From Sphingomicrobium sp. (GTDB lineage Bacteria > Pseudomonadota > Alphaproteobacteria > Sphingomonadales > Sphingomonadaceae): a stretch of DNA of 64,000 nt. The notes below the pieces were generated by a model. That model saw only the letters and a list, made by a program, of their open reading frames with translations, was not told the origin of the DNA and did not search any database. The position numbers and the translations under genes are program-made. This document shows positions 1-64,000 of the stretch, piece by piece. The DNA lies in assembly GCA_036563485.1 (NCBI GenBank), contig DATCMI010000001.1, positions 1,489,501-1,553,500 on the forward strand, read 5' to 3'. Within the stretch, counting starts at the first letter, position 1. Every line of letters starts with the position of its first letter.

Positions 1-1961
1 TTCTGGGCTCGCGAGAACGCGGTATAAAAGAGGCGACGGAAGTCGAAGTTCTTTATCCGGTCAAGCGGCTCGAACGGTGGCTTTGCAAGGTATGGCTCCA
101 TCGCGACATCGATGTCCGTCCATTGCTTGCGCGGAACCGCCTCGAGTGAACCGCAAACCACGACCGGGAATTCGAGGCCCTTGGACTGATGGATCGTGAG
201 GAACGAGACACATCCGCTCGGCGCGTATTCACTATCGTCCTCATACTCATCAATGCCGCCGTCGTAGAGGAACCGGAGGAATTGATTGAAGAGGTTGAGG
301 AGGTCGCGCTCGATGTAGTCGGGGTTCAAAACGGTGATGAAGTGGAGGTATTCAAACTTCGTCAGTAGCTGGGAGAGTAGCGCCAGGTTCCGAGAGGCGC
401 GACCCTTGTCCACGCCGTTCATGACTTCTTCGTCAAGAAAGCGGCTGAAGAGTGGGAATTGGAGTAACTGATAGAAGAGCCCGGTGAAGCCGTAGTCGGC
501 CGGTTCGGTCAACCCGATGTGGCGCTTGGCGGCGCGACGAACAAACGCCAAGAGACCCGCATTTTCAGGTTTCCGCAGCTCGTTGGCAAAAGCTTGGAAG
601 CACTGATGATCGTAATAGTCCCAGATCTGCAGCTCCATGCCTTCGCGAGTTTGGCGGATGTCCGGAAACTGGGGGAAGAGGAACACGAGCGCCCCGATCA
701 TAAGGCACACCTCCTCCCGCTCGAAAAAGAGATTTGAGCGCGGCGAATAGACAGGGATGCCACTCGCTTCGAGATGACGCGCAAGGCTGAGAACCCTCTC
801 GTTCTTTACGGACCGAAAGAGGAAGGCGACTTGGTTCCAGTCGGTGAGCCCATTGTCCCGAAGCGCATGGAGGAAGGCTACTACCTCGTCATGAAAGTCG
901 CGTTCGTCACCCTGACTGAGCTTCAGGACCGATCGCGTTTCGGGGAACTGCCCGTCCCGCGCCATGATCGTTTTGTCGAAACGGAAGGACTTACCTCGAT
1001 GCTTCCAGTCTTCCTCGGCGATCCATCGATTGTAGAAATCGATGATCTCTGGCGTGGAGCGATAGTTGATTGTTAGTCGCGCTTGCTTGCACCGGCCGGG
1101 GCCAAAGGGATTTGGGAACTCAAGGATGTTGCGGATCGTCGCGCCGCGAAAGCGATAGAGTCCCTGATCGTCGTCACCGACCACACAGATGTTTTCGTCA
1201 TCCGCTGCCAGCAGTAGGAGCAGCCGCTCCTGGATCGTGTTCGTGTCCTGATACTCATCCACCATCAGGTGCGTCAGGCGCTCTCGAACTTGCGCGAGAA
1301 CCTCAGGATTGTCCTCCAAAAGCCGTAAGGCTTCAGCCTGGATGCCCGAGAAATCGAGCGCGTTGTGCTCAAGCATTAGGTCCTGGTAGACTTCCGCCGC
1401 TTGAGCGAGGGCCACGATTGCCGGCTCTTTGGCGCTCCGTAGAGCAGACACATCGAGCGCTTCCTCAGCTACCTTATTCAGCCACTTCATCAGCTGGGTG
1501 GCCCGGTTCCACCGGCCGGATTGCTCGTTGCCGATGACGAATTCGATGTCTGGGATCCGGTCGAACTTGTTGAGCCGCTGATACAGAAAATACTGCTGGT
1601 CGAATTGATCGAAGAGCGAGAAGTTACGCTTGAGGCGGGTGAACTCCCGGTGGTCCTTCAACAACCGCAGACAGATTGAATGGAATGTGCCGATATACAT
1701 CTCATTGATGTTGAATGAGATGCTGAGCTCAAGAAGCCGGTTAGAGACGCGGGTGATTAGCTCGCGGGCAGCCTTTTCGGTGAAAGTTACGACGAGCAGC
1801 TGCTCCGGTTTCTTATTCTCGTGCTGGATGAGGCGAACGATCCGTTCAACGAGCGTGAAGGTCTTACCGGATCCCGGACCAGCAATGATTAGAACCGGCC
1901 CTTCGGTCGCTTCGATAGCCGATTGCTGATTTGGATTCGCCGCCGCCATGCGAGCAACCAT
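1..1961 (-). CDS. UvrD/Rep-family superfamily 1 DNA helicase, C-terminus cut by window edge
   Basis: The frame is open from 1961 down to base 1 with no stop, so about 653 residues are visible and the end is missing. The ATP-binding Walker A motif AGPGSGKT is at residues 27-34, and the helicase motif II stretch VDEYQDT is near residue 234. Further on come GDDDQ and a late SF1 motif resembling the usual 'LFYVAFTRA', here LFYTAFSRA, at the very left edge. SF1A helicases of this type unwind DNA 3' to 5' using ATP. An ATG at 1961 is chosen; an in-frame GTG at 1991 and an ATG at 1949 are alternatives, and none has a strong ribosome binding site. The gene lies within the island DNA, so a role in plasmid/ICE biology or defence is possible but not shown. 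Confidence 0.85.
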   Translation of the reverse strand, partial: MVARMAAANPNQQSAIEATEGPVLIIAGPGSGKTFTLVERIVRLIQHENKKPEQLLVVTFTEKAARELITRVSNRLLELSISFNINEMYIGTFHSICLRLLKDHREFTRLKRNFSLFDQFDQQYFLYQRLNKFDRIPDIEFVIGNEQSGRWNRATQLMKWLNKVAEEALDVSALRSAKEPAIVALAQAAEVYQDLMLEHNALDFSGIQAEALRLLEDNPEVLAQVRERLTHLMVDEYQDTNTIQERLLLLLAADDENICVVGDDDQGLYRFRGATIRNILEFPNPFGPGRCKQARLTINYRSTPEIIDFYNRWIAEEDWKHRGKSFRFDKTIMARDGQFPETRSVLKLSQGDERDFHDEVVAFLHALRDNGLTDWNQVAFLFRSVKNERVLSLARHLEASGIPVYSPRSNLFFEREEVCLMIGALVFLFPQFPDIRQTREGMELQIWDYYDHQCFQAFANELRKPENAGLLAFVRRAAKRHIGLTEPADYGFTGLFYQLLQFPLFSRFLDEEVMNGVDKGRASRNLALLSQLLTKFEYLHFITVLNPDYIERDLLNLFNQFLRFLYDGGIDEYEDDSEYAPSGCVSFLTIHQSKGLEFPVVVCGSLEAVPRKQWTDIDVAMEPYLAKPPFEPLDRIKNFDFRRLFYTAFSRAQ

Positions 1962-2194
1962 AGATAGCCACTCGCCACCGAGCCAACCCACATTGCAGCG
2001 TCGCGAGCGGGGAATTTCGGAACGGACGCAGAAGCTTGTGCAGATCTAGCTTACCAAAAGTAGCTGGTGCGAAACCGGTAAGCCTGAACGGGGCAAGCTT
2101 CCGGAGGTCCTAGAGCTGAATCAGTCACCGCACCCGGATGGCGCCAATCAGGCGGGACGGAATTCGCTTGTGCCATCCACTTCCTAGAACTCGA

Positions 2195-2824
2195 TCACTG
2201 CTGCTTGCCAAATCTAGTCTGCTCTGCGTCCGACGGAGATGAAAGGCAGTGCCCTCCATAGTCATATACCCACGCTTCGAGTGGGTTCGCCCCATGGTCG
2301 AGGAAAGAGACAGTCGCAAATCCGCCGTTGGACATCGGCGAAAGCAATGCTGGAGCTTGGACAAGCTCTTCAAGCGGCAAAGGGGAACGCAATCGAAAGA
2401 ATGTCTCGTCGGGGAGCCTTCGGCAACTGAGAACATGCCACTCGTCCTCTTGTCGCACGCGGTCAACGACGATCGGTGTCCAATCATCAGTTTTCCACGC
2501 GGGCGGGGGCCTTGTCCCTCGATCTGCCGGCTGGCGCTTAGCTACTCGACCAACCGAAAGCGGGGTGTTGTCAGTGCAAGGATGTTTCGGCCACGGAGGG
2601 CCAAGATCATCGAAGTATACGCGGCCGCCGTATGGGGATTGGTAAAAGAACACCGATGCTCCGCAAACAGGGCACGCCGTATTCGGAACCGTGAAACTCT
2701 TATAAGTCCACCGAACGGACCACGACCGGACCCGGGCTGGTGGTGCCGAGCGCGAGTTATGGTTCCCCCAGCCGCCGATGCACCAGCCGCATGTGCAATT
2801 GGAATAATGATTGTGGCCGGTCAC
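2195..2824 (-). CDS. Cysteine-rich zinc-ribbon protein, third gene of the HigBA operon
   Basis: This encodes 209 residues with an N-terminal CTCGWC motif and a CPVCG pair followed by a further C about 30 residues later, which looks like a metal-binding ribbon. The rest is hydrophilic with many aromatics, and I see no membrane segment. It starts with GTG and overlaps the antitoxin stop by four bases (GTGA), so it is translationally coupled to higA. I do not recognise a biochemical function; similar small zinc-ribbon proteins occur beside ImmA-type genes. The plus-strand frames across the same DNA lack a start signal and a coherent composition, so I prefer this strand. It could be a third antitoxin component, a regulator or a cargo protein. 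Confidence 0.7.
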   Translation of the reverse strand: MTGHNHYSNCTCGWCIGGWGNHNSRSAPPARVRSWSVRWTYKSFTVPNTACPVCGASVFFYQSPYGGRVYFDDLGPPWPKHPCTDNTPLSVGRVAKRQPADRGTRPPPAWKTDDWTPIVVDRVRQEDEWHVLSCRRLPDETFFRLRSPLPLEELVQAPALLSPMSNGGFATVSFLDHGANPLEAWVYDYGGHCLSSPSDAEQTRFGKQQ

Positions 2825-3993
2825 GAATGTGACAATTCGTGCGCGAATCTAGACCGAACCTGACCTCTGCCGAGTAGCTTGCTGAAACGGCGAAAATCGC
2901 GGTGTTCGCGCTGCCAGCGACCCGCGACCACGGACGGGTGGACTCCCGCTTCCTCAGCGACGTCCATGACTGCCGCTATCGAGGCGAACTCGTCCAATCC
3001 AGCCTTGTCCCAGGTTTCAGTTGGAATGAGCGCAACACTTGCAAGCCTGTCAGCTTCCTCTTCGAGATCAGACGCGCCGTGGACATCCAAGTCGTCGATG
3101 ATGATGTCATGACCGTTCAAATGTTTCTCGACATGCGCGAGCTCGTGCATGAGAGTGAACCAGAAGTTGTCGATGCGGTCATGTCTAAGAGTAAGGCCGA
3201 CGACGGGCACATTGTCATGGCGTTTCAGGGCAGCACCATCGAGATGCGTTCCTTGAAAGTGAGGCATCACCACGAAACAAATTCCTAGCTCCGCGAGAGC
3301 GGGCTGCACCTGATCGATACCGTCAGCGTGGGCGCTTAATTGTGCAATTGAACGCGCGACATTCAAGGTGATCTTTTTCCGCTTAGCAACCTTCTGCGCC
3401 TTCGATTTGAGCAAGACTGCCGCGCACCACGCTTGAAGTGCGGCTGCATCGAACTTCGCAGTGCGCTCAGTCCTTGTCTTCCGAAGCATCGCATGTGCCG
3501 GCGTTCCGCAGAAGGCTCGACCGAGGAACGCCCCAAAATCCTCGGACGGATTCATGAGTGAGCATCGCATCAAGGATCGGACGACGGCTGGGGTCGGCTG
3601 CAAGCGCTGTCCCTCGCTATGCTCTTCTTCTTGAATGAGCACGCTAGCGGGAATGCCCAAGTGAGTGTGTAGCGCCCGAACCATGTCCATGGACAATGAC
3701 CTAGCGCCTGACAGAACTTCCGACACACGGGACCGAGAGCCGAGCAAAGGCTCCAGATCACGAGGGGTCAGACCTTGTTGTTCCATTCGGAAGCGGATCG
3801 CAGCCACAGGCGTAGGTGCGGCTACCGGAAACGCCTTGCTCTCATACTGGCCGACCAAGGCGGCGAGCACCTCGAGTTCGTCGCCTTCCGGCGTCCCTTC
3901 CTTTGCATCAATCAGCTCCTCGATGCGCTCAACTGCAGCTTCGTAGTCGCCTTCGGTCCTGATCGGCCTGATCATCGTCTCGCTCTTCGTCAT
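2821..3993 (-). CDS. higA: HigA-type antitoxin: Xre helix-turn-helix fused to ImmA/IrrE (M78) metallopeptidase
   Basis: This is 390 residues. Residues 1-60 resemble the N-terminal part of HigA antitoxins. Residues 65-120 form an Xre-type helix-turn-helix. The C-terminal half is an ImmA/IrrE peptidase with HELAH at 283-287 as the zinc motif and an acidic EEEAD cluster at 311-315 likely giving the third ligand. The HTH would bind the operon operator and neutralise HigB. The peptidase part could cleave itself or a partner regulator, as ImmA does to ImmR; that is inference. The start overlaps the higB stop by four bases (ATGA). The domain fusion is larger than a classical HigA of roughly 100 residues. 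Confidence 0.88.
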   Translation of the reverse strand: MTKSETMIRPIRTEGDYEAAVERIEELIDAKEGTPEGDELEVLAALVGQYESKAFPVAAPTPVAAIRFRMEQQGLTPRDLEPLLGSRSRVSEVLSGARSLSMDMVRALHTHLGIPASVLIQEEEHSEGQRLQPTPAVVRSLMRCSLMNPSEDFGAFLGRAFCGTPAHAMLRKTRTERTAKFDAAALQAWCAAVLLKSKAQKVAKRKKITLNVARSIAQLSAHADGIDQVQPALAELGICFVVMPHFQGTHLDGAALKRHDNVPVVGLTLRHDRIDNFWFTLMHELAHVEKHLNGHDIIIDDLDVHGASDLEEEADRLASVALIPTETWDKAGLDEFASIAAVMDVAEEAGVHPSVVAGRWQREHRDFRRFSKLLGRGQVRSRFAHELSHS

Positions 3994-4307
3994 CTCGATG
4001 CTCCCCCTCCGACAGTTGCAGCGTCGATCTCATCATACTCGGCATGAGTGCCGATGAACTTCACGAGAACGACACCGATCTCGTAGTTCACATGAACAAT
4101 GAGCCGGTATTTGTTGCCGCAGATATTGAAGATCACGCGACGGTCCGCGACGAAGCTCGCGCTCCGATAGCGCGACTTGATGTCGTTCGGGGACTTCCAT
4201 TTCGCCGCACAAGCTTCCGCGAACCACGCCTTCAGCGGCTGTTCGGCATCGCCGCAGCCGGGCCGTTCCCAGAATTCCTGAAGCTTCCGCCTCGTGATCA
4301 CATGCAC
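3990..4307 (-). CDS. higB: HigB-family toxin of a type II toxin-antitoxin system
   Basis: This is 105 residues matching the HigB toxin family along its length: an N-terminal basic helix, a 'YRSASFV' segment, then the conserved FNICGNKYRLIV core and a C-terminal FIGTHAEYD. HigB proteins are ribosome-dependent mRNA endonucleases of the RelE fold. The toxin gene comes first, as is usual for higBA, and it overlaps higA by four bases. An AGGGAG ribosome binding site lies three bases before the ATG. The promoter must lie in the shared 4308-4430 region, which also serves the divergent ubiquitin-like operon. Confidence 0.9.
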   Translation of the reverse strand: MHVITRRKLQEFWERPGCGDAEQPLKAWFAEACAAKWKSPNDIKSRYRSASFVADRRVIFNICGNKYRLIVHVNYEIGVVLVKFIGTHAEYDEIDAATVGGGASR

Positions 4308-4341
4308 TCCCTACACATACAAAGTGGCGCCGTCAAAAGAA

Positions 4342-4360
4342 TGTTCCCGAAATGGGAACA
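4342..4360. promoter_or_regulatory. Perfect inverted repeat in the divergent promoter region, probable HigA operator
   Basis: TGTTCCC and GGGAACA form a perfect 7-bp inverted repeat with a 5-base spacer. It sits 35 bp upstream of higB and about 70 bp upstream of the ubiquitin-like modifier gene. Its size and symmetry suit a dimeric Xre-type repressor, so autoregulation by HigA is the likeliest use. It may also affect the divergent operon. This is inferred from position and symmetry only. Confidence 0.6.
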
Positions 4361-4430
4361 ATCATATTGCCGAAGCGGTTTTGATCAGGCATCTGGTTGT
4401 GCAGGCGAATCGAATCGGAAGGACTTGGCG

Positions 4431-4685
4431 ATGGCCGACAAGGAAAAGGGCGAGGGCAAGGAACTCCACATCTTCGTGAACAGGAGGAAGTTCGGCACGG
4501 AGGATGGCGTGACAGCCTCAATGACGGGCGCGGCTATTGCTGCCCTTGTCGAGGTGGCGGCTGACAATGCCGTCATCAGGGAAGGAAATAACGAGAACGG
4601 AACGGAGATCGCCCCTGGAGATCCGGTCACGGTGAAAAACGGGGCCCACTTTTTGGTCACGCGCAGGATCGTCGACGGAGGCTGA
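4431..4685 (+). CDS. Ubiquitin-like modifier of the multiubiquitin family with C-terminal Gly-Gly
   Basis: This is an 84-residue protein with one beta-grasp-like domain: strand 'LHIFVNRRKF' (12-21), helix 'MTGAAIAALVEVA' (31-43), then an acidic loop, PVTVKNGAHFLVT and the last residues GG at 83-84. The pattern matches the bacterial multiubiquitin domain, which often occurs as tandem repeats; here it is single. The exposed terminal GG would be adenylated by the E1 encoded two genes downstream and joined to a target or lipid amine. GGAAGGA lies about seven bases upstream of the ATG and decides the start. The open frame reaches back to 4044, but that part is antisense to higB and has no start signal. 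The next gene begins three bases after the stop. Confidence 0.85.
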   Translation: MADKEKGEGKELHIFVNRRKFGTEDGVTASMTGAAIAALVEVAADNAVIREGNNENGTEIAPGDPVTVKNGAHFLVTRRIVDGG

Positions 4686-4688
4686 TTA

Positions 4689-5102
4689 ATGTCCGACGAC
4701 GCTGAGAAGCGCGTAAGAGCGGAGCTCAAACGCCTGGCGGACGGCGGCCAGGCTGCTGAGCTGATTGGGGACGCAAGTCCGAGGCGCGCAGTTCTTTATC
4801 GTGGCGTCCCGTGCACGCTAGGTGCCGGCAATCCGTCAGCCCTGGATGTGCTAGTGCCCGTTCCCGAAGGGTATCCAGGGAGCGCCATTGATGGCGCTGC
4901 ATTGGCAGAAGGCGAGCAGCTCTTCGCTCGCCTCGCCGGTGGCAGCAACCCGCAGGGTGTGTTTACGGCTGATGGGCAGCGGTGGGTTGTGGCAAGTTAC
5001 CATCCCCACGCAGGTGGCGGCGGTCCGCCATGGGACCCGACCCGCCACGGCTACCACACATATATCGACCACCTGGTTGCCTGGCTGTCAGTTCTCAAAT
5101 GA
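4689..5102 (+). CDS. Prokaryotic E2/UBC-like protein lacking a cysteine at the canonical site
   Basis: This is 137 residues. The core 'LDVLVPVPEGYPG' (52-64) is the beta-meander and 'YP' region typical of E2-fold proteins, followed by W99, HPH at 105-107, PW at 114-115 and a C-terminal amphipathic helix 'YIDHLVAWL'. The only cysteine, C42, lies before the YP segment, whereas the thioester cysteine of standard E2s follows it. Several histidines (105, 107, 120, 123, 128) occupy the late region. It is placed between modifier and E1, so it is expected to act in the same conjugation pathway as an atypical E2 or as a UEV-like non-catalytic adaptor. It overlaps the E1 gene by four bases (ATGA). Confidence 0.75.
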   Translation: MSDDAEKRVRAELKRLADGGQAAELIGDASPRRAVLYRGVPCTLGAGNPSALDVLVPVPEGYPGSAIDGAALAEGEQLFARLAGGSNPQGVFTADGQRWVVASYHPHAGGGGPPWDPTRHGYHTYIDHLVAWLSVLK

Positions 5103-6595
5103 TCAGGTGTTCACGACGCGCAATCCTTCGGCTGGCAGACCCAGCCGTGGCGGAACTGCTGCCCTTAGTCTTTCGTCGCTACCCGCGTGATGAGTGGGGG
5201 TCGTTCGCTCGTTTCGGATGGCGCCCCATCGGCGACGAGCTCCTGGTCACTCTGGCGGCCATTGATCCGCCTGGCGCGGGCGACATGGACGAGCGGGTTC
5301 CGAATGTTCGGTTCAACGAGAGCTATTCATTACGAATGGCTCTAGCTGCCGAACAGCATGACCTCGCGGTGGGAGTGGTTCATTCGCACCCACGCCGAGG
5401 CATTCCCCGCCCAAGCGACATCGATGATGATATGGACGGCTATTATGCGAGCTACTTTGAAGCCTTCACGGGTGGGCGCCCCTATATCAGTCTAATTGCC
5501 TCAGAGGTCGGGGGCAAAATCGCCGTGTCTGGCCGCATTCAATGGCAGGGCCATTGGTATGAAGTGGACCGGGTTTTCGCCCTCGACGCTCGTGTGCAAT
5601 GTTGGCCCGGCGGTCGGCGGCCGCTGCCGGAAATCAAATCAACGGGGAGGGCTGCGCGATTTGTGAGCGCTTATGGTGCCGAAGCATACGAGCGCATGAG
5701 AGCGGCCACTGTTGGGGTTGTTGGGGCCGGGGGCACCGGCTCGGCGGCTATCCCTGTGCTCGCGCGCGCCGGGGTGGGTCGAATTATCGCGATTGATCCT
5801 GATGTTATCACTGAGTCCAACCTCGAACGGGTGCATGGTGCTTACCCTGGCCATGTGCAGGAGCGCACCGCGAAAGTGCAGGTTGCTTCGGAATTGGTAG
5901 GTAAGATCGATCCGAGCATCGAGTTTATCGGCATCAAGGGTCGGGTGCCTCAAAGTGAGGTCGTCGATGCTCTGGCTCAAGCAGATGTGCTGCTCGGCTG
6001 CACCGACCAACATTCGAGCAGGCTCGCACTTAGCGAACTGGCTTACCGTTATCTGATTCCAGCGATCGATACTGGCGTCGTGCTTGAAGGCGAGGGCGGC
6101 CGAGTGACAGCACAGGTCGGGCAGCTTGTGCGGTTTCTGCCAAGCGACCGCTGCGCCATCTGCAGGGGTGTTGTTCGGCCCGAGCTAATTGGGTTTGAAC
6201 TGATGAGCGACGAGGAAAAGGCCCGCTGCAAGGCGGCGGCCGCGGAAGCGGAGGCGAGAGGCGAAGATCCCAATCCTTATTGGAAGTCTGTTCCCCAGAT
6301 AAACACCGTCGGATCAGTGACAACGACCATCGGTGCGCTTGCAGCGAACTACGCGATTGGTTGGATAACAGGCCGCTTCAAGCCGCCGTTCAGGCGGCTG
6401 CAAATGAACCTTGTCGACCCATATCTTGGAACGGCCGAGTGCGATAGCGCGCGGGCAGGGGACTGCACCTGTCAGCGCGTGAGAGGATGGTCCGACCAGG
6501 GTGCAGTTGAAGCTATGATCTCGGCCCCCACTCACTGGGACCCGCCGGTGCGGGTGCGCAGTTCGATGCCTCACCAGGGTTCGTCCCGCGCGTGA
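5099..6595 (+). CDS. JAB/JAMM isopeptidase fused to E1-like ThiF activating enzyme
   Basis: This is 498 residues. The N-terminal JAB domain has the zinc motif H95-S-H97, then S106 and D109 in 'HSHPRRGIPRPSDID', with E74 a candidate catalytic acid. From about residue 185 comes an E1/ThiF domain: 'GVVGAGGTGS' (206-215) binds nucleotide, D233/D235 follow the second strand, and 'ESNLERV' carries the arginine finger. CAIC (352-355) and CTC (456-458) look like the structural zinc site; C377 is the best candidate for the thioester cysteine by comparison with MoeB. One polypeptide could therefore activate the modifier and remove it from targets. The ATG at 5099 overlaps the E2 stop; an upstream ATG at 4982 lies inside the E2 gene and is rejected. 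Confidence 0.88.
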   Translation: MIRCSRRAILRLADPAVAELLPLVFRRYPRDEWGSFARFGWRPIGDELLVTLAAIDPPGAGDMDERVPNVRFNESYSLRMALAAEQHDLAVGVVHSHPRRGIPRPSDIDDDMDGYYASYFEAFTGGRPYISLIASEVGGKIAVSGRIQWQGHWYEVDRVFALDARVQCWPGGRRPLPEIKSTGRAARFVSAYGAEAYERMRAATVGVVGAGGTGSAAIPVLARAGVGRIIAIDPDVITESNLERVHGAYPGHVQERTAKVQVASELVGKIDPSIEFIGIKGRVPQSEVVDALAQADVLLGCTDQHSSRLALSELAYRYLIPAIDTGVVLEGEGGRVTAQVGQLVRFLPSDRCAICRGVVRPELIGFELMSDEEKARCKAAAAEAEARGEDPNPYWKSVPQINTVGSVTTTIGALAANYAIGWITGRFKPPFRRLQMNLVDPYLGTAECDSARAGDCTCQRVRGWSDQGAVEAMISAPTHWDPPVRVRSSMPHQGSSRA

Positions 6596-6630
6596 TCAGG
6601 GCCGAGCAGACGCAGACTGTCGCGGATCGT

Positions 6631-6650
6631 GTATCGCAAGCGTATCGCAA
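6631..6650. repeat. Tandem 9-bp direct repeat near the attachment site
   Basis: GTATCGCAA occurs twice with a two-base spacer, about 80 bp left of the tRNA fragment and 36 bp after the E1 gene. Short direct repeats beside an attachment core are the kind of site bound by arm-binding domains of tyrosine integrases. That reading is inference. Confidence 0.4.
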
Positions 6651-6728
6651 ATCGGCCACTTTAAGCTTGAAAGCAGGCGTTCGGCGGGCGCCGACCCACG
6701 GAAAACTGCGAAAAGCTGCTCCAGTTCA

Positions 6729-6777
6729 TGCAATCGCACTGCAGAGGTCAGGGGTTCGATTCCCCTCAGCTCCACCA
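6729..6777 (+). other. attR-like 3' fragment of a tRNA-Ala(CGC) gene marking the island boundary
   Basis: The segment reads as the 3' part of a tRNA: anticodon stem-loop with T33 and anticodon CGC at 6735-6737, a five-base variable loop, T stem AGGGG/CCCCT (6750-6754, 6762-6766) with loop TTCGATT, acceptor strand CAGCTCC with U70 as expected for alanine, discriminator A and encoded CCA (6775-6777). The acceptor 5' strand and D arm are absent, so it is not a working tRNA. Bases 6728 and 6744 do not pair, which marks about where identity to the real gene ends. Such 3' copies are left when an element integrates into a tRNA gene; orientation puts the intact gene and the rest of the island to the left. 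Confidence 0.8.
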
Positions 6778-7039
6778 GCCGAACTGGCGATCAGGAAAAT
6801 ACAGCTTCGCCGTTGTCGATGCGGACAACTGTCGCGCATGCGCGACGACGATCGAGGCCGCGCGCCCGTGACGCGGAAGCTGAAAACTGCAATCCTTCAA
6901 CGCCGTCGTAGCAGGGGTAAACAGCCGTTGTGAGGGGTGTCCGAGCGGCTCCCTCAAGGAACTTAACGCGCTGGTAAGCTTGCGAATTATTCTGCTCGAC
7001 AGATTAAGTCGGCCCTGCAGCGGCCGACGCTGTTCAACG
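6778..7039. other. Non-coding stretch right of the attachment site; weak tRNA-like remnant
   Basis: No convincing gene is visible. Around 6932-6960 the plus strand resembles the 5' end and D arm of a tRNA-Ser/Leu (GGGGTGTCCGAGCGG, then CAAGGAAC), but no matching 3' half, variable arm or T loop follows. This suggests an older tRNA remnant or chance. The plus-strand open frames here have no recognisable product. Confidence 0.35.
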
Positions 7040-7882
7040 TCAGCCTTGAACGAGGCTTGGCCGGCCGGACGCTGCAGCGAGCCAGTTGTACATGACTTCG
7101 GCAGTGTAGGCGCGAAACTGCCCCGGTTCGGCCCGAACGTTGACAGGACGGCCGAAGCAGGTCCTCGCATAGCCGATCATCACGTGGCGTGCTGCGGCTT
7201 CCTGAGCCGAGCCGGGCGGGGCCCTAAGCAGGCGCCCGGCTGTTCCAGGGCTGATCTGAAGCATGCAGCTGACCACATCAAAATACTTACGGTCGGCGGA
7301 TACGCTTTGCTGGCCGCGCCTTCGTTCGCGAGCGGCGAACCGGGCGCGTGTCGCCGGATCGAATCTCAGCCGACGCGCAAGCTCGACAGGATCGCCGAGG
7401 CGTTTGACCGTACGTTCGAATATGGCTCCCCGGTCGTAGATCGAGCGGCATATTTTCCCATTAGGGTGGAGCTGCGCGTTGCAGGCACCGAAATAGGGAG
7501 AGGTCGGCGGCGGCGACGGGTATCCAACGTAGCAAGCCTGGTTGCGCCTGATGAAATCATGAAGCGCTCGCTCGGCGATAAGGTCGGCTGGGCCGCGGTC
7601 CACAATGTCGCGGAGATCCTGCGGCCGCGGCGTGTCGGCGCATCGCATGAAAAGCTCGACGTCCGACGAAATCATCCTGGTGATGAGCCCAAACTCGGTG
7701 AGACCCTTTGATTTCACGGGCAGATCGGCCGGGTCGACGCGCCCGGTGACGACGATCGCATCTTCGTCGGGCGGTTCACCGGGCGGCGAGTTCGGCTGCG
7801 CTTGCTGCGCCGCCGACGTGGCAGGGCCAGAGAGGAGCGCGAATGCGATTAGCAGTTTTGCGGCTAACTCCCCGGAACGCAT
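7040..7882 (-). CDS. Exported hypothetical protein with sphingomonad 'IVVTG' motif
   Basis: This is 280 residues starting at the ATG at 7882, eight bases after a GGAGG site; an upstream start at 7909 is less likely. The first 25 residues (basic start, 'LLIAFALLSGPATSAAQQA') form a signal peptide, so the product should be periplasmic or outer-membrane associated. 'DAIVVTGR' near residue 45 is a motif common near the mature N-terminus of sphingomonad exported proteins. Five or so cysteines in the mature part could form disulfides. I do not recognise a domain or function. It is the first chromosomal gene to the right of the island boundary. Confidence 0.75.
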   Translation of the reverse strand: MRSGELAAKLLIAFALLSGPATSAAQQAQPNSPPGEPPDEDAIVVTGRVDPADLPVKSKGLTEFGLITRMISSDVELFMRCADTPRPQDLRDIVDRGPADLIAERALHDFIRRNQACYVGYPSPPPTSPYFGACNAQLHPNGKICRSIYDRGAIFERTVKRLGDPVELARRLRFDPATRARFAARERRRGQQSVSADRKYFDVVSCMLQISPGTAGRLLRAPPGSAQEAAARHVMIGYARTCFGRPVNVRAEPGQFRAYTAEVMYNWLAAASGRPSLVQG

Positions 7883-7975
7883 TTTCTTACCTCCAGGACA
7901 GCTCAGCACCGGTACAAGCTACTAAAGACTGTTCGGCTGTAAAGCGGGGCAGGAGGCCGCGCCCGCACCAAAGAA

Positions 7976-8003
7976 AAGGCCTCGCGATCACTCGCGAGGC
8001 CTT
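7976..8003 (-). terminator. Rho-independent terminator of pnp
   Basis: A perfect 12-bp stem (AAGGCCTCGCGA / TCGCGAGGCCTT) with a four-base loop lies 23 bp after the pnp stop. On the minus strand it is followed by TTTTCTTT. Confidence 0.88.
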
Positions 8004-8026
8004 CCTTAGATTCGACGACCAATCGA

Positions 8027-10399
8027 TCAGTCGTTGTCGTCACCGGTGAGGAACGCCGGCGCGAACTTCGGCTCGCCGCCTTCGTCCTGCCCGCCTTCTT
8101 CACGATCCCGGCGCGGACCGCGGTCACCGCGACCTTCGCCGCGCGGGCCACGGTCACGATCGCCGCCACGGCCGCCACCTTCACGGCGCGGGCCACGGCC
8201 GTCGCGGCGGCGGTCGCCGTCACGTCCGCCACGGTCGCCGCGATCGCCCCGCGGGCCACGGTCTCCGCCTTCACGCGGTTCGCGCGGCGGGCGGGTGTCC
8301 TCGAGCTCGGCACCGGTTTCCTGGTCGACGAGGCGCATCGACAGGCGGACCTTGCCGCGCTGGTCGACCTCGAGCAGCTTGACCTTGACCTCCTGGCCTT
8401 CGCTGAGGACGTCGCGGACGTTCTCGACGCGCTCGTTCTTGATCTCGGATACGTGAACCAGTCCGTCCTTGCCGGGCATGAAGGTCACGAACGCGCCGAA
8501 ATCGACGATGCTCGCCACCTTGCCGGTGTAGATGGTGCCGACTTCCGGCTCCTGGACGATGCCCTGGATCCACTTGCGGGCAGCTTCGATCTGATTGACG
8601 TCGGACGAGCTGATCTTGATCACGCCCTCATCGTCGATGTCGACCTTGGCACCGGTCTCCGCGACGATCTCGCGGATGACCTTGCCACCCGTGCCGATCA
8701 CTTCGCGGATCTTGTCCTTCGGGATCTGCATCGTTTCGATCCGCGGCGCGTGGGCCGAAAGCTCGCCACGCACTTCACCAAGGGCCTTGGCCATTTCGCC
8801 GAGGATGTGCGCGCGGCCATCCTTCGCCTGGGCAAGGGCGACCTTCATGATCTCCTCGGTGATGCCCGCGACCTTGATGTCCATCTGCAGCGCAGTGATG
8901 CCTTCGGACGTGCCGGCGACCTTGAAGTCCATGTCGCCGAGGTGATCCTCGTCGCCCAGGATGTCGCTGATGACGGCGAAGTCGGTGCCTTCCAGGATCA
9001 GACCCATAGCGATGCCCGCGACCGGACGCTTCAGCGGAACGCCGGCGTCCATCATGGCCAGCGAACCGCCGCAGACCGTCGCCATCGACGAGGAGCCGTT
9101 GCTCTCCGTAATATCCGACAGAACGCGGATCGTGTACGGGAACTCCTCGTTCGACGGCAGCATCGGACGAAGCGCGCGCCATGCGAGCTTGCCGTGGCCG
9201 ACTTCACGACGCCCCGGCGCGCCGAAGCGGCCGACTTCGCCGACCGAGTAGGGCGGGAAGTTATAGTGGAGCATGAAGCGCTGGTAGGAGAGACCCTCCA
9301 GACCGTCGATCATCTGCTCTGCGTCCTTGGTACCAAGCGTTGTCGTGACGATCGCCTGGGTCTCACCACGCGTGAACAGCGCCGAACCATGGGTGCGCGG
9401 AAGGAAGCCGACCATGGCCTCGATCGGACGAACCGTCTTCGTGTCGCGCCCGTCGATGCGGCGGCCTTCCTTGAGGATGGCCGTGCGGACGATTTCCGCT
9501 TCCAGCTTCTTGCCGAGCTTGGTCGCCTTCAGCGCGGTCGCCGGATCGGCATCCGCATAGGCTTCCTTGAACGGGGTCTTGGCGGCGGCGATGGCCGCAA
9601 CGCGCTCGGCCTTGCCGACCAGCTTGTAGGCTTCTTCCAGGCCGCTTCCGGCGAGATCGCGAAGCTTCGACAGGATCGTCTGGCTGTCCTCGTCGGCCGG
9701 AAGCTCCCAAGGCTCCTTGGCGGCCTTTTCGGCCAGGCTGATGATGGCCTGGCAGACCTTCTGCGACGCTTCGTGGCCGAACATGACGGCCTTCAGCATC
9801 TGGTCCTCGGAAAGCTCCTTGGCTTCCGATTCGACCATCATCACGGCGCCGGGCGTTCCGGCGACGACAAGATCAAGATCGCTGTCGTTGAGGTCCGTGT
9901 TGCTCGGGTTGAGGATGTACTCGCCATCCTTGAAGCCGACGCGGGCAGCGCCGATCGGACCCATGAACGGCACGCCCGAGATCGTGAGTGCTGCGGATGC
10001 GGCGATCATCGCCACGATGTCGGGCTCGTTCTCGCCGTCGTAGGAGAGGACCTGCGCGATCACCAGGACTTCATTGTAGAAGCCTTCGGGGAACAGCGGG
10101 CGGATCGGACGGTCGATCAGGCGGCTGGTCAGCGTTTCCTTTTCGGTCGCGCCGCGCTCACGCTTGAAGAAGCCGCCGGGAATGCGGCCGGCAGCGGAGA
10201 ATTTTTCCTGGTAGTGGACGGTCAGCGGGAAGAAGTCCTGGCCCGGCTTCACCGACTTGGCGGCCGTCACGGCGCAGAGGACAACGGTTTCGCCAAGGGT
10301 CGCGAGAACCGCGCCGTCGGCCTGGCGGGCAACGCGGCCCGTTTCGAGCTTGAGGGTCTTGCCGCCAAGATCGATTTCTACAGTCTTGATATCGAACAT
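8027..10399 (-). CDS. pnp: Polyribonucleotide nucleotidyltransferase with long arginine/glycine-rich tail
   Basis: This is 790 residues. PNPase degrades RNA 3' to 5' with phosphate and takes part in the RNA degradosome. Two RNase PH-like domains are followed by a KH domain (containing '[12 protein letters not shown]') and an S1 domain ('[18 protein letters not shown]'). After S1 come about 80 residues rich in RGD, RGG and GDR repeats and a short end '[14 protein letters not shown]'. The ATG at 10399 follows GAAGGA; the frame upstream of it to 10453 has no such signal. It is separated from rpsO by a hairpin, as in many bacteria. The disordered RG-rich tail is the unusual part. Confidence 0.98.
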
Positions 10400-10529
10400 T
10401 TGATTTCCTTCACCCCGTGGCCGGATGCCGCGGGGACAGCATTGGACGGACAATCCGGTCCGTCAGCGGGTCGGGGCCAGTTGAGCCCCCAAGGCCTTAC
10501 CGCCGAATTGCGGTCGGCCCCGATATGCA

Positions 10530-10553
10530 AAGGGCGCCCGAGCGGGCGCCCTT
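10530..10553 (-). terminator. Hairpin between rpsO and pnp (terminator or processing site)
   Basis: A perfect 11-bp stem, AAGGGCGCCCG / CGGGCGCCCTT, with a two-base loop sits five bases after the rpsO stop. The T tract after it is short (three T), so partial termination or an RNase III-type processing site for the rpsO-pnp transcript is likely. Confidence 0.65.
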
Positions 10554-10557
10554 CGAG

Positions 10558-10827
10558 TTACTTGCGAAGGCCGAGCTTCGCGATGAGATCGGTGTAGCGC
10601 TGTTCGTCATTGCGGCGAAGATAATCGAGCAGCGAGCGGCGCTGGTTGACCAGCATCAGCAGACCGCGGCGCGAGTGATTGTCCTTCGCGTGAGTCTTGA
10701 AGTGCTCGGTCAGGTTGAGAATTCGTTCGGTGAGGATCGCGACCTGGACTTCCGGCGAGCCGGTGTCGCCCTTGCCACGGCCATGTTCCTTGATGAGCGC
10801 TTCCTTGCGCTCCGCAGTGATAGACAT
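10558..10827 (-). CDS. rpsO: 30S ribosomal protein S15
   Basis: This is 89 residues, the normal length of S15, with the conserved '[16 protein letters not shown]' N-terminal part, 'DNHSRRGLL' and '[10 protein letters not shown]'. S15 binds the central domain of 16S rRNA early in small-subunit assembly. It starts six bases after the truB stop and is followed by a hairpin and pnp, the usual truB-rpsO-pnp order. Confidence 0.98.
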
Positions 10828-10833
10828 TCGTTT

Positions 10834-11733
10834 TTACTCCGCGACATCGAGTAGATTGAAGCCCCTGACGACCTTGAGGCCGTCGGCCGTTGCTTCGACC
10901 AGCGCGACGGGCACTTGGCCCGATGTCGCCAGTTGAAGCCCCGGCGTTGCGGGGAACCCGAACAGAATCTGACCATGACGGAGCAGACGGGCCTGATCGG
11001 GGGTGACGGGGAGGGCCGGGATGTCGTCCAGCGCCGTTTGTAGCGGCAGTACCGTCCTCGTCAGTGCGCGCGCCTTAGCGGCTTCCTCCAGAAAGTCCAG
11101 CGAAATGGCCTGTTCGATAGCGAACGGGCCCGCGCGCGTACGACGGAGGTAGGAGACGTGGCCGACGGTGCCAAGCGCATGTGCGATGTCCCGTGCAAGG
11201 GACCGGATGTAGGTGCCCTTGGACACGGTGGCGGAGAGGGTAAGGCTGTCGTGCGTGCTCGCGAATGGCCGCAGTTCGCTAATGACGACACGGCGCCGCT
11301 TCATCTCGACCTGTTCGCCGGCACGAGCCCGGGCATAGGCGGGCTTGCCGTCGATCTTGAGGGCCGAATAAGCGGGCGGAAGCTGGTCGAGCTCGCCGGT
11401 GAAGCGCGGCAAGATCGTGGCGATCTCCTCCAGGCTGGGGCGAACGTCGCTGGTGGCGACGACTTCGCCTTCGGCGTCGAGCGTGTCGGTCTCCTCGCCG
11501 AACAGAATGGTGAACTCATAGGTTTTCGTCGCGTCGAGCATCCGGCCGGCGACCTTGGTCGCCTCGCCGAGCGCAATCGGGAGGACGCCGCTGGCCAATG
11601 GGTCGAGCGTGCCGCCATGGCCGACCTTGGTCTTCGGCTCACCGGCCTGGCGAAGGATGCGCTTCACCGCGCTCACCGCCGTCGTCGACCCGAGTCCGAG
11701 CGGCTTGTCGACGATGATCCAGCCGTGGATCAA
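10834..11733 (-). CDS. truB: tRNA pseudouridine-55 synthase
   Basis: This is 299 residues from a TTG at 11733 that overlaps the tdk stop (TTGA), giving the N-terminus LIHGWIIVDKP. The frame extends to 11802, but that part lies inside tdk. The catalytic motif 'GGTLDPLASGVLP' carries the nucleophilic aspartate, and 'KGTYIRSLARD' is also conserved. TruB makes pseudouridine 55 in the T loop of tRNAs. It is translationally coupled to tdk and is followed directly by rpsO. Confidence 0.96.
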   Translation of the reverse strand: MIHGWIIVDKPLGLGSTTAVSAVKRILRQAGEPKTKVGHGGTLDPLASGVLPIALGEATKVAGRMLDATKTYEFTILFGEETDTLDAEGEVVATSDVRPSLEEIATILPRFTGELDQLPPAYSALKIDGKPAYARARAGEQVEMKRRRVVISELRPFASTHDSLTLSATVSKGTYIRSLARDIAHALGTVGHVSYLRRTRAGPFAIEQAISLDFLEEAAKARALTRTVLPLQTALDDIPALPVTPDQARLLRHGQILFGFPATPGLQLATSGQVPVALVEATADGLKVVRGFNLLDVAE

Positions 11734-12344
11734 CGGGGAATGTCGAGGCTGAGCTGGCGCGCTTCGCCTTCGCGCAGCCGCTCGAAGAAGTGACGGCGGC
11801 ACAGCGCGATATAGCGGTCATTGCCGCCGATCTCCGTCTGGGCTCCGGCGGCAACCGCATGGCCTTCGGCATCGACGCGCAGGTTCATCGTCGCCTTGCG
11901 TCCGCAATCGCAGACCGCCTTCAGCTCGATCAGTGCGTCGGCAAGCGCAAGCAAGGCGGCGCTGCCTTCAAACAGGCTCGCCTGGAAGTCGGTGCGCAGG
12001 CCGTAGCAAAGCACCGGGATGTTGAGCTCGTCGCTGACCCGGCACAGCTGGAGGACGTGCTCGCGGGTCAGGAACTGCGCTTCGTCGACCAGGATGCAGT
12101 GAAGCTTCCGCTTCTTCAGCTCGTCCGTAGTCGCCGCGAACAGGTCGATCTCTGGCGAGTAAGTGTGCGCCGGCGCGGACAGTGCGATGCGCGACCCGAT
12201 GGTGCCGGTGCCGGCGCGGTCGTCATGCGCCGCGGTCCACAGCATGGTTTCCATGCCGCGCTCGCGATAGTTGAAGTCGGCCTGGAGCAGGGTCGTCGAT
12301 TTGCCCGCGTTCATCGCCGCATAATAGAAATAGAGCTTGGCCAC
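11730..12344 (-). CDS. tdk: Thymidine kinase
   Basis: This is 204 residues of the bacterial type II thymidine kinase. The P-loop 'YAAMNAGKSTTLLQ' lies at about 8-21, 'VDEAQFL' is the Walker B/lasso region, and cysteine pairs (CDCG and a later CRRH) form the zinc-binding lid region. The enzyme phosphorylates thymidine for salvage. It overlaps truB by four bases and so has become the first gene of the truB-rpsO-pnp unit; in many relatives rbfA stands there instead. Confidence 0.96.
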   Translation of the reverse strand: MAKLYFYYAAMNAGKSTTLLQADFNYRERGMETMLWTAAHDDRAGTGTIGSRIALSAPAHTYSPEIDLFAATTDELKKRKLHCILVDEAQFLTREHVLQLCRVSDELNIPVLCYGLRTDFQASLFEGSAALLALADALIELKAVCDCGRKATMNLRVDAEGHAVAAGAQTEIGGNDRYIALCRRHFFERLREGEARQLSLDIPR

Positions 12345-12445
12345 GACGGCGGCTTAGCGCGCAGCGGAGCGGCCCGCCAATAGAGGCGCGACAGCGCGGG
12401 CGCGATCGGTTAGTCTCTCCCCATCGTCGGCCGCGTGATCCCTGC

Positions 12446-13771
12446 ATGAGACATTGGTTCAAGGACAGCAGCCTGCAATCGCTGCTGAAGAACAGCAGCT
12501 ATCTCGCGATCTCGCGCATCGCAGCGGGCCTTGGCGGCGTCGCTACGCTCGGTTTTGCCGGTCGCGCCTTGGGCCCGGTGCTGTTCGGCGTGCTGATCCT
12601 GATCCACAGCTATGCGCAGCTTGCGAACGGGCTTGCCAAGTTCCAGTCGTGGCAGTTGGTCATCCGCTACGGCTCGCCGGCGCTTGCAAGCGGTGACCGC
12701 GCAACCTTCCAGCAGGCGACCGGCTTCGCGCTCGCGCTCGACCTCGCCAGCGGCTTCGGCGGCATGGTCATCGCGATGGCGCTGCTTCCATTCATCGGCA
12801 CCTGGTTCAAGATCCCGCCCGAGTACATCGGCTATGCGGTGCTCTACTGCCTGATCGTTCCAGCGATGGCGGCCGCTGCACCGGTGGGCGTGCTGCGCGC
12901 GGTCGACCGCTTCGACCTGATCGGCTGGCAAGGGACGGTGACGCCGATCGTCCGCGTCGTTCTCGTCGCGGCGGCGTGGGCGACGGACGCGCCGTTCGCC
13001 GCTTATCTGGCGGCATGGTTCATCAGTACGATGGCCGGCGAACTCTACATGTGGATCATCGCCTGGCGCGAAATGCGGCGTCGCGAGCTGTTGGCCGGAA
13101 TGAAGATGACGCTGCGGCCTCGCGAGCTCCCCGGTGCGTGGCGGTTCGCCGTGAACGTCAATCTCGCCACATCGATGAACGCGGCGCGCGGGCCGCTCAG
13201 CCAGCTGCTGGTCGGCGTCATCCTCGGCCCCGCCGCGACCGGCCTGTACCGCATCGCCAAGACGCTCGCCGAAGCGATCGAGAAGCCCGCCGACCTGCTC
13301 AACAAGGCCTTCTACCCAGAGGTGATGCGGCTGGACCTTGCGACCAAGCGCCCATGGAAGCTGATGATGCGCGGCGCGGCCTTGTCAGCGATGGTCGGCG
13401 CCCTCGTGTGCCTGTTGATCGTGGTTGCCGGAAAGCCGCTGATCACGGCGATCTTCGGAGCAAAATATGTCGGCAGCTACGCGCCGACGATCATCATGCT
13501 CGTCGGCACGTTCCTTGGCGTCATCACGTTCCCGGTGACGCCGATGCTCTATGCCATGCACAAGACCGGCGCGCCGGTGATTGCAAAACTGGTCGGCATC
13601 GGCATTTCGCTGATCGCGCTTTACCCGCTGTGCGTCCGTTTCGGGCTGACCGGTGCGGCCATATCCTATGTGCTCGGGTCTTTGATTTCGATCGGGATGA
13701 CCGTGGCCGTCCTCTACCGCGCTTATCGCGGCCTTCACCCGGTCAGACCGGCCATTCGTCCCGCAGAATAG
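12446..13771 (+). CDS. Polysaccharide/oligosaccharide flippase (Wzx-like, MOP superfamily)
   Basis: This is 441 residues with about 12 hydrophobic segments spread along the chain, beginning near residue 20 and ending in 'AISYVLGSLISIGMTVAVLY'. The N-terminal 'NSSYLAISRIAAGLGGVATLGFAGRAL' resembles Wzx/RfbX exporters that flip lipid-linked glycans across the inner membrane. No glycosyltransferase genes lie beside it, so the substrate is unknown. It is divergent from tdk and its end overlaps the end of the GNAT gene by 29 bases on the opposite strand. It interrupts the usual rbfA-truB neighbourhood. Confidence 0.85.
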   Translation: MRHWFKDSSLQSLLKNSSYLAISRIAAGLGGVATLGFAGRALGPVLFGVLILIHSYAQLANGLAKFQSWQLVIRYGSPALASGDRATFQQATGFALALDLASGFGGMVIAMALLPFIGTWFKIPPEYIGYAVLYCLIVPAMAAAAPVGVLRAVDRFDLIGWQGTVTPIVRVVLVAAAWATDAPFAAYLAAWFISTMAGELYMWIIAWREMRRRELLAGMKMTLRPRELPGAWRFAVNVNLATSMNAARGPLSQLLVGVILGPAATGLYRIAKTLAEAIEKPADLLNKAFYPEVMRLDLATKRPWKLMMRGAALSAMVGALVCLLIVVAGKPLITAIFGAKYVGSYAPTIIMLVGTFLGVITFPVTPMLYAMHKTGAPVIAKLVGIGISLIALYPLCVRFGLTGAAISYVLGSLISIGMTVAVLYRAYRGLHPVRPAIRPAE

Positions 13772-14285
13772 CGAACAGCACCGTGTCGCGGACGTGGCCG
13801 GTCCAGGTGATCCGGTCGGCGCGAAGCACGCCTTCGCGCACGGCGCCGAGCTTCTTCATCGCCGCCTGGCTGCGGCCATTGCGAATGTCGACCCGAAACT
13901 CGACCCGGCGGATGCCGCAGGCGAAGGCACGCTCCAGCATCATGTCCTTGACGCGCCGGTTGAACCCGGAGCCGCGCAGGTGCGGGCGGTAGTAGGTGCC
14001 GCCGATTTCCAGCACCTGCCGGCCCTCGTCGATGCCGATCAAGCTCGACATCCCTGCAAATTCCTCGCCGTCGAACAGCACGAAGGTGCGGTTGCGCGGA
14101 TTGCCTGCGAACCGGTCTATGGTGGTGTCAAAGTCTTCCGGGCCGAAGTTGGTCGAATAGATGCGCCAGATGTCCCGGTCCTCGGCGCATGCCGACTTCA
14201 GCGCTTCGCGATGATCTTCACTGAACAATTCGGCGCTGCACGCGTCACCCCGCATCGGTGCGGCGAGCCGTTCGAAATCGATCAT
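13743..14285 (-). CDS. GNAT-family N-acetyltransferase (RimJ/RimL-like)
   Basis: This is 180 residues. The acetyl-CoA fold is seen in '[21 protein letters not shown]' followed by '[23 protein letters not shown]', the motif A/B pattern of RimJ/RimL-type acetyltransferases. The substrate is unknown; a protein N-terminus or a small amine are both possible. The start overlaps the rbfA stop by four bases (ATGA), so it is the last gene of the rimP-nusA-infB-rbfA transcript. Confidence 0.85.
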
Positions 14286-14674
14286 TCCTCGTCAAGATCC
14301 TGGGCGACATGCTCCGATCGCAGGAGGCGATCGATGTGCGTGCCCTCGTCGAAGCTTTCGTCGGCGATGAATTTCAGCTTCGCGGCATATTTCATTCGCA
14401 CCCGGTGCGCGACTTCGCGCTGCAGGAAGGCCGTGTTCTGGCGGAGCGCCTTGAGCACCGCTTCCTCGTCCTGACCGAGCAAAGGCTTCACGAACACCGT
14501 CGCGTGGCGGAGGTCCGGGGACATCCGCACTTCGGTGACGCTGACCAGGTGCGATTGAAGCACCGGATCATGAACGTCACCGCGCTGCAGCAGTTCGCTC
14601 AGCACGTGGCGCACCTGCTCGCCGACGCGAAGCAGGCGGACCGACCGGCCCTCGGCAGTTTCGTTGCGGCGCAT
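14282..14674 (-). CDS. rbfA: 30S ribosome-binding factor A
   Basis: This is 130 residues with the KH-like RbfA fold: '[18 protein letters not shown]' at the N-terminus, '[19 protein letters not shown]' in the middle and '[19 protein letters not shown]' near the end. RbfA helps late 16S rRNA maturation of the 30S subunit. It starts three bases after the infB stop, the standard position. Confidence 0.97.
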
Positions 14675-14677
14675 GGG

Positions 14678-17188
14678 CTAGAGCGTCCGCGCGCGCTCCT
14701 CGACCTCGAAGACTTCGAGGCTGTCGCCGGCCTTGATGTCGTTCGTGTCGGCGAGGAGCACACCGCATTCGAGGCCGGCGACCACTTGGGGCACGTCGTC
14801 CTTGAAGCGGCGCAGCGAGCTGATCGTGGTCTTCGACACGATGACGTCCTCGCGGGTAAGGCGGGCGTTGAGGCCCTTCCGGATGATGCCTTCGAGGACC
14901 AGCAGGCCCGCGGCCTTGTCGCGCTTGCCGGCCGGGAAGACTTCCTGGACGCGGGCACGGCCGACGACCGTCTCGATGATCTCCGGACCCAGCTCGCCCG
15001 CCATCGCACCCTTGGCCCAATCGGTCAGGTGGTAGATGACGTCGTAGTAGCGGAACTCCACCTTGTTCCGCTGCGCGACCTCGCGCGCCTTCGCGTTCGG
15101 GCGGACGTTAAAGCCGATGATCGGTGCGCCGGTGGCGCTCGCCAGCGTGACGTCGCTTTCGGTGATCGCGCCGACGCCGGACTGCAGCACGCGCACCTTG
15201 ATCTCGTCCGTCGAGAGGCGGTTGAGCGCATGGACGATCGCTTCGACCGAACCCTGCACGTCGGCCTTGATGACCAGCGGGAACTCGATGGTCGTCGAGG
15301 CATGGTTGGCGAACATGTTCTCAACGCTGACCGGAGCGGAGGTGGTGCGGCGCTTGTCGAGCACGCCCTGGCGGTAGGCGGCGACTTCGCGGGCGCGGGC
15401 TTCGTTTTCCACGACGGTGAACGGGTCGCCGGCGGACGGCACGGCGGACAGGCCGAGCACTTCGACCGGGGCGGACGGGCGCGCTTCCTTCACCTGCTTG
15501 CCCTTGTCATCGACCAGCGCGCGGACCTTGCCGCTTGCGGCACCGGCGACGAACACGTCGCCGACGCGCAGCGTGCCGCGCTGCACGAGCACGGTCGCTA
15601 GCGGACCACGACCCTTGTCGAGCTTGGCTTCGATGACGGTCGCTTCGGCAGCGCGATCCGGATTGGCCTTGAGCTCGAGAAGCTCGGCCTGGAGCTGGAT
15701 CGCGTCCAGAAGCTTGTCGAGGTTCGTCTTCTTGAGCGCCGAGACTTCGACGTCCTGCACGTCGCCGCCCAGATCCTCGACGATGATCTCGTGCTGCAGC
15801 AGCTCTTCGCGGACGCGCTGCGGCTTCGCTTCCGGCTTGTCGATCTTGTTGATCGCCACGATCATCGGCACGCCGGCCGCCTTGGTGTGGTTGATCGCTT
15901 CGACGGTCTGCGGGCGCAGGCCATCATCCGCCGCCACCACCAGGATGACGATATCCGTGACGTTGGCGCCGCGGGCACGCATTTCCGAGAAGGCTTCGTG
16001 ACCCGGCGTATCGAGGAAGGTGATCTTCGACTTATCGGGCAGTGCCACCTGATAGGCGCCGATATGCTGGGTGATGCCGCCTGCTTCGCCAGCCTGAATG
16101 TTGGCGCCGCGGATCGCGTCGAGCAGCGACGTCTTGCCGTGATCGACGTGGCCCATGATTGTGACGACCGGCGGACGCGGCTGGAGCGTCTCGGGCGCAT
16201 CGACGTCCTCGGACGTGTCGATGTCGACGTCGCTTTCGCTGACGCGCTTGATGTTGTGCCCGAACTCGGTGACCAGAAGCTCGGCCGTGTCCTGGTCGAT
16301 GGTCTGAGTAAGCGTAACCGGGCTGCCCATCTTGAACAGCGCTTTGACGAGGTCGGCACCGCGCTCGGCCATGCGGTTGGCGAGCTCCTGGACGGTGATG
16401 GCTTCCGGCACGACGACGTCGCGGACCTGCTTTTGGGCAGGGCCGGTCTCCATGTGGTGGCGCTTTTCCTTTTCGCGGGCGCGGCGAAGCGCGGCCAGCG
16501 AACGGGCGCGGCTGTCGTCCTCGCCGGAAAGGGCGCGGGTGACGGTCAGCTTGCCGCGCTGGCGCTGGTCGTCCCCACGGCCACGGCTCGGGCGCGCAGG
16601 TTCGGGACGCTTGGGCGCCGGGGCGGACGCCGGGCGGCGGAAGCCGGCGGTGCGGTCTTCCTCGCGCGCGGCAGGCGCAGCCGCTTCAGCCGGCGCCTCG
16701 GCGGCGCGCTTGGCTTCTTCCTCGGCCTGCCGGCGGGCTTCTTCGGCAGCCGCTTCCTCGGCCTTGCGATTGTCTTCGGCGCGGCGGCGCTCGTCCTCGC
16801 TCTGCTCGGTGCGCGCCCGCTCCTCGCGGCGGCGGGCTTCCTCGAGCGAGGCAAGGCGGGCTTCCTCGGCTTCGCGAAGGAGCTTGGCCTGCATCTCCTT
16901 GCGCGCGGCAATGTCGTCCTGGGGCGACGTGCGGCGCGGCGGGGGCGCAGCAGGGGCGGCAGGCTTCGGTGCCGGCTGGGGCGCCTCGGCGACCGGTTCC
17001 GGCTTCGGCGCCTCGGCGGGCGCAGCTTCGCCCGGCTTGCCGAGGATGCGCCGCTTCTTGACCTCGACCACGACCGTGTTCGAGCGTCCGTGACTGAAGC
17101 TCTGCTTCACCTTGCCAGTCTCGACCGTGCGCTTGAGGCCCAGCGGCGGCCGGGTGCCAAGCTTCGGTTTATCGGTCTGGTCTGCCAT
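14678..17188 (-). CDS. infB: Translation initiation factor IF-2
   Basis: This is 836 residues. The N-terminus has a short conserved segment ('FSHGRSNTVVVEVKKRR') and then a long alanine/glutamate/arginine-rich linker with coiled-coil character (roughly 70-250). The GTPase domain begins near residue 335 with 'GHVDHGKTSLLD', then DTPGHEAF and NKID. IF-2 brings fMet-tRNA to the 30S P site and promotes subunit joining. It lies between ylxR and rbfA in the nusA operon. Length and linker are normal for alphaproteobacteria. Confidence 0.99.
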   Translation of the reverse strand: MADQTDKPKLGTRPPLGLKRTVETGKVKQSFSHGRSNTVVVEVKKRRILGKPGEAAPAEAPKPEPVAEAPQPAPKPAAPAAPPPRRTSPQDDIAARKEMQAKLLREAEEARLASLEEARRREERARTEQSEDERRRAEDNRKAEEAAAEEARRQAEEEAKRAAEAPAEAAAPAAREEDRTAGFRRPASAPAPKRPEPARPSRGRGDDQRQRGKLTVTRALSGEDDSRARSLAALRRAREKEKRHHMETGPAQKQVRDVVVPEAITVQELANRMAERGADLVKALFKMGSPVTLTQTIDQDTAELLVTEFGHNIKRVSESDVDIDTSEDVDAPETLQPRPPVVTIMGHVDHGKTSLLDAIRGANIQAGEAGGITQHIGAYQVALPDKSKITFLDTPGHEAFSEMRARGANVTDIVILVVAADDGLRPQTVEAINHTKAAGVPMIVAINKIDKPEAKPQRVREELLQHEIIVEDLGGDVQDVEVSALKKTNLDKLLDAIQLQAELLELKANPDRAAEATVIEAKLDKGRGPLATVLVQRGTLRVGDVFVAGAASGKVRALVDDKGKQVKEARPSAPVEVLGLSAVPSAGDPFTVVENEARAREVAAYRQGVLDKRRTTSAPVSVENMFANHASTTIEFPLVIKADVQGSVEAIVHALNRLSTDEIKVRVLQSGVGAITESDVTLASATGAPIIGFNVRPNAKAREVAQRNKVEFRYYDVIYHLTDWAKGAMAGELGPEIIETVVGRARVQEVFPAGKRDKAAGLLVLEGIIRKGLNARLTREDVIVSKTTISSLRRFKDDVPQVVAGLECGVLLADTNDIKAGDSLEVFEVEERARTL

Positions 17189-17255
17189 TCTATTCCTTCA
17201 TCAAATCTTCGTGGGCCGAGCCTGTCCTCAAGGCGGGTTCGCCGCCTTTAAGACC

Positions 17256-17900
17256 TCAGTCCGGGCCAGTGAAAGCCAGCCACCGGGCAAGCGCGTGACG
17301 GACACGCGACGCGGCGGCAGGATCGGTCAGGGCGACATGTACCACATTTTCGCGCCCGAGCGCCATCGACAAGATAGGGCGCGGCTCAGGGAATATCACC
17401 CCCTGAGCCTCTCCGCCGCCGACCCGCCACGCCTGGTCCATGCGCTTGCGCCCGTCTTCGCCGGCGTCGGCGGCGTGGATCAGCATGTGGACCTTGCCGG
17501 TGCGGGCAGCCGTTTCGACGCGCTCGGCGCCGGTGACGAGCTTGCCCGAGCGAGCCTCCATGCCGAGGCGGTCCAGAGTCGCTTGGCGAAGCGCGGCCGC
17601 GGTCCGTTCGCCGAGATCCGACGGGACCTGCACGTCGCCGGTTTTGAAGGCGCGGGCGAGCGCGGCCTTGAGCTTGCCCTTGGCGTTCGCCTCGTCGAGT
17701 TCGCCGCGGCCGACCCCGATCCAGGCGCCGCGGCCGGGTGCCTTGGCGCGAACGTCGGGCGCGACGGTTCCGTCCGGGCCGAGGGCGAGCCGGATCAGCT
17801 CTTCCTTGGTGCCCTTGCGGCGCGAGAGGACGCACGTCCGTTCCGGGACGTGGGGTTCCTTGTTTGCTAGCGCGCGCCTTTCATCGGGTTTGGTCCGCAA
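17256..17900 (-). CDS. ylxR: YlxR/RnpM-type RNA-binding protein with L7Ae-like C-terminal domain
   Basis: This is 214 residues. The N-terminal half has the YlxR signature 'PERTCVLSRRKGTKEELIRLAL' region and 'GRGAWIGV'; the C-terminal half ('SGKLVTGAERVETAARTGKV') resembles L7Ae-like RNA-binding domains, a fusion common in alphaproteobacteria. YlxR proteins bind RNA and have been linked to RNase P control in Firmicutes; the role here is not shown. It lies between nusA and infB and overlaps the small tautomerase gene by 20 bases. Confidence 0.9.
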   Translation of the reverse strand: MRTKPDERRALANKEPHVPERTCVLSRRKGTKEELIRLALGPDGTVAPDVRAKAPGRGAWIGVGRGELDEANAKGKLKAALARAFKTGDVQVPSDLGERTAAALRQATLDRLGMEARSGKLVTGAERVETAARTGKVHMLIHAADAGEDGRKRMDQAWRVGGGEAQGVIFPEPRPILSMALGRENVVHVALTDPAAASRVRHALARWLAFTGPD

Positions 17901-18111
17901 GTGCGTCCTCCCCCTGACGGCGCTTGCGCCACTCGTCGGTCAGCATTCCGGCGAAGCCCCAATTTTCCTCAGCGACCTCGGCGATGACGACATGAATATG
18001 TTCGGGCTTCTTGCCCAGAGTGTCGACGAGCGAACGAGTCACGTCAGCGACGAGCGCGCGTTTTTGGTCGCGCGTCGCTCCTGCCGTGATCTCGATCCGC
18101 ACGTAAGGCAT
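17881..18111 (-). CDS. 4-oxalocrotonate tautomerase-family protein
   Basis: This is 76 residues beginning Met-Pro-Tyr; after removal of methionine, Pro1 is the catalytic base of this superfamily. 'VRIEITAGATRDQKRALVADVT' is the typical strand-helix unit, and 'HIHVVIAEVAEENWGFAG' ends the fold. The substrate is unknown. It sits inside the nusA-infB operon, overlapping nusA by one base and ylxR by 20 bases, an unusual place for a catabolic fold. Confidence 0.9.
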   Translation of the reverse strand: MPYVRIEITAGATRDQKRALVADVTRSLVDTLGKKPEHIHVVIAEVAEENWGFAGMLTDEWRKRRQGEDALADQTR

Positions 18112-19745
18112 CAGGCCGGCGTTTCCTCCGTCGACTGGCTTTCGCCGGCTTCGCTCGAAGCTGCATCCTCGTCCTCGAACCAGTGGGCGCGGGCGGCCAT
18201 GATGATCTCATTGCCCTGCTCGTCGCTGAGCGCAAAATCAGCAAGGATGCCGCCCTTGTCCTCTGGACGATTGCTCGGCTCGCGCTGGCGGCGCTGTTCC
18301 GGGCGCTTCTTCTGGACCAGCTCGTCGGTCGCCAGGTCGGCAAGGTCGTCGAGCGTCTTGATCCCCGCCTTGCCGAGCGTGACCAGCATCGCTTCGGTGA
18401 GGTGCGGGATCTCGGCCAACGCATCTTCGACGCCGAGGGCGCGGCGCTCTTCGCGGGACGCGGCTTCGCGGCGGTCGAGCGCTTCGGTCGCGCGGCTCTG
18501 GAGTTCGGCGGCGATGTCGTCGTCCAGGCCTTCGATTGAGGCGATTTCGTCCTGTTCGACGTAGGCGACTTCCTCGAGGCTGGTGAAGCCTTCGGCGACC
18601 AGCAGCTGCGACAGCGTCTCGTCGACGTCGAGCTCGGTCTGAAACATCTCGGTCCGCTCGACGAACTCGCGCTGGCGCTTCTCGCTCGCGTCCGCCTCGG
18701 TGAGGATGTCGATCTGCGAGTTGGTCAGCTGCGACGCGAGGCGGACGTTCTGGCCGCGACGGCCGATGCCGAGGCTGAGCTGGTCGTCAGGGACGACGAC
18801 TTCGATGCGATTGTCTTCTTCGTCGATGACGACGCGGCTGACGGTCGCCGGCTGAAGCGCGTTGACGACGAAGGTCGCCCGGTCTTCCGACCAGGGAATG
18901 ATGTCGATCTTCTCGCCCTGAAGCTCCTGGACCACGGCCTGGACGCGGCTACCCTTCATGCCGACGCAGGCGCCGACCGGGTCGATCGAGCTGTCGTGGC
19001 TGATGACGCCGATCTTGGCGCGGCTGCCCGGGTCGCGGGCCGCGGCCTTGATCTCGATGATGCCGTCGTAAATCTCGGGCACTTCCTGCGCGAACAGCTT
19101 CTTCATGAAGTCGGGGTGGGCGCGGCTGAGGAAGATTTGCGGGCCGCGGGCTTCGCGGGCGACGCGCAGGATCACCGAACGGATGCGATCCCCGACGCGG
19201 ACCATTTCGCGCGGGATCTGCTGGTCGCGGCGGATCACGCCCTCGGCGCGGCCGAGGTCGACGACGACGTGGCCGAACTCGACGCGCTTGACGACGCCGG
19301 TGATCACTTCGCCGACCCGGTCCTTGAACTCTTCATACTGGCGCTCGCGCTCGGCATCGCGGACCTTTTGGAAGATCACCTGCTTGGCGGCCTGCGCAGC
19401 GATGCGGCCGAATTCGATCGGCGGCAGCGGATCGACGATGAAGTCGCCGACGACGGCGCCCTTCTGGAGCTTCTGCGCGCCCTTTAGGTCGACCTGCTTG
19501 AAGTGATCCTCCGGCTCCTCGACGACTTCGAGGACGCGCCACAGGCGAAGGTCGCCGGTGTCCGGATCGAGCTTCGCACGGATGTCGTTCTCGGCGCCGT
19601 AGCGGGCGCGGGCGGCGCGCTGGATCGCGTCTTCCATCGCCTCAATGACGATGCCCTTGTCGATCAGCTTTTCGCGGGCGACGGCGTCGGCGATCGCGAT
19701 CAGCTCGGCCTTGTTGGCGCTGACGGCAGCGGGTGCGGTGGCCAT
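18111..19745 (-). CDS. nusA: Transcription termination/antitermination protein NusA
   Basis: This is 544 residues. In order they form the N-terminal RNA polymerase-binding domain, an S1 domain ('[19 protein letters not shown]'), two KH domains ('[18 protein letters not shown]' and '[15 protein letters not shown]') and C-terminal acidic helix-hairpin repeats. NusA affects pausing, termination and antitermination. It overlaps rimP by one base and is followed by the tautomerase gene by a one-base overlap. The last 40 residues (acidic, ser/glu rich) are variable. Confidence 0.98.
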
Positions 19746-20275
19746 TAGTCTTCCTCTACTTCCTGGATTTCGTCGGCGCCTTCGGTGCTGAGCGGCGCGG
19801 TGGCGTTGATGAGTTTGTCGGTCAAGACCAGCTTGGCCGAGGCGATGTCGTTGAACGGCAGGAGATGCTCCTTGCCGCTCTTGTCGGTGAGCTTGACCTT
19901 GTGGTGCTCCACGCCCTCGAGCGTGCCGGAGAATTGCTTGCGGTTATCCCGCTGCTCGGCGAGCGTGATCCGGGCCTCATGCCCCGCCCAATCCTGAAAG
20001 TCCTTCAGGCGGGTGAGGGGACGATCGATGCCCGGCGAGCTGACCTCAAGCCGATAGGCGCCCTCGATCGGGTCGGCGAGGTCGAGGAATTCGGACAGCC
20101 GGCGCGAGATGGTCTCGCAATCGGATATGTCGAGCTGACGGGTGTCCGGCCGTTCGGCCATGATCTGGAGCGTCGGATCGGACGTGCCGCCGATCATGGC
20201 GATGCGCACGAGGTCGAAGCCCAAGGCCTTCACCTCGGGTCCGATGATCCGTTCAAGTCCGGCGATATCCGCCAC
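19745..20275 (-). CDS. rimP: Ribosome maturation factor RimP
   Basis: This is 176 residues from a GTG at 20275 preceded by GGAG; the frame continues to 20344 with residues unlike the family, so the shorter form is preferred. 'YRLEVSSPGIDRPL' is the RimP hallmark in the middle, and an Sm-like domain with 'NRKQFSGTLEGVE' follows. RimP acts in 30S assembly. It is the first gene of the nusA-infB operon. Confidence 0.95.
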   Translation of the reverse strand: MADIAGLERIIGPEVKALGFDLVRIAMIGGTSDPTLQIMAERPDTRQLDISDCETISRRLSEFLDLADPIEGAYRLEVSSPGIDRPLTRLKDFQDWAGHEARITLAEQRDNRKQFSGTLEGVEHHKVKLTDKSGKEHLLPFNDIASAKLVLTDKLINATAPLSTEGADEIQEVEED

Positions 20276-20404
20276 GCGCGCTCCATTCACCAACCAAAAC
20301 ACCCCTCGGACCGGCCCGGAGCCCCGGACCAGCCTCAGCATCAATGACGATGTCGAGGAGATGAGGGCGATATATGCCCGTGCGGCCGAGTCCGCAAGCG
20401 ATGC

Positions 20405-20890
20405 TTAGCCGGCGAGCGCGCGGTTCTCGGCGCGAATGCGGATCGCCAGGACGGCCGCGTTGAGCAAGGTGAAAATCAGCGCCACCAGCCACAGGCCGAA
20501 GACAAGCGGCAGGACGGCAATCTCGCCGATGACGACCCAATAGTTCGGGTGGTTGACGAAGCGATAGGGACCGCGGCGGACCAGCGGCGCGCCGGGAAGT
20601 ACGATGATGCGCGTCGTCCACCGCCGGCCGAGGGTCGCAAGCACCCAGATGCGGGCGAGCTCCAGGAGCACGAAGATCGCCAGCCAGAAGCCGTCCACGC
20701 CTCGGCCCGGCGCCAGCCACCACAGAGCGGCAAGCCAGAGGACATGGACCGCGACGATGAGCGGATAGTGGCCGGGCGCATGCTCCAGGGCGCCCTGGGC
20801 GACGAGACGGGCGGTGTTGCGACTGGCGAGCCACAGCTCGACGAGCCGCTCGGCAGTGACGAACAGCAGGAGTGCGACGGCCAGCCTCAC
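20405..20890 (-). CDS. Isoprenylcysteine carboxyl methyltransferase-like membrane protein
   Basis: This is 161 residues from a GTG at 20890 overlapping the polyketide synthase stop (GTGA). Four or five membrane segments are visible, and 'GPYRFVNHPNYWVVIGE' is the S-adenosylmethionine-binding motif of the ICMT family. Bacterial members next to type III polyketide synthases (Bacillus BpsB, Streptomyces SrsB) methylate alkylpyrones or alkylresorcinols, so O-methylation of the neighbour's product is the likely role. The frame upstream of 20890 belongs to the synthase gene. Confidence 0.88.
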   Translation of the reverse strand: MRLAVALLLFVTAERLVELWLASRNTARLVAQGALEHAPGHYPLIVAVHVLWLAALWWLAPGRGVDGFWLAIFVLLELARIWVLATLGRRWTTRIIVLPGAPLVRRGPYRFVNHPNYWVVIGEIAVLPLVFGLWLVALIFTLLNAAVLAIRIRAENRALAG

Positions 20891-21930
20891 GCGGCTTCGA
20901 GCAGCAGGCCCGAGCAGGTGAAGCCGGGTCCGAAGGCCGTCATCAGCGTCTTGTCGGGGAGGCCTTGTTCGAGCAGCCGCTCGAGCACGAACAGCACGGT
21001 CGGCGCGCTCATATTGCCATAGTCGCGCAACACTTCGCGCTCGAGGTTGAGCTCGCCCTGGTTGAGTGCGAGCGCGGTTTCGATGGCGTCGATCACCTTC
21101 GCGCCGCCGGGGTGTGAGCAGAAGCGGCCGATGTCTTCGCGGGCAATGCCGAGTTGGGCGCACATATCGGCCAGAGCGGCGGCGAGCTCAGCCTCGATGA
21201 AGGGCGGGATCGCGCGGTCGAAGACGACGCCGAGCCCCGGATCCTCGACACGCCAGCCCATGATCCCGAGCGAGTCCGGCCACAGCTTCTCCGCCGAGCC
21301 GGCGATGCTTGCGGCGCCATCGCCGCGCGCGCTGACGACCGCCGCCGCAGCGCCGTCGCCGAACAAGGCGGTCGCCACGACGGCGGCGGGGTCGTTGCTG
21401 TCGAGGCGGATCGAGATCGAGCAGGTCTCGACCGTCACGAACAGCCAGTTGCTTCCAGGTTCCGACGCCGCAAGGCGCGCGGCAAGCGCGAGACCGCTGA
21501 CCCCGCCCGCACAGCCGAGGCCGAAGACGGGAACTCTGCGGACGTTGCCGCGCAGTCCGATCCGGGGGCCGACACGCGCCTCGAGGCTGGGCGTGGCGAT
21601 GCCCGTGGTCGAGACGGTCACGACGCCGTCGATCTGGTCGGGATCGAGGCTCGCCTTGGCAATCGCCGCAACTGCCGCTTCCTCGAACAGGGCCTCGGCA
21701 GCTTCGAGATAGACGGCATTTCGCTCGGCCCAGCCGTGCGGCGCGGCATACCATTCGTGCGGTGCAACCAAATGGCGCTTGGCGATGCCCGCATTGTCGA
21801 ACACGCCCGATAGCTTGTCGAACAGGTTCTTGCGGGTGAAGGCGTTGCGCCCGATCTCCTTCGCCTCAGCCTGGGTGATGGCGTAAGGCGGCACCGCCGT
21901 CGCGAGCGAAAGGAGCCTGCTGTGGATCAT
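20887..21930 (-). CDS. Type III polyketide synthase (chalcone synthase-like)
   Basis: This is 347 residues. The active-site cysteine is in 'VFGLGCAGGVSG', the histidine in 'FCSHPGGAKVIDAIE', and the asparagine in 'YGNMSAPTVLFVLERLL', giving the Cys-His-Asn triad. These enzymes extend an acyl-CoA with malonyl units and cyclise it to alkylresorcinols or alkylpyrones; which one cannot be told from sequence alone. The ICMT-like methyltransferase is coupled directly downstream. A gene of this pair would give a methylated phenolic or pyrone lipid for the membrane. Confidence 0.93.
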   Translation of the reverse strand: MIHSRLLSLATAVPPYAITQAEAKEIGRNAFTRKNLFDKLSGVFDNAGIAKRHLVAPHEWYAAPHGWAERNAVYLEAAEALFEEAAVAAIAKASLDPDQIDGVVTVSTTGIATPSLEARVGPRIGLRGNVRRVPVFGLGCAGGVSGLALAARLAASEPGSNWLFVTVETCSISIRLDSNDPAAVVATALFGDGAAAAVVSARGDGAASIAGSAEKLWPDSLGIMGWRVEDPGLGVVFDRAIPPFIEAELAAALADMCAQLGIAREDIGRFCSHPGGAKVIDAIETALALNQGELNLEREVLRDYGNMSAPTVLFVLERLLEQGLPDKTLMTAFGPGFTCSGLLLEAA

Positions 21931-21991
21931 GGTGAGCCTCTAGAGCGAAGCACCTCTGTCCTCGTTCCCCCTACCGACTAAAGGATAGCAC

Positions 21992-23134
21992 ATGACCGTC
22001 CGTTCGGCCCTTCTTGCGACTGCCCTGCTCATCGCCGGGTGCGGCAGCCCGGCTTCATCGCCGGCGGCCCAGCCCGCGAGCGGCAATAGCGCGCGCCCGT
22101 TCACCACCGCTCAGGTCGCGACGTTCGATTCGCCCTGGGCGATGGATTTCCTGCCTGGCTCGGGAGTCCGCATGACCAACCGGGCGCTGGTGACGGAGCG
22201 CGGCGGCAAGCTGTGGCTGGTCGATGTCGCCACCGGGCAAAAGCAGGAGGTGAAAGGTGTCCCGGCCGTGCAGGTGGCGGGGCAGGGCGGCCTTGGCGAC
22301 GTGGTCGTCCACCCTGATTTCGCGGGCAACCAGCGCGTATATTTGAGCTTTGTCGAGCCGGGCCCGAACGGGACCAGCGGCGCAGCGGTCGGGTACGGGC
22401 GACTGCTTTTCACCAGCGCGGCCGCGCCGGGGGCGCCGGTGGGCGTGTCGCTCGACGGTTTCAAGATCATCTGGCGGCAGACGCCGAAGGTGTCGGGGGG
22501 CGGCCACTTCGGTCACCGTATCGCCTTCGCTTCGGACGGCACGATGTACGTGTCCTCAGGCGAGCGGCAGAAGATGCAGCCGGCGCAGGATCGCGGCAGC
22601 GACCTCGGCAAGGTCATTCACTTGACCGCGGAGGGACAGCCGATCGGCGGCCGGTTCGTCACCATGGGCCATCGCAATCCGCTCGGCCTCGCCTTCGCGC
22701 TGGACGGTCGTCTATGGGAAGTGGAGATGGGCCCCGAAGGCGGCGACGAGCTCAACCTCATCGTGGCGGGCCGCAACTACGGCTGGCCCGAGGCTTCGTA
22801 CGGCAGCCATTATGGCGGTGCCGAGATCGCCGACGATCATCGCGGCCGCGGCTTCGAGGAGCCGAAAATCTGGTGGAACCCGTCGATCAGCCCGTCGTCG
22901 CTCCTGATCTATTCCGGCGACCTGTTCCCGCAATGGAAAGGTGACGCGCTGATCGGCGCGCTGTCCGGCCAGGCGCTGATCCGCGTCGATGTGGACGGGG
23001 ACAAGGCGCGCAAGGTGGACCAGTGGGACATGGGCAACCGCATCCGCGCGGTCGACCAGGGGCCGCGAGGCGAGGTCTATCTGCTGGAGGACGGAGACGG
23101 CGCGCGGCTGCTGAGGCTCGAGCCGCTCAAGTAG
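21992..23134 (+). CDS. PQQ-dependent aldose sugar dehydrogenase-like lipoprotein
   Basis: This is 380 residues. The N-terminus 'ALLIAGCGS' is a lipoprotein signal with cysteine at about 17. The beta-propeller resembles soluble glucose dehydrogenase/YliI: 'GGHFGHRIAFASDGTMYVSSGER' (the first histidine being the usual catalytic base), 'GHRNPLGLAF' and 'EMGPEGGDELN'. Such enzymes oxidise aldoses in the periplasm with PQQ. No pqq biosynthesis gene is in the window. It is transcribed divergently from the polyketide synthase. Confidence 0.9.
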   Translation: MTVRSALLATALLIAGCGSPASSPAAQPASGNSARPFTTAQVATFDSPWAMDFLPGSGVRMTNRALVTERGGKLWLVDVATGQKQEVKGVPAVQVAGQGGLGDVVVHPDFAGNQRVYLSFVEPGPNGTSGAAVGYGRLLFTSAAAPGAPVGVSLDGFKIIWRQTPKVSGGGHFGHRIAFASDGTMYVSSGERQKMQPAQDRGSDLGKVIHLTAEGQPIGGRFVTMGHRNPLGLAFALDGRLWEVEMGPEGGDELNLIVAGRNYGWPEASYGSHYGGAEIADDHRGRGFEEPKIWWNPSISPSSLLIYSGDLFPQWKGDALIGALSGQALIRVDVDGDKARKVDQWDMGNRIRAVDQGPRGEVYLLEDGDGARLLRLEPLK

Positions 23135-23175
23135 AGCGGGCGAGCGCGCCGGCATCGGCCTCGATGAGAGCCGGC

Positions 23176-23361
23176 TCAATCTTCGAAGACGAAGATCCGG
23201 GGTGGCAGCGCGGCCTTGAAGCCGGGCGTGTACGTGCCCTCGAGCTTGTTCGGTTTGATCTTCGCGAGCTTGGAAGCCTGGTGCTCCGCATAGGCTTCAT
23301 AGGTTTCGTAGCGGCGCTGCCGGAACTGAGGGGAGCCGTCCCAAACCACCTCGTCGCTCAT
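23176..23361 (-). CDS. Small conserved hypothetical protein
   Basis: This is 61 residues from the ATG at 23361, which has GGAGG five bases upstream; a longer frame to 23397 has no such signal. The charged, tyrosine-rich sequence (SDEVVWDGSPQFRQRRYETY) has no membrane segment. No function is recognised. It lies just downstream of trmB on the same strand and may share its transcript. Confidence 0.65.
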   Translation of the reverse strand: MSDEVVWDGSPQFRQRRYETYEAYAEHQASKLAKIKPNKLEGTYTPGFKAALPPRIFVFED

Positions 23362-23457
23362 GCAGGCCTCCGCACATCCGTAAACAGCGCAGATCACACG
23401 CCGCGAAAAGAGGAAATCCCATTGCCCCCGGCAAGGTGACAGTCAATGTCCCGCCGC

Positions 23458-24159
23458 TCAGGCCACTCGACGGTAGCGGAGGTAATAAGGTCGGCGGCCC
23501 TGGCGTCGCGACTTGGCGCCATAACGCGTTTCGATCCACCCACCCGAAGGGTTGAGGAAATCGGCGGGCTTTTCGGCCAGCCATTCGAAGACCTGGCTGT
23601 GCCGCTGCATCACCATCAGAGACCAGTTCAAATAGGTCGGATCGTCGGTCGCGAGCCGGAACTCGCCGTTCGGCTTCAGCTTGCTTGCGAACAGCTCGAC
23701 CGGGCGGTCGTTGACCATCCGCCTTTTGGCGTGGCGGGCCTTCGGCCAGGGATCCGGGTGGAGCAGATAAAGGAAGCTCAAGGCGCCGTCCGGCACGCGC
23801 TGCAGCACCTCGAGCGCATCGCCGCGCCAGATCCGCACGTTGCGCAGATTTTTGTCGCGGATGTGGCCGAGCGCTGTGGCGACCCCGTTGAGGAAGGGCT
23901 CGGCACCAATGAACGCGTGGTCGGGCAGCATGTCGGCGCGGTCGGCGAGATGCTCGCCGGAGCCGAACCCGATCTCGAAGTGGAGCGGCGCACGCTGGCC
24001 GAACAGCCGCTCGGCGGTGATCTCGCCATCGGCGGGCACTTCGATCTGCGGCAGGAGCTTGTCGATCAGCTCCTGCTGACCGTGGCGCAGCTTGTGCCCG
24101 CTCGAGCGGCCGTACAGGCGATTGAGGGTCAGCGGGTCGCCGGGCTTGTGGGCGGTCAT
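23458..24159 (-). CDS. trmB: tRNA (guanine-N7-)-methyltransferase
   Basis: This is 233 residues. 'LHFEIGFGSGEHLADRA' is the SAM-binding motif and 'LHPDPWPKARHAKRRMV' is the TrmB signature; 'SGGWIETRYGAK' ends the fold. It makes m7G46 in tRNA variable loops. It commonly lies next to metK in alphaproteobacteria; here about 2.8 kb of plus-strand genes separates them. Confidence 0.96.
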   Translation of the reverse strand: MTAHKPGDPLTLNRLYGRSSGHKLRHGQQELIDKLLPQIEVPADGEITAERLFGQRAPLHFEIGFGSGEHLADRADMLPDHAFIGAEPFLNGVATALGHIRDKNLRNVRIWRGDALEVLQRVPDGALSFLYLLHPDPWPKARHAKRRMVNDRPVELFASKLKPNGEFRLATDDPTYLNWSLMVMQRHSQVFEWLAEKPADFLNPSGGWIETRYGAKSRRQGRRPYYLRYRRVA

Positions 24160-24215
24160 CGCCGCCGCCTAATCGCTCAAGCCGTCGTTCAGCAAGCGCG
24201 GGGCAGGATTGAGCC

Positions 24216-24572
24216 ATGAAGACGCGCATCCTCATCGCTCTGGCTGCCGGCCTCGTAGGCGCGAGCCCCGCTTATGCAAGCGGCGGGCTGGTCTGCCGAA
24301 CCGCAGGCCCGCAGCCGGTCGAAGTGGCGATGGTGATCAGCCATACGGCGATTTCCTTGGTCGTCTCCGCGCGGCTGACCGACAACGGCCGCGGGGTCGC
24401 GGTAGCGCTGGCACAATCCTGGCTGGAGCCGAATGAGGTGCGCCTCGACCTCACCGACCGCAACGCGATGCGGCATGAGTTGCGGCTCCGCGCCAAGCGC
24501 AGCGGCAGCGTTTATGATGGGTCGCTGTGGCGCAACGGCCAGCGTCGCTGGGTCCGCTGCCGCGAAGCTTAG
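24216..24572 (+). CDS. Small exported hypothetical protein
   Basis: This is 118 residues with a clear signal peptide ('MKTRILIALAAGLVGASPAYA') and a mature part of short beta-like stretches with two cysteines (C27 and one near the end, WVRCRE), which may form a disulfide. No domain is recognised. It starts 56 bases upstream-divergent from trmB and precedes the DUF2231 gene on the same strand. Confidence 0.7.
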   Translation: MKTRILIALAAGLVGASPAYASGGLVCRTAGPQPVEVAMVISHTAISLVVSARLTDNGRGVAVALAQSWLEPNEVRLDLTDRNAMRHELRLRAKRSGSVYDGSLWRNGQRRWVRCREA

Positions 24573-24633
24573 GCGCCGCTGAAGGGAACCAGTTCGCCGC
24601 CGTAGCCATTAACTTCCCGAAAAGGGGAGTTCG

Positions 24634-25077
24634 ATGGCTGACACTCTGGGGCATCGCCGCTCGCGGCCGCTCGCCATCTCCGGGCGGCGCATTGCCTCAA
24701 CGCTTCTCGCCATCCCGATTGTCTGCTTCGCCGGCGCGGTGCTGACCGACTGGGCCTATCTTGGCAGCGACGGTCATCTCACCTGGCTGTTCTTTTCGAC
24801 CTGGCTGATCCCCGCGGGTCTGGTGGTCGGCGGCTTCGCCGCGGTCGCGCTTTTGATCGACGCGGTCCGCTTGCGCGGCGGGTGGCTCGCCTTTTTGCTG
24901 TTCGTCGCAGCCTGGGCCGTCGAGCTGATCAACAGCTTCGTCCATATGCGCGACGGTTGGACCGCAGTCGCCGGGCTGGGGATCATCCTGTCAGTGATCG
25001 GAGCCGTTCTCGCATTGCTCAGTGGCTGGTTCGCTGCCGGCGACCGGCCCGTCGCGGGATGGGAGGAGCGGCGATGA
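24634..25077 (+). CDS. DUF2231 integral membrane protein
   Basis: This is 147 residues with four membrane segments and a basic N-terminus. The pattern 'RPLAISGRRIASTLLAIPIVCFAGAVLTD' corresponds to the DUF2231 '[12 protein letters not shown]' start, although the HPLHP histidines are not kept. It is coupled to the sugar dehydrogenase by an ATGA overlap. The function of DUF2231 is unknown; the context here suggests a partner of the periplasmic dehydrogenase, perhaps in electron transfer, which is speculative. Confidence 0.75.
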   Translation: MADTLGHRRSRPLAISGRRIASTLLAIPIVCFAGAVLTDWAYLGSDGHLTWLFFSTWLIPAGLVVGGFAAVALLIDAVRLRGGWLAFLLFVAAWAVELINSFVHMRDGWTAVAGLGIILSVIGAVLALLSGWFAAGDRPVAGWEERR

Positions 25078-26417
25078 TCCGGCGCTTCCTCATCAGCGCT
25101 GCGGTGCTGGCGCTCGCCGCTTGCGGCAAGAACCCGCAGCCGATCGACCCGGCTCAGCAGGTCGGCGCCAACCCGGTGCTGCCGGAGCCTGAGGAAGAGC
25201 TGATCGCCGCGGTGGGCGTCGCCAAGGTGGTCGGCTGGAAACAGGGCGAGACACCGCACGTGCCCGAAGGCTTCACGATCCGGGCAATGGCGAGCGGCCT
25301 TTCGCACCCGCGGACCGTCACCCCGCTGCCCAACGGCGACGTGCTGGTCGTGGAAAGCGACAAGGCCGGCATGGAGCCGGTCGACCGTCCCAAGGACCCG
25401 ATCCGCGACTTGATCATGAAGATGGCGCACGGCGGCGGCGGCAAGAAACCGCCACAGCCGCAGCGGATCGTCCTGCTTCGCGACGCCGATGGCGACGGCG
25501 TCGCCGAACAGCGCAGCATATTGGTCGACAAGCTCAATTCGCCGTTCGGCATCGTCATGGTTGGCGGCGACCTCTATGTGGCCAATACAGACGCGATCCT
25601 GCGCTACCCGTTCACGCCCGGGCAGACGGCGATCACGGCACGGCCGCAGAAGATCGTCGATCTGCCGGCGGGGCCCATCAATCATCATTGGACCAAGGAC
25701 CTGACGGCGAGCCCCGACGGGTCGAGGCTCTATGTCGGCATTGGTTCGAACAGCAACATCCAGGAGCGCGGAGTCGAGGCGGAAACGAACCGCGCCGCGA
25801 TCTGGGAAGTCGACCCGAAGACCGGCGCCTACAAGGTCTTCGCCAGCGGCCTGCGCAACCCCAACGGGCTGGCCTTCTACCCCGGCAGCACAACCCTGTG
25901 GGCGGTGATCAACGAACGCGACGAGCTCGGGCCGAACCTAGTGCCTGATTATCTGACCTCGGTGCGGCCGGGCGCCTTCTACGGCTGGCCGTACAGCTAT
26001 TATGGGCAGCATGTGGACCCACGAGTGCGGCCGCAGCGCCCCGACCTCGTCCGCAAGGCGGTCGCGCCGGACTATGCGCTCAGCTCGCACGTCGCGCCTT
26101 TGGGGCTCGCCTTCTACAATGGAACGAGCTTCCCGGCCGGCTTCCGCGGCGGCGCCTTCGTCGGCGAGCACGGCAGCTGGAACCGCACCGATCCCAACGG
26201 CTACCGCGTCGTCTTCATCCGATTCGAGGGCGGACGGCCGGTCGGCAAGCCGATGAACTTCGTCAGTGCCTTCCTCGACGGCAAAGGCAATGCCCGCGGG
26301 CGGCCGGTCGGGGTGGCGGTCGACCGCTCTGGCGCGCTGCTGATCGCCGACGATGTCGGCAACACGATCTGGAGAGTCACGGCCCGGCAGCCCGCCGGCG
26401 CGGCGCAACGAACCTAG
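25074..26417 (+). CDS. PQQ-dependent sugar dehydrogenase (sorbosone dehydrogenase-like) lipoprotein
   Basis: This is 447 residues from the ATG at 25074, preceded by GGGAGGAG; an earlier in-frame start would lie inside the membrane gene. The N-terminus 'AAVLALAACGKN' is a lipoprotein signal. The six-bladed propeller is seen in 'GLSHPRTVTPLPNGDVLVVES', 'GLRNPNGLAFYPGS' and 'GEHGSWNR', the L-sorbosone dehydrogenase pattern. It is flanked on both sides by DUF2231 membrane genes on the same strand, which makes a compact three-gene cassette. Confidence 0.88.
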   Translation: MIRRFLISAAVLALAACGKNPQPIDPAQQVGANPVLPEPEEELIAAVGVAKVVGWKQGETPHVPEGFTIRAMASGLSHPRTVTPLPNGDVLVVESDKAGMEPVDRPKDPIRDLIMKMAHGGGGKKPPQPQRIVLLRDADGDGVAEQRSILVDKLNSPFGIVMVGGDLYVANTDAILRYPFTPGQTAITARPQKIVDLPAGPINHHWTKDLTASPDGSRLYVGIGSNSNIQERGVEAETNRAAIWEVDPKTGAYKVFASGLRNPNGLAFYPGSTTLWAVINERDELGPNLVPDYLTSVRPGAFYGWPYSYYGQHVDPRVRPQRPDLVRKAVAPDYALSSHVAPLGLAFYNGTSFPAGFRGGAFVGEHGSWNRTDPNGYRVVFIRFEGGRPVGKPMNFVSAFLDGKGNARGRPVGVAVDRSGALLIADDVGNTIWRVTARQPAGAAQRT

Positions 26418-26433
26418 GAACAGGAGAGAGAGC

Positions 26434-26925
26434 ATGGCCCACGACACACGCTACGGCGACAATCCGCGAAGCACGGCGCAGATCGGCGGTCACCCGCTGC
26501 ACCCGATGCTGATCCCGTTCCCGATCACCTGCCTGGTCGGCGCGTTCGTCACCGACCTGCTTTACCTGAACAGCGGCGACCGCGGCTTTGCCGTGGCTTC
26601 GCACTGGCTGCTCGGTTTCGGCATCGGCACCGCGCTCATCGCGGCGCTGGCCGGATTGACCGACTATATGGGTGACGACCGCATCCGCCGCCTCGGAGTC
26701 GCGCTTCAGCACATGCTGGCGAACGTCGCGGCGGTGGTGATCGCAGTCATCAACTTCGTGATCCGGATGGACGACGTGACCGACATCCGCGGTCTCGGCG
26801 TTTATCTCTCGGGCGCCGTGGTCCTCATCCTCGTCTATTCGGGATGGCTCGGCGGACACATGGTCTACCGCCACCGAGTCGCGGTGCAGGAAACGCCCGA
26901 CAAATTCTCGGGCGATTCCGCTGCG

Positions 26926-26946
<21 letters not shown>
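26434..26946 (+). CDS. DUF2231 integral membrane protein
   Basis: This is 170 residues from the ATG at 26434, which follows AGGAGAGAG. The family signature [14 protein letters not shown] lies at about 18-31, and four membrane segments follow. The conserved histidines could bind haem or metal, but this is not established. The 3' end overlaps the 3' end of metK by 21 bases on the opposite strand. Confidence 0.88.
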
Positions 26947-28137
<1,191 letters not shown>

Positions 28138-28163
28138 GGGCTGAAATCGACCTCGATTTTCGG

Positions 28164-28185
28164 GATATAAAGAAACCTTTATATC
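28164..28185 (-). promoter_or_regulatory. Palindromic operator upstream of metK
   Basis: GATATAAAG and CTTTATATC form a perfect 9-bp inverted repeat with a four-base spacer, ending 27 bp before the metK start. The AT-rich sequence stands out in a GC-rich genome. Inverted repeats of this kind precede methionine/SAM-cycle genes in several Proteobacteria, where ArsR-type repressors such as SahR sense S-adenosylhomocysteine. Assignment to such a regulator is inference. Confidence 0.7.
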
Positions 28186-28191
28186 GCGCCT

Positions 28192-29706
28192 CTAGCGGCG
28201 CTTACGGCCCAGCACAATGCCGCCCGCCATCACTGCGAACGCGAGGAAGAGCGGGAGCAAATTGCCGAACCGGGCGAACAACGGCACGGCATCGCCGGGC
28301 GGCGGCAGAGCGGTCTGGATGACGCCGGCCGTGCGCCACGGGAGCGACTTCACGACATCGCCGCGCGCGTCGATGACGGCGCTGATCCCCGTGGGCGTCG
28401 ACCGCAGCACGGGAATGCCTTCCTCGGCCGCGCGGAGCCGCGCCTGGGCGAGGTGCTGCGGCGGTCCCCAGGAACCGAACCAGGCGTCGTTGGACGGGTT
28501 GAAGATGAAGTCGGGGCGGTTTTTCCGGTCCACGACATGGCCGGAGAAGATGATCTCGTAGCAGAGCTGGAAGCCGACCTTGCCCCATTGGGTGCCGAGG
28601 TCGATCGAGCGGGGTCCCGGGCCCGGCGTGAAGTCGATGTCCCCGGGTGCGAGGCGGGACAGGCCCAGCGAGGAGAGGAGCGGCCGCATCGGGAGATATT
28701 CGCCATAAGGCACCAGATGCGCCTTGTCGTAGCGGCCGGCGAGACGGCCAGCCGGGCCGAGCACGAAGACGCTGTTCGCGGCCCCGTTCACGCGGACACC
28801 GTCGGGCGACGAAAGCGCGATGCCGCCGGTCAGCAGCAAGTCGCCGGGTCCGAGCAAAGCGGCGGCGCGCGTGCGCTGGAACTCGGCGAACGCCTGGTGC
28901 TCGCCGGTGCGCGCATCTTCGAGCGGGTCGGTGACGGCAGCTTCGGGCCACAGCAGTAGGCGCGGCTCGCCGGTTGGCCGCCCCGACAGCCCCGCCAGGC
29001 GCCGCGCCGCTTCCTCGTCGAAGCCCGGGCGCCATTTGTCTGCCTGGCCGATGTTCGGCTGGACGATGCGCACGGTGCGGATCGTCAGCGGGTCTTCCGG
29101 CACCTTCGACGACGGCAGCAGGTAAAGGAACAGGGTGGCGCCCAGGATCACCACCAGGGGCAGCCACTTGCGATAATATTCGAGCCAGATCGCGCCGCCG
29201 AGAAGAACGACGATCATCGACAGGCCGTAGGTTCCGATCAGCGGCGTCACGCCGATCAGCGGAGTCGGTACCAGCGCGGCGGCGGCCGGGTTCCATGGGA
29301 AACCGGTGAACATGGTGCCGCGCAGCCATTCGGTGATCGCCCATGCGGCGCCGAGGACCGTCACCAGGACCACGCGGTCGTCGCGGCCGAAGCGCCAGGC
29401 GAGACCGGCAGCGATCGCCGGATAAACGGCGAGATAGAGCGAGAGAAGGACCACGGCTATCCAGCCGAGCCAGGCCGGCATGTTCGCCTGGTAGGTGAAG
29501 CTCGTCGCGATCCAGTTCAGCCCGACGACGAATTGCCCGACGCCGAAGACCCAGCCGAGCAGCAAGCTTCTGCCGAGGGATTTGCTGCGGTCGAGCAGCT
29601 CGCAAAGCGCGGCGATGCCGACCAGCAGCAGCGGCCACCAGCCGACCGGCTCGAATGCGAAGGCGGAGACCGCGCCTGCGACAAGGGCGATGAGCAGATG
29701 AAGCAT
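28192..29706 (-). CDS. lnt: Apolipoprotein N-acyltransferase
   Basis: This is 504 residues. Six or so membrane segments at the N-terminus are followed by a periplasmic nitrilase-like domain with 'LLLWPEAAVTD' (catalytic Glu), 'KAHLVPYGEYLP' (Lys) and 'FQLCYEIIFSG' (Cys), then a last membrane segment. Lnt adds the third acyl chain to lipoproteins. Its usual neighbour corC is separated from it by a VOC gene on the opposite strand. Confidence 0.97.
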   Translation of the reverse strand: MLHLLIALVAGAVSAFAFEPVGWWPLLLVGIAALCELLDRSKSLGRSLLLGWVFGVGQFVVGLNWIATSFTYQANMPAWLGWIAVVLLSLYLAVYPAIAAGLAWRFGRDDRVVLVTVLGAAWAITEWLRGTMFTGFPWNPAAAALVPTPLIGVTPLIGTYGLSMIVVLLGGAIWLEYYRKWLPLVVILGATLFLYLLPSSKVPEDPLTIRTVRIVQPNIGQADKWRPGFDEEAARRLAGLSGRPTGEPRLLLWPEAAVTDPLEDARTGEHQAFAEFQRTRAAALLGPGDLLLTGGIALSSPDGVRVNGAANSVFVLGPAGRLAGRYDKAHLVPYGEYLPMRPLLSSLGLSRLAPGDIDFTPGPGPRSIDLGTQWGKVGFQLCYEIIFSGHVVDRKNRPDFIFNPSNDAWFGSWGPPQHLAQARLRAAEEGIPVLRSTPTGISAVIDARGDVVKSLPWRTAGVIQTALPPPGDAVPLFARFGNLLPLFLAFAVMAGGIVLGRKRR

Positions 29707-29782
29707 CTGGGCTGCTGGCTAGCCGCTACGCCGGAGGAACGAAAGCCTCGACAAGAGATGCGTGTCTTTGCAGGGCACGGGC

Positions 29783-30205
29783 ATGAGCCTGCCGCCCTTC
29801 CACCTTGCCTTTCCGGTCGACGACCTTGCTGCCTCACGCCGCTTCTACGGCGGGCTGCTCGGCTGCCCCGAAGGGCGCAGCGCCGACGAATGGATCGACT
29901 TCGACCTGTTCGGCCATCAGATCGTCGCCCATCTGGCGCCCGAGGCGGTGCGGGCGCGCGCGTCGAACGCGGTTGATGGTCATGACGTGCCGGTGCCGCA
30001 CTTTGGGGTCGTGCTGCCGATGGCGCAGTGGAAGGCGCTTGCCAAGCGGCTGGAGGCCGCGGGCGTGGAGTTCGTGATCGCGCCGACTGTTCGATTCGAG
30101 GGCGAGCCCGGCGAACAGGCGACGATGTTCTTCCACGATCCGGCCGGCAACGCCCTGGAATTCAAGGCCATGGCCGACCCCGCGAAACTGTTCGCGAAGG
30201 CTTAG
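29783..30205 (+). CDS. VOC-family (glyoxalase/bleomycin resistance-like) protein
   Basis: This is 140 residues from the ATG at 29783. '[22 protein letters not shown]' begins the first beta-alpha-beta-beta-beta unit, and '[16 protein letters not shown]' ends the second, with H and E residues at metal-ligand positions. The substrate is unknown. It is inserted on the opposite strand between corC and lnt, which are usually adjacent, and overlaps the corC end by four bases. Confidence 0.88.
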
Positions 30206-31092
30206 TCTTCCGCGACCGCGCCGTCCGGCGCGTGCAGCCGGACGCGGATGATCCGCCGCGGGTCGGAATCGACGGCTTCCAGTCGCCAACCGGACGGATG
30301 GGTCACGCACTCGCGCTTGGCCGGGATGTGTCCGGCAAGAAGGAAGACGAGGCCACCCAGCGTGTCCACTTCATCCTCGTCCGAGGAGAGGCGCGGGTCG
30401 ACGGCTTCGGCAAGCTCCTCCAGCTCGATCCGGGCGTCGGCTTCCCACAGCCCGTCCTCGAGCATCGCCAGCATGCCGGCCTCAGCCTCGTCATGCTCGT
30501 CCTCGATCTCGCCGACGATTTCCTCGACGATGTCCTCGATGGTGACCAGGCCTTCGGTGCCGCCGAATTCGTCGACAACAATCGCGAGGTGGACGCGCTC
30601 GGCGCGCATTCGGGCGAGCAGGTCGATGATGCCCATCGATTCCGGCACGAACAAGGGATCGCGCATCAGCGCGTCGATCGAGCGGTCGCGCTCAGGATCG
30701 TTGAGCGCGACGAACACGTCCTTGATATGGACCATGCCGGCGACCTCATCGAGGCTTTCGCCGTAAACGGGCAGGCGGCTGTGGCCGGCGTCGGCGAAGG
30801 CGCGGACAAGATCGTCGAAGGTGATGTCCTTGGGGACGGCGATAATCTCGCCGCGGGTCACGCATATGTCGCCCGCAGTTTCCTCGCCGAAGTGAAGCAG
30901 GTTGCGCAGCATCTGCCGCTCGGCCGGCGACAGGTCGCCCGGTGCAGGGCGCGAGCTGTCACCTTCCTCTGCTTCGTCGATCGCGTCCTCGATCTCTTCG
31001 CGCAGGGTGGGTTCGCTGTCCTCGCCCCAGATCAAATGCTGGATTCCGCGCCACAGCCGCGAGCCGCCGCCATCGTCGCCTCTCGTCGCCAT
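30202..31092 (-). CDS. corC: HlyC/CorC-family protein with CBS domains and transporter-associated domain
   Basis: This is 296 residues. A short helical N-terminus is followed by a CBS pair ('[15 protein letters not shown]' through '[26 protein letters not shown]') and a CorC_HlyC C-terminal domain ending in '[13 protein letters not shown]'. CorC-like proteins take part in magnesium/cobalt efflux; it has no membrane segment of its own. It starts on the ybeY stop by a one-base overlap, in the miaB-phoH-ybeY-corC operon. Confidence 0.93.
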
Positions 31093-31598
31093 CAGGCGGT
31101 CACCTCGTACGGACTGGCAATGCCGAGCGCGGCGAGCGCACGCACTTCGCGCGCTTCCATGTCCGCGGCTTCGGAATCGTCGTGATGGTCGTAGCCGAGC
31201 AGGTGCAGCGTGCCGTGCACGAGCAAATGGGTCGCGTGCTGCTCGATGCTCAGGCCCTTGTCCGCTGCTTCCGCCTCGCACACGCCGCGAGCGAGGATAA
31301 TATCGCCGAGCAACAGTTCGGGTCCGGCAACATTTGCACGCTGCAGATCGCTCTGTTCGGCCATGGGGAAGGAGAGGACGTTGGTCGGCCGGTCCTTGCC
31401 GCGCCATTCGGCATTCAGCGCGCGCACCTGCTCGTCGCTGGTCAGCGTGACGGAGATTTCGACCGGCCGCTCCGAGGTCGCGAGCTGGGGGAAGGCGCTC
31501 TGCGCGACTGCGGCCTGAGTCGCTTTTCGAGCCAGCTCCTCCCAGGAGCTGCTACTGTCCCAGTCCTCGTCTGCGTCGAGCGCGATTTCGAGCATCAC
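31092..31598 (-). CDS. ybeY: Endoribonuclease YbeY
   Basis: This is 168 residues. The zinc motif 'HGTLHLLGYDH' has the three histidines needed, and 'LNAEWRGKDRPTNVLSFP' is the conserved central part. YbeY works in 16S rRNA 3'-end maturation and ribosome quality control. It overlaps phoH by four bases. Confidence 0.96.
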   Translation of the reverse strand: MMLEIALDADEDWDSSSSWEELARKATQAAVAQSAFPQLATSERPVEISVTLTSDEQVRALNAEWRGKDRPTNVLSFPMAEQSDLQRANVAGPELLLGDIILARGVCEAEAADKGLSIEQHATHLLVHGTLHLLGYDHHDDSEAADMEAREVRALAALGIASPYEVTA

Positions 31599-32596
31599 GC
31601 GTTCGGTCCCTCATAAGCTTCGACGATGCGGCCGACGAGCGGGTGGCGAACAACGTCGGCGCCGGTGAAGCGGATCGTGGCAATGCCCTTGATCCCGTCA
31701 AGCTTGGCGACGGCATCGGCGAGCCCGGACTTGCCGGGGTCCGGAAGGTCGACCTGGTTGGGGTCGCCGCAGATCACCATCCGACTGCGCATGCCGAAGC
31801 GGGTCAGGAACATCTTCATCTGCTGCGGCGTGGTGTTCTGCGCTTCATCGAGGATGATGAAGGCGTCGTTGAGCGTGCGGCCGCGCATGAAGGCGATCGG
31901 CGCAATCTCGATTTCGCCGGACGTGATGCGGCGCTCGACCTGCTCGGCGGGGAGCATGTCGTACAGCGCGTCGTAGAGCGGGCGGAGATAGGGATCGACC
32001 TTCTCCTTCATGTCCCCCGGAAGGAAGCCGAGCCGCTCGCCGGCCTCGACCGCTGGGCGGGAAAGGATCAGCCGTTCGACGCTGCCGGTGATCAGCTGCG
32101 ACACGGCTTGCGCGACCGCGAGATAGGTCTTGCCCGTGCCCGCCGGCCCAAGCCCGAAGATCATGTCCTGGCTGGCGAGCGCCTCCATATAGGGCGTCTG
32201 CATGGCCGAGCGCGGGACGATGGTTTTCTTCCGCGTACGGATCATCACCCGCGGCGCGGAGGTCACGTCCTCCTGGATGATCCCGTCGAGGTTCGGCTGC
32301 GCGGCCATGCCGAGCACCGCTTCGACGGCCTCGGCATCCACATCGTGGCCGCTGTCCAGGCGATTGTAGAGGCCGGTCAGAACGTCGCGGGCGCGGGACG
32401 CGGATTCCGCATCGCCCTCGATCTGCACGCGGTTGCCGCGCGCCGCGATGTGGACGCCCAGCCGCTGCTCGATAGTGATCAGATGGCGATCGTAATCGCC
32501 GAACAAGGGGCCGAGCAGGTACGGCTGCTCGAACTCGACCTCGAGGCGAGCGCGGCCCTGTTCGTTGGCCGCTTCGGCCAGTTCGCGCCGCGCCAT
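31595..32596 (-). CDS. phoH: PhoH-like ATPase (YbeZ)
   Basis: This is 333 residues from the ATG at 32596 sharing one base with the miaB stop. A KH-like N-terminal part is followed by the P-loop '[19 protein letters not shown]', '[18 protein letters not shown]' and Walker B '[17 protein letters not shown]'. PhoH/YbeZ proteins are ATPases that partner YbeY in RNA processing. The upstream in-frame extension lies within miaB and is rejected. Confidence 0.95.
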
Positions 32597-33903
32597 CAGG
32601 CGGCCGCTTTCTGGACCAGGGCACCGGTCATGCTGTTCGGGCCGGCCGCGACGAAGGTCACGTCGACAATATCGCCGGGCTGCGCCGCCGCCTCGACATG
32701 GACGGACTGAAGCCATGGCGAACGGCCGATCATCTGCCCTGCGTGGCGCCCCTTGCGTTCGATCAGCACCTGCGTGGTCATGCCCATGGTCGAACGGTTG
32801 AACGCCAGTTGGTGATCGTTGATCCGGGCCTGCAGGCGCTGAAGCCGGTCGTCCATGATTTCGCGTGCGATCTGGTCCTCCATGGTGGCGGCCGGGGTGC
32901 CCGGGCGCGGGCTGTACTTGAACGAATAGGCCGCAGCGTAACGCACCGCATCGACGATCTGCAGCGTCGCTTCGAAATCCTCTTCGGTCTCGCCCGGAAA
33001 GCCGACGATGAAGTCGCCCGAAATGGCAATGTCGGGCCGGGCGGCGCGCACTTTCTCGATGGTGGCGAGATAGCTGTCGGCGGTGTGGCTGCGGTTCATC
33101 GCCTTTAGAATGCGGCTTGAGCCCGACTGCACCGGCAGGTGGAGGTAGGGCATCAGCTTGCCGACCTCACCATGAGCAGCGATCAGATCGTCGCCCATGT
33201 TGACCGGATGCGACGTGGTGTAGCGGATGCGCTCCAGCCCATCGATCTTGTCGAGCGCCCGGATCAAGTCCGCAAGGCGGCGGCCGCCGTCTTCCCATGC
33301 GTTCACATTCTGGCCGAGCAGGACGATTTCGCGAGCGCCGGCATCGACTAACGCCCGGGCTTCAACGACGATGTCGTCCCACGGGCGGGAGATTTCGGCG
33401 CCGCGCGTGTAGGGCACCACGCAATAAGTGCAGAATTTGTCGCAGCCTTCCTGGACCGTCAGGAAGGCGCTTGGGGTGGCGCGGCGGCGCTGGGGGAATG
33501 CGTCGAATTTGCTGAGCGGCGGCAAATCGGTGTCTACCGGGCGCGCGCCACCCGTGGCCTGCGCCACCATCTCGGGGAGGCGGTGATAAGCCTGTGGGCC
33601 GACGACGATGTCGATCATCTGCGACCGGCGCTTGGCCTCGGCACCTTCCGCCTGGGCGACGCAGCCAGCGAGAGCGATCAGCGGCTTCGAACCGTCCTCG
33701 CGCTTCAGTCGGCCGACATCGGAATAGGCCTTTTCGGCCGCCTTCTCGCGGATGTGGCAAGTGTTGAGCACGACGAGGTCGGCATCGAGCGCTTCGTCGG
33801 CGGCCGTCATGCCCTGCGCGCTCAGCAATTCGGCCATCCGCTCGCCGTCGTAGACGTTCATCTGGCAGCCGAAGCTTTTGATCTTGAAGGTCTTGGGAGT
33901 CAT
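32596..33903 (-). CDS. miaB: tRNA-2-methylthio-N6-dimethylallyladenosine synthase
   Basis: This is 435 residues. The N-terminal domain has cysteines in 'SFGCQMN' and 'LNTCHIREKA' with a third in 'LAGCVAQAEG' for the auxiliary cluster. The radical-SAM motif 'GCDKFCTYCVVPYTRG' follows, and a TRAM domain ends the chain ('VLIERKGRHAGQMIGRSPW'). It thiomethylates A37 of tRNA. It overlaps the acyltransferase stop by four bases. Confidence 0.97.
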   Translation of the reverse strand: MTPKTFKIKSFGCQMNVYDGERMAELLSAQGMTAADEALDADLVVLNTCHIREKAAEKAYSDVGRLKREDGSKPLIALAGCVAQAEGAEAKRRSQMIDIVVGPQAYHRLPEMVAQATGGARPVDTDLPPLSKFDAFPQRRRATPSAFLTVQEGCDKFCTYCVVPYTRGAEISRPWDDIVVEARALVDAGAREIVLLGQNVNAWEDGGRRLADLIRALDKIDGLERIRYTTSHPVNMGDDLIAAHGEVGKLMPYLHLPVQSGSSRILKAMNRSHTADSYLATIEKVRAARPDIAISGDFIVGFPGETEEDFEATLQIVDAVRYAAAYSFKYSPRPGTPAATMEDQIAREIMDDRLQRLQARINDHQLAFNRSTMGMTTQVLIERKGRHAGQMIGRSPWLQSVHVEAAAQPGDIVDVTFVAAGPNSMTGALVQKAAA

Positions 33904-34628
33904 TCTCCCGCACCTATAGGCGAGTGTGCGGGGGACTTGAAGCGGAGCATGGTTGCAATCGCCTCATGCGCCTCCTGTGTCAGTTTCTTCCGGTCTGCGG
34001 CGCGGTCCAGCGGCGGCAGGACGTGGATGACGACGGGCAGCGTTCCGCGCCGGCCGAGGATCCGAAGGACATTGTCCTTGCCTGCCTCCTCGAACCAGCC
34101 GACCTCTGCCGCCGCATCGCCATAGTCGATCGCGACCGGGCGGATCGCGACATCCTTTGCTGCGTAATTGGCCGCCTCCAGCAGGGTCGAGCGAAAGGGC
34201 AGGAGGTGCGTTCCCGGGCCGGTGGTCCCTTCGGGGAAGAGCGCGACCGCTTTGTCGCCCTCCAGCGCGCGGGCGATTGTGAGCGCCTGGTCCTTGGCTC
34301 CCTTGCGTTCGGAGCGCTTCACGTAAACGGTGGCGTTCTGGTCGGCGAGCCAGTGGATGAAGCCATGGCCAAGCTCGTCCTTCGACACGAACGCGCAGCG
34401 CGTAGCGCCTGCCATGACCAGGATGTCGAGCCAGCTGGTGTGATTGCACAGAAGGAACGTGTGCGGCCGCACCGGATCGCCTTCGAGCCTCACGCGCGCA
34501 CCGATGATCCAGGCAACCGCGCCGAGAAAAAGCGGCGGCACCGGCGATCGCCTGAGCACGAGCTTCGCCAGCAGGTGAAGCGGGGCGAGCAAGAGGAACA
34601 GCAGCACGATCGCGGCGATGCGCAGCAC
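33900..34628 (-). CDS. plsC: 1-acyl-sn-glycerol-3-phosphate acyltransferase family protein
   Basis: This is 242 residues. One N-terminal membrane segment precedes 'LLCNHTSWLDILV' (the HX4D motif) and 'ALFPEGTTGPGTHLLPF' (the second PlsC motif). It probably makes phosphatidic acid or acylates another lysolipid. It lies between fur and miaB; the ATGA overlap with miaB ties it to that operon. Confidence 0.92.
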   Translation of the reverse strand: MLRIAAIVLLFLLLAPLHLLAKLVLRRSPVPPLFLGAVAWIIGARVRLEGDPVRPHTFLLCNHTSWLDILVMAGATRCAFVSKDELGHGFIHWLADQNATVYVKRSERKGAKDQALTIARALEGDKAVALFPEGTTGPGTHLLPFRSTLLEAANYAAKDVAIRPVAIDYGDAAAEVGWFEEAGKDNVLRILGRRGTLPVVIHVLPPLDRAADRKKLTQEAHEAIATMLRFKSPAHSPIGAGE

Positions 34629-34653
34629 CGCGCGCGTGGTGAGCGCCGCTGGC

Positions 34654-35076
34654 CTAGCGGTTGCGATCGAGCGCGACTCCGTACAGCTCCATGCGATGAT
34701 CGACGAGGCGATAGCCGAGCTTCTCCGCGATCCGCCGCTGGAGCATCTCCAGCTCCTCGTCGACGAACTCGATCACATTGCCGGTCTCGACATCGATCAA
34801 ATGGTCGTGGTGCGCGTCCGACGCGGCTTCGTAGCGCGAACGGCCGTCGCCGAATTCGTGCCGGTCGAGGATCCCCGCCTCCTCGAACAGGCGGACCGTC
34901 CGATAAACGGTCGCGATCGAGATGTTCGGATCGACCGCGGACGCACGGGCGTGCAGCGTTTCGACATCGGGATGGTCGTCGCTGTCGCCGAGGACCTTCG
35001 CGATCACCTTGCGCTGCTCGGTGATCCTCAGGCCCTTTTCGGCGCACAGCGCCTCGATATCGATCGTCCGCGTCAT
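34654..35076 (-). CDS. fur: Fur-family transcriptional regulator
   Basis: This is 140 residues. A winged-helix part with 'LRITEQRKVIAKVL' and 'ISIATVYRTVRLFEEAGIL' precedes the metal-binding part 'SDAHHDHLIDVETGNVIEF'. In alphaproteobacteria such a protein may sense iron or manganese (Mur), so the metal is uncertain. It has no CxxC structural zinc motif, which suits the alphaproteobacterial Fur/Mur type. Confidence 0.93.
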   Translation of the reverse strand: MTRTIDIEALCAEKGLRITEQRKVIAKVLGDSDDHPDVETLHARASAVDPNISIATVYRTVRLFEEAGILDRHEFGDGRSRYEAASDAHHDHLIDVETGNVIEFVDEELEMLQRRIAEKLGYRLVDHRMELYGVALDRNR

Positions 35077-35117
35077 GACCTCAAACTAGGTCCGCGCCGC
35101 GCGGTCGTCCAGCAAGC

Positions 35118-35543
35118 TTACTTGCCGCCCCGGGTCTTGCGGCGCTTGGTGCCAAGTCCGATCGACTTGGCAAGGGTACGGCGCTGCTCGGCATAATTGG
35201 GCGCGACCATCGGATAGTCGGCGGAAAGTCCCCACTTCTGGCGATATTCCTGCGGCGTCATTTCGTGATTGGTCATCAAGTGGCGTTTCAGCATCTTCTG
35301 GCGGCTGCCGCATTCCAGACAGGCAATCGATTCCGGCTTCACCGATGAACGGATCGAGACCTTCGGCTCCGGCTTTTCTTCCGGCGCGCTACTCGAGCCG
35401 GAAATGCCCGAGAGGGCGGCGTGTACGTTTTGAATGAGGTTCGGCAAGTCATTCACGGCAACGCTGTTGTTGCTGACATGTGCAGCGACAATGTCGGCAG
35501 TTAGCGTCAGCAGTGTGTCTTCGGTCGCTTCATTATCGGCCAT
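35118..35543 (-). CDS. mucR: MucR/Ros-family zinc-finger transcriptional regulator
   Basis: This is 141 residues. The prokaryotic C2H2-type finger 'CLECGSRQKMLKRHLMTNH' lies around 76-94, followed by 'TPQEYRQKWGLSADYPMVAP', the MucR hallmark, and a basic end. MucR proteins are global, H-NS-like silencers of AT-rich promoters controlling exopolysaccharide, motility and cell cycle in alphaproteobacteria. It may be relevant to silencing of the AT-richer island at the left of the window, which is inference. Confidence 0.95.
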   Translation of the reverse strand: MADNEATEDTLLTLTADIVAAHVSNNSVAVNDLPNLIQNVHAALSGISGSSSAPEEKPEPKVSIRSSVKPESIACLECGSRQKMLKRHLMTNHEMTPQEYRQKWGLSADYPMVAPNYAEQRRTLAKSIGLGTKRRKTRGGK

Positions 35544-35647
35544 GTTCGTCCCCGAGCAGATGTTCGCGCGAAAGATTGCGCGCTAAGCTCGGCAGTAAGC
35601 AGCGACTGCGCGCAGTGCAACTGGACGAAAGGCAGTAGCGAAAAAGA

Positions 35648-36133
35648 TCAGAGATCGCGGGCGAGCGTAATTGCGTCGAACCTGTCGCCGTTCGGCGCAT
35701 GATAATAATTGCGGCGGCGGCCGACCGGCGAGAAGCCGGCGGCTTCGTACATCGAGGTCGCGGGATTGCCGTCGCGGACTTCAAGATGGACCCGGGATAC
35801 CTGTTCGAGCCGTGCGCGGTCGATGAAGTCGGTGAGCAGCAACTTGCCGACTCCCCGCCGGTGATGGTCGGGAAGGACTGCGATCAGCAGCAGTTCGGCT
35901 TCGCCGGCAACGGTGCGGAACAGCGAAAAGCCGATCGCGGCATCGCTCCGCCGGTCGATTGCAAGGACCAGGAAGACGCCGCCCATCGGCAGGATTCCGC
36001 TCAGCTGCGAGCGCGTCCAGGCCTCGCCATAGCGGTCGCCAAAGGCGCCCTGCATGATGGTCATGACCGGATCGATCTGGTCGGCCGAGCCCGGTTCGAT
36101 CTTCACGTCTTCGGTGATTGCCGGGGTGGCCAT
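35648..36133 (-). CDS. rimI: Ribosomal-protein-alanine N-acetyltransferase RimI-like
   Basis: This is 161 residues of the GNAT fold with 'IAVLPDHHRRGVGKLLLTDFI' binding acetyl-CoA and 'VHLEVRDGNPATSMYEAAGF' completing it. RimI acetylates the N-terminus of ribosomal protein S18 in E. coli. Its start overlaps the tsaB stop by one base, the conserved tsaB-rimI pairing. Confidence 0.93.
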   Translation of the reverse strand: MATPAITEDVKIEPGSADQIDPVMTIMQGAFGDRYGEAWTRSQLSGILPMGGVFLVLAIDRRSDAAIGFSLFRTVAGEAELLLIAVLPDHHRRGVGKLLLTDFIDRARLEQVSRVHLEVRDGNPATSMYEAAGFSPVGRRRNYYHAPNGDRFDAITLARDL

Positions 36134-36735
36134 CAGGCGGCCCGCCGCGGCTGCGCATCGGGCGCGCGGGCGTAGACTGGACGCGCGGCAAGGCTGCGCT
36201 CGTGCGGGAGCAGGCGCAGCGCGTTGGCGGCGGACGGCCAGGCCTCGCGGGCTTCCCCAAAGCCGCGCGCTTCGACGAGCTGGGCAGCGCCCGACCCGAC
36301 CACCAGCTGCGCGGACACGAACTGCGCTGCCTCAGCGGGGGCGAGGTTGCGAAGCTCGGACCTAGCTTGTCCGTCTGTGAACTGCTGGACGAACAGCTCG
36401 CCGTGACCGCCGACCACGGCAGCGGCGACTTCGCCGGATTGCTCGGCGCCAGCCGCGACAAGCGCGAGTGACGACATGCCCTTGAGCTCCGCCCCCCATC
36501 CGATCGCCAGTCCGTGCGCGGCGGCGATGGCCACGCGAATCCCGGTGAAGCTGCCCGGGCCGACGCCGACGAGAATGTGCTCGGCGCGGCGGCCGTCGAG
36601 CAGCTCGGCGATCATCGGAACCAGCCGCTCAGCATGGCCGCGGCCGATCAGCTCATCGCTTCGCGCGATGCACTGCGTTCCGTCGAACAAGGCGGCGGTG
36701 CAGGCTGAACTGGACGTGTCGAACGCGAGCAGCAT
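36133..36735 (-). CDS. tsaB: tRNA threonylcarbamoyladenosine biosynthesis protein TsaB
   Basis: This is 200 residues of ASKHA-fold protein beginning 'MLLAFDTSSSACTAALFDG', with 'VGVGPGSFTGIRVAIAAAHGLA' as the signature. TsaB supports TsaD in t6A37 synthesis. It is shorter than the E. coli protein at its C-terminus but in the usual range for alphaproteobacteria. Confidence 0.95.
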   Translation of the reverse strand: MLLAFDTSSSACTAALFDGTQCIARSDELIGRGHAERLVPMIAELLDGRRAEHILVGVGPGSFTGIRVAIAAAHGLAIGWGAELKGMSSLALVAAGAEQSGEVAAAVVGGHGELFVQQFTDGQARSELRNLAPAEAAQFVSAQLVVGSGAAQLVEARGFGEAREAWPSAANALRLLPHERSLAARPVYARAPDAQPRRAA

Positions 36736-36777
36736 CGCTTGGGATAGTGGTCACATGCGGCGCGGCGCCGCAACCCC

Positions 36778-37347
36778 TCACACCGCTTCGACGGATTCCA
36801 CTTCGGGGACGTAGTGGCGGATCAAGCTTTCGATGCCGCGCTTCAGCGTCACGGTCGACGAAGGGCACCCGGAGCAGGCGCCCTGCATCGCCAAAAAGAG
36901 GCGGCCGTCCTTGTAGCCGCGATAAACGATATCGCCGCCGTCCTGCGCGACCGCGGGGCGGACGCGCGTTTCGATCAGATCCTTGATCTGGTCGATGATG
37001 TCGGCGTCCTCCGGGTTCTCGTCGAAGTCGTCGGCGGCGACATGGATGCCCGCAGCCGATCCGGCGGTGAACAGCGGTGCGCCGGTGACGAAATGATCGA
37101 GCAGGGTTTCCAACACCAGCGGCTCCAGGTCAGTCCACGAGACGCCGGGAGCGACGGTGACTGAGACGAAGTCGCGTCCGTAGAACACGCCTTCGACCAT
37201 GCCGCTGTCGAACAAAGCCTTTGCTAGCGGCGAGGCCTCCGCCGCCTCCGCATCGGGGAAGTCACGGGTGCCCGCTTCCATGACCGTCTGGCCGGGCAGG
37301 AACTTGCGGGTCGCCGGATTGGGCGTCTGTTCGGTGCGGATCAGCAT
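36778..37347 (-). CDS. nfuA: NifU-family Fe-S cluster scaffold (NfuA-like)
   Basis: This is 189 residues from the ATG at 37347; the frame further upstream is not family-like. The N-terminal Nfu domain ('IRTEQTPNPATRKFLPG') is followed by the NifU C-terminal domain with 'AVAQDGGDIVYRGY' and the CSGC cysteines that hold a 4Fe-4S cluster. It delivers clusters to target apoproteins. It is followed closely by tsaB. Confidence 0.95.
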   Translation of the reverse strand: MLIRTEQTPNPATRKFLPGQTVMEAGTRDFPDAEAAEASPLAKALFDSGMVEGVFYGRDFVSVTVAPGVSWTDLEPLVLETLLDHFVTGAPLFTAGSAAGIHVAADDFDENPEDADIIDQIKDLIETRVRPAVAQDGGDIVYRGYKDGRLFLAMQGACSGCPSSTVTLKRGIESLIRHYVPEVESVEAV

Positions 37348-37390
37348 GGCCGCGATGTGGCCCTGATCGAGGGCTGCTTCAAGGCGCAGG

Positions 37391-38032
37391 TCATGATGCG
37401 CCGAACGTATGCGCCCACAGCTGGACCGCCGCCCACCAGGCCGCGGCAAAGGTGAGGGAGACCAGCACCAGGCTGGCGATGGTGGCGACGAAGCCGGCGA
37501 TCACCAGCATGCCGTCGCGGTACAGGAGAGCCAGCGCGAAGAGGGTCAGCGCGAGAGCCGGCGCGTGATTGCCAAGCGGGATCGGCAGCCACAGGATGGC
37601 CGAGAGCGCGAGTCCGACGGCGCCAATCACGCGCGTTCCGCGGTGGTTGGTCAGCCAACACAGCCGGGGCTTGAGCACGCGGCCGATGCGCTGCTCCCAA
37701 GGAGCCATCTTGGCGGCAACCTTGGACAGCAGCGGCTTGCCGATGCCGCGGTCGTCGAGCTTGCGCGGGAACCACGGCCGGCGGCGGCCCCAGGCCATTT
37801 GCGCAGTGATGATGATGAGCGGGATGCCGGTGACGGTGGTCGTGCCCGGCGGAAGCGGAAGCAGGTTCACCGCCGCGAAGATCAGCAGCATTCCGCCCCA
37901 GGCGCGATCGCGCAGCCGCGCCGATAACTCGCGCAGCTTCAGGCGGTCGCTGCCGTGCCGCTCGGCAATGTGCGCGAGCAGCTGCGCGAAGGGCAAAGGC
38001 TGGGCCGTGGCGTCGATCGGGTTGCTGCTCAT
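37391..38032 (-). CDS. exoD: ExoD-family membrane protein
   Basis: This is 213 residues. 'WGGMLLIFAAVNLLPLPPGT' and 'TGIPLIIITAQMAWG' are the conserved ExoD core, and four or so membrane segments are visible. ExoD of Rhizobium affects exopolysaccharide production and alkaline tolerance; the molecular function is unknown. Confidence 0.92.
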   Translation of the reverse strand: MSSNPIDATAQPLPFAQLLAHIAERHGSDRLKLRELSARLRDRAWGGMLLIFAAVNLLPLPPGTTTVTGIPLIIITAQMAWGRRRPWFPRKLDDRGIGKPLLSKVAAKMAPWEQRIGRVLKPRLCWLTNHRGTRVIGAVGLALSAILWLPIPLGNHAPALALTLFALALLYRDGMLVIAGFVATIASLVLVSLTFAAAWWAAVQLWAHTFGAS

Positions 38033-38041
38033 GCGGGGCGC

Positions 38042-38731
38042 TTAGGGGAGAGGTGCGCCGCCGACGACCCACCGCGTGACGGCGAGCGCAACGGCGAGGC
38101 AGAGGAGCGCCGCCCACCATTTGGCGCGCCGCATCGGCTCGACGCCCGCCGCGGCTTCGCCTCCGCCGGTGATCATCGGCATGATCAGCTTCTGGCCCCG
38201 CAAACGATAGAAGAGGATTGCCGCGACATGGAGCGCGATCAGCGCGAGGATGACGTTGAACAAGCTTTCGTGAATCTCGGTGGCGGCCGCCGAGGTTTCG
38301 AAGGACACAAGGCTCGCGAGCGGGCCGGCGAACAGCCCGTCCTCGTCCTCGGCGACGAGGCCGAGGCCCACCTGCGCGGCGATGACCACGAGCATGGCGA
38401 TGACGCTAAGCGCTCCGAGCGGGTTGTGGCCGATGCCCTGCCACTTGCCGCCGAGATAATCGCGCACCGCCGACGGGCCACGGACGAAGCTGGAGAAGCG
38501 CGCCGTCGAGCTCCCGAAAAAGCCCCACAGCAAGCGAAAGAGCAGGAGCGTCATGACGCCGAAGCCGGACCAGATGTGCCAGTCCATGTGGTGGTTTTCC
38601 GCCGACCACCAGCTGAAACCGATCAGGCCGGCGAGCGTCCAGTGGAACAGTCGGAGCGGAAGATCCCACACCGGCTGCGTGCGGCTTCCGTCGTTCAGTG
38701 CTTCATCTCCGCCCGATACTTGTCGTGGCAC
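38042..38731 (-). CDS. Cytochrome b561/Ni-Fe hydrogenase-type cytochrome b
   Basis: This is up to 229 residues. 'WDLPLRLFHWTLAGLIGFSWW' holds a haem-ligand histidine, 'MDWHIWSGFGVMTLLLFRLLWGF' another, and 'EIHESLFNVILALIALHVAAI' two more, giving the four-helix, two-haem pattern. The start is uncertain: a GTG at 38731 lies inside the cytochrome c' gene, while a CTG at 38698 with GGAG upstream would just overlap its stop. It probably hands electrons to the coupled cytochrome c'. Confidence 0.88.
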   Translation of the reverse strand: MPRQVSGGDEALNDGSRTQPVWDLPLRLFHWTLAGLIGFSWWSAENHHMDWHIWSGFGVMTLLLFRLLWGFFGSSTARFSSFVRGPSAVRDYLGGKWQGIGHNPLGALSVIAMLVVIAAQVGLGLVAEDEDGLFAGPLASLVSFETSAAATEIHESLFNVILALIALHVAAILFYRLRGQKLIMPMITGGGEAAAGVEPMRRAKWWAALLCLAVALAVTRWVVGGAPLP

Positions 38732-39261
38732 GCCTTGCAGGTGCCGCCGAGGTCGGCGAAGCTCTTCTTGATCGCCGCGATGTCATTGCCGCCGGCCGCC
38801 TGGTTGAAGGCTTGCGCCGCTTGCTGGAAGTTCGCGGTTTTGGCGGTGAAGTCCTGAGCATTGGCCCAGATTTCCGGCTTCGCTCCCGTCTTGCCGACGT
38901 CCGGCCCCGAGCCCTTCGGGAACTGCGATGCCGTATATTTCGACTGTTCGGCAATGGTGCTGGCGGACTGCCGGATTGCGCCGAGATTGGGAGTGTCGGA
39001 CTCGAGCTCGCGCCGAACCGCCTTCGACGCCTTGCCAATCTTCTCCATCGACTCATGGCGCTCGTGCATGGCGAGCTTCGCTTCTTCCTTGCTCACCGCC
39101 GCGCCGGTCATGGCGCTGAGGTCGGTCGAGGTCGCCGTCGCCGGCACGCGCTGGCCCATGCTGATGTTCGCCTGCGCATCATTGGCCTGGCTTTCCTGCG
39201 GGCCGCCGCAGGCAGCGAGCAGCGCGAGGGGCAGGGTGGTTGCGAGAAAGGCAATGCGCAT
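38695..39261 (-). CDS. Cytochrome c' lipoprotein
   Basis: This is 188 residues with a lipoprotein signal ('LALLAACGG') and a C-terminal CKACH haem motif followed by 'DKYRAEMKH'. The four-helix layout and C-terminal haem site are those of cytochrome c', which binds NO and may transfer electrons. It is directly followed by a cytochrome b gene on the same transcript. Confidence 0.9.
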   Translation of the reverse strand: MRIAFLATTLPLALLAACGGPQESQANDAQANISMGQRVPATATSTDLSAMTGAAVSKEEAKLAMHERHESMEKIGKASKAVRRELESDTPNLGAIRQSASTIAEQSKYTASQFPKGSGPDVGKTGAKPEIWANAQDFTAKTANFQQAAQAFNQAAGGNDIAAIKKSFADLGGTCKACHDKYRAEMKH

Positions 39262-39269
39262 GTCGGCTC

Positions 39270-40172
39270 CTACTTGTCCTGAGGCGGGATCCAGCTGTCG
39301 TCGATCATCTTGATCAGCGCCGAGAAATCCTTGTTGGCGCCGCCGCGGTCGACGAAGCGCTGGTACAGTTCCTCCGCCTCGGCGCCCATCGGCGTATAGG
39401 CCCCGACGCTCTGCGCGGCTTCCTCAGCGAGCTTCAAGTCCTTGAGCATCAGCGCGGCGGCGAACCCGCCTTCATAGTCGCGGTCGGCGGGGGTCTCCGG
39501 GCCGACGCCGGGCACGGGGCAATAGCTCGTCATCGACCAGCTCTGGCCCGAAGCCTTGGACGAAATGTCGAAGAAGGTCTGAAGGTTGAGGCCGAGCTTC
39601 TGCGCTAGCGCAAAGGTTTCGCAGGTGGCGGCCATCGTCGCGCCGAGGAGCATGTTGTTGCAGATCTTCGCCGCCTGTCCGGCGCCGGCCTCACCCGCAT
39701 GGATCACGGCCTTGCCCATCTGCTCGAGGAAGGGCCGCGCGCGCTCGAAGCCCTCGTCCGAGCCGCCGACCATGAAGGTCAACGTGCCCTGGTTCGCCGC
39801 AGCGATGCCGCCGGAAACCGGCGCATCGACGAACTCGAAACCAAGGCCGCGTAGCGCTTCGCCGACGGTCTTGGCGGTCGCGACGTCGATGGTCGAACAG
39901 TCGATCATCATCACGCCCTTGGCGGCGTTCGGCGCGACCTCCTCATTGTAGACGGCTTTCACATGCTTGCCGGCCGGCAGCATGGTGATGACGACTTCCG
40001 CGTCCTTGACTGCGTCCGCCGTGGACGCTGCGCGGATCGCCCCATGACCTTCGGCACGCGCGAGCGCATCGTCGGAAAGGTCGAAGGCGTGAACTTCGTG
40101 CCCGGCCTTGACCAGGTTCGCGGCCATGCCGCCGCCCATGTTGCCAAGCCCGATGAATGCAATACGCGCCAT
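39270..40172 (-). CDS. mmsB: 3-hydroxyisobutyrate dehydrogenase
   Basis: This is 300 residues. 'IAFIGLGNMGGGMAANLVKAGH' binds NAD, 'FVDAPVSGGIAAANQGTLTFMVGG' is the substrate-binding signature, and the catalytic lysine is in 'GAGQAAKICNNMLLG'. It oxidises 3-hydroxyisobutyrate to methylmalonate semialdehyde in valine degradation. It is the last gene of the valine operon and overlaps the enoyl-CoA hydratase stop by one base. Confidence 0.96.
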   Translation of the reverse strand: MARIAFIGLGNMGGGMAANLVKAGHEVHAFDLSDDALARAEGHGAIRAASTADAVKDAEVVITMLPAGKHVKAVYNEEVAPNAAKGVMMIDCSTIDVATAKTVGEALRGLGFEFVDAPVSGGIAAANQGTLTFMVGGSDEGFERARPFLEQMGKAVIHAGEAGAGQAAKICNNMLLGATMAATCETFALAQKLGLNLQTFFDISSKASGQSWSMTSYCPVPGVGPETPADRDYEGGFAAALMLKDLKLAEEAAQSVGAYTPMGAEAEELYQRFVDRGGANKDFSALIKMIDDSWIPPQDK

Positions 40173-40951
40173 CAGCGTCCCTTCCAGTTACCCGGCCGTT
40201 TTTCGACGAAGGCGGCCATACCCTCTTTTTGGTCCTCTGTGCCGAACAGGCCGTGGAACAGGCGGCGCTCGAAACGGATGCCTTGGCCGAGCGGAAGCTC
40301 GAGCGCGGCATTGACCATTTCCTTGCAGGCGATCGCCGCGAGCGGCGGCATGCCGGCAATCGTCTCGGCAGTCTTCATCGCCTCGTCGAGCAGCTGATCG
40401 GCCGGCACGACTTTGGCGACCAAACCGGCTCGCTCCGCTTCTTCGGCGCCCATCATCCGGCCGGTCAGGCACATCTCCATGGCCTTGGCCTTGCCGATCG
40501 CCCGAGTCAGGCGCTGCGAACCGCCCATGCCGGGCGTCACGCCGAGCTTGATCTCTGGCTGGCCGAACTTGGCCGTGTCCGCCGCGATGATGAAGTCGGC
40601 CATCATCGCCACTTCGCAGCCGCCGCCAAGTGCGAAGCCTGCGACCGCGGCGATCCACGGCTTGCGCGTCGCGGTGACTCGCTCCCAGCCCGCGAAGAAG
40701 TCCGACGAATACATGTCGGCAAAGCCTTGGCTCGACATCTCCTTGATGTCGGCGCCGGCCGCGAACGCCTTTTCGCCGCTGCCGGTCAGCACCAGGCAGC
40801 GCTGGCTGTCGTCGGCATCATACTTGCCGAACGCATCGATCAGCTCGCGCAGAACCTCGCTGTTGAGCGCGTTCAGCGCCTGCGGGCGGTTGAGGGTGAC
40901 CAGCGTCACCGCGCCGCGCTGTTCGACGAGGATGTTCGTGTAGTCGCTCAA
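40172..40951 (-). CDS. Enoyl-CoA hydratase (valine pathway)
   Basis: This is 259 residues from a TTG at 40951, overlapping the upstream stop (TTGA) with GGAG nine bases before it. '[16 protein letters not shown]' forms the oxyanion loop, and '[21 protein letters not shown]' and '[22 protein letters not shown]' carry the two catalytic glutamates. The position between hydroxyisobutyryl-CoA hydrolase and mmsB suggests it hydrates methacrylyl-CoA. Confidence 0.94.
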
Positions 40952-42012
40952 GAAACCGTCTCCACCTGGGGGAAGGGCGTCCATTCTTCGCTCGAGGGCA
41001 GAGGCGCGAAGAGGATGTCGAGCATTTCGTCGGTCACCGCTTCGGGTGTCGCCGGATCCCATTGCGGGTCGCCGCTTTTGTCGATCAGAAGCGCGCGCAC
41101 GCCTTCGCGGAAATCATGTGTCCGGACGACCCGCGAAGCGAGCGCATATTCGGCGCGCATCTCGTGCTCGAAGCTCTCGCGCTTGCCGCCCTCCGCGAGA
41201 AGGCGCAGCGAAACCTTGCACGACAGCGGGCTCTTCGAACGGAGCGTCGCAAGCTCGCTGTTCGCCCAATCGCTGTCCTCGGCTTCCAGTGCGGCAAGCA
41301 CGTCTTCGTAGCGGTCGGACGCGAATAGCCGGGTGATCTGGCTGATATTCGCTTCGATCTTCGCTTCCGGCGCGGTGCTGGCCGCTGCGCCGATGGCGCC
41401 CTGCACCCGGCCCGGGGACTTCATGATCCGGTCGAGCAGGTCCGCGATCCCGGCCTGTTCGACATAATGCGTCGCCAGGTTGAGGTAGGCGCAATCCGAG
41501 CCGTCGAGCCGGGCGCCGGTCAATGCCATATATTCGCCGACCCGGCCCGGCAGGCGCGACAAATACCAGCCGCCGCCGACATCCGGGAACAGGCCGATGC
41601 TGGTTTCCGGCATCGCGAACCGCGTGTTCTCGGTAGCCACGCGGTAGGTGCACGGAAGCGAAATGCCGACCCCTCCGCCCATGGTGATGCCGTCCATGAT
41701 CGCGACCGTCGGCTTGTCGTAGGTGAACAGCAAATGGTTGAGGCAATACTCGGCGAAGAAAAAGCGCTTGGCGTCTTCCGCATCCTCGGCGCCGCTACGC
41801 GCAAGCATGACGACATCGCCGCCGGCACAGAAGCCGCGGCCTTCGGCATGGTCGATGACGACGACCTGCACGGCATCGTCGCTGCGCCAGTCGAGGAGCG
41901 CGCGGCTCATCTTCTCGCACATTGCGGTGGTCAGCGCGTGGATCGCCTTGGGGCGGTTGAGCCGAATACGGCCGACCCCGCTTTCGACGCTGGTCAGAAC
42001 ATCGTCAGTCAC
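40948..42012 (-). CDS. 3-hydroxyisobutyryl-CoA hydrolase
   Basis: This is 354 residues from a GTG at 42012 (GTGA overlap with the dehydrogenase). It is a crotonase-fold enzyme with '[14 protein letters not shown]' and '[21 protein letters not shown]', the latter diagnostic for the hydrolase group, and a C-terminal extension that enoyl-CoA hydratases lack. It releases 3-hydroxyisobutyrate from its CoA ester. Longer frames start inside the neighbouring gene and are rejected. Confidence 0.94.
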
Positions 42013-43151
42013 TGGCGAAGCATGTCCCGGCTGACGATCACGCGCATGATCTGATTGGTGCCTTCGAGGATCGAATGAACGCGAAGGTCGCGCCAGAAGC
42101 GCTCGATCGGATAATCCTGCAGATAGCCGTAGCCGCCATGCAGTTGCAGCGCGCGGTCGACCACCGACGATCCGGTGTCGGTGGCGAGCCGCTTGGCCAT
42201 TGCCGCGAAGCGCGTCTTGTCGGGCGCGTTGGCGGTCACCTTCGCCGCTGCGACGTAAAGTAGGTGGCGGGCGGCCTGAAGCTCGGTCTCCATGTCGGCG
42301 AGCGTGAACTGCGTGGCCTGAAAATCGGCGATCGGGGTTCCGAACTGCTTGCGTTCCTTGGTGTAGTTGACCGCTTCGTCGAGGCAGCGCTGGGCCCCGC
42401 CGAGAGAGCAGGCGCCGATGTTCAGGCGGCCTCCATCGAGGCCCATCATGGCGATGCGGAAGCCTTCGCCTTCGCCGCCGACGCGGTTGGCTACGGGTAC
42501 GCGAACCTCGTCGAAATTGACCTGCGCGGTCGGCTGCGAATGCCAGCCGAGCTTCTTTTCCTCCGCGCCGAAGCTGACGCCCGGCATGTCCTTCTCGATC
42601 ACCAGGCAAGAAATGCCCTTCGGACCTTCTTCGCCGGTGCGGACCATGGTCACATAGACCTCGTTCTCGCCGCCGCCCGAGATGAAGGCCTTGGAGCCGC
42701 TGACAACGTAGTGGTCGCCGTCCAGCACCGCCTTCGTCTTGAGCGCGGCGGCGTCGGAGCCGGACGAGGGCTCGGTCAGGCAATAGCTGCCCATCCGCTC
42801 CATCGTGATCATCGACGGCAGATACTTCTGCTTCACTTCCGCCGAGCCGAAGCGGTCGATCATCCAGCTCGCCATATTGTGGATCGAGATGAAGGCGCTC
42901 GTCGACGGGCAGCCGTAAGCCATGGCTTCCATGATCAGCGCCGCCTCAAGCCGTCCGAGGCCGATTCCGCCGCTTTCTTCCGACACGTAGATGGCGCCGA
43001 AGCCGAGCTCGGCGGCTTCGCGGATCGTGTCGCGCGGGAAGATGTGCTTTTCGTCCCACTCGGCCGCGTTGGGCGTGATCGCGTCGGCGGTGAACTTGCG
43101 GGCCATCTCCTGGATCTGGAGCTGGTCTTCGGTCAGGTCGAATTGGCTCAT
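42009..43151 (-). CDS. Acyl-CoA dehydrogenase (probable isobutyryl-CoA dehydrogenase)
   Basis: This is 380 residues with the family signatures 'SYCLTEPSSGSDAAALKT' and 'QLHGGYGYLQDYPIERFWRD', and 'EGTNQIMRVIVSRDML' at the end. It is an FAD enzyme making a double bond next to the CoA ester. Coupling to hydroxyisobutyryl-CoA hydrolase makes isobutyryl-CoA the likely substrate. Confidence 0.94.
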   Translation of the reverse strand: MSQFDLTEDQLQIQEMARKFTADAITPNAAEWDEKHIFPRDTIREAAELGFGAIYVSEESGGIGLGRLEAALIMEAMAYGCPSTSAFISIHNMASWMIDRFGSAEVKQKYLPSMITMERMGSYCLTEPSSGSDAAALKTKAVLDGDHYVVSGSKAFISGGGENEVYVTMVRTGEEGPKGISCLVIEKDMPGVSFGAEEKKLGWHSQPTAQVNFDEVRVPVANRVGGEGEGFRIAMMGLDGGRLNIGACSLGGAQRCLDEAVNYTKERKQFGTPIADFQATQFTLADMETELQAARHLLYVAAAKVTANAPDKTRFAAMAKRLATDTGSSVVDRALQLHGGYGYLQDYPIERFWRDLRVHSILEGTNQIMRVIVSRDMLRQ

Positions 43152-43205
43152 ATTGCGGGCGCTCTAGGATGCAGCCCGAAAGTCAGCAAGGGTGGGCAGG
43201 GGCGT

Positions 43206-43454
43206 TCATTCGGCGTTTTCGGCTGCCTCGTTGGCTTCGGGCGCCGTGATGCCGTTTTGCAGCTCGGACGAGGGCGTGGCGCTGCTCTCGTCGGCCGGAA
43301 GCATCTCGACATCCGCATTGGCGGGGATCTGCCCGGTCGGCATGCCTTCGTCGACGTCGATGTTCTCCTCGTTGGTGGCAGCCTTCTCGCCACCGCCGCA
43401 AGCAGTCAGCAGGGCAGCGGCGAGGGCGACGATGTAAAATCTAGCATTTGGCAT
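43206..43454 (-). CDS. Small acidic lipoprotein
   Basis: This is 82 residues. 'FYIVALAAALLTACGGGEKA' is a lipoprotein signal with the lipid cysteine at about 19. The mature part is short, acidic and low in complexity ('APEANEAAENAE'). No domain is recognised. The start overlaps the previous lipoprotein gene by 14 bases. Sphingomonads have many such envelope lipoproteins. Confidence 0.75.
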   Translation of the reverse strand: MPNARFYIVALAAALLTACGGGEKAATNEENIDVDEGMPTGQIPANADVEMLPADESSATPSSELQNGITAPEANEAAENAE

Positions 43455-43920
43455 AAGTGAAGCTCGCTGCTGGGTCGGTTTCGGTGCGTACCAGCTTGTT
43501 ACCCTGAACCTGGAGCGCCTGAAACTTGCTCCATTCCATGCCTTCGCCGGTGAAGTTGAAACGGCCTTTGACGCTATCGTCGTCGAACACCACGTCGGCC
43601 CCGGGAACGGCCCGCGATTCGTAGAAGCGAAGCTCGGTCGCGCTGACGGTCAGGAGCCCCTTGGCATCGCCGCGCGTCGAGGTGCAGTCCGCCGGGTTGA
43701 GCCCCCAGCGGCCATGTAATGAGGCAGGGATCGACCCAGCCGACGTCGCGGTGACCGGCGCGACATCGCTAGTGGGCGCCTCGCCCGCCGCCTCGGGCCC
43801 GCGGTCGGTGCTCGGTTGCGGCAGGCTGGCGCCGTTCGCGTCGTTGTCGACGGGGTCGGGTCCGCCGCCGCACGAGGCTAGCAGAAGGCCTGCTAAAAGA
43901 AGGGAGAACCGGAACCGCAT
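43441..43920 (-). CDS. Lipoprotein of unknown function
   Basis: This is 159 residues from the ATG at 43920; a start at 43956 is possible, and neither has a strong ribosome site. 'FSLLLAGLLLASCGGG' is the lipoprotein signal. After a Pro/Ala-rich linker comes a beta-type domain: 'IPASLHGRWGLNPADCTSTRGD' and 'GLLTVSATELRFYESRA', found in other exported alphaproteobacterial proteins of unknown role. It separates mmsA from the rest of the valine operon. Confidence 0.8.
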   Translation of the reverse strand: MRFRFSLLLAGLLLASCGGGPDPVDNDANGASLPQPSTDRGPEAAGEAPTSDVAPVTATSAGSIPASLHGRWGLNPADCTSTRGDAKGLLTVSATELRFYESRAVPGADVVFDDDSVKGRFNFTGEGMEWSKFQALQVQGNKLVRTETDPAASFTYAKC

Positions 43921-43972
43921 CGCAAAGGTAACGCGACGCGGCCCCGGTCGTTTCAACCGTCCGACTAGGGAC

Positions 43973-45472
43973 TTAGCCCATGGTCGGGATGACGAAGGCG
44001 TTCTCGCCCGTCACCGAACCATCCGGCCAGCGCTGCGTCACGACCTTGTTCTTGGTCCAGAAGCGCAGGCCTTCCATGCCGTACTGGCCAATGTCGCCGA
44101 AGCCGGAGCGTTTCCAGCCGCCGAAGCTGTGATAGCTGACCGGCACCGGGATCGGCACGTTGACGCCGACCATCCCGACGTTGACGCGCGCGGTGAATTC
44201 GCGTGCCGCATGGCCGTTGCGGGTGAAGATCGCCACGCCATTGCCATACTGGTGCTCGGACGGCAGGCGAACCGCTTCCTCGAAGTCGCGGGCCCGGACC
44301 ATCTGCAGGACGGGCCCGAAGATCTCGTCCTGGTAGCTCCGGAAGTCCGGCTTCACATGGTCGAAGAAGGTGGGGCCGATGAAGAAGCCTTCTTCGTGCC
44401 CCTGCAGCTTGAAGCCGCGGCCGTCGACGACGAGCTCGCCGCCCTCGTCGATGCACATCTGGATGTACTGCTCGATCCGCTCCTTGTGCGCCGAGCTCAC
44501 GACCGGGCCGTAGTGGGCCTCGGCATCGGTCGATACGCCGACCCGCAGCGCCTCGATAGCTGGGATCAGCTTCTCGCGGAGGCGCTCGGCGGTTTCGTCA
44601 CCGACGGGCACCACGACCGGCAGCGCCATGCAGCGCTCGCCTGCCGAGCCGAAGGCGGCGCCGGTCAGGTCGTTGACGACCTGGTCGAGGTCCGCGTCGG
44701 GCATGACGATGCCGTGGTTCTTGGCGCCGCCGAACGCCTGCACGCGCTTGTTGTGCGCAGTGCCGCGCGAATAGATGTACTGGGCGATGTCGGAGGATCC
44801 GACGAAGCTGACTGCGGCGATGTCCGGGTGGTCGAGGATCGCGTCGACCATTTCCTTGTCGCCGTGGACGACGTTGAGGACGCCGTCCGGCAGGCCCGCT
44901 TCCTTCATCAGCTCGGCAAGGCGCACGGGGACGCTCGGATCGCGCTCTGAAGGCTTGAGGATGAAGGCATTGCCGCAGGCGATCGCCATGCCGAACATCC
45001 ACATCGGGATCATCGCGGGGAAGTTGAACGGCGTGATTCCGGCGCCGATGCCGAGCGGCTGGCGCATCGAATAGACGTCGATACCCGGGCCGGCGCCGAC
45101 CGTATATTCGCCCTTCAGCGCCTGCGGGATGCCGCAGCAGAATTCGATGACTTCGAGGCCGCGCTGGATGTCGCCCTTGGAGTCGGCGATCACCTTGCCG
45201 TGCTCGGAGGAGAGCAGGTGCGCGAGCTCGTCCATGTTCGCTTCGACCAGCTCTTTATACTTGAACATGACGCGGGCGCGGCGCTGCGGGTTGGTCGCGG
45301 CCCAGGCCGGCTGGGCGGCCTTGGCGGCGTCGACCGCCGTCTGGAGGTCGGCTGCGGTGCCGAGCCTTACGCTCGCCTGCGGCTTGCCCTGATTGGGGTC
45401 GAAGACCTCGCCGGTCCGGTCGCCGGACACATAGCTCTCGCCGTCGATGAAATGGTCGATGTCACGCAACAT
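43973..45472 (-). CDS. mmsA: Methylmalonate-semialdehyde dehydrogenase (CoA-acylating)
   Basis: This is 499 residues of the aldehyde dehydrogenase family. 'GITPFNFPAMIPMWMFGMAI' binds NAD, 'FGGAKNHGIVMPDADLDQ' and 'FGSAGERCMALPV' (catalytic Cys) are typical of MmsA. It converts methylmalonate semialdehyde to propionyl-CoA. It heads the valine series on the minus strand. Confidence 0.97.
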   Translation of the reverse strand: MLRDIDHFIDGESYVSGDRTGEVFDPNQGKPQASVRLGTAADLQTAVDAAKAAQPAWAATNPQRRARVMFKYKELVEANMDELAHLLSSEHGKVIADSKGDIQRGLEVIEFCCGIPQALKGEYTVGAGPGIDVYSMRQPLGIGAGITPFNFPAMIPMWMFGMAIACGNAFILKPSERDPSVPVRLAELMKEAGLPDGVLNVVHGDKEMVDAILDHPDIAAVSFVGSSDIAQYIYSRGTAHNKRVQAFGGAKNHGIVMPDADLDQVVNDLTGAAFGSAGERCMALPVVVPVGDETAERLREKLIPAIEALRVGVSTDAEAHYGPVVSSAHKERIEQYIQMCIDEGGELVVDGRGFKLQGHEEGFFIGPTFFDHVKPDFRSYQDEIFGPVLQMVRARDFEEAVRLPSEHQYGNGVAIFTRNGHAAREFTARVNVGMVGVNVPIPVPVSYHSFGGWKRSGFGDIGQYGMEGLRFWTKNKVVTQRWPDGSVTGENAFVIPTMG

Positions 45473-45496
45473 GGGGGGTCGATCCTGCGCTGGTTT

Positions 45497-45518
45497 CTAG
45501 GGGTTGCGGCTCCCCTAG
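45497..45518. repeat. Inverted repeat upstream of mmsA
   Basis: CTAGGGG and CCCCTAG, 7 bp each with an eight-base spacer, lie 25 bp before the mmsA start and 100 bp after the peptidase stop. There is no T run, so an operator for the valine operon is as likely as a terminator. Confidence 0.35.
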
Positions 45519-45617
45519 ACCCCGCCCGGCTCAATTTCCAGTTGGGCAGTTCGCGTAATGGCCCCTGGTCAGCGCCTGCCATGCGGCTCGCCCTTTGGGC
45601 TGCAGCCGCTCCGCTGG

Positions 45618-47612
45618 CTATTGGTCCTTGGCCATCTTGGCGCGGTACGCCTCGATGCTGATCGGCCGGCCCAGGAAGTCCTGCACCAATTGTGCGGCGG
45701 GCTTGGTGCCGCCGGGCTCCAGGACCAGCCGGCGGTAGCGTTCGGCCGTGGCTCGGTCGTGCAGCCCGTTCTTCGCGAAAGCGGTGAACAGGTCGTCCGA
45801 AATCACCACTGACCAGCGGTAGGTGTAATAAGCGGCGCCATAGCCGCCGAGGTGGCTGAACGAGTCCTGGAACTGGGTGAATTCCGGGAGCGCCAGGAGG
45901 TTGTACTTGGCGTCATATTCGCGCGCCGCCGCGCCGAGGTCCGCCGGTGCCGGTCGCGAATAATATTGCAGCGCGATGTTCGACAGGCCGAGCTGGCGCA
46001 TGTCGTCCATGCCGATGCTGAAATAGCGCGCCTTGTTCATCTTCTCGACAAGCTCGGCGGGGATCGGCTTGCCGGAGTCATCGACCGCGAACTGCTTCAG
46101 CGTGTCATAATCATAGACCCAGTTCTCGAGCATCTGGGACGGCGCTTCGACGAAGTCCCACTCGGTCGCGACGCCGCTCTGCGCCGCCCAGCGCTTGTTC
46201 TGCCCGCCGAAGATGGCGTGGAGCAGGTGGCCATATTCGTGGAGGAAGGTCTCGACATCCTCATGTTCCATCAGCCCGGTCTTGTGACCGCCGGCGGGCA
46301 GGTTCATGACCAGGGCAGCGACCGGCACGGAGCCGCGCACGCCGTTGCGAAGCGGGACCGCATTGGCATGCTCGTACTTGCCCGGGCGGGGGTGTGAATC
46401 GAAATAGAAGCGGCCGATCAGCTTGCCGCCGTCGTACATTTCATAAGCTTCGACCTTCTTTGCCCACAGCGGCGTCTTCCACGGGCGGATGTCGACGCCG
46501 AACAGGCTCTCGGTCAGCTTGAGAACGCCGTCGCGAACATTGTCGTAGGCGAAATATTTGCGCGCTTCCTGCCGGTCGTAGCCGTACATCTGCTTCTGGA
46601 CGAGCTGGCTGACATAGCCATTGTCCCACGGCTGCAGCTTGGTCGCACCGGGCTGCAACTGCTGCAGGACGGCGAGTTTCTTCGCATAGTCGCGCTCCGC
46701 CGCAGGCCTTGCAGCCGCGGCCATCTCGTCCATCAGCGCCTGCACCTTTTCAGGCGTGTTGAGCATCCGGTCCGCGAAATTCAGCGAGGCGTAGTTCGGC
46801 CGGCCGACGAGCTTTGCAAGTTCGTCTCGTTTGTCGATCAGCTGGCGAAGCACGGGATCGTTCGCCGGATAGGCGCGCTGCATATATTCGCGGTAGAAAC
46901 GCTCCCGGACCGCGCTGCTCTTCGCGTAAGTCATGACCGGGCCGTAGTCGGTATAGTCGGTCTTCAGCGTGATCTTGCCCTCGGTGCCGGGCTTGTGCGC
47001 GTCCATGAAGTCCTGCGGCAGTCCGTCGAGCTCGGCCGCAGTGGCCGTGATGCTCCGCTGGCCCTTGGGGACGTTGGCTTCGAACTCGGTAGTAAGCTTG
47101 GCGATCTCATCGCTCAGCGCCTGCGCCTTCGCGCGGCCGGCGGCGTCGAGGCCGATACCCGCGAGCTCGAAGCCCGTCAGAACTCGAGACAGATAATATC
47201 TGGTGGTTTCGTCAGCGGGTGCCGGAATGGCATTGATCCGCTCGTAGATCGGGCGCGACAGGGCCATTTTGTTACTCTCCGCCGCCGCCCGCACCTCGCA
47301 CTTTTCGCCTGCGGTCCGCGCAGCCGCCGTGGCGCCGGTCTCGCGATAGAGCGTCACCTCGGCGTTGGTGGCGGCAACCTGGTTGACGAGATCGTCGAAC
47401 GCGCGGAGCGTCCCGTCGACGGTCGCCGAGCCCTTGCTCTTCTCAAGCGCGGTTCGCATCGCTGCTGCCCGCCCGATCATCAGGTTGCACCGCTGGTTGA
47501 TCTGCGCTGCCGTCGGCACACCGGTAAGGATGGGCGGGATCGCCGGGGCGCTCAGCGCCGCCGAACCGACCAGGCACGAGCTCGCGAACAGAAGCTTGGC
47601 AAAGTGACGCAT
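45618..47612 (-). CDS. M3-family zinc metallopeptidase (oligopeptidase/Dcp-like), exported
   Basis: This is 664 residues from the ATG at 47612, which follows GGGGGG; a longer frame to 47708 lacks a start signal. A signal peptide ('FASSCLVGSAALSAPA') is followed by the thimet-oligopeptidase fold, with zinc motif HEYGH in 'DVETFLHEYGHLLHAIFGG' and the third ligand glutamate some 25 residues on ('WDFVEAPSQMLENW'). It degrades short peptides, here probably in the periplasm. Confidence 0.95.
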   Translation of the reverse strand: MRHFAKLLFASSCLVGSAALSAPAIPPILTGVPTAAQINQRCNLMIGRAAAMRTALEKSKGSATVDGTLRAFDDLVNQVAATNAEVTLYRETGATAAARTAGEKCEVRAAAESNKMALSRPIYERINAIPAPADETTRYYLSRVLTGFELAGIGLDAAGRAKAQALSDEIAKLTTEFEANVPKGQRSITATAAELDGLPQDFMDAHKPGTEGKITLKTDYTDYGPVMTYAKSSAVRERFYREYMQRAYPANDPVLRQLIDKRDELAKLVGRPNYASLNFADRMLNTPEKVQALMDEMAAAARPAAERDYAKKLAVLQQLQPGATKLQPWDNGYVSQLVQKQMYGYDRQEARKYFAYDNVRDGVLKLTESLFGVDIRPWKTPLWAKKVEAYEMYDGGKLIGRFYFDSHPRPGKYEHANAVPLRNGVRGSVPVAALVMNLPAGGHKTGLMEHEDVETFLHEYGHLLHAIFGGQNKRWAAQSGVATEWDFVEAPSQMLENWVYDYDTLKQFAVDDSGKPIPAELVEKMNKARYFSIGMDDMRQLGLSNIALQYYSRPAPADLGAAAREYDAKYNLLALPEFTQFQDSFSHLGGYGAAYYTYRWSVVISDDLFTAFAKNGLHDRATAERYRRLVLEPGGTKPAAQLVQDFLGRPISIEAYRAKMAKDQ

Positions 47613-47701
47613 CAGATCCCCCCGACGAATATGTGGCGCGCAGCCTAGCGGAGGCACTGTGCCTAGCCAATCGGCGGTTCGGCCCGCTAGGCAGCGGCGC
47701 G

Positions 47702-48634
47702 ATGGCATCCCGCAAGAGCCGCCTTACCGACCAGCCGGCCGAGCAGCGCCCGCTGCTGGCCATCGCACTTCGGCTGGCGGCAGCCGTGCTCCTCGCCTTG
47801 ATGTTCGCGGGCGTGAAATGGGCAGGGCGGCACGGCGTCGGCGTGATCGAGAGCTTGTTCTATCGCCAGCTCGGCACGGCCTTGTGCGCGCTCGGCTGGG
47901 TCGCGGTGGGGCCGGGGTTCGGCTCGCTGCGGACGCAGCGCGTCGGCGCCCACGTCGCACGGATGCTGATCGGGCTGGTGGCGATGGGCCTGAACTTCTT
48001 GGCCTTCATGCTCCTCCCGCTCGCCGAAGCGACGACGATCGGCTTTTCGGTACCGATCTTCGCGACCATGCTGGCGGCGCTGGTGCTCGGCGAGCCGACC
48101 GGCAAATGGCGGTGGGGCGCCGTCGTGATCGGCTTTGCGGGCGTCCTCGTGATCGTTCAGCCGGGGTCGAGCCACATCGGCCTTTATGGCGGTGCCGTGG
48201 CGATCGCTGCGGCCCTAACCACGGCGTGCGCGATTATCGCCATCCGCCGCCTCGGGGCTACCGAAGCGGTCGGGACCACCGTCTTCTGGTTCGGCGCCAG
48301 CTCGCTCGTGCCCCTGGCGCTGGCGATGCCCTTCCTCGGACAGTCGCATGCGCCGTCGACCTTCGCCGTCATTGCGGGGTTCAGCCTCGCCGGAGGGCTT
48401 GCCCAGCTGGCGCTGACCGGATCGTTGCGCTTCGGCCCGGTCGCGCTAGTCATGCCGATGGATTATAGCTCGCTGCTCTGGGCGAGCCTGCTCGGCTGGC
48501 TGCTGTTCGCGCAATTGCCGTCGCACTGGACGGCGCTCGGCGCGCCCATCGTCATCGCCGCGGGCCTGGTGATCCTGTGGCGCGAGCAGAAGCTGCGCAA
48601 GGCGGCCATGGCGGCTCCGGCACTCGGCGGCTGA
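47702..48634 (+). CDS. EamA/DMT-superfamily transporter
   Basis: This is 310 residues from the ATG at 47702, with ten membrane segments in two EamA repeats ('LGEPTGKWRWGAVVIGFAGVLVI' ends the first). The substrate (amino acid, metabolite or drug) is unknown. It is divergent from the peptidase gene. Confidence 0.92.
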   Translation: MASRKSRLTDQPAEQRPLLAIALRLAAAVLLALMFAGVKWAGRHGVGVIESLFYRQLGTALCALGWVAVGPGFGSLRTQRVGAHVARMLIGLVAMGLNFLAFMLLPLAEATTIGFSVPIFATMLAALVLGEPTGKWRWGAVVIGFAGVLVIVQPGSSHIGLYGGAVAIAAALTTACAIIAIRRLGATEAVGTTVFWFGASSLVPLALAMPFLGQSHAPSTFAVIAGFSLAGGLAQLALTGSLRFGPVALVMPMDYSSLLWASLLGWLLFAQLPSHWTALGAPIVIAAGLVILWREQKLRKAAMAAPALGG

Positions 48635-48679
48635 AGCCAAGTCTGCGTTCGTGCGTTACGGGTACGAAAGGAGCTTGGC

Positions 48680-48943
48680 ATGGCCGGCGGATGGACGCGC
48701 GACGGCGCGGTTCAGGACCAGATCGACGATACGGTGAAGGACGCCATCGCGCGTGCCCGTGCGCTGGCGCCGAAGGGTGAGAGCGCCGAGGAATGCGACG
48801 ATTGCGGAGAGCCGATCCCGAAGAAGCGCCGTGAAGCGTTGCCGGGCGTGCGCACCTGCGTCGCCTGCCAATCGGAACGCGACAAGGCGATCGTTCATTC
48901 GACCATCAACCGCCGCGGCAGCAAGGACAGCCAGCTGCGCTAG
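48680..48943 (+). CDS. DksA/TraR-type C4 zinc-finger protein
   Basis: This is 87 residues. 'CDDCGEPIPKKRREALPGVRTC' followed by 'VAC' gives four cysteines of the DksA/TraR finger. The protein is shorter than DksA, like YbiI and TraR, and lacks the long coiled coil, so it may bind RNA polymerase through the secondary channel less fully. AAAGGAG lies just upstream of the ATG. Confidence 0.9.
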   Translation: MAGGWTRDGAVQDQIDDTVKDAIARARALAPKGESAEECDDCGEPIPKKRREALPGVRTCVACQSERDKAIVHSTINRRGSKDSQLR

Positions 48944-48985
48944 TCGCTGTTGCAACTTGCGCGCTTTGCAGGCGTAGGAGAGGGG

Positions 48986-51295
48986 ATGCCCCGCAAGCGC
49001 CAACCCGCCGAACTGCCCAGCCGCAAGCAGATCCTCGACTTCATCGCCTCGTCCGACCAGCCGGCCGGCAAGCGCGAGATCGCCAAGGCTTTCGGGATCC
49101 GCGGCGATGCGAAGATCCAGCTGAAGAAGCTGCTCAACGACATGGGCGACGAGGGGCTGATCGAAAGCGGCCGCGGGCGCGCCTTCAACAAGATGGGCGG
49201 CATTCCGCGCGTCACGGTTCTCAGGATCGTCGACAGCGACGACAGCGGCACCGTCTATGGAACGCCAGAGCAGTGGGAGGCGGATACGCCTGCCCCCAAG
49301 CTGCGCGTGATCGAAAAGGAGCGGCGCGGCGCGCTCGGCATCGGTGACCGCGTGCTCGCCCGCACCGAGGAGCGTGGCGGGAAGCATGTGGCGCACCCGC
49401 TCAAGAAGCTCGCGAAGAAGACGGAACTGGTGCTCGGCGTGCTCCGGCAGGACGGCAACCGCTTCTGGTTGACTCCCGTCGAGAAGAAGGAGCGGCGGGA
49501 GCTTGCCGTCAGCGACGCCGGAGAAGGCGAAGCCGGCGATCTCGTGCTGTGTGAGCTTTCTGGCCGCGGGCCGCGGGTCACCGCGCGCGTGGACGCGGTG
49601 CTCGGCGACCCGTTCGCGCCCAAGAGCTTCAGCCTGATCGCCATCCACAAATATGAGCTCCCGCACGAGTTCCGGCAGGCCGCGCTCGACGAGGCTGCGC
49701 GCGTGTCCAAACAGCCGCTCGGTGAGCGCGAGGACCTGACTCACCTGCCGATCGTCGCGATCGACCCGCGCGACGCGCGCGACCATGACGATGCGATCTG
49801 GGCCGCGCCGGACGACGCCGAGGACAATAAGGGCGGCTGGAAGGCGATCGTGGCGATCGCCGACGTCAGCTTCTATGTCCGGCCCGGATCGGAGCTCGAC
49901 AGGGGCGCCCGTGCGCGCGGCAACAGCGTCTATTTCCCGGACCGCGTCGTGCCGATGTTGCCGGAGGAGCTGTCCGCCGACATCTGCTCGCTCAAGGAGG
50001 GCAAGGAGCGGGCGGCGCTGGCCTGCCACCTGACCGTCGCCAAGGACGGAACGCTCAAGAGCTGGCGCTTCACCCGGGCGAAGATCCGCGTCGCTGCGAA
50101 CATCGCCTATGAGGACGCGCAGGTGGCGATCGACGCGGCATCGGAAGAGCGCACGTACGTGTCGTCTCCGACCTGTTCGATGCCCGACATCGAAACGGCA
50201 GTGCCGAAGCAACTCGTCGATGATGCGCTGAAGCCGCTGTGGGGCTGCTGGCGGGCGCTTCTCTCCGGCCGCAACAAGCGCGAGCCGCTCGAGCTCGACC
50301 TACCGGAGCGGCAGGTGGTGCTCGACGAGAAGGGGCGGATCACGTCCGTGGCGGCGCGCGAGCGGCTCGACGCGCACCGACTCGTCGAGGACTATATGAT
50401 CGCCGCCAATGTCGCGGCGGCGCGGGCGCTCGAAGCCAAGAAGGCGCCCGTCATGTACCGCGTCCACGAGGCGCCGAGCCGGGAGAAGCTCGAAGCGCTC
50501 AAGGACTATCTCGAGACGTTCGGGATCGAATTCACGCTTGGCCAAGTGATCAAGCCGTCGACCTTCAACCGCATCATCGACCGGGTCGGCGAGAGCGACT
50601 TCCGGCCCGAAATCATGGAACAGCTGCTGCGGACGCAGATGCAGGCGCGCTATGGCCCTGAGCGGCTCGGGCATTTCGGGCTCGCGCTCGCGACTTATGC
50701 CCACTTCACCTCGCCGATCCGCCGCTATGCCGACCTGCTTGTCCACCGGGCGCTCGTAACTGCCTACAACCTCGGCGACGGCGGCCTTCCGGTGGAGGAC
50801 GCCGGCAAGTTCGACGAGATCGGCGAAGCGATTTCGCGGCTTGAGCGGCGGGCGATGGAAGCGGAGCGCGAGACGGTCGACCGCTACGTCGCGGCTTACC
50901 TTGCCGACCATGTCGGCCAGATCGTCGAATGCCGGATCACCGGCGTGCAGCCGTTCGGCTTCTTCGCGACGGTCGTTGAGTTCGGTGGCGACGGGCTGGT
51001 GCCGGTGTCCACCATCGGCAGAGAATATTTCCGCTACGACGAGAAAGCGCAGCAGCTGGTCGGCGAAGACAGCGGCACGGCCTACCGGCAGGGCCAGAAG
51101 ATCAGGCTGCGCATCGCCGAGGCCAATCCCGTCTCGGGCTCGCTGCGCTTCGAGCTGCCGGGCGAGAGCGAAGGTTTCCGTGATGAGGATGGGCCGCAGC
51201 GTGACGAACGCAAGCCACGCCGGGACCGGGTCCGCCATCCGCAGGGCCGCCGCGGGCGGCCCGGCAACATCAGACATCAATCGAAGCGGCGCTGA
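48986..51295 (+). CDS. rnr: Ribonuclease R
   Basis: This is 769 residues from the ATG at 48986, preceded by GGAGAGGGG. A winged-helix N-terminus and cold-shock domains are followed by the RNB domain with catalytic aspartates in 'AIDPRDARDHDDAIWA' and 'FTSPIRRYADLLVHR', then an S1 domain and a basic end ('RDRVRHPQGRRGRPGN'). RNase R degrades structured RNA 3' to 5' and acts in rRNA quality control. Confidence 0.97.
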   Translation: MPRKRQPAELPSRKQILDFIASSDQPAGKREIAKAFGIRGDAKIQLKKLLNDMGDEGLIESGRGRAFNKMGGIPRVTVLRIVDSDDSGTVYGTPEQWEADTPAPKLRVIEKERRGALGIGDRVLARTEERGGKHVAHPLKKLAKKTELVLGVLRQDGNRFWLTPVEKKERRELAVSDAGEGEAGDLVLCELSGRGPRVTARVDAVLGDPFAPKSFSLIAIHKYELPHEFRQAALDEAARVSKQPLGEREDLTHLPIVAIDPRDARDHDDAIWAAPDDAEDNKGGWKAIVAIADVSFYVRPGSELDRGARARGNSVYFPDRVVPMLPEELSADICSLKEGKERAALACHLTVAKDGTLKSWRFTRAKIRVAANIAYEDAQVAIDAASEERTYVSSPTCSMPDIETAVPKQLVDDALKPLWGCWRALLSGRNKREPLELDLPERQVVLDEKGRITSVAARERLDAHRLVEDYMIAANVAAARALEAKKAPVMYRVHEAPSREKLEALKDYLETFGIEFTLGQVIKPSTFNRIIDRVGESDFRPEIMEQLLRTQMQARYGPERLGHFGLALATYAHFTSPIRRYADLLVHRALVTAYNLGDGGLPVEDAGKFDEIGEAISRLERRAMEAERETVDRYVAAYLADHVGQIVECRITGVQPFGFFATVVEFGGDGLVPVSTIGREYFRYDEKAQQLVGEDSGTAYRQGQKIRLRIAEANPVSGSLRFELPGESEGFRDEDGPQRDERKPRRDRVRHPQGRRGRPGNIRHQSKRR

Positions 51296-51309
51296 GCAGG
51301 AGAACAGTC

Positions 51310-51894
51310 ATGGCTTACAAGATCGCGATCATCGTCGGCAGCTTGCGTGAGGAAAGCATCAACCGAAAAGTCGCGCGGTCCATCTGCGCCCTTCGCGACG
51401 ACGGGCTCGACTGCTCGATGGTCGAGATCGGCGACCTGCCGCTCTACAATCAGGACTATGATGCGCTACCGGAGCAGCCGGAGGCTTATTCACGCTTCCG
51501 CGAGCAGGTCGGGTCGGCCGACGGCGTGCTGTTCGTCAGCCCGGAATATAACCGCGGCGTCCCAGGCGTGCTGAAAAATGCCATCGACGTCGGTTCGCGC
51601 CCGTATGGACACAGCGTGTGGAATGGGAAGCCGGCGGCGATCGTCACCGCGTCTCCAGGCTCGATCGGTGGGTTCGGCGCCAACCACCAGATTCGGCAGG
51701 CTGCGGTGTTCCTGAACATGCCGGTGATGCAGCAGCCGGAAGCCTATCTAGGCCATGTGACGGACGACAGCTTCGACGAAAGCGGCCGCCTCAAGGAAGC
51801 CGGCCTCAAGGACGTCGTCACGAAGCTCGCGCACGCGTTCCACGAGTGGGTCGACATGGTCCATCGCTCCCGCGCCGCGCTCGCCGCCGAATGA
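51310..51894 (+). CDS. NADPH-dependent FMN reductase
   Basis: This is 194 residues of flavodoxin-like fold with 'GSLREESINRKVARSI' for FMN phosphate binding and 'FVSPEYNRGVPGVLKNAIDV' as the family signature. It probably reduces quinones or chromate-like compounds. It follows rnr by 14 bases and may be co-transcribed. Confidence 0.93.
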   Translation: MAYKIAIIVGSLREESINRKVARSICALRDDGLDCSMVEIGDLPLYNQDYDALPEQPEAYSRFREQVGSADGVLFVSPEYNRGVPGVLKNAIDVGSRPYGHSVWNGKPAAIVTASPGSIGGFGANHQIRQAAVFLNMPVMQQPEAYLGHVTDDSFDESGRLKEAGLKDVVTKLAHAFHEWVDMVHRSRAALAAE

Positions 51895-51966
51895 AGGACC
51901 ACGCCTGACACTTGGCTCCGGCGCAGGAACCGGTAAGCTCCCGCAACGAACTGGGGAGGACGATCG

Positions 51967-52377
51967 ATGCACATGACCTGGCTTTCACGCTTCGAGCCGC
52001 AGCTTCACGCGATCCTGCGGATCGTCGTCGGGCTGCTGTTCCTCGAACATGGAATGCAGAAATTCCTGTCCTTTCCGCCGGGCGACTATGCCGGCATGGG
52101 ACTGGCGCTCGACAATCCGGCGGCGTTCGCAGGCATCGTCGAACTCGTCTGCGGTTTCCTGGTGCTGATCGGTCTCTTCACGCGTCCGGCGGCTTTCCTT
52201 GCATCCGGCACGATGGCTGTCGGCTATTGGATGGCGCATGCGCCGCAGAACCCGTTCCCGGTGAACAATGGCGGCGACGCGGCGATCCTCTACTGCTTCG
52301 TCTTCCTCTATCTTGCCGCTGCCGGCGCAGGGCCGTGGAGCGTGGACGCAGCGCGGCGCGACAACACGCCTAGGTGA
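51967..52377 (+). CDS. DoxX-family membrane protein
   Basis: This is 136 residues with four membrane segments; 'ILRIVVGLLFLEHGMQKFL' is the family start. Members link to quinone or sulphur redox chemistry, but no specific role is shown. The end overlaps the kynU end by eight bases on the other strand. Confidence 0.9.
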   Translation: MHMTWLSRFEPQLHAILRIVVGLLFLEHGMQKFLSFPPGDYAGMGLALDNPAAFAGIVELVCGFLVLIGLFTRPAAFLASGTMAVGYWMAHAPQNPFPVNNGGDAAILYCFVFLYLAAAGAGPWSVDAARRDNTPR

Positions 52378-53593
52378 CCTTGGATCGCGCCTTGAAGCGC
52401 GGCTGATTCCATTCGCCGGTGCTGAGGATGTCCGCGAGGATCGCTGCAGCGCCGACCGCATCGGCGTAGTTGTTGTAAAGCGGCGCGAAGCCGAAGCGCA
52501 TCAGATTCGGCGCGCGGAAGTCGCCGACCACGCCGCGCGCGATCAGCGCCTGCATCACCGCGTAAGCCTCCGGATGAGCGAAGACGACGTGGCTCCCGCG
52601 CTGCGCCGGGTCACGCGGTGACGCGAGCGTTACTTGCGCGCCGCAGCGACTTTCGACCTCGTCGATGAACAGTTGCGACAGCTTGCGGGACTTGGCCTGC
52701 AGGTCGGCCATCGCGATGCCGTCGAACGCGTCGAGCCCGGCGCTGAGCGCAGCCATGCCGAGGATCGACGGCGTACCGGTGAGGAAGCGGGAAATGCCGC
52801 CGACCGGCCGGTAATCGTCCGCGAAGGCGAACGGCTCGGCATGGCCCATCCAGCCTTGCAGCGGATTGGCGAGCTCCCCCTGAAGCCGCTCGGCGACATA
52901 GATGAAGGCCGGCGCGCCCGGCCCGCCGTTGAGATATTTATAGCCGCAGCCGACCGCGAGGTCGCAGCCGCTGCCTGTCAGGTCGAGTTCGACCGCGCCA
53001 GCGCTGTGCGAAAGATCCCAGACGGTGAGCGCTCCCGCCGCATGCGCGGCCTCGTTGATCGCGCGCATGTCCTGAACGGCGCCCGATCGATAATCGATGT
53101 GGGTCAGGGTGACGACGGCGGTCTGGCGGTCGATGGCGCTGATCAATTCATCCGACGCGACCGTGCTCAGCTCCAGCCCCAGCATGTCCGCCAGGCCCTG
53201 CGCGACATAGAGGTCGGTCGGGAAATTGCCACTTTGGCTGAGGATCGTCCGCCGTTCCGGCCGCGCTCGGACGGCTCCCGCCAGCAGCTTGAACAGGCAG
53301 ACGCTCGTCGAATCGGCGATCAGCAGCTCGTTCGGCTTCGCGCCGACGATCGGTGCCAGCTTGCCGGCAATGCTCGCCGGCCAGTCGATCCAGCCATGCT
53401 TGTTCCAGCTGGCGATCAGGTCGTCGCCCCATTGCCGCTCTGCCGTCTCGGCAAGCGCCGCCGGCGCCGCCTTCGGCAATGCGCCTAGCGAGTTGCCGTC
53501 AAGGTAGATGACGCCTTCCGGCAACCGGAAGCGATTGCGTGCAGAAGCTAGCGGGTCGGCCGCGTCGAGTTCCTGTGCGTCTTCGGGGCTCAC
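52370..53593 (-). CDS. kynU: Kynureninase
   Basis: This is 407 residues from a GTG at 53593 (GTGA overlap with dcd); the frame further upstream lies inside dcd. '[16 protein letters not shown]' opens the fold, '[13 protein letters not shown]' binds PLP, and the Schiff-base lysine is in '[17 protein letters not shown]'. It cleaves kynurenine to anthranilate and alanine. No other kynurenine-pathway gene is in the window. Confidence 0.95.
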
Positions 53594-54144
53594 AGCCGCG
53601 GAAGCGTAACCCCGCGCTGGCCCATATATTTGCCGGCGCGGTCGGCGTAGCTGACTTCGCACGGCTCGTTGCCCTGAAGGAACAGGAACTGGCACGCGCC
53701 TTCGTTGGCGTAAACCTTTGCCGGCAGCGGCGTGGTGTTCGAAAATTCGAGCGTCACATGGCCCTCCCAGCCGGGCTCCAGCGGCGTGACGTTGACGATG
53801 ATTCCGCAGCGCGCATAGGTCGACTTGCCGAGGCAGATGACGAGCACGTCGCGCGGTACCCGGAAATATTCGACGGTCCGCGCAAGCGCGAAGCTGTTGG
53901 GCGGGATGATGCAACAGTCGGTCTTTCGGTCGACGAAGCTGTTCGACGCGAAATCCTTGGGGTCGACGACGGCATTGTCGACGTTGGTGAAGATCTTGAA
54001 TTCGTCCGCGACGCGCGCGTCATAGCCATAGCTCGACAGGCCGTAGCTGATGCAGCCTTCGCGCCGCTGCGCCTCGACGAACGGCTCGATCATGCCGTTC
54101 TCCTGCGCCTGTTCTCGAATCCAGCGGTCGGACAATATCGCCAT
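53590..54144 (-). CDS. dcd: dCTP deaminase
   Basis: This is 184 residues. '[14 protein letters not shown]' and '[21 protein letters not shown]' begin the dUTPase-like fold, and '[22 protein letters not shown]' has the catalytic glutamate. It makes dUTP from dCTP for thymidylate synthesis. It is translationally coupled to kynU, an unusual partner. Confidence 0.97.
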
Positions 54145-54326
54145 GACAGACGCCTAACCGCGCCTCCGGACGCCTTCAATCGAGCCAATCTTTTTGCTGT
54201 GGATAGCGGGGCCGCGGATTGTGCCACTTTCGCAGACCCTGCATTGGGGAACTCACAACCTATCCACAGTTGTGCTATGTTTGTTCTCCTTGGGCCCGAG
54301 TGCCGCACAAGCCTAGGAGCACCGCC

Positions 54327-55838
54327 ATGGCCGAGATCATCCGTATCGCCGAGTCTGCGTCAGAGACCGGCACCCCGTTCCTTCCGCAGAATGTGGAAGC
54401 CGAAGCGGCGCTCCTCGGCGCGCTCATGATCGACAACCGGCTGGTCGAGGACGTCCAGCTCAAGCTCAAGCCGCATCACTTCTTCGAGCCGCTGCATGGG
54501 CGCATTTACGAAGCGATCCTCAAGCTCACGGACTCGAATCGCGTCGCCAACCCGGTCACCCTTCGGCCGCTGTTCGAAGGCGATGAGTCGATCAAGGAGG
54601 TCGGCGGACCTTCCTATTTGGCCCAACTTACCGGATCGGGCGCAGCCGTGATCGGCGCGCGCGACTTTGCCGGGCAGATCTACGATCTCGCCTTGCTTCG
54701 CGCGCTCGTCGGCGTCGGCCGCGACCTGGTCGAAGGCGCGCTCGACACGAGTGAGGATGTTGCCCCCCTTGCTCAAATCGAGCGCGCCGAGACCGAGCTT
54801 TACAAGGTCGCCGAGCAAGGCGGTGTCGAAGGCAAGGCCAAGAGCTTCGCAGAAGCGACCCGCGAAGCCCTCAACATGGCCGAAAAGGCGCTCAACAGCG
54901 GCGGCCATCTATCGGGCTTCACTACCGGCCTCGATGCGCTGAACTCGAAGATCGGCGGCCTTCACAAGTCGGACCTGATCATCGTCGCCGGACGCCCGGG
55001 CATGGGCAAGTCGGCGCTCGGCACCAACATGGCCTTCGCCGCCGCCAAGCGCTTCCTGCAGGACAGCGCCGACGGCATCGAGCCTGAAAAAGCGGCGGGT
55101 GCGCCCGCGGCCTTGTTCAGCCTCGAGATGTCCGCCGACCAGCTGGCGACCCGTATCCTGTCGGAACAGTCCGGCATTACGTCCGAAAACCTGCGCACCG
55201 GACGAATCAGCCAGGCGGAATTCCGCGACCTCGCACGGGCCGCGGCGGAACTGGAGAGCCTGCCGCTGTACATCGACGATACGCCGGGCCTGACCATCGC
55301 GGCGCTGCGCACTCGCGCCCGGCGGCTGAAGCGGCAGAAGAATATCGGGCTGATCGTCGTCGACTATCTCCAGCTGCTTCAGGGCTCGGGGAGAAACGGC
55401 AGCGACAATCGCGTGCAGGAAATCTCCGAGATCAGCCGCGGCCTGAAGCAGCTGGCCAAGGAACTGGATGTCCCGGTGATCGCGCTGTCGCAGCTCAGCC
55501 GTCAGGTCGAGCAGCGCGAGGACAAGAGGCCGCAGCTGTCCGACCTTCGCGAATCCGGCTCGATCGAGCAGGACGCCGATATCGTCATCTTCATCTACCG
55601 CGAGGATTATTATCTGAAGGCGGTCGAGCCGGATTACCCGATGCCGAACGAGACGGAGAAGCTCGCCAAATATGAAGAGTGGAACGCCAAGTTCGCGGCT
55701 GCGGCCGGCAAGGCCGAAGTGATCGTCGCCAAGCAGCGCCACGGTTCGACCGGCATCGTCCGCGTCCGCTTCGACGGCCGCATCACCAAGTTCAGCGACG
55801 CCGTCGACGAAAACCACATGCCGGAACTGCGCGGCTAG
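54327..55838 (+). CDS. dnaB: Replicative DNA helicase DnaB
   Basis: This is 503 residues from the ATG at 54327 after AGGAG; the earlier frame start has no signal. The N-terminal DnaB domain ('LPQNVEAEAALLGALMID') and a RecA-like domain with 'VAGRPGMGKSALGTNMAF', 'FSLEMSADQLATRIL' and 'LIVVDYLQLL' are present. DnaB is the hexameric fork helicase. No intein is seen. Confidence 0.98.
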   Translation: MAEIIRIAESASETGTPFLPQNVEAEAALLGALMIDNRLVEDVQLKLKPHHFFEPLHGRIYEAILKLTDSNRVANPVTLRPLFEGDESIKEVGGPSYLAQLTGSGAAVIGARDFAGQIYDLALLRALVGVGRDLVEGALDTSEDVAPLAQIERAETELYKVAEQGGVEGKAKSFAEATREALNMAEKALNSGGHLSGFTTGLDALNSKIGGLHKSDLIIVAGRPGMGKSALGTNMAFAAAKRFLQDSADGIEPEKAAGAPAALFSLEMSADQLATRILSEQSGITSENLRTGRISQAEFRDLARAAAELESLPLYIDDTPGLTIAALRTRARRLKRQKNIGLIVVDYLQLLQGSGRNGSDNRVQEISEISRGLKQLAKELDVPVIALSQLSRQVEQREDKRPQLSDLRESGSIEQDADIVIFIYREDYYLKAVEPDYPMPNETEKLAKYEEWNAKFAAAAGKAEVIVAKQRHGSTGIVRVRFDGRITKFSDAVDENHMPELRG

Positions 55839-55864
55839 CGCGATCGATCCTGGGGAGGGGGGAT

Positions 55865-55891
55865 GAGGGCGCCGGTCGATCCGGCGCCCTC
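55865..55891. terminator. Hairpin between convergent dnaB and L,D-transpeptidase genes
   Basis: A perfect 11-bp stem, GAGGGCGCCGG / CCGGCGCCCTC, with a five-base loop lies between the two stop codons. AGTCTTT follows on the plus strand, so it probably ends dnaB and may serve both directions. Confidence 0.75.
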
Positions 55892-55899
55892 AGTCTTTC

Positions 55900-57411
55900 C
55901 TACGGCCCGACGTCGTCGCTGCTTTCCGGCTGGTCGATCTTCTGCGGGTTGCCGGGCGCGAGCTCCAGCGCCTTGGCGACGTTCGCGTCCCAGCCGTAAT
56001 AATCCTTCGCGAAGCGGATCTTCGACCCGTCCCAATAGGCGGTGCGGTACAGCAGGCGCACGGTGATCTCCTGGGGGAGCGGGACGAACACCGGATCATC
56101 CTTGCCCATCGCTTCGCTGAACTTGTCGGCGACGCCCTCCTGCTGGGCGATCAGATTAGCGAATTCCACGGCATTCTCGACCCGAACGCAGCCGTGGCTG
56201 CGGTGGCGATTGTCGGCGGCAAACAGCGCCTTCGCAGGCGTGTCGTGAAGATAGATGGCCTGGTCGTTCTTCAGGTCGAACTTGACGAGCCCGAGCGAAT
56301 TCTTCGGCCCGGACTGCTGGACGTACTGGCCGTTCTCGACCTTGAAATTGTTCCTGCTCAGCCAGCCGGAGCCTTTTTCGGCGAGTTCCTTTTCGGCGAT
56401 GCCCTTCGGCACCGTCCAAGTCGGATTGGCGACGAGCCGGTACAGCGGCGACTGCAGCTGCGGCGTATTCTTGTCCGGTTCGCCGGCGACGACCTTGCGC
56501 TGCCCGACGAGCTGCCCGTCGCGATAATATTGCAGGACTGTCGCGGCAGTGTTGACGTCGATCCGGGTCTTGGGCGGATCGCGCTGCAGCCAGCGCAGCC
56601 GTTCCATCGAGACCGCGAGCTGGCGGGCGCGATCGACGGAGCCGTTGTTCAGCGATCCGAGCGTCTCGCCGCCCAGGACGCCGTCCGGCTTCAGTCCGGA
56701 TTCTTCCTGAAAGGCTTTGACGGCCTGCACCATTTGCGGCGTGTAGGTCTGGTCGGCGCCCGCATTTTGGGCCGGCTGCGCGTCGCTCGCATTCTGCTCG
56801 GCTGCCTGGCCATCACCTTGCGCGTCGGCCTGCTCGCCGCCCTGAAGGTAGCCTGCGGAGCGAAGGAAGGCGGCGATCTTCGGAATGCGGGGATCCTTCG
56901 CACCCGGCTTGATGGCCTGGCTCGTGTCGATCGTCTCGTCCTGCTGGTTGCCGGCGATCTTCGCGTAGCGCTGGAAGGCTTCGCCGAGAGCGCGATATTC
57001 GTCGGTCTGCGGCGCGAGCGAGTTCAGATATTCCGCGACATTGCCGTCCTGCAGCGCCTTCTGCAGGCCGAGGCGCACGTCAGTGTTCGGGCGCGGGATG
57101 GTGTAGACTTCGAACAGCTTCTTGGGGTCGCTGTACCCGTTGGCGAGCGCGTTCGCATATTTCAGCGCGGCCTGGACCAGCTGGTCTCCGGACTCGCCGC
57201 CCTTCAGGAACAGGTCTGACCTCAGCCCATGCTGCGGTGCGTTGGCGATCGCCTCGCGGATCTGCTTTTCGGCGCGCGAATCGGCGGTCAGGCCGCTGCT
57301 CTCGCCCGACGCATTGCCGTTGGAGTTGTTGCCGACCGAGCAGGCGCTGACGGTGAGGCTCGAAAGGGCAAGCGCAATGGCGGTGCCCAGCATATGCTTT
57401 TTGTACGTCAC
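55900..57411 (-). CDS. L,D-transpeptidase (YcbB-like) with peptidoglycan-binding domain
   Basis: This is about 503 residues from a GTG at 57411; the start is uncertain since no ribosome site is clear. 'GTAIALALSSLTVSACSVG' is a lipoprotein or export signal. A peptidoglycan-binding domain ('YTPQMVQAVKAFQEESGLKPDG') precedes the YkuD domain with catalytic cysteine in 'HRSHGCVRVENAVEFA'. It makes 3-3 cross-links in peptidoglycan in the periplasm. It is larger than single-domain enzymes, like E. coli LdtD (YcbB). Confidence 0.92.
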   Translation of the reverse strand: MTYKKHMLGTAIALALSSLTVSACSVGNNSNGNASGESSGLTADSRAEKQIREAIANAPQHGLRSDLFLKGGESGDQLVQAALKYANALANGYSDPKKLFEVYTIPRPNTDVRLGLQKALQDGNVAEYLNSLAPQTDEYRALGEAFQRYAKIAGNQQDETIDTSQAIKPGAKDPRIPKIAAFLRSAGYLQGGEQADAQGDGQAAEQNASDAQPAQNAGADQTYTPQMVQAVKAFQEESGLKPDGVLGGETLGSLNNGSVDRARQLAVSMERLRWLQRDPPKTRIDVNTAATVLQYYRDGQLVGQRKVVAGEPDKNTPQLQSPLYRLVANPTWTVPKGIAEKELAEKGSGWLSRNNFKVENGQYVQQSGPKNSLGLVKFDLKNDQAIYLHDTPAKALFAADNRHRSHGCVRVENAVEFANLIAQQEGVADKFSEAMGKDDPVFVPLPQEITVRLLYRTAYWDGSKIRFAKDYYGWDANVAKALELAPGNPQKIDQPESSDDVGP

Positions 57412-57465
57412 GGCTGTTGAACGCAGCGGATCGCAAAACCGATCCAAGCTCAACGCTTTGGCCGG

Positions 57466-58941
57466 TCAGTCTTCGATCAGATTAGGGTCGCGCAGGCCCT
57501 CGCCGATGGCGCCGCGCGCCTGGTCCGCTTCGACGCTGGTCACCGGATAGGCGCAATAATCGGCGGCGTAGAAGGCGCTCGGACGATGGTTGCCGGACAG
57601 GCCGACGCCGCCGAACGGTGCATTGGACGGCGCGCCGTTGGTCGGCTTGTTCCAGTTGATCACGCCGGCGCGGACGTTCGCCCAGAAGCGGTCGTACATC
57701 TCAGGCGAGCCGCCGACGAGGCTGGCCGCGAGGCCGTAGCGGGTGTTGTTCGCCTCATCGATCGCGGCATCGAAATCCTTGACCCGGATCAGCTGGAGCA
57801 CGGGCCCGAAAATCTCCTCGTCAGGGCGATCCTTGATGTCGGTGACGTCGATCATCGCCGGCGTCAGGTACGGGCGCTCCTCGAACGGACGGTCGAGGCG
57901 GCGGATCGGCATCCCGCCCTTCATCATCAGGTTGAGCCACTGCTCCTGCACATGGTCGGCCGCGCCATTGTCGATGACCGGACCCATGAACGGTTGCGGG
58001 TCGGCGAACGCTTCGTCGACGATAATCCGGTCCATCAGGTCGGTGATCGCATCGATCAGCGGCTGATGCTTGCCGTCCTCGACGATCAGCCGCCGCGCGC
58101 AGGTGCAGCGCTGGCCGGCCGAGAGGAAGGCTGACTGGACGGCGATCGCAGCGGCGGCGTCGAGATCTTTCGCGTCCCAGATGACCAGTGGATTGTTGCC
58201 GCCAAGCTCGAGCGCCAGGATCTTCTGCGGGGTTTCGGCGAATTGCTTGTGAAGCGACAGACCGCCCCGCACCGATCCGGTGAACAGCAGCCCATCGATG
58301 CCGGGATCGCCGGCAAGCGCACGCCCCTGGTCGGGACCTCCGGTGAGCAGGCGGACCACGCCTTCCGGAATGCCGGCCTCATGAAAGCAGTCAACCAGCA
58401 TGGCGCCGGTGCCCGGCGTCTTTTCCGACGGTTTGAACACCACCGCATTGCCGGCGATCAGGGCCGGGACGATGTGGCCGTTCGGAAGGTGCGCGGGGAA
58501 ATTGTAAGGCCCGAGCACGGCAAGCACGCCATGCGGCTTGTGGCGAACGGCGACGCGGTTACCCATCGCCGCTTCTTTCTTCCGCTGCGGCGTCCGCTCG
58601 GCATAGGCCTCGACGGAGATGTCGACCTTGTTGACGACCGCGGCGACTTCCGTCTTCGCTTCCCAGAAGGGCTTGCCCGTCTCGAGCGAGATGAGTTCCG
58701 CCAGCTCCTCTTCGCGCTTGCGCACCACGTTGGCGAAGCGGCGCAGCGCCTCGATCCGGTAGGCGTGCGAATGGGCGGCCCAGGCCGGCCAGGCGGCGCG
58801 CGCGGCGGCGACCTCGGCGGCGGCATCGCCGATCGGGCCAGACCAGACTTGTTCGCCCGTCGCAGGGTTGGTGGATGTCAGCATCTCGGCCACGGGCGCC
58901 CGCTCCACCACGGCGGGCATTTCGTCAAGCTGCTGGTCCAT
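57466..58941 (-). CDS. astD: Succinylglutamate-semialdehyde dehydrogenase-like aldehyde dehydrogenase
   Basis: This is 491 residues from the ATG at 58941, with GGAGCAGG upstream. 'GPYNFPAHLPNGHIVPALIAGN' and 'QKILALELGGNNPLVIWD' with catalytic cysteine in 'SAGQRCTCARRLIV' match AstD. AstD is the fourth step of arginine succinyltransferase catabolism. The other ast genes are not in the window, so another aldehyde substrate is possible. The start lies 17 bases inside the selO end. Confidence 0.92.
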   Translation of the reverse strand: MDQQLDEMPAVVERAPVAEMLTSTNPATGEQVWSGPIGDAAAEVAAARAAWPAWAAHSHAYRIEALRRFANVVRKREEELAELISLETGKPFWEAKTEVAAVVNKVDISVEAYAERTPQRKKEAAMGNRVAVRHKPHGVLAVLGPYNFPAHLPNGHIVPALIAGNAVVFKPSEKTPGTGAMLVDCFHEAGIPEGVVRLLTGGPDQGRALAGDPGIDGLLFTGSVRGGLSLHKQFAETPQKILALELGGNNPLVIWDAKDLDAAAAIAVQSAFLSAGQRCTCARRLIVEDGKHQPLIDAITDLMDRIIVDEAFADPQPFMGPVIDNGAADHVQEQWLNLMMKGGMPIRRLDRPFEERPYLTPAMIDVTDIKDRPDEEIFGPVLQLIRVKDFDAAIDEANNTRYGLAASLVGGSPEMYDRFWANVRAGVINWNKPTNGAPSNAPFGGVGLSGNHRPSAFYAADYCAYPVTSVEADQARGAIGEGLRDPNLIED

Positions 58942-60301
58942 CCTGCTCCATTGCTTCGCCCATGCGGCGGATCGCCTCGACCTTTTCCTCGAACGGCTGC
59001 CAGTCGTCGCGCTCGGCGATGGCGGCCCAGATCGCCTCGACCTCGTCGATGTGCAGCGAACAGGGCCCGGCGTCCGACCAATATGGGTGCGACGGCGGCT
59101 TTTCACGACCCTGCAGCAGCCGTGCGAGCTTGCGGAACTCCGGCTGGGGGTATCGCTCGCTCCCCGGATCGCGTCCGCCGCGCCAGTCGAAGAAGATAGC
59201 GTCGATCGTGCCGGCGCGAGTCGCAAGCGCTTCGATCAGGGCCGCGGCGACTTCGCGATCATTGTCGCCGGGCGTAATGCCGAGCCGTCGGATGAACGCC
59301 TCGACCAGCGCATCTTCGAAGCGCGGGCTCCAGGCGGCGAACAGGTCGGCGATCGCCGGTGCGTCCGCGATCATCGAGAGACAGCCGGCAAGTTGGGCCA
59401 AATCCCAGTGGATCGCTTCGGGCTGGCGGCCGAAGGCGTAGAGGCCATAATGGTCGAAATAAGCGGCGGTGAAGTCCGGCTCCCATTCGGGCGTGAAGCG
59501 CCACGGGCCATAGTCGAAGCTCTCGCCGGCGACGTTGATATTGTCGCTGTTGAGCACGCCGTGGACGAAGCCGGCGGCGAGATATGATGCGGCGAGCCGC
59601 GCGGTTGCGCCGCTGACGAGGTCGAACAGACGAAGCGCATCCGCGCCGTCGTCGCCAGAGGGCTGCTCGGCGTAGAGGTTCTCGAGGCAGTAGCGGGTCA
59701 GCTTGGCGATATTCTCCGCCTGTCCGAAGAAGGCGAGGCGCTGGAAGCTCCCAATGCGGATGTGCCCGTGGCTCAGCCGCGTCAGCACCGCCGAGCGGGT
59801 CGGCGAAGGCTCGTCGCCGCGCTCCAGCTGCTCACCCGTTTCGACCAGGGCGAAGGTTTTGGACGTGTTGACGCCGAGCGCTTCCAGCATCTCCGTCGCG
59901 AGAACTTCGCGAACCCCGCCTTTCAGTGTCAGCCGGCCATCGGCGTGGCGGCTGTAGGGCGTCTGGCCAGAGCCCTTGGTGCCGAGGTCGAGCAATCGGC
60001 CACGATCGTCGCGAAGCTGGGCGAACAGGAAGCCGCGGCCGTCGCCGATCTCCGGATTGTACACCCGGAACTGGTGCCCGTGATAGCGGAGCGCCAGCGG
60101 CCGTTCGAGATTATCCGGCAGCGGTTGGAACCGGCAGAAGTGCGACGTCCACTCTTGCTCGCCGAGTTGGAATCCGATGCGCTCGGCACATCGTCCGTTC
60201 GCGAACCGGAGCGTGCATTGCGGAAAGTTCGCGGCTTCGACGGGATCGTAGAAATCCGTCCCGAGCGTCAGGATTTGCGGGTCGGGCCGGTAAGTCGTCA
60301 T
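58925..60301 (-). CDS. selO: SelO/YdiU-family protein adenylyltransferase
   Basis: This is 458 residues from the ATG at 60301. 'LALRYHGHQFRVYNPEIGDGR' and 'LLDLGTKGSGQTPYSRHADGR' are the SelO core, and 'GFVHGVLNSDNINVAGESFDYG' is the pseudokinase active site. SelO transfers AMP to protein hydroxyls. It is the bacterial form without selenocysteine. It is directly coupled to astD. Confidence 0.95.
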   Translation of the reverse strand: MTTYRPDPQILTLGTDFYDPVEAANFPQCTLRFANGRCAERIGFQLGEQEWTSHFCRFQPLPDNLERPLALRYHGHQFRVYNPEIGDGRGFLFAQLRDDRGRLLDLGTKGSGQTPYSRHADGRLTLKGGVREVLATEMLEALGVNTSKTFALVETGEQLERGDEPSPTRSAVLTRLSHGHIRIGSFQRLAFFGQAENIAKLTRYCLENLYAEQPSGDDGADALRLFDLVSGATARLAASYLAAGFVHGVLNSDNINVAGESFDYGPWRFTPEWEPDFTAAYFDHYGLYAFGRQPEAIHWDLAQLAGCLSMIADAPAIADLFAAWSPRFEDALVEAFIRRLGITPGDNDREVAAALIEALATRAGTIDAIFFDWRGGRDPGSERYPQPEFRKLARLLQGREKPPSHPYWSDAGPCSLHIDEVEAIWAAIAERDDWQPFEEKVEAIRRMGEAMEQDGPAA

Positions 60302-60338
60302 CGTTCCACAGCGCGCCCCGGCCATTAGGGTTCCGGCT

Positions 60339-60965
60339 TCAGCTAAGGCCCTTCAACGTGGCAAGCGCCTGCGCATCCGGCTCGGTGGCCGAGATGGTGC
60401 CCGCGAGCTTGCCGGCGCTGTCGAACAGCAGGGTGCTTCCGGTGTGCGCCATCTCCTGCCCCGCGGGCCCGTGCGGCACCGGTTCGGCGTAAATGCCATA
60501 TTGCTTCTTCACCGCGTCGATCTGCGGCTGGGAACCGGTCAGGCCGATGATCGGTGAGTTGAACAGCTCGGCATATTGGCCGACTTCCTTCGGCCCATCG
60601 TTCTTCGGGTCGATGGTGACGAAGACGATGTTGAACGCGTCCGCGCCGCCGGCCTGGTTACGCAGGTTCACCAGCCGCGAAAGGGTGGTCGGGCAGACAT
60701 CGCCGCAGCGCGTGAAGCCGAAGAAGATTGCGTAGGGTTTGTCCTTCAGCGCGGCGCTGGAGAACGGCTTGCCGTCGCCGCCGAAAAGGGTGAACTCGCC
60801 GCCCAAGCTTGCCTTGGCAGGCGCCTGCGTGTGCTCCGGCGAGCTGTCGCGGCGGGTTAGAAGCAGCGCCGCAAGCCCCAGCAGGGCGACGGCGACCAGC
60901 ACCCACAGCAGCAGCCGAAATTGCTTCAGTCCTGATCTGGTACGGCTTGTGTCGGGCATGGTCAC
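60339..60965 (-). CDS. SCO1/SenC-family copper chaperone/thioredoxin-like protein
   Basis: This is 208 residues with an N-terminal membrane anchor ('LLLWVLVAVALLGLAALLL'). The copper/redox motif is CGDVC in 'FFGFTRCGDVCPTTLSRL', and the histidine ligand is in 'MAHTGSTLLFD'. SCO proteins help assemble the CuA site of cytochrome oxidase. A start two codons later (60959) is also possible. Confidence 0.93.
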   Translation of the reverse strand: MTMPDTSRTRSGLKQFRLLLWVLVAVALLGLAALLLTRRDSSPEHTQAPAKASLGGEFTLFGGDGKPFSSAALKDKPYAIFFGFTRCGDVCPTTLSRLVNLRNQAGGADAFNIVFVTIDPKNDGPKEVGQYAELFNSPIIGLTGSQPQIDAVKKQYGIYAEPVPHGPAGQEMAHTGSTLLFDSAGKLAGTISATEPDAQALATLKGLS

Positions 60966-61314
60966 CGGCAGTTTCGTGGAACCCGCCGCCTAGGTCGCAG
61001 CGTCGACGCGTGCAACCGGGCTCGACCGCGTGTCGGGCTCGATTGTCGTGACCGCGGGTGCGAAGTGCTTGACGATCCTAGGCTTTTACCCGATCAGGCC
61101 GGCGCCGAATCGGCAGTTGCGGCCGACAGCCGCGCCGGACGGGAGGGGCTTCGGGACGCCGCTGAGACGGGCTTAGGCAGGTTCGGCCGCGCGGCTGGAT
61201 ACGGCGGCTGCCCTGCTCTATTCGGCGGCACGCGAGAAAGCCGCGAGGGTTGCGCCCGCGGATGGACTGCGGTTCACGCATGGGGATGGGGCGAATGAGC
61301 AAAGGCGGACAATT
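60966..61314. other. Non-coding gap between the SCO gene and the secretion operon
   Basis: About 350 bp lies between divergent genes. Frames on both strands are short and have no family features or good start sites. It should hold promoters for both neighbours, but I see no clear repeat or operator. Confidence 0.6.
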
Positions 61315-63063
61315 TTGATCGAAGCTTTGGGGACGCTTCCGGCGGCATTGCGCGCCGGGCTTGAGGCCTGCCGCCGCCATTTCATCTACGCGATGCTGTT
61401 CAGCGCCTTGCTGAACCTGCTGTTCATAGCGCCCATGCTCTACATGCTGCAGGTCTACGACCGGGTGATCCCGACTGCCGGCGGCGTCACTCTGCTGTTC
61501 CTGACCTTCGCGCTGCTCGGCGCGCTGGCGACGCTGTCGCTGCTGGACGCGATCCGCTCGCGCCTGCTGGTCCGTGCAAGCATCCGCCTCGACAAGGCTT
61601 TGTCGCGCGAAATCCTGCTGGCAACCCTGTCACGGCCGGAGCTCGGATCGCAGCGGATCGCCAAGCAGGCGCTGCGCGAGTTCGACGTGCTTCGGCAGGT
61701 GCTGACGGGCCCGGCGATCGTCGGCGCCTTCGATGCGCCCTGGGTACCCGTCTACGTCCTGATCGCGGCGCTGATCAGTCCGTGGATTGGCCTTCTTGCC
61801 TTCTTCGGCGCGGCGCTGACCTTGTTCCTTGCCTGGCGCAACGAAAAGGCGACCAGCACGCGGTTGCAGCAGGCAAACGAGGCGGCCGGCCGCGCTTATG
61901 CGAATTATGAATTCACCGTCGCGCAGGCCGATATCGTTCGCGCGCTCGGCATCCGCAGCGCGCTTGTGTCCGGTCACCTGAATGATCGCGACCGGATGAT
62001 GGACCTGCAGTCCGGCGCGAGCTTCGACGGCAGCGGCTGGGCAGCGGTCAGCAAGTTCGTCCGCCTCACGCTTCAGTCGCTTGCGCTCGGCCTTGCCGCG
62101 CTTCTCGCCATCGATGCCAAGATCAGCCCCGGCGCGGTGTTCGCGTCGAGCTTCATCGTCGGCCGCGCGCTGGCTCCGATCGACCAGCTGGTCGGAAGCT
62201 GGAAGGCGATCGTCCAGGCTCGCGGCGCATTCCGCACGCTGAAGGACCTGTTCAGCGAAACCGCCGAGCAGCGGTCGCTCACGCAATTGCCGCCGCCGAC
62301 CGGCCGCCTCGATGTCGAGAATCTGACGGTCGCGGATCCCAATGGGCGGGTGATCATCGGCAACATCAGCTTTCAGGTGAAGCCGGGCGAGATGATCGCG
62401 ATCATCGGCCCCAGCGGCGCCGGCAAGTCGACGCTCGTTCGTGCGCTCGCCGGCGCAGTCGTGCCGCACGCCGGCACGGTTCGCTTTGACGGCGCGGATC
62501 AGCGCAACTGGGACCCTGAACGGCTGGCCGAACATGTCGGCTTCATGCCGCAGGAAGGCTCGCTGTTCGCCGGCACCGTGAAGGAAAATATCGCCCGCTT
62601 CACCGATCGCCTCGGGGAAGATCCCGCGGAGATCGATGAAGCCGCTGTCAAGGCAGCGCAACTTGCCGCCGCGCACGAGATGATCCTGCGCTTCCCCGGC
62701 GGTTACGATTATCAGCTGGGGCTTGGCGGCCGCGGCCTGTCTGCCGGGCAGGGCCAGCGCATCTCGCTCGCTCGCGCGCTGTTCCGTGATCCGAAATATC
62801 TGATTCTCGACGAACCGAACGCCAGCCTCGACGCCGAAGGCGACCAGCAGCTGGTGCAGACGCTTGAGAATGTGAAGAAGCGCGGCACGACCATCCTCGT
62901 CGTCGCTCATCGCCTCAGCGTGCTGCCGATCGTCGACAAGCTGCTGGTCATCCAGGAAGGCCGGCTGGCGATGTTCGGCGAACGTGACGAAGTCCTGCGC
63001 AAGATCGCGCCGCCGCAGCCGCCTGCCGGCCGCGTGGTCGCACGAGGGAAGGTCGAACAATGA
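61315..63063 (+). CDS. Type I secretion permease/ATPase (PrtD-like)
   Basis: This is 582 residues from a TTG at 61315, since no ATG fits in frame nearby; the first conserved residues are 'FSALLNLLFIAPMLYMLQVYDRV'. Six membrane segments precede the ABC domain: Walker A 'IGPSGAGKSTLVR', signature 'LSAGQGQRISLARALF' (LSAGQ, not LSGGQ) and Walker B 'YLILDEPNASLDAEGD'. It powers export of a protein substrate, probably a repeat-in-toxin protease or adhesin not in the window. It overlaps the next gene by four bases. Confidence 0.95.
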   Translation: MIEALGTLPAALRAGLEACRRHFIYAMLFSALLNLLFIAPMLYMLQVYDRVIPTAGGVTLLFLTFALLGALATLSLLDAIRSRLLVRASIRLDKALSREILLATLSRPELGSQRIAKQALREFDVLRQVLTGPAIVGAFDAPWVPVYVLIAALISPWIGLLAFFGAALTLFLAWRNEKATSTRLQQANEAAGRAYANYEFTVAQADIVRALGIRSALVSGHLNDRDRMMDLQSGASFDGSGWAAVSKFVRLTLQSLALGLAALLAIDAKISPGAVFASSFIVGRALAPIDQLVGSWKAIVQARGAFRTLKDLFSETAEQRSLTQLPPPTGRLDVENLTVADPNGRVIIGNISFQVKPGEMIAIIGPSGAGKSTLVRALAGAVVPHAGTVRFDGADQRNWDPERLAEHVGFMPQEGSLFAGTVKENIARFTDRLGEDPAEIDEAAVKAAQLAAAHEMILRFPGGYDYQLGLGGRGLSAGQGQRISLARALFRDPKYLILDEPNASLDAEGDQQLVQTLENVKKRGTTILVVAHRLSVLPIVDKLLVIQEGRLAMFGERDEVLRKIAPPQPPAGRVVARGKVEQ

Positions 63064-64000
63064 GCACCGTCATCCGCGAAGGCGATATCGTCGAGGTCCC
63101 GGCGCGCCGCGTCGAGGTCGCCGACCACCAGCCGAGCGGCGATCCGTCGCGCGAAATCCGCATCGGGCTGATCATCGCCGGAATCTTCTTTGTGCTGTTC
63201 CTCGGCTGGGCCGCCGTGGCGCGGCTCGACGCTGCGGCCATGGCGCAGGGGCGGCTGACGGTTTCGGGGCAGCGGCAGACGGTCCAGCACCGTGAGGGCG
63301 GGGTCGTCAGCCAGATCCTCGTCAAGGAAGGTGCACGCGTCCAGAAGGGCCAGGTGCTGATCCGCCTTGCCGGCGCCGATGTCCGCGCCCAGGAGCGGGC
63401 ATTGTCCGGCCAGGCGATCGGCCTCCTCGCACAGCGGGCACGGCTCAAGGCCGAGGAGAGCGGCCGCCGCACGATCACGCCGCCGGTCGAATTCGCCGAC
63501 CTTCCGCCGGAGGACCGCGCGGCCGCGACCGAGGCGCTGCAGATCCAGGCGCAGCAGCTGCGTGCGCGGGCCGCCGTCCTTGCGGCGCAGCGGGGCGCGT
63601 CGGGCTCGCGTACGGCGCAAGCCAACAGCTCCGGCCAGGGTTATGGCCGCCAACTCGCCGCGCTCGATGAGCAGATTCGCCTGATCAACGAAGAGCTGAA
63701 CGGCATGCGCTCAGCGGCGGAGAAGGGCTTTGTTTCGCAGAACCGACTGCGGGCGCTCGAGCGCGCAAAGGCCGAGCTCGAAGGCCAGCGCGGCCAATAT
63801 GCCTCGACCATCGAGCAGACCCGCGGGCAGGCGGGCGAGTCCCGCCTTCAGGGGCTCGAAGCGCAAAGCAGCTACTTCGACAAGGTCGCGGCCGAGCTGC
63901 GCGAAGTCGAAGCGAGCCTCGCCGATGTCCTGCCAAAGCTGAACGCCGCGCGCGACCAGTTGGCCCGGACCGAAATCCGCGCGCCGGTGTCCGGGACCGT
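63060..64000 (+). CDS. HlyD-family type I secretion adaptor, partial (runs off right edge)
   Basis: About 313 residues are visible. One membrane segment (about 34-60, 'IRIGLIIAGIFFVLFLGWAAV') anchors it in the inner membrane, 'VQHREGGVVSQILVKEGARV' starts the lipoyl-like part, and long heptad-patterned helices follow (about 110-300). It links the ABC protein to an outer-membrane TolC. The stop and the following outer-membrane gene are outside the window. Confidence 0.93.
   Translation, partial: MSTVIREGDIVEVPARRVEVADHQPSGDPSREIRIGLIIAGIFFVLFLGWAAVARLDAAAMAQGRLTVSGQRQTVQHREGGVVSQILVKEGARVQKGQVLIRLAGADVRAQERALSGQAIGLLAQRARLKAEESGRRTITPPVEFADLPPEDRAAATEALQIQAQQLRARAAVLAAQRGASGSRTAQANSSGQGYGRQLAALDEQIRLINEELNGMRSAAEKGFVSQNRLRALERAKAELEGQRGQYASTIEQTRGQAGESRLQGLEAQSSYFDKVAAELREVEASLADVLPKLNAARDQLARTEIRAPVSGT

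Follow-up and report, generated by a model that had tools for sequence, protein, structure and literature searches.

In the 64,000-nucleotide stretch of Sphingomicrobium sp. DNA that we analysed (the window), three tightly packed plus-strand genes at positions 4431-6595, with a 3-base gap between the first and the second and a 4-base overlap between the second and the third, form an operon which is probably a self-contained ubiquitin-like conjugation system: a divergent sister of Bub (type 6e of Iyer et al.) that would belong to the defence cargo of an integrative tRNA-Ala island and work by a cysteine-free relay. The operon is real at these coordinates, and the gene set, the motifs, their conservation, the clade to which the operon belongs and the island are seen directly in the sequences. 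An earlier note, made from the letters of the window alone, had described the same packed genes as encoding a Gly-Gly-ending beta-grasp modifier, an E2-like protein and a JAMM isopeptidase-E1 fusion; the open reading frames are present where it had placed them (Table 1), and Pfam profiles support the three assignments.

Table 1. Features in and around the operon (positions in the window)
Position	Strand	Feature	Basis
1..1991	-	UvrD-like helicase with C-terminal PD-(D/E)XK domain; extends beyond the window's left end; start taken from the longest ORF
2195..2824	-	Protein of 209 aa with cysteines, where PD-Lambda-2_C would be expected; overlaps the 2821..3993 gene by 4 bases
2821..3993	-	Xre HTH fused to ImmA/IrrE peptidase, PD-Lambda-2_B	PADLOC E 1e-115
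3990..4307	-	HigB-like toxin, PD-Lambda-2_A	PF09907 E 1e-31; PADLOC E 9e-38
4339..4363	.	Inverted repeat GAATGTTCCC-5-GGGAACAATC between the two divergent genes; putative operator
4431..4685	+	Ubiquitin-like modifier (BubA-like), 84 aa, single beta-grasp domain, ends ...VDGG	PF14452 E 4e-5
4689..5102	+	E2-like protein (BubB-like), 137 aa, no conserved cysteine; S103-Y-H105-P-H signature	PF14462 and alignments
5099..6595	+	JAB(JAMM)-E1 fusion (BubCD-like), 498 aa from ATG 5099	Pfam, PDB match, motifs
6729..6777	+	49-base direct repeat of the tRNA-Ala(CGC) 3' end; right attachment site of the island	Repeat match

Identity of the genes and place among known systems

The profile search suggested in the earlier note gave four Pfam matches, three of them below the curated cut-offs. 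The JAB-E1 protein matched ThiF over the cut-off (E 6e-35, residues 189-440); the modifier matched Multi_ubiq at 24.1 bits (cut-off 24.5, marginal by Pfam), the E2-like protein Prok-E2_E at E 1e-4 and 22.1 bits (cut-off 25), and the JAB half Prok-JAB at E 6e-4 and 20.2 bits (cut-off 25; residues 75-115) with its JAMM residues intact. We do not regard the sub-cut-off matches as chance, because the gene order recurs in the closest relative, locus L053 of the Planctomycetota (identity 56% for the modifier, 47.5% for the E2 and 53% for the E1), and because the JAB-E1 protein matches Citrobacter BubCD. NCBIfam and PADLOC (2023 copy) are without matches for the window's modifier and E2, and current defence annotation therefore probably overlooks loci of this type; the JAB-E1 protein has general ThiF/E1 matches there, under the NCBIfam cut-offs. 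A second Prok-JAB match, over the Pfam cut-off, lies elsewhere in the source genome (1862671-1862946, minus strand, in a 300-aa frame).

Among solved structures the JAB-E1 protein matches BubCD (PDB 9ea4, 9ea5) best (E 6e-16), which agrees with the relation to the Bub group proposed in the earlier note, and a five-row profile of the clade's E1s matches BubCD at E 3e-25. One BubCD sequence in the PDB is a D104A mutant, and by alignment position D104 would be the JAMM aspartate. Since the JAB-E1 protein matches solved BubCD, the fusion of eraser and activator is not new. The idea that it marks a new type was dropped, as the fusion is in Iyer et al. 2006 and Citrobacter BubCD is one chain in the PDB. 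What had been suggested as a distinct minimal type is therefore, in its single modifier and JAB-E1 fusion, already known, and it holds in another respect, as a distinct branch.

In their section on these operons Iyer et al. 2006 (PMC1779556) count this set of genes as the fifth of their operon types (type 6e), with the JAB on the E1 N-terminus, one to three modifier repeats, and a cysteine-less E2, standalone or modifier-fused, which they call catalytically inactive; the branch of the window is not set apart in that section. The window shares with type 6e the JAB-E1 fusion, a modifier of one repeat and the cysteine-less E2/RWD-like domain, and differs in that the extra zinc-finger gene of that type (Cx3Cx35-38Hx2C) is unseen in its operon.

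Type II CBASS, with Cap2-Cap3, has ubiquitin-like E1 chemistry and a JAB eraser, as the window does; in the window, in contrast, E2 and E1 are separate (there is no Cap2-type fusion) and a modifier is encoded, and no nucleotidyltransferase (CD-NTase) was found among the 11 island proteins scanned. In Bil (BilABCD), too, modifier, E2, JAB and E1 stand within one operon. A review passage places the catalytic cysteine of the Bil E2 in a CEHH motif and describes the JAB as a separate protein, whereas the window's E2 lacks CEHH (its only cysteine is C42) and the JAB is fused to the E1.

With Bub the window has in common the JAB-E1 fusion, an E2 with Ser-x-His and without conserved cysteine, a modifier of the Multi_ubiq type, and nearby regulators of the CapH/CapP or CapW kind, which stand near 219 of 544 Bub operons according to the part of PMC13373217 that deals with them. 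The E2 of the Bub-type locus L024 matches Citrobacter BubB (PDB 9eae_C, 9eav_D; E 1e-14), and the clade E2 profile matches Bub-type E2 profiles at 98.4% (E 7.6e-15); against the PDB this profile found nothing significant, the two matches at E 0.36-0.4 being taken as chance. The differences are that the E1s of the window's clade stand apart, that the clade E2s have a signature of their own, SYHPHxxGxxP, and that no DUF6527 gene was found in the surveyed flanks. For these three reasons we regard the operon, on the sequences compared, as a distinct, deep, rare and divergent branch of a known, Bub-like kind; it is the branch itself that is new.

The phylogenetic evidence comes from an unrooted tree of 31 E1s, made after four short E1s (L017, L018, L021, L045), none with a JAMM match, had been removed. 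The window, a plasmid of Terrarubrum flagellatum (L023) and six Planctomycetota loci (L028, L029, L030, L051, L052, L053), here called the clade, lie on one side of a branch with support 100/100 and a length of 1.83 changes per site, and 23 E1s, here called Bub-type, lie on the other, so that the split is 8 versus 23 rows and the clade is not nested among the rows sampled. The window's E1 groups with those of L053 and L023 (support 86/82, not firm).

The DUF6527 evidence is a survey with a profile built from three Bub-type loci, which a very divergent copy could thus escape. It matched 20 of 27 Bub-type loci, 24 of which had only about 1.5 kb of flank, or 17 of 24 without the three profile-building loci, and none of the eight clade loci (13.6 to 18.5 kb each, island counted); there was no match to DUF6527 in the PDB. 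We take DUF6527 to be the BubE protease, a part of Bub. A review passage says that Bub comes with a specific protease.

Since few genomes match the E1 and E2 profiles, the branch is rare and patchy in the samples searched. At E 1e-40 the five-row E1 profile has the source genome as its sole match among 398 genomes of the phylum; in the Planctomycetota 12 of 392 genomes match at E 1e-30, four at 5e-189 or better (one of them source genome G1026) and eight at 8e-42 to 1e-31. Within the window's class the Pfam E2 model matches 4 of 385 genomes, source genome counted. With the E2 profile the source genome stands at 7e-64 among 296 genomes of its order, where three others reach merely 5e-6 to 3e-4, and no match occurs among the 20 same-genus genomes listed. 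A scan of genome contigs with patterns from two sequences only gave three planctomycete loci among 36 stretches. In IMG/VR viral sequences no relative was found by E2 or E1 profile with the narrow patterns used, and we have accordingly set aside carriage by viruses as unsupported.

Among plasmids, tblastn gave 59 records, 58 of them at 26.6-40.1% identity and one close relative, the alphaproteobacterial plasmid of Terrarubrum (49.7% over 96%). Besides this locus we inspected four of the other 58. Those of Synechocystis pSYSX, Mesorhizobium and Methylomagnum have annotated multiubiquitin, ThiF and DUF6527 genes; Synechocystis pSYSX and Mesorhizobium also have an E2/UBC gene, and in Methylomagnum the E2 is joined to the modifier. 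The Roseomonas match is a ThiF gene alone, amid insertion sequences. The window's E2 found no match in plasmids, and that of L030 a weak one, in Mesorhizobium (E 6e-3).

Conserved residues and the proposed chemistry

The Gly-Gly and the E1 motifs, on whose presence in homologues the earlier note had made its reading depend, are both found throughout the clade. Gly-Gly is kept in 8/8 modifiers, and the adenylation residues G209, G212, T213, G214, D233, N241, R244 and K259 are invariant in 8/8 E1s. Only in the window is the Gly-Gly C-terminal; in the seven relatives it is followed by a tail of 6 residues (L053) or 10 residues (Terrarubrum) on a single modifier, or by a fused E2 (L028, L029, L030, L051, L052), in which case apparently three modifier repeats, counted by eye, precede the E2. 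Multi_ubiq scores in the relatives were 33.2 bits for L030, 28.8 for L052 and 21.3 for L053, with no match for L023. Tailed or E2-fused modifiers would need a cut after Gly-Gly, which is the job expected of the JAMM half. Here E32 (by our reading of the motif the JAMM glutamate), H95, H97, S106 and D109 are invariant in all eight clade E1s, H95 and H97 being the JAMM histidines that the earlier note had singled out; a simple JAMM pattern occurs in 8/8 clade and 22/27 Bub-type sequences.

The catalytic cysteine that the same note had proposed for the E1, C377, did not hold up: the seven clade relatives have K or R there, so that the cysteine is unique to the window's protein among the eight. 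The only cysteines invariant in the clade E1s are C301, C352, C355, C456 and C458, the last four of which (CxxC...CxC) look like a zinc site. Within the crossover segment the eight have no cysteine column in common, and T403, T408 and T409 are invariant in all of them; T403 is mostly Ala or Ser in 27 Bub-type E1s.

In 28 aligned E2s (7 clade, 21 Bub-type), every one of them chosen by an E2 profile, Ser-x-His is present in each row, and cysteines number at most three in any column. C42, the sole cysteine of the window's E2, was considered as catalytic residue and rejected, as it is unique in its column (1/28). Left out of the 28 rows were L047 (own copy), L050 (same gene as L015), L017 and L045; L014, L018 and L021 gave no E2 match, and the plasmid E2s L024-L026 were outside the set. 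In a separate alignment of 17 Bub-type E2s the serine column was not listed as invariant, which we take as an alignment shift because the Ser-x-His triplet was found in each row. SYHPHxxGxxP is present in 7/7 clade E2s, where the Bub-type E2s have S[RW]H, and SYHPH in 0/21 of the others; the four clade E2s scanned all lie below the Pfam cut-off.

Ser-x-His and SYHPHxxGxxP look like an active site. Because no E2 cysteine is conserved while Ser-x-His occurs in all rows, a serine/threonine ester relay seems the likeliest chemistry. Bub reportedly works via ester intermediates and is said to have a serine-protease partner (work attributed to Ye et al., NSMB 2026), and the residue pattern of the clade's E1 and E2 is consistent with such intermediates. 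From these patterns we infer what follows on chemistry, targets and regulation, and below on the defence role. The E1 half would adenylate the C-terminal glycine of the modifier, using ATP, and the modifier would move onto a hydroxyl residue of the E1, possibly T403 or T408/T409 in the crossover segment. It would then pass to S103 of the E2-like protein, with H105 assisting, and from there be joined to target proteins. The JAMM half would cut after Gly-Gly, both to mature the precursors found in relatives and to strip the tag from targets.

The E2 may also do no more than bind the modifier, since cysteine-less E2s are read as inactive in the literature; it would then be an RWD-like scaffold, and the E1 alone would conjugate the modifier to targets. 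The group was called inactive for its missing cysteine in the section of Iyer et al. 2006 (PMC1779556) cited above, a 2024 review states the same in its passage on cysteine-less E2s, and Terrarubrum has a modifier and a JAB-E1 with no E2 match within its 17-kb locus. We nevertheless find an inactive scaffold unlikely in view of the conserved motifs resembling an active site and of the E2 being present in 7/8 clade operons, in five of them fused to the modifier.

The Terrarubrum locus also bears on another reading. Its tailed modifier and JAB-E1 (L023:7690-9458) lie among metabolic genes, with a SufE-family gene adjoining and hesA- and moaD-like genes 4-5 kb off. These neighbours, together with the membership of the E1 in the ThiF family, would suit a pathway like those of ThiS/MoaD-type proteins, with the modifier acting as a sulphur carrier (as a thiocarboxylate) from which a small molecule receives its sulphur. 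We consider such a role highly improbable for the window, where an E2 is present, none of the 11 island proteins scanned (small ORFs excluded) looks metabolic and Pfam finds no rhodanese domain in the JAB-E1, and the JAMM set is kept in 8/8 clade E1s. Reversible protein tagging by a cysteine-free relay is, judging from these residues, the most likely activity of the operon, and it would probably serve immunity.

The island and the neighbours of the relatives

The earlier note had placed the operon at an island edge, and the boundary can now be given. A complete tRNA-Ala(CGC) lies at genome positions 1479914-1479989, and its last 49 bases recur as the attachment-site repeat of Table 1. The island so delimited is 16.3 kb long, with an integrase beside the tRNA and the conjugation operon at the far end. 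Its cargo includes an Xre regulator, small unassigned ORFs, type III-like Res and Mod, UvrD-PD(D/E)XK, a 209-aa protein and PD-Lambda-2 A/B. The Res (with a TnsA-like domain match), the Mod and the UvrD-PD(D/E)XK fusion stand in a row at genome 1484162-1491491, as a type III-like restriction set. The tRNA-to-pnp interval is 17.5 kb here versus 10.8 and 7.8 kb in two same-genus genomes, and the island DNA had no blastn match in four same-genus regions (two not reaching pnp); the site is therefore variable, and there was no clean empty site among the same-genus regions compared. Two other same-genus genomes (G1605:C38:214-261 and G1609:C168:3663-3710) also carry a second, 100% identical copy of the 3' tRNA-Ala stretch, so the site is probably a hotspot.

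Directly beside the operon, PD-Lambda-2 is represented by matched A and B genes and a third gene in the expected place, the 209-aa protein, which has no Pfam or PADLOC match. In its description in PMC9519451 the system consists of HigB, an Xre-peptidase fusion and a third, P4-antitoxin-related gene. The inverted repeat in the divergent intergenic region has one site in the window; with two mismatches allowed, at least one match appeared in 15 of 100 shuffles. The divergently encoded Xre-ImmA regulator, in which HTH and ImmA domains are fused, would probably keep expression of the operon down. Divergent HTH and/or ImmA genes are found at 7/8 clade operons (the window, L028, L029, L030, L051, L052 and L053), with capP matches at L028, L029, L051 and L053 and capH matches at L051 and L052; the L030 regulator was assigned by its similarity to that of L029, and this and the HTH of L053 were judged by eye. 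CapH/CapP regulate immune operons upon DNA damage, according to a passage of PMC13373217.

The survey of homologue neighbourhoods that the earlier note had proposed showed known defence genes beside 4/7 relatives, in flanks which were partly scanned (at L028 and L051 only the genes adjoining the operon start). L029 has a class II pAgo (PADLOC E 2e-298) and a Cas4-like nuclease near the operon (L029:10043-13332). In L052 (10070-13682) and L030 (9595-13036) an IetA/IetS-like pair, AAA ATPase and subtilase, lies directly downstream of the JAB-E1 gene, which in L052 the first Iet gene overlaps by 11 bases (longest ORF). DISARM DrmA and DrmB and SoFic, with an integrase, are near the operon in L053 (74-3258 and 13992-15125).

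A defence role thus appears likely from the gene neighbourhoods; for Bub operons, phage protection is given as not yet shown in the relevant passage of PMC13373217. The tight linkage to a HigB/HigA-like pair and the integrase on the island would also fit an addiction or stress-response module that stabilises the island by keeping conjugation and removal in balance, and is not anti-phage defence; Iyer et al. 2006 (PMC1779556), in the section concerned, liken the mobility of such operons to that of restriction-modification and toxin-antitoxin systems. We think this somewhat unlikely, given the pAgo, IetAS (twice) and DISARM genes that adjoin relatives.

What the branch offers

The set is compact, three genes in about 2.2 kb, and with it one could reconstitute the whole course of a ubiquitin-like tag, from its maturation and activation through transfer to removal; the free, tailed and E2-fused modifiers make a natural comparison within the clade. 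The clade makes it testable whether cysteine-less E2s are enzymes or scaffolds, and whether a JAMM alone is enough as eraser without BubE.

A bolder view, which we hold to be quite doubtful, is that the clade constitutes a separate, cysteine-free and BubE-free class of immunity, in which one polypeptide would mature, activate and erase the tag and would also free the E2-fused modifiers of relatives, and the tag of two planctomycetes would feed the adjoining IetAS. If this were true, the planctomycete tag and the AAA-ATPase/subtilase pair would be a bacterial counterpart of ubiquitin-directed proteolysis.
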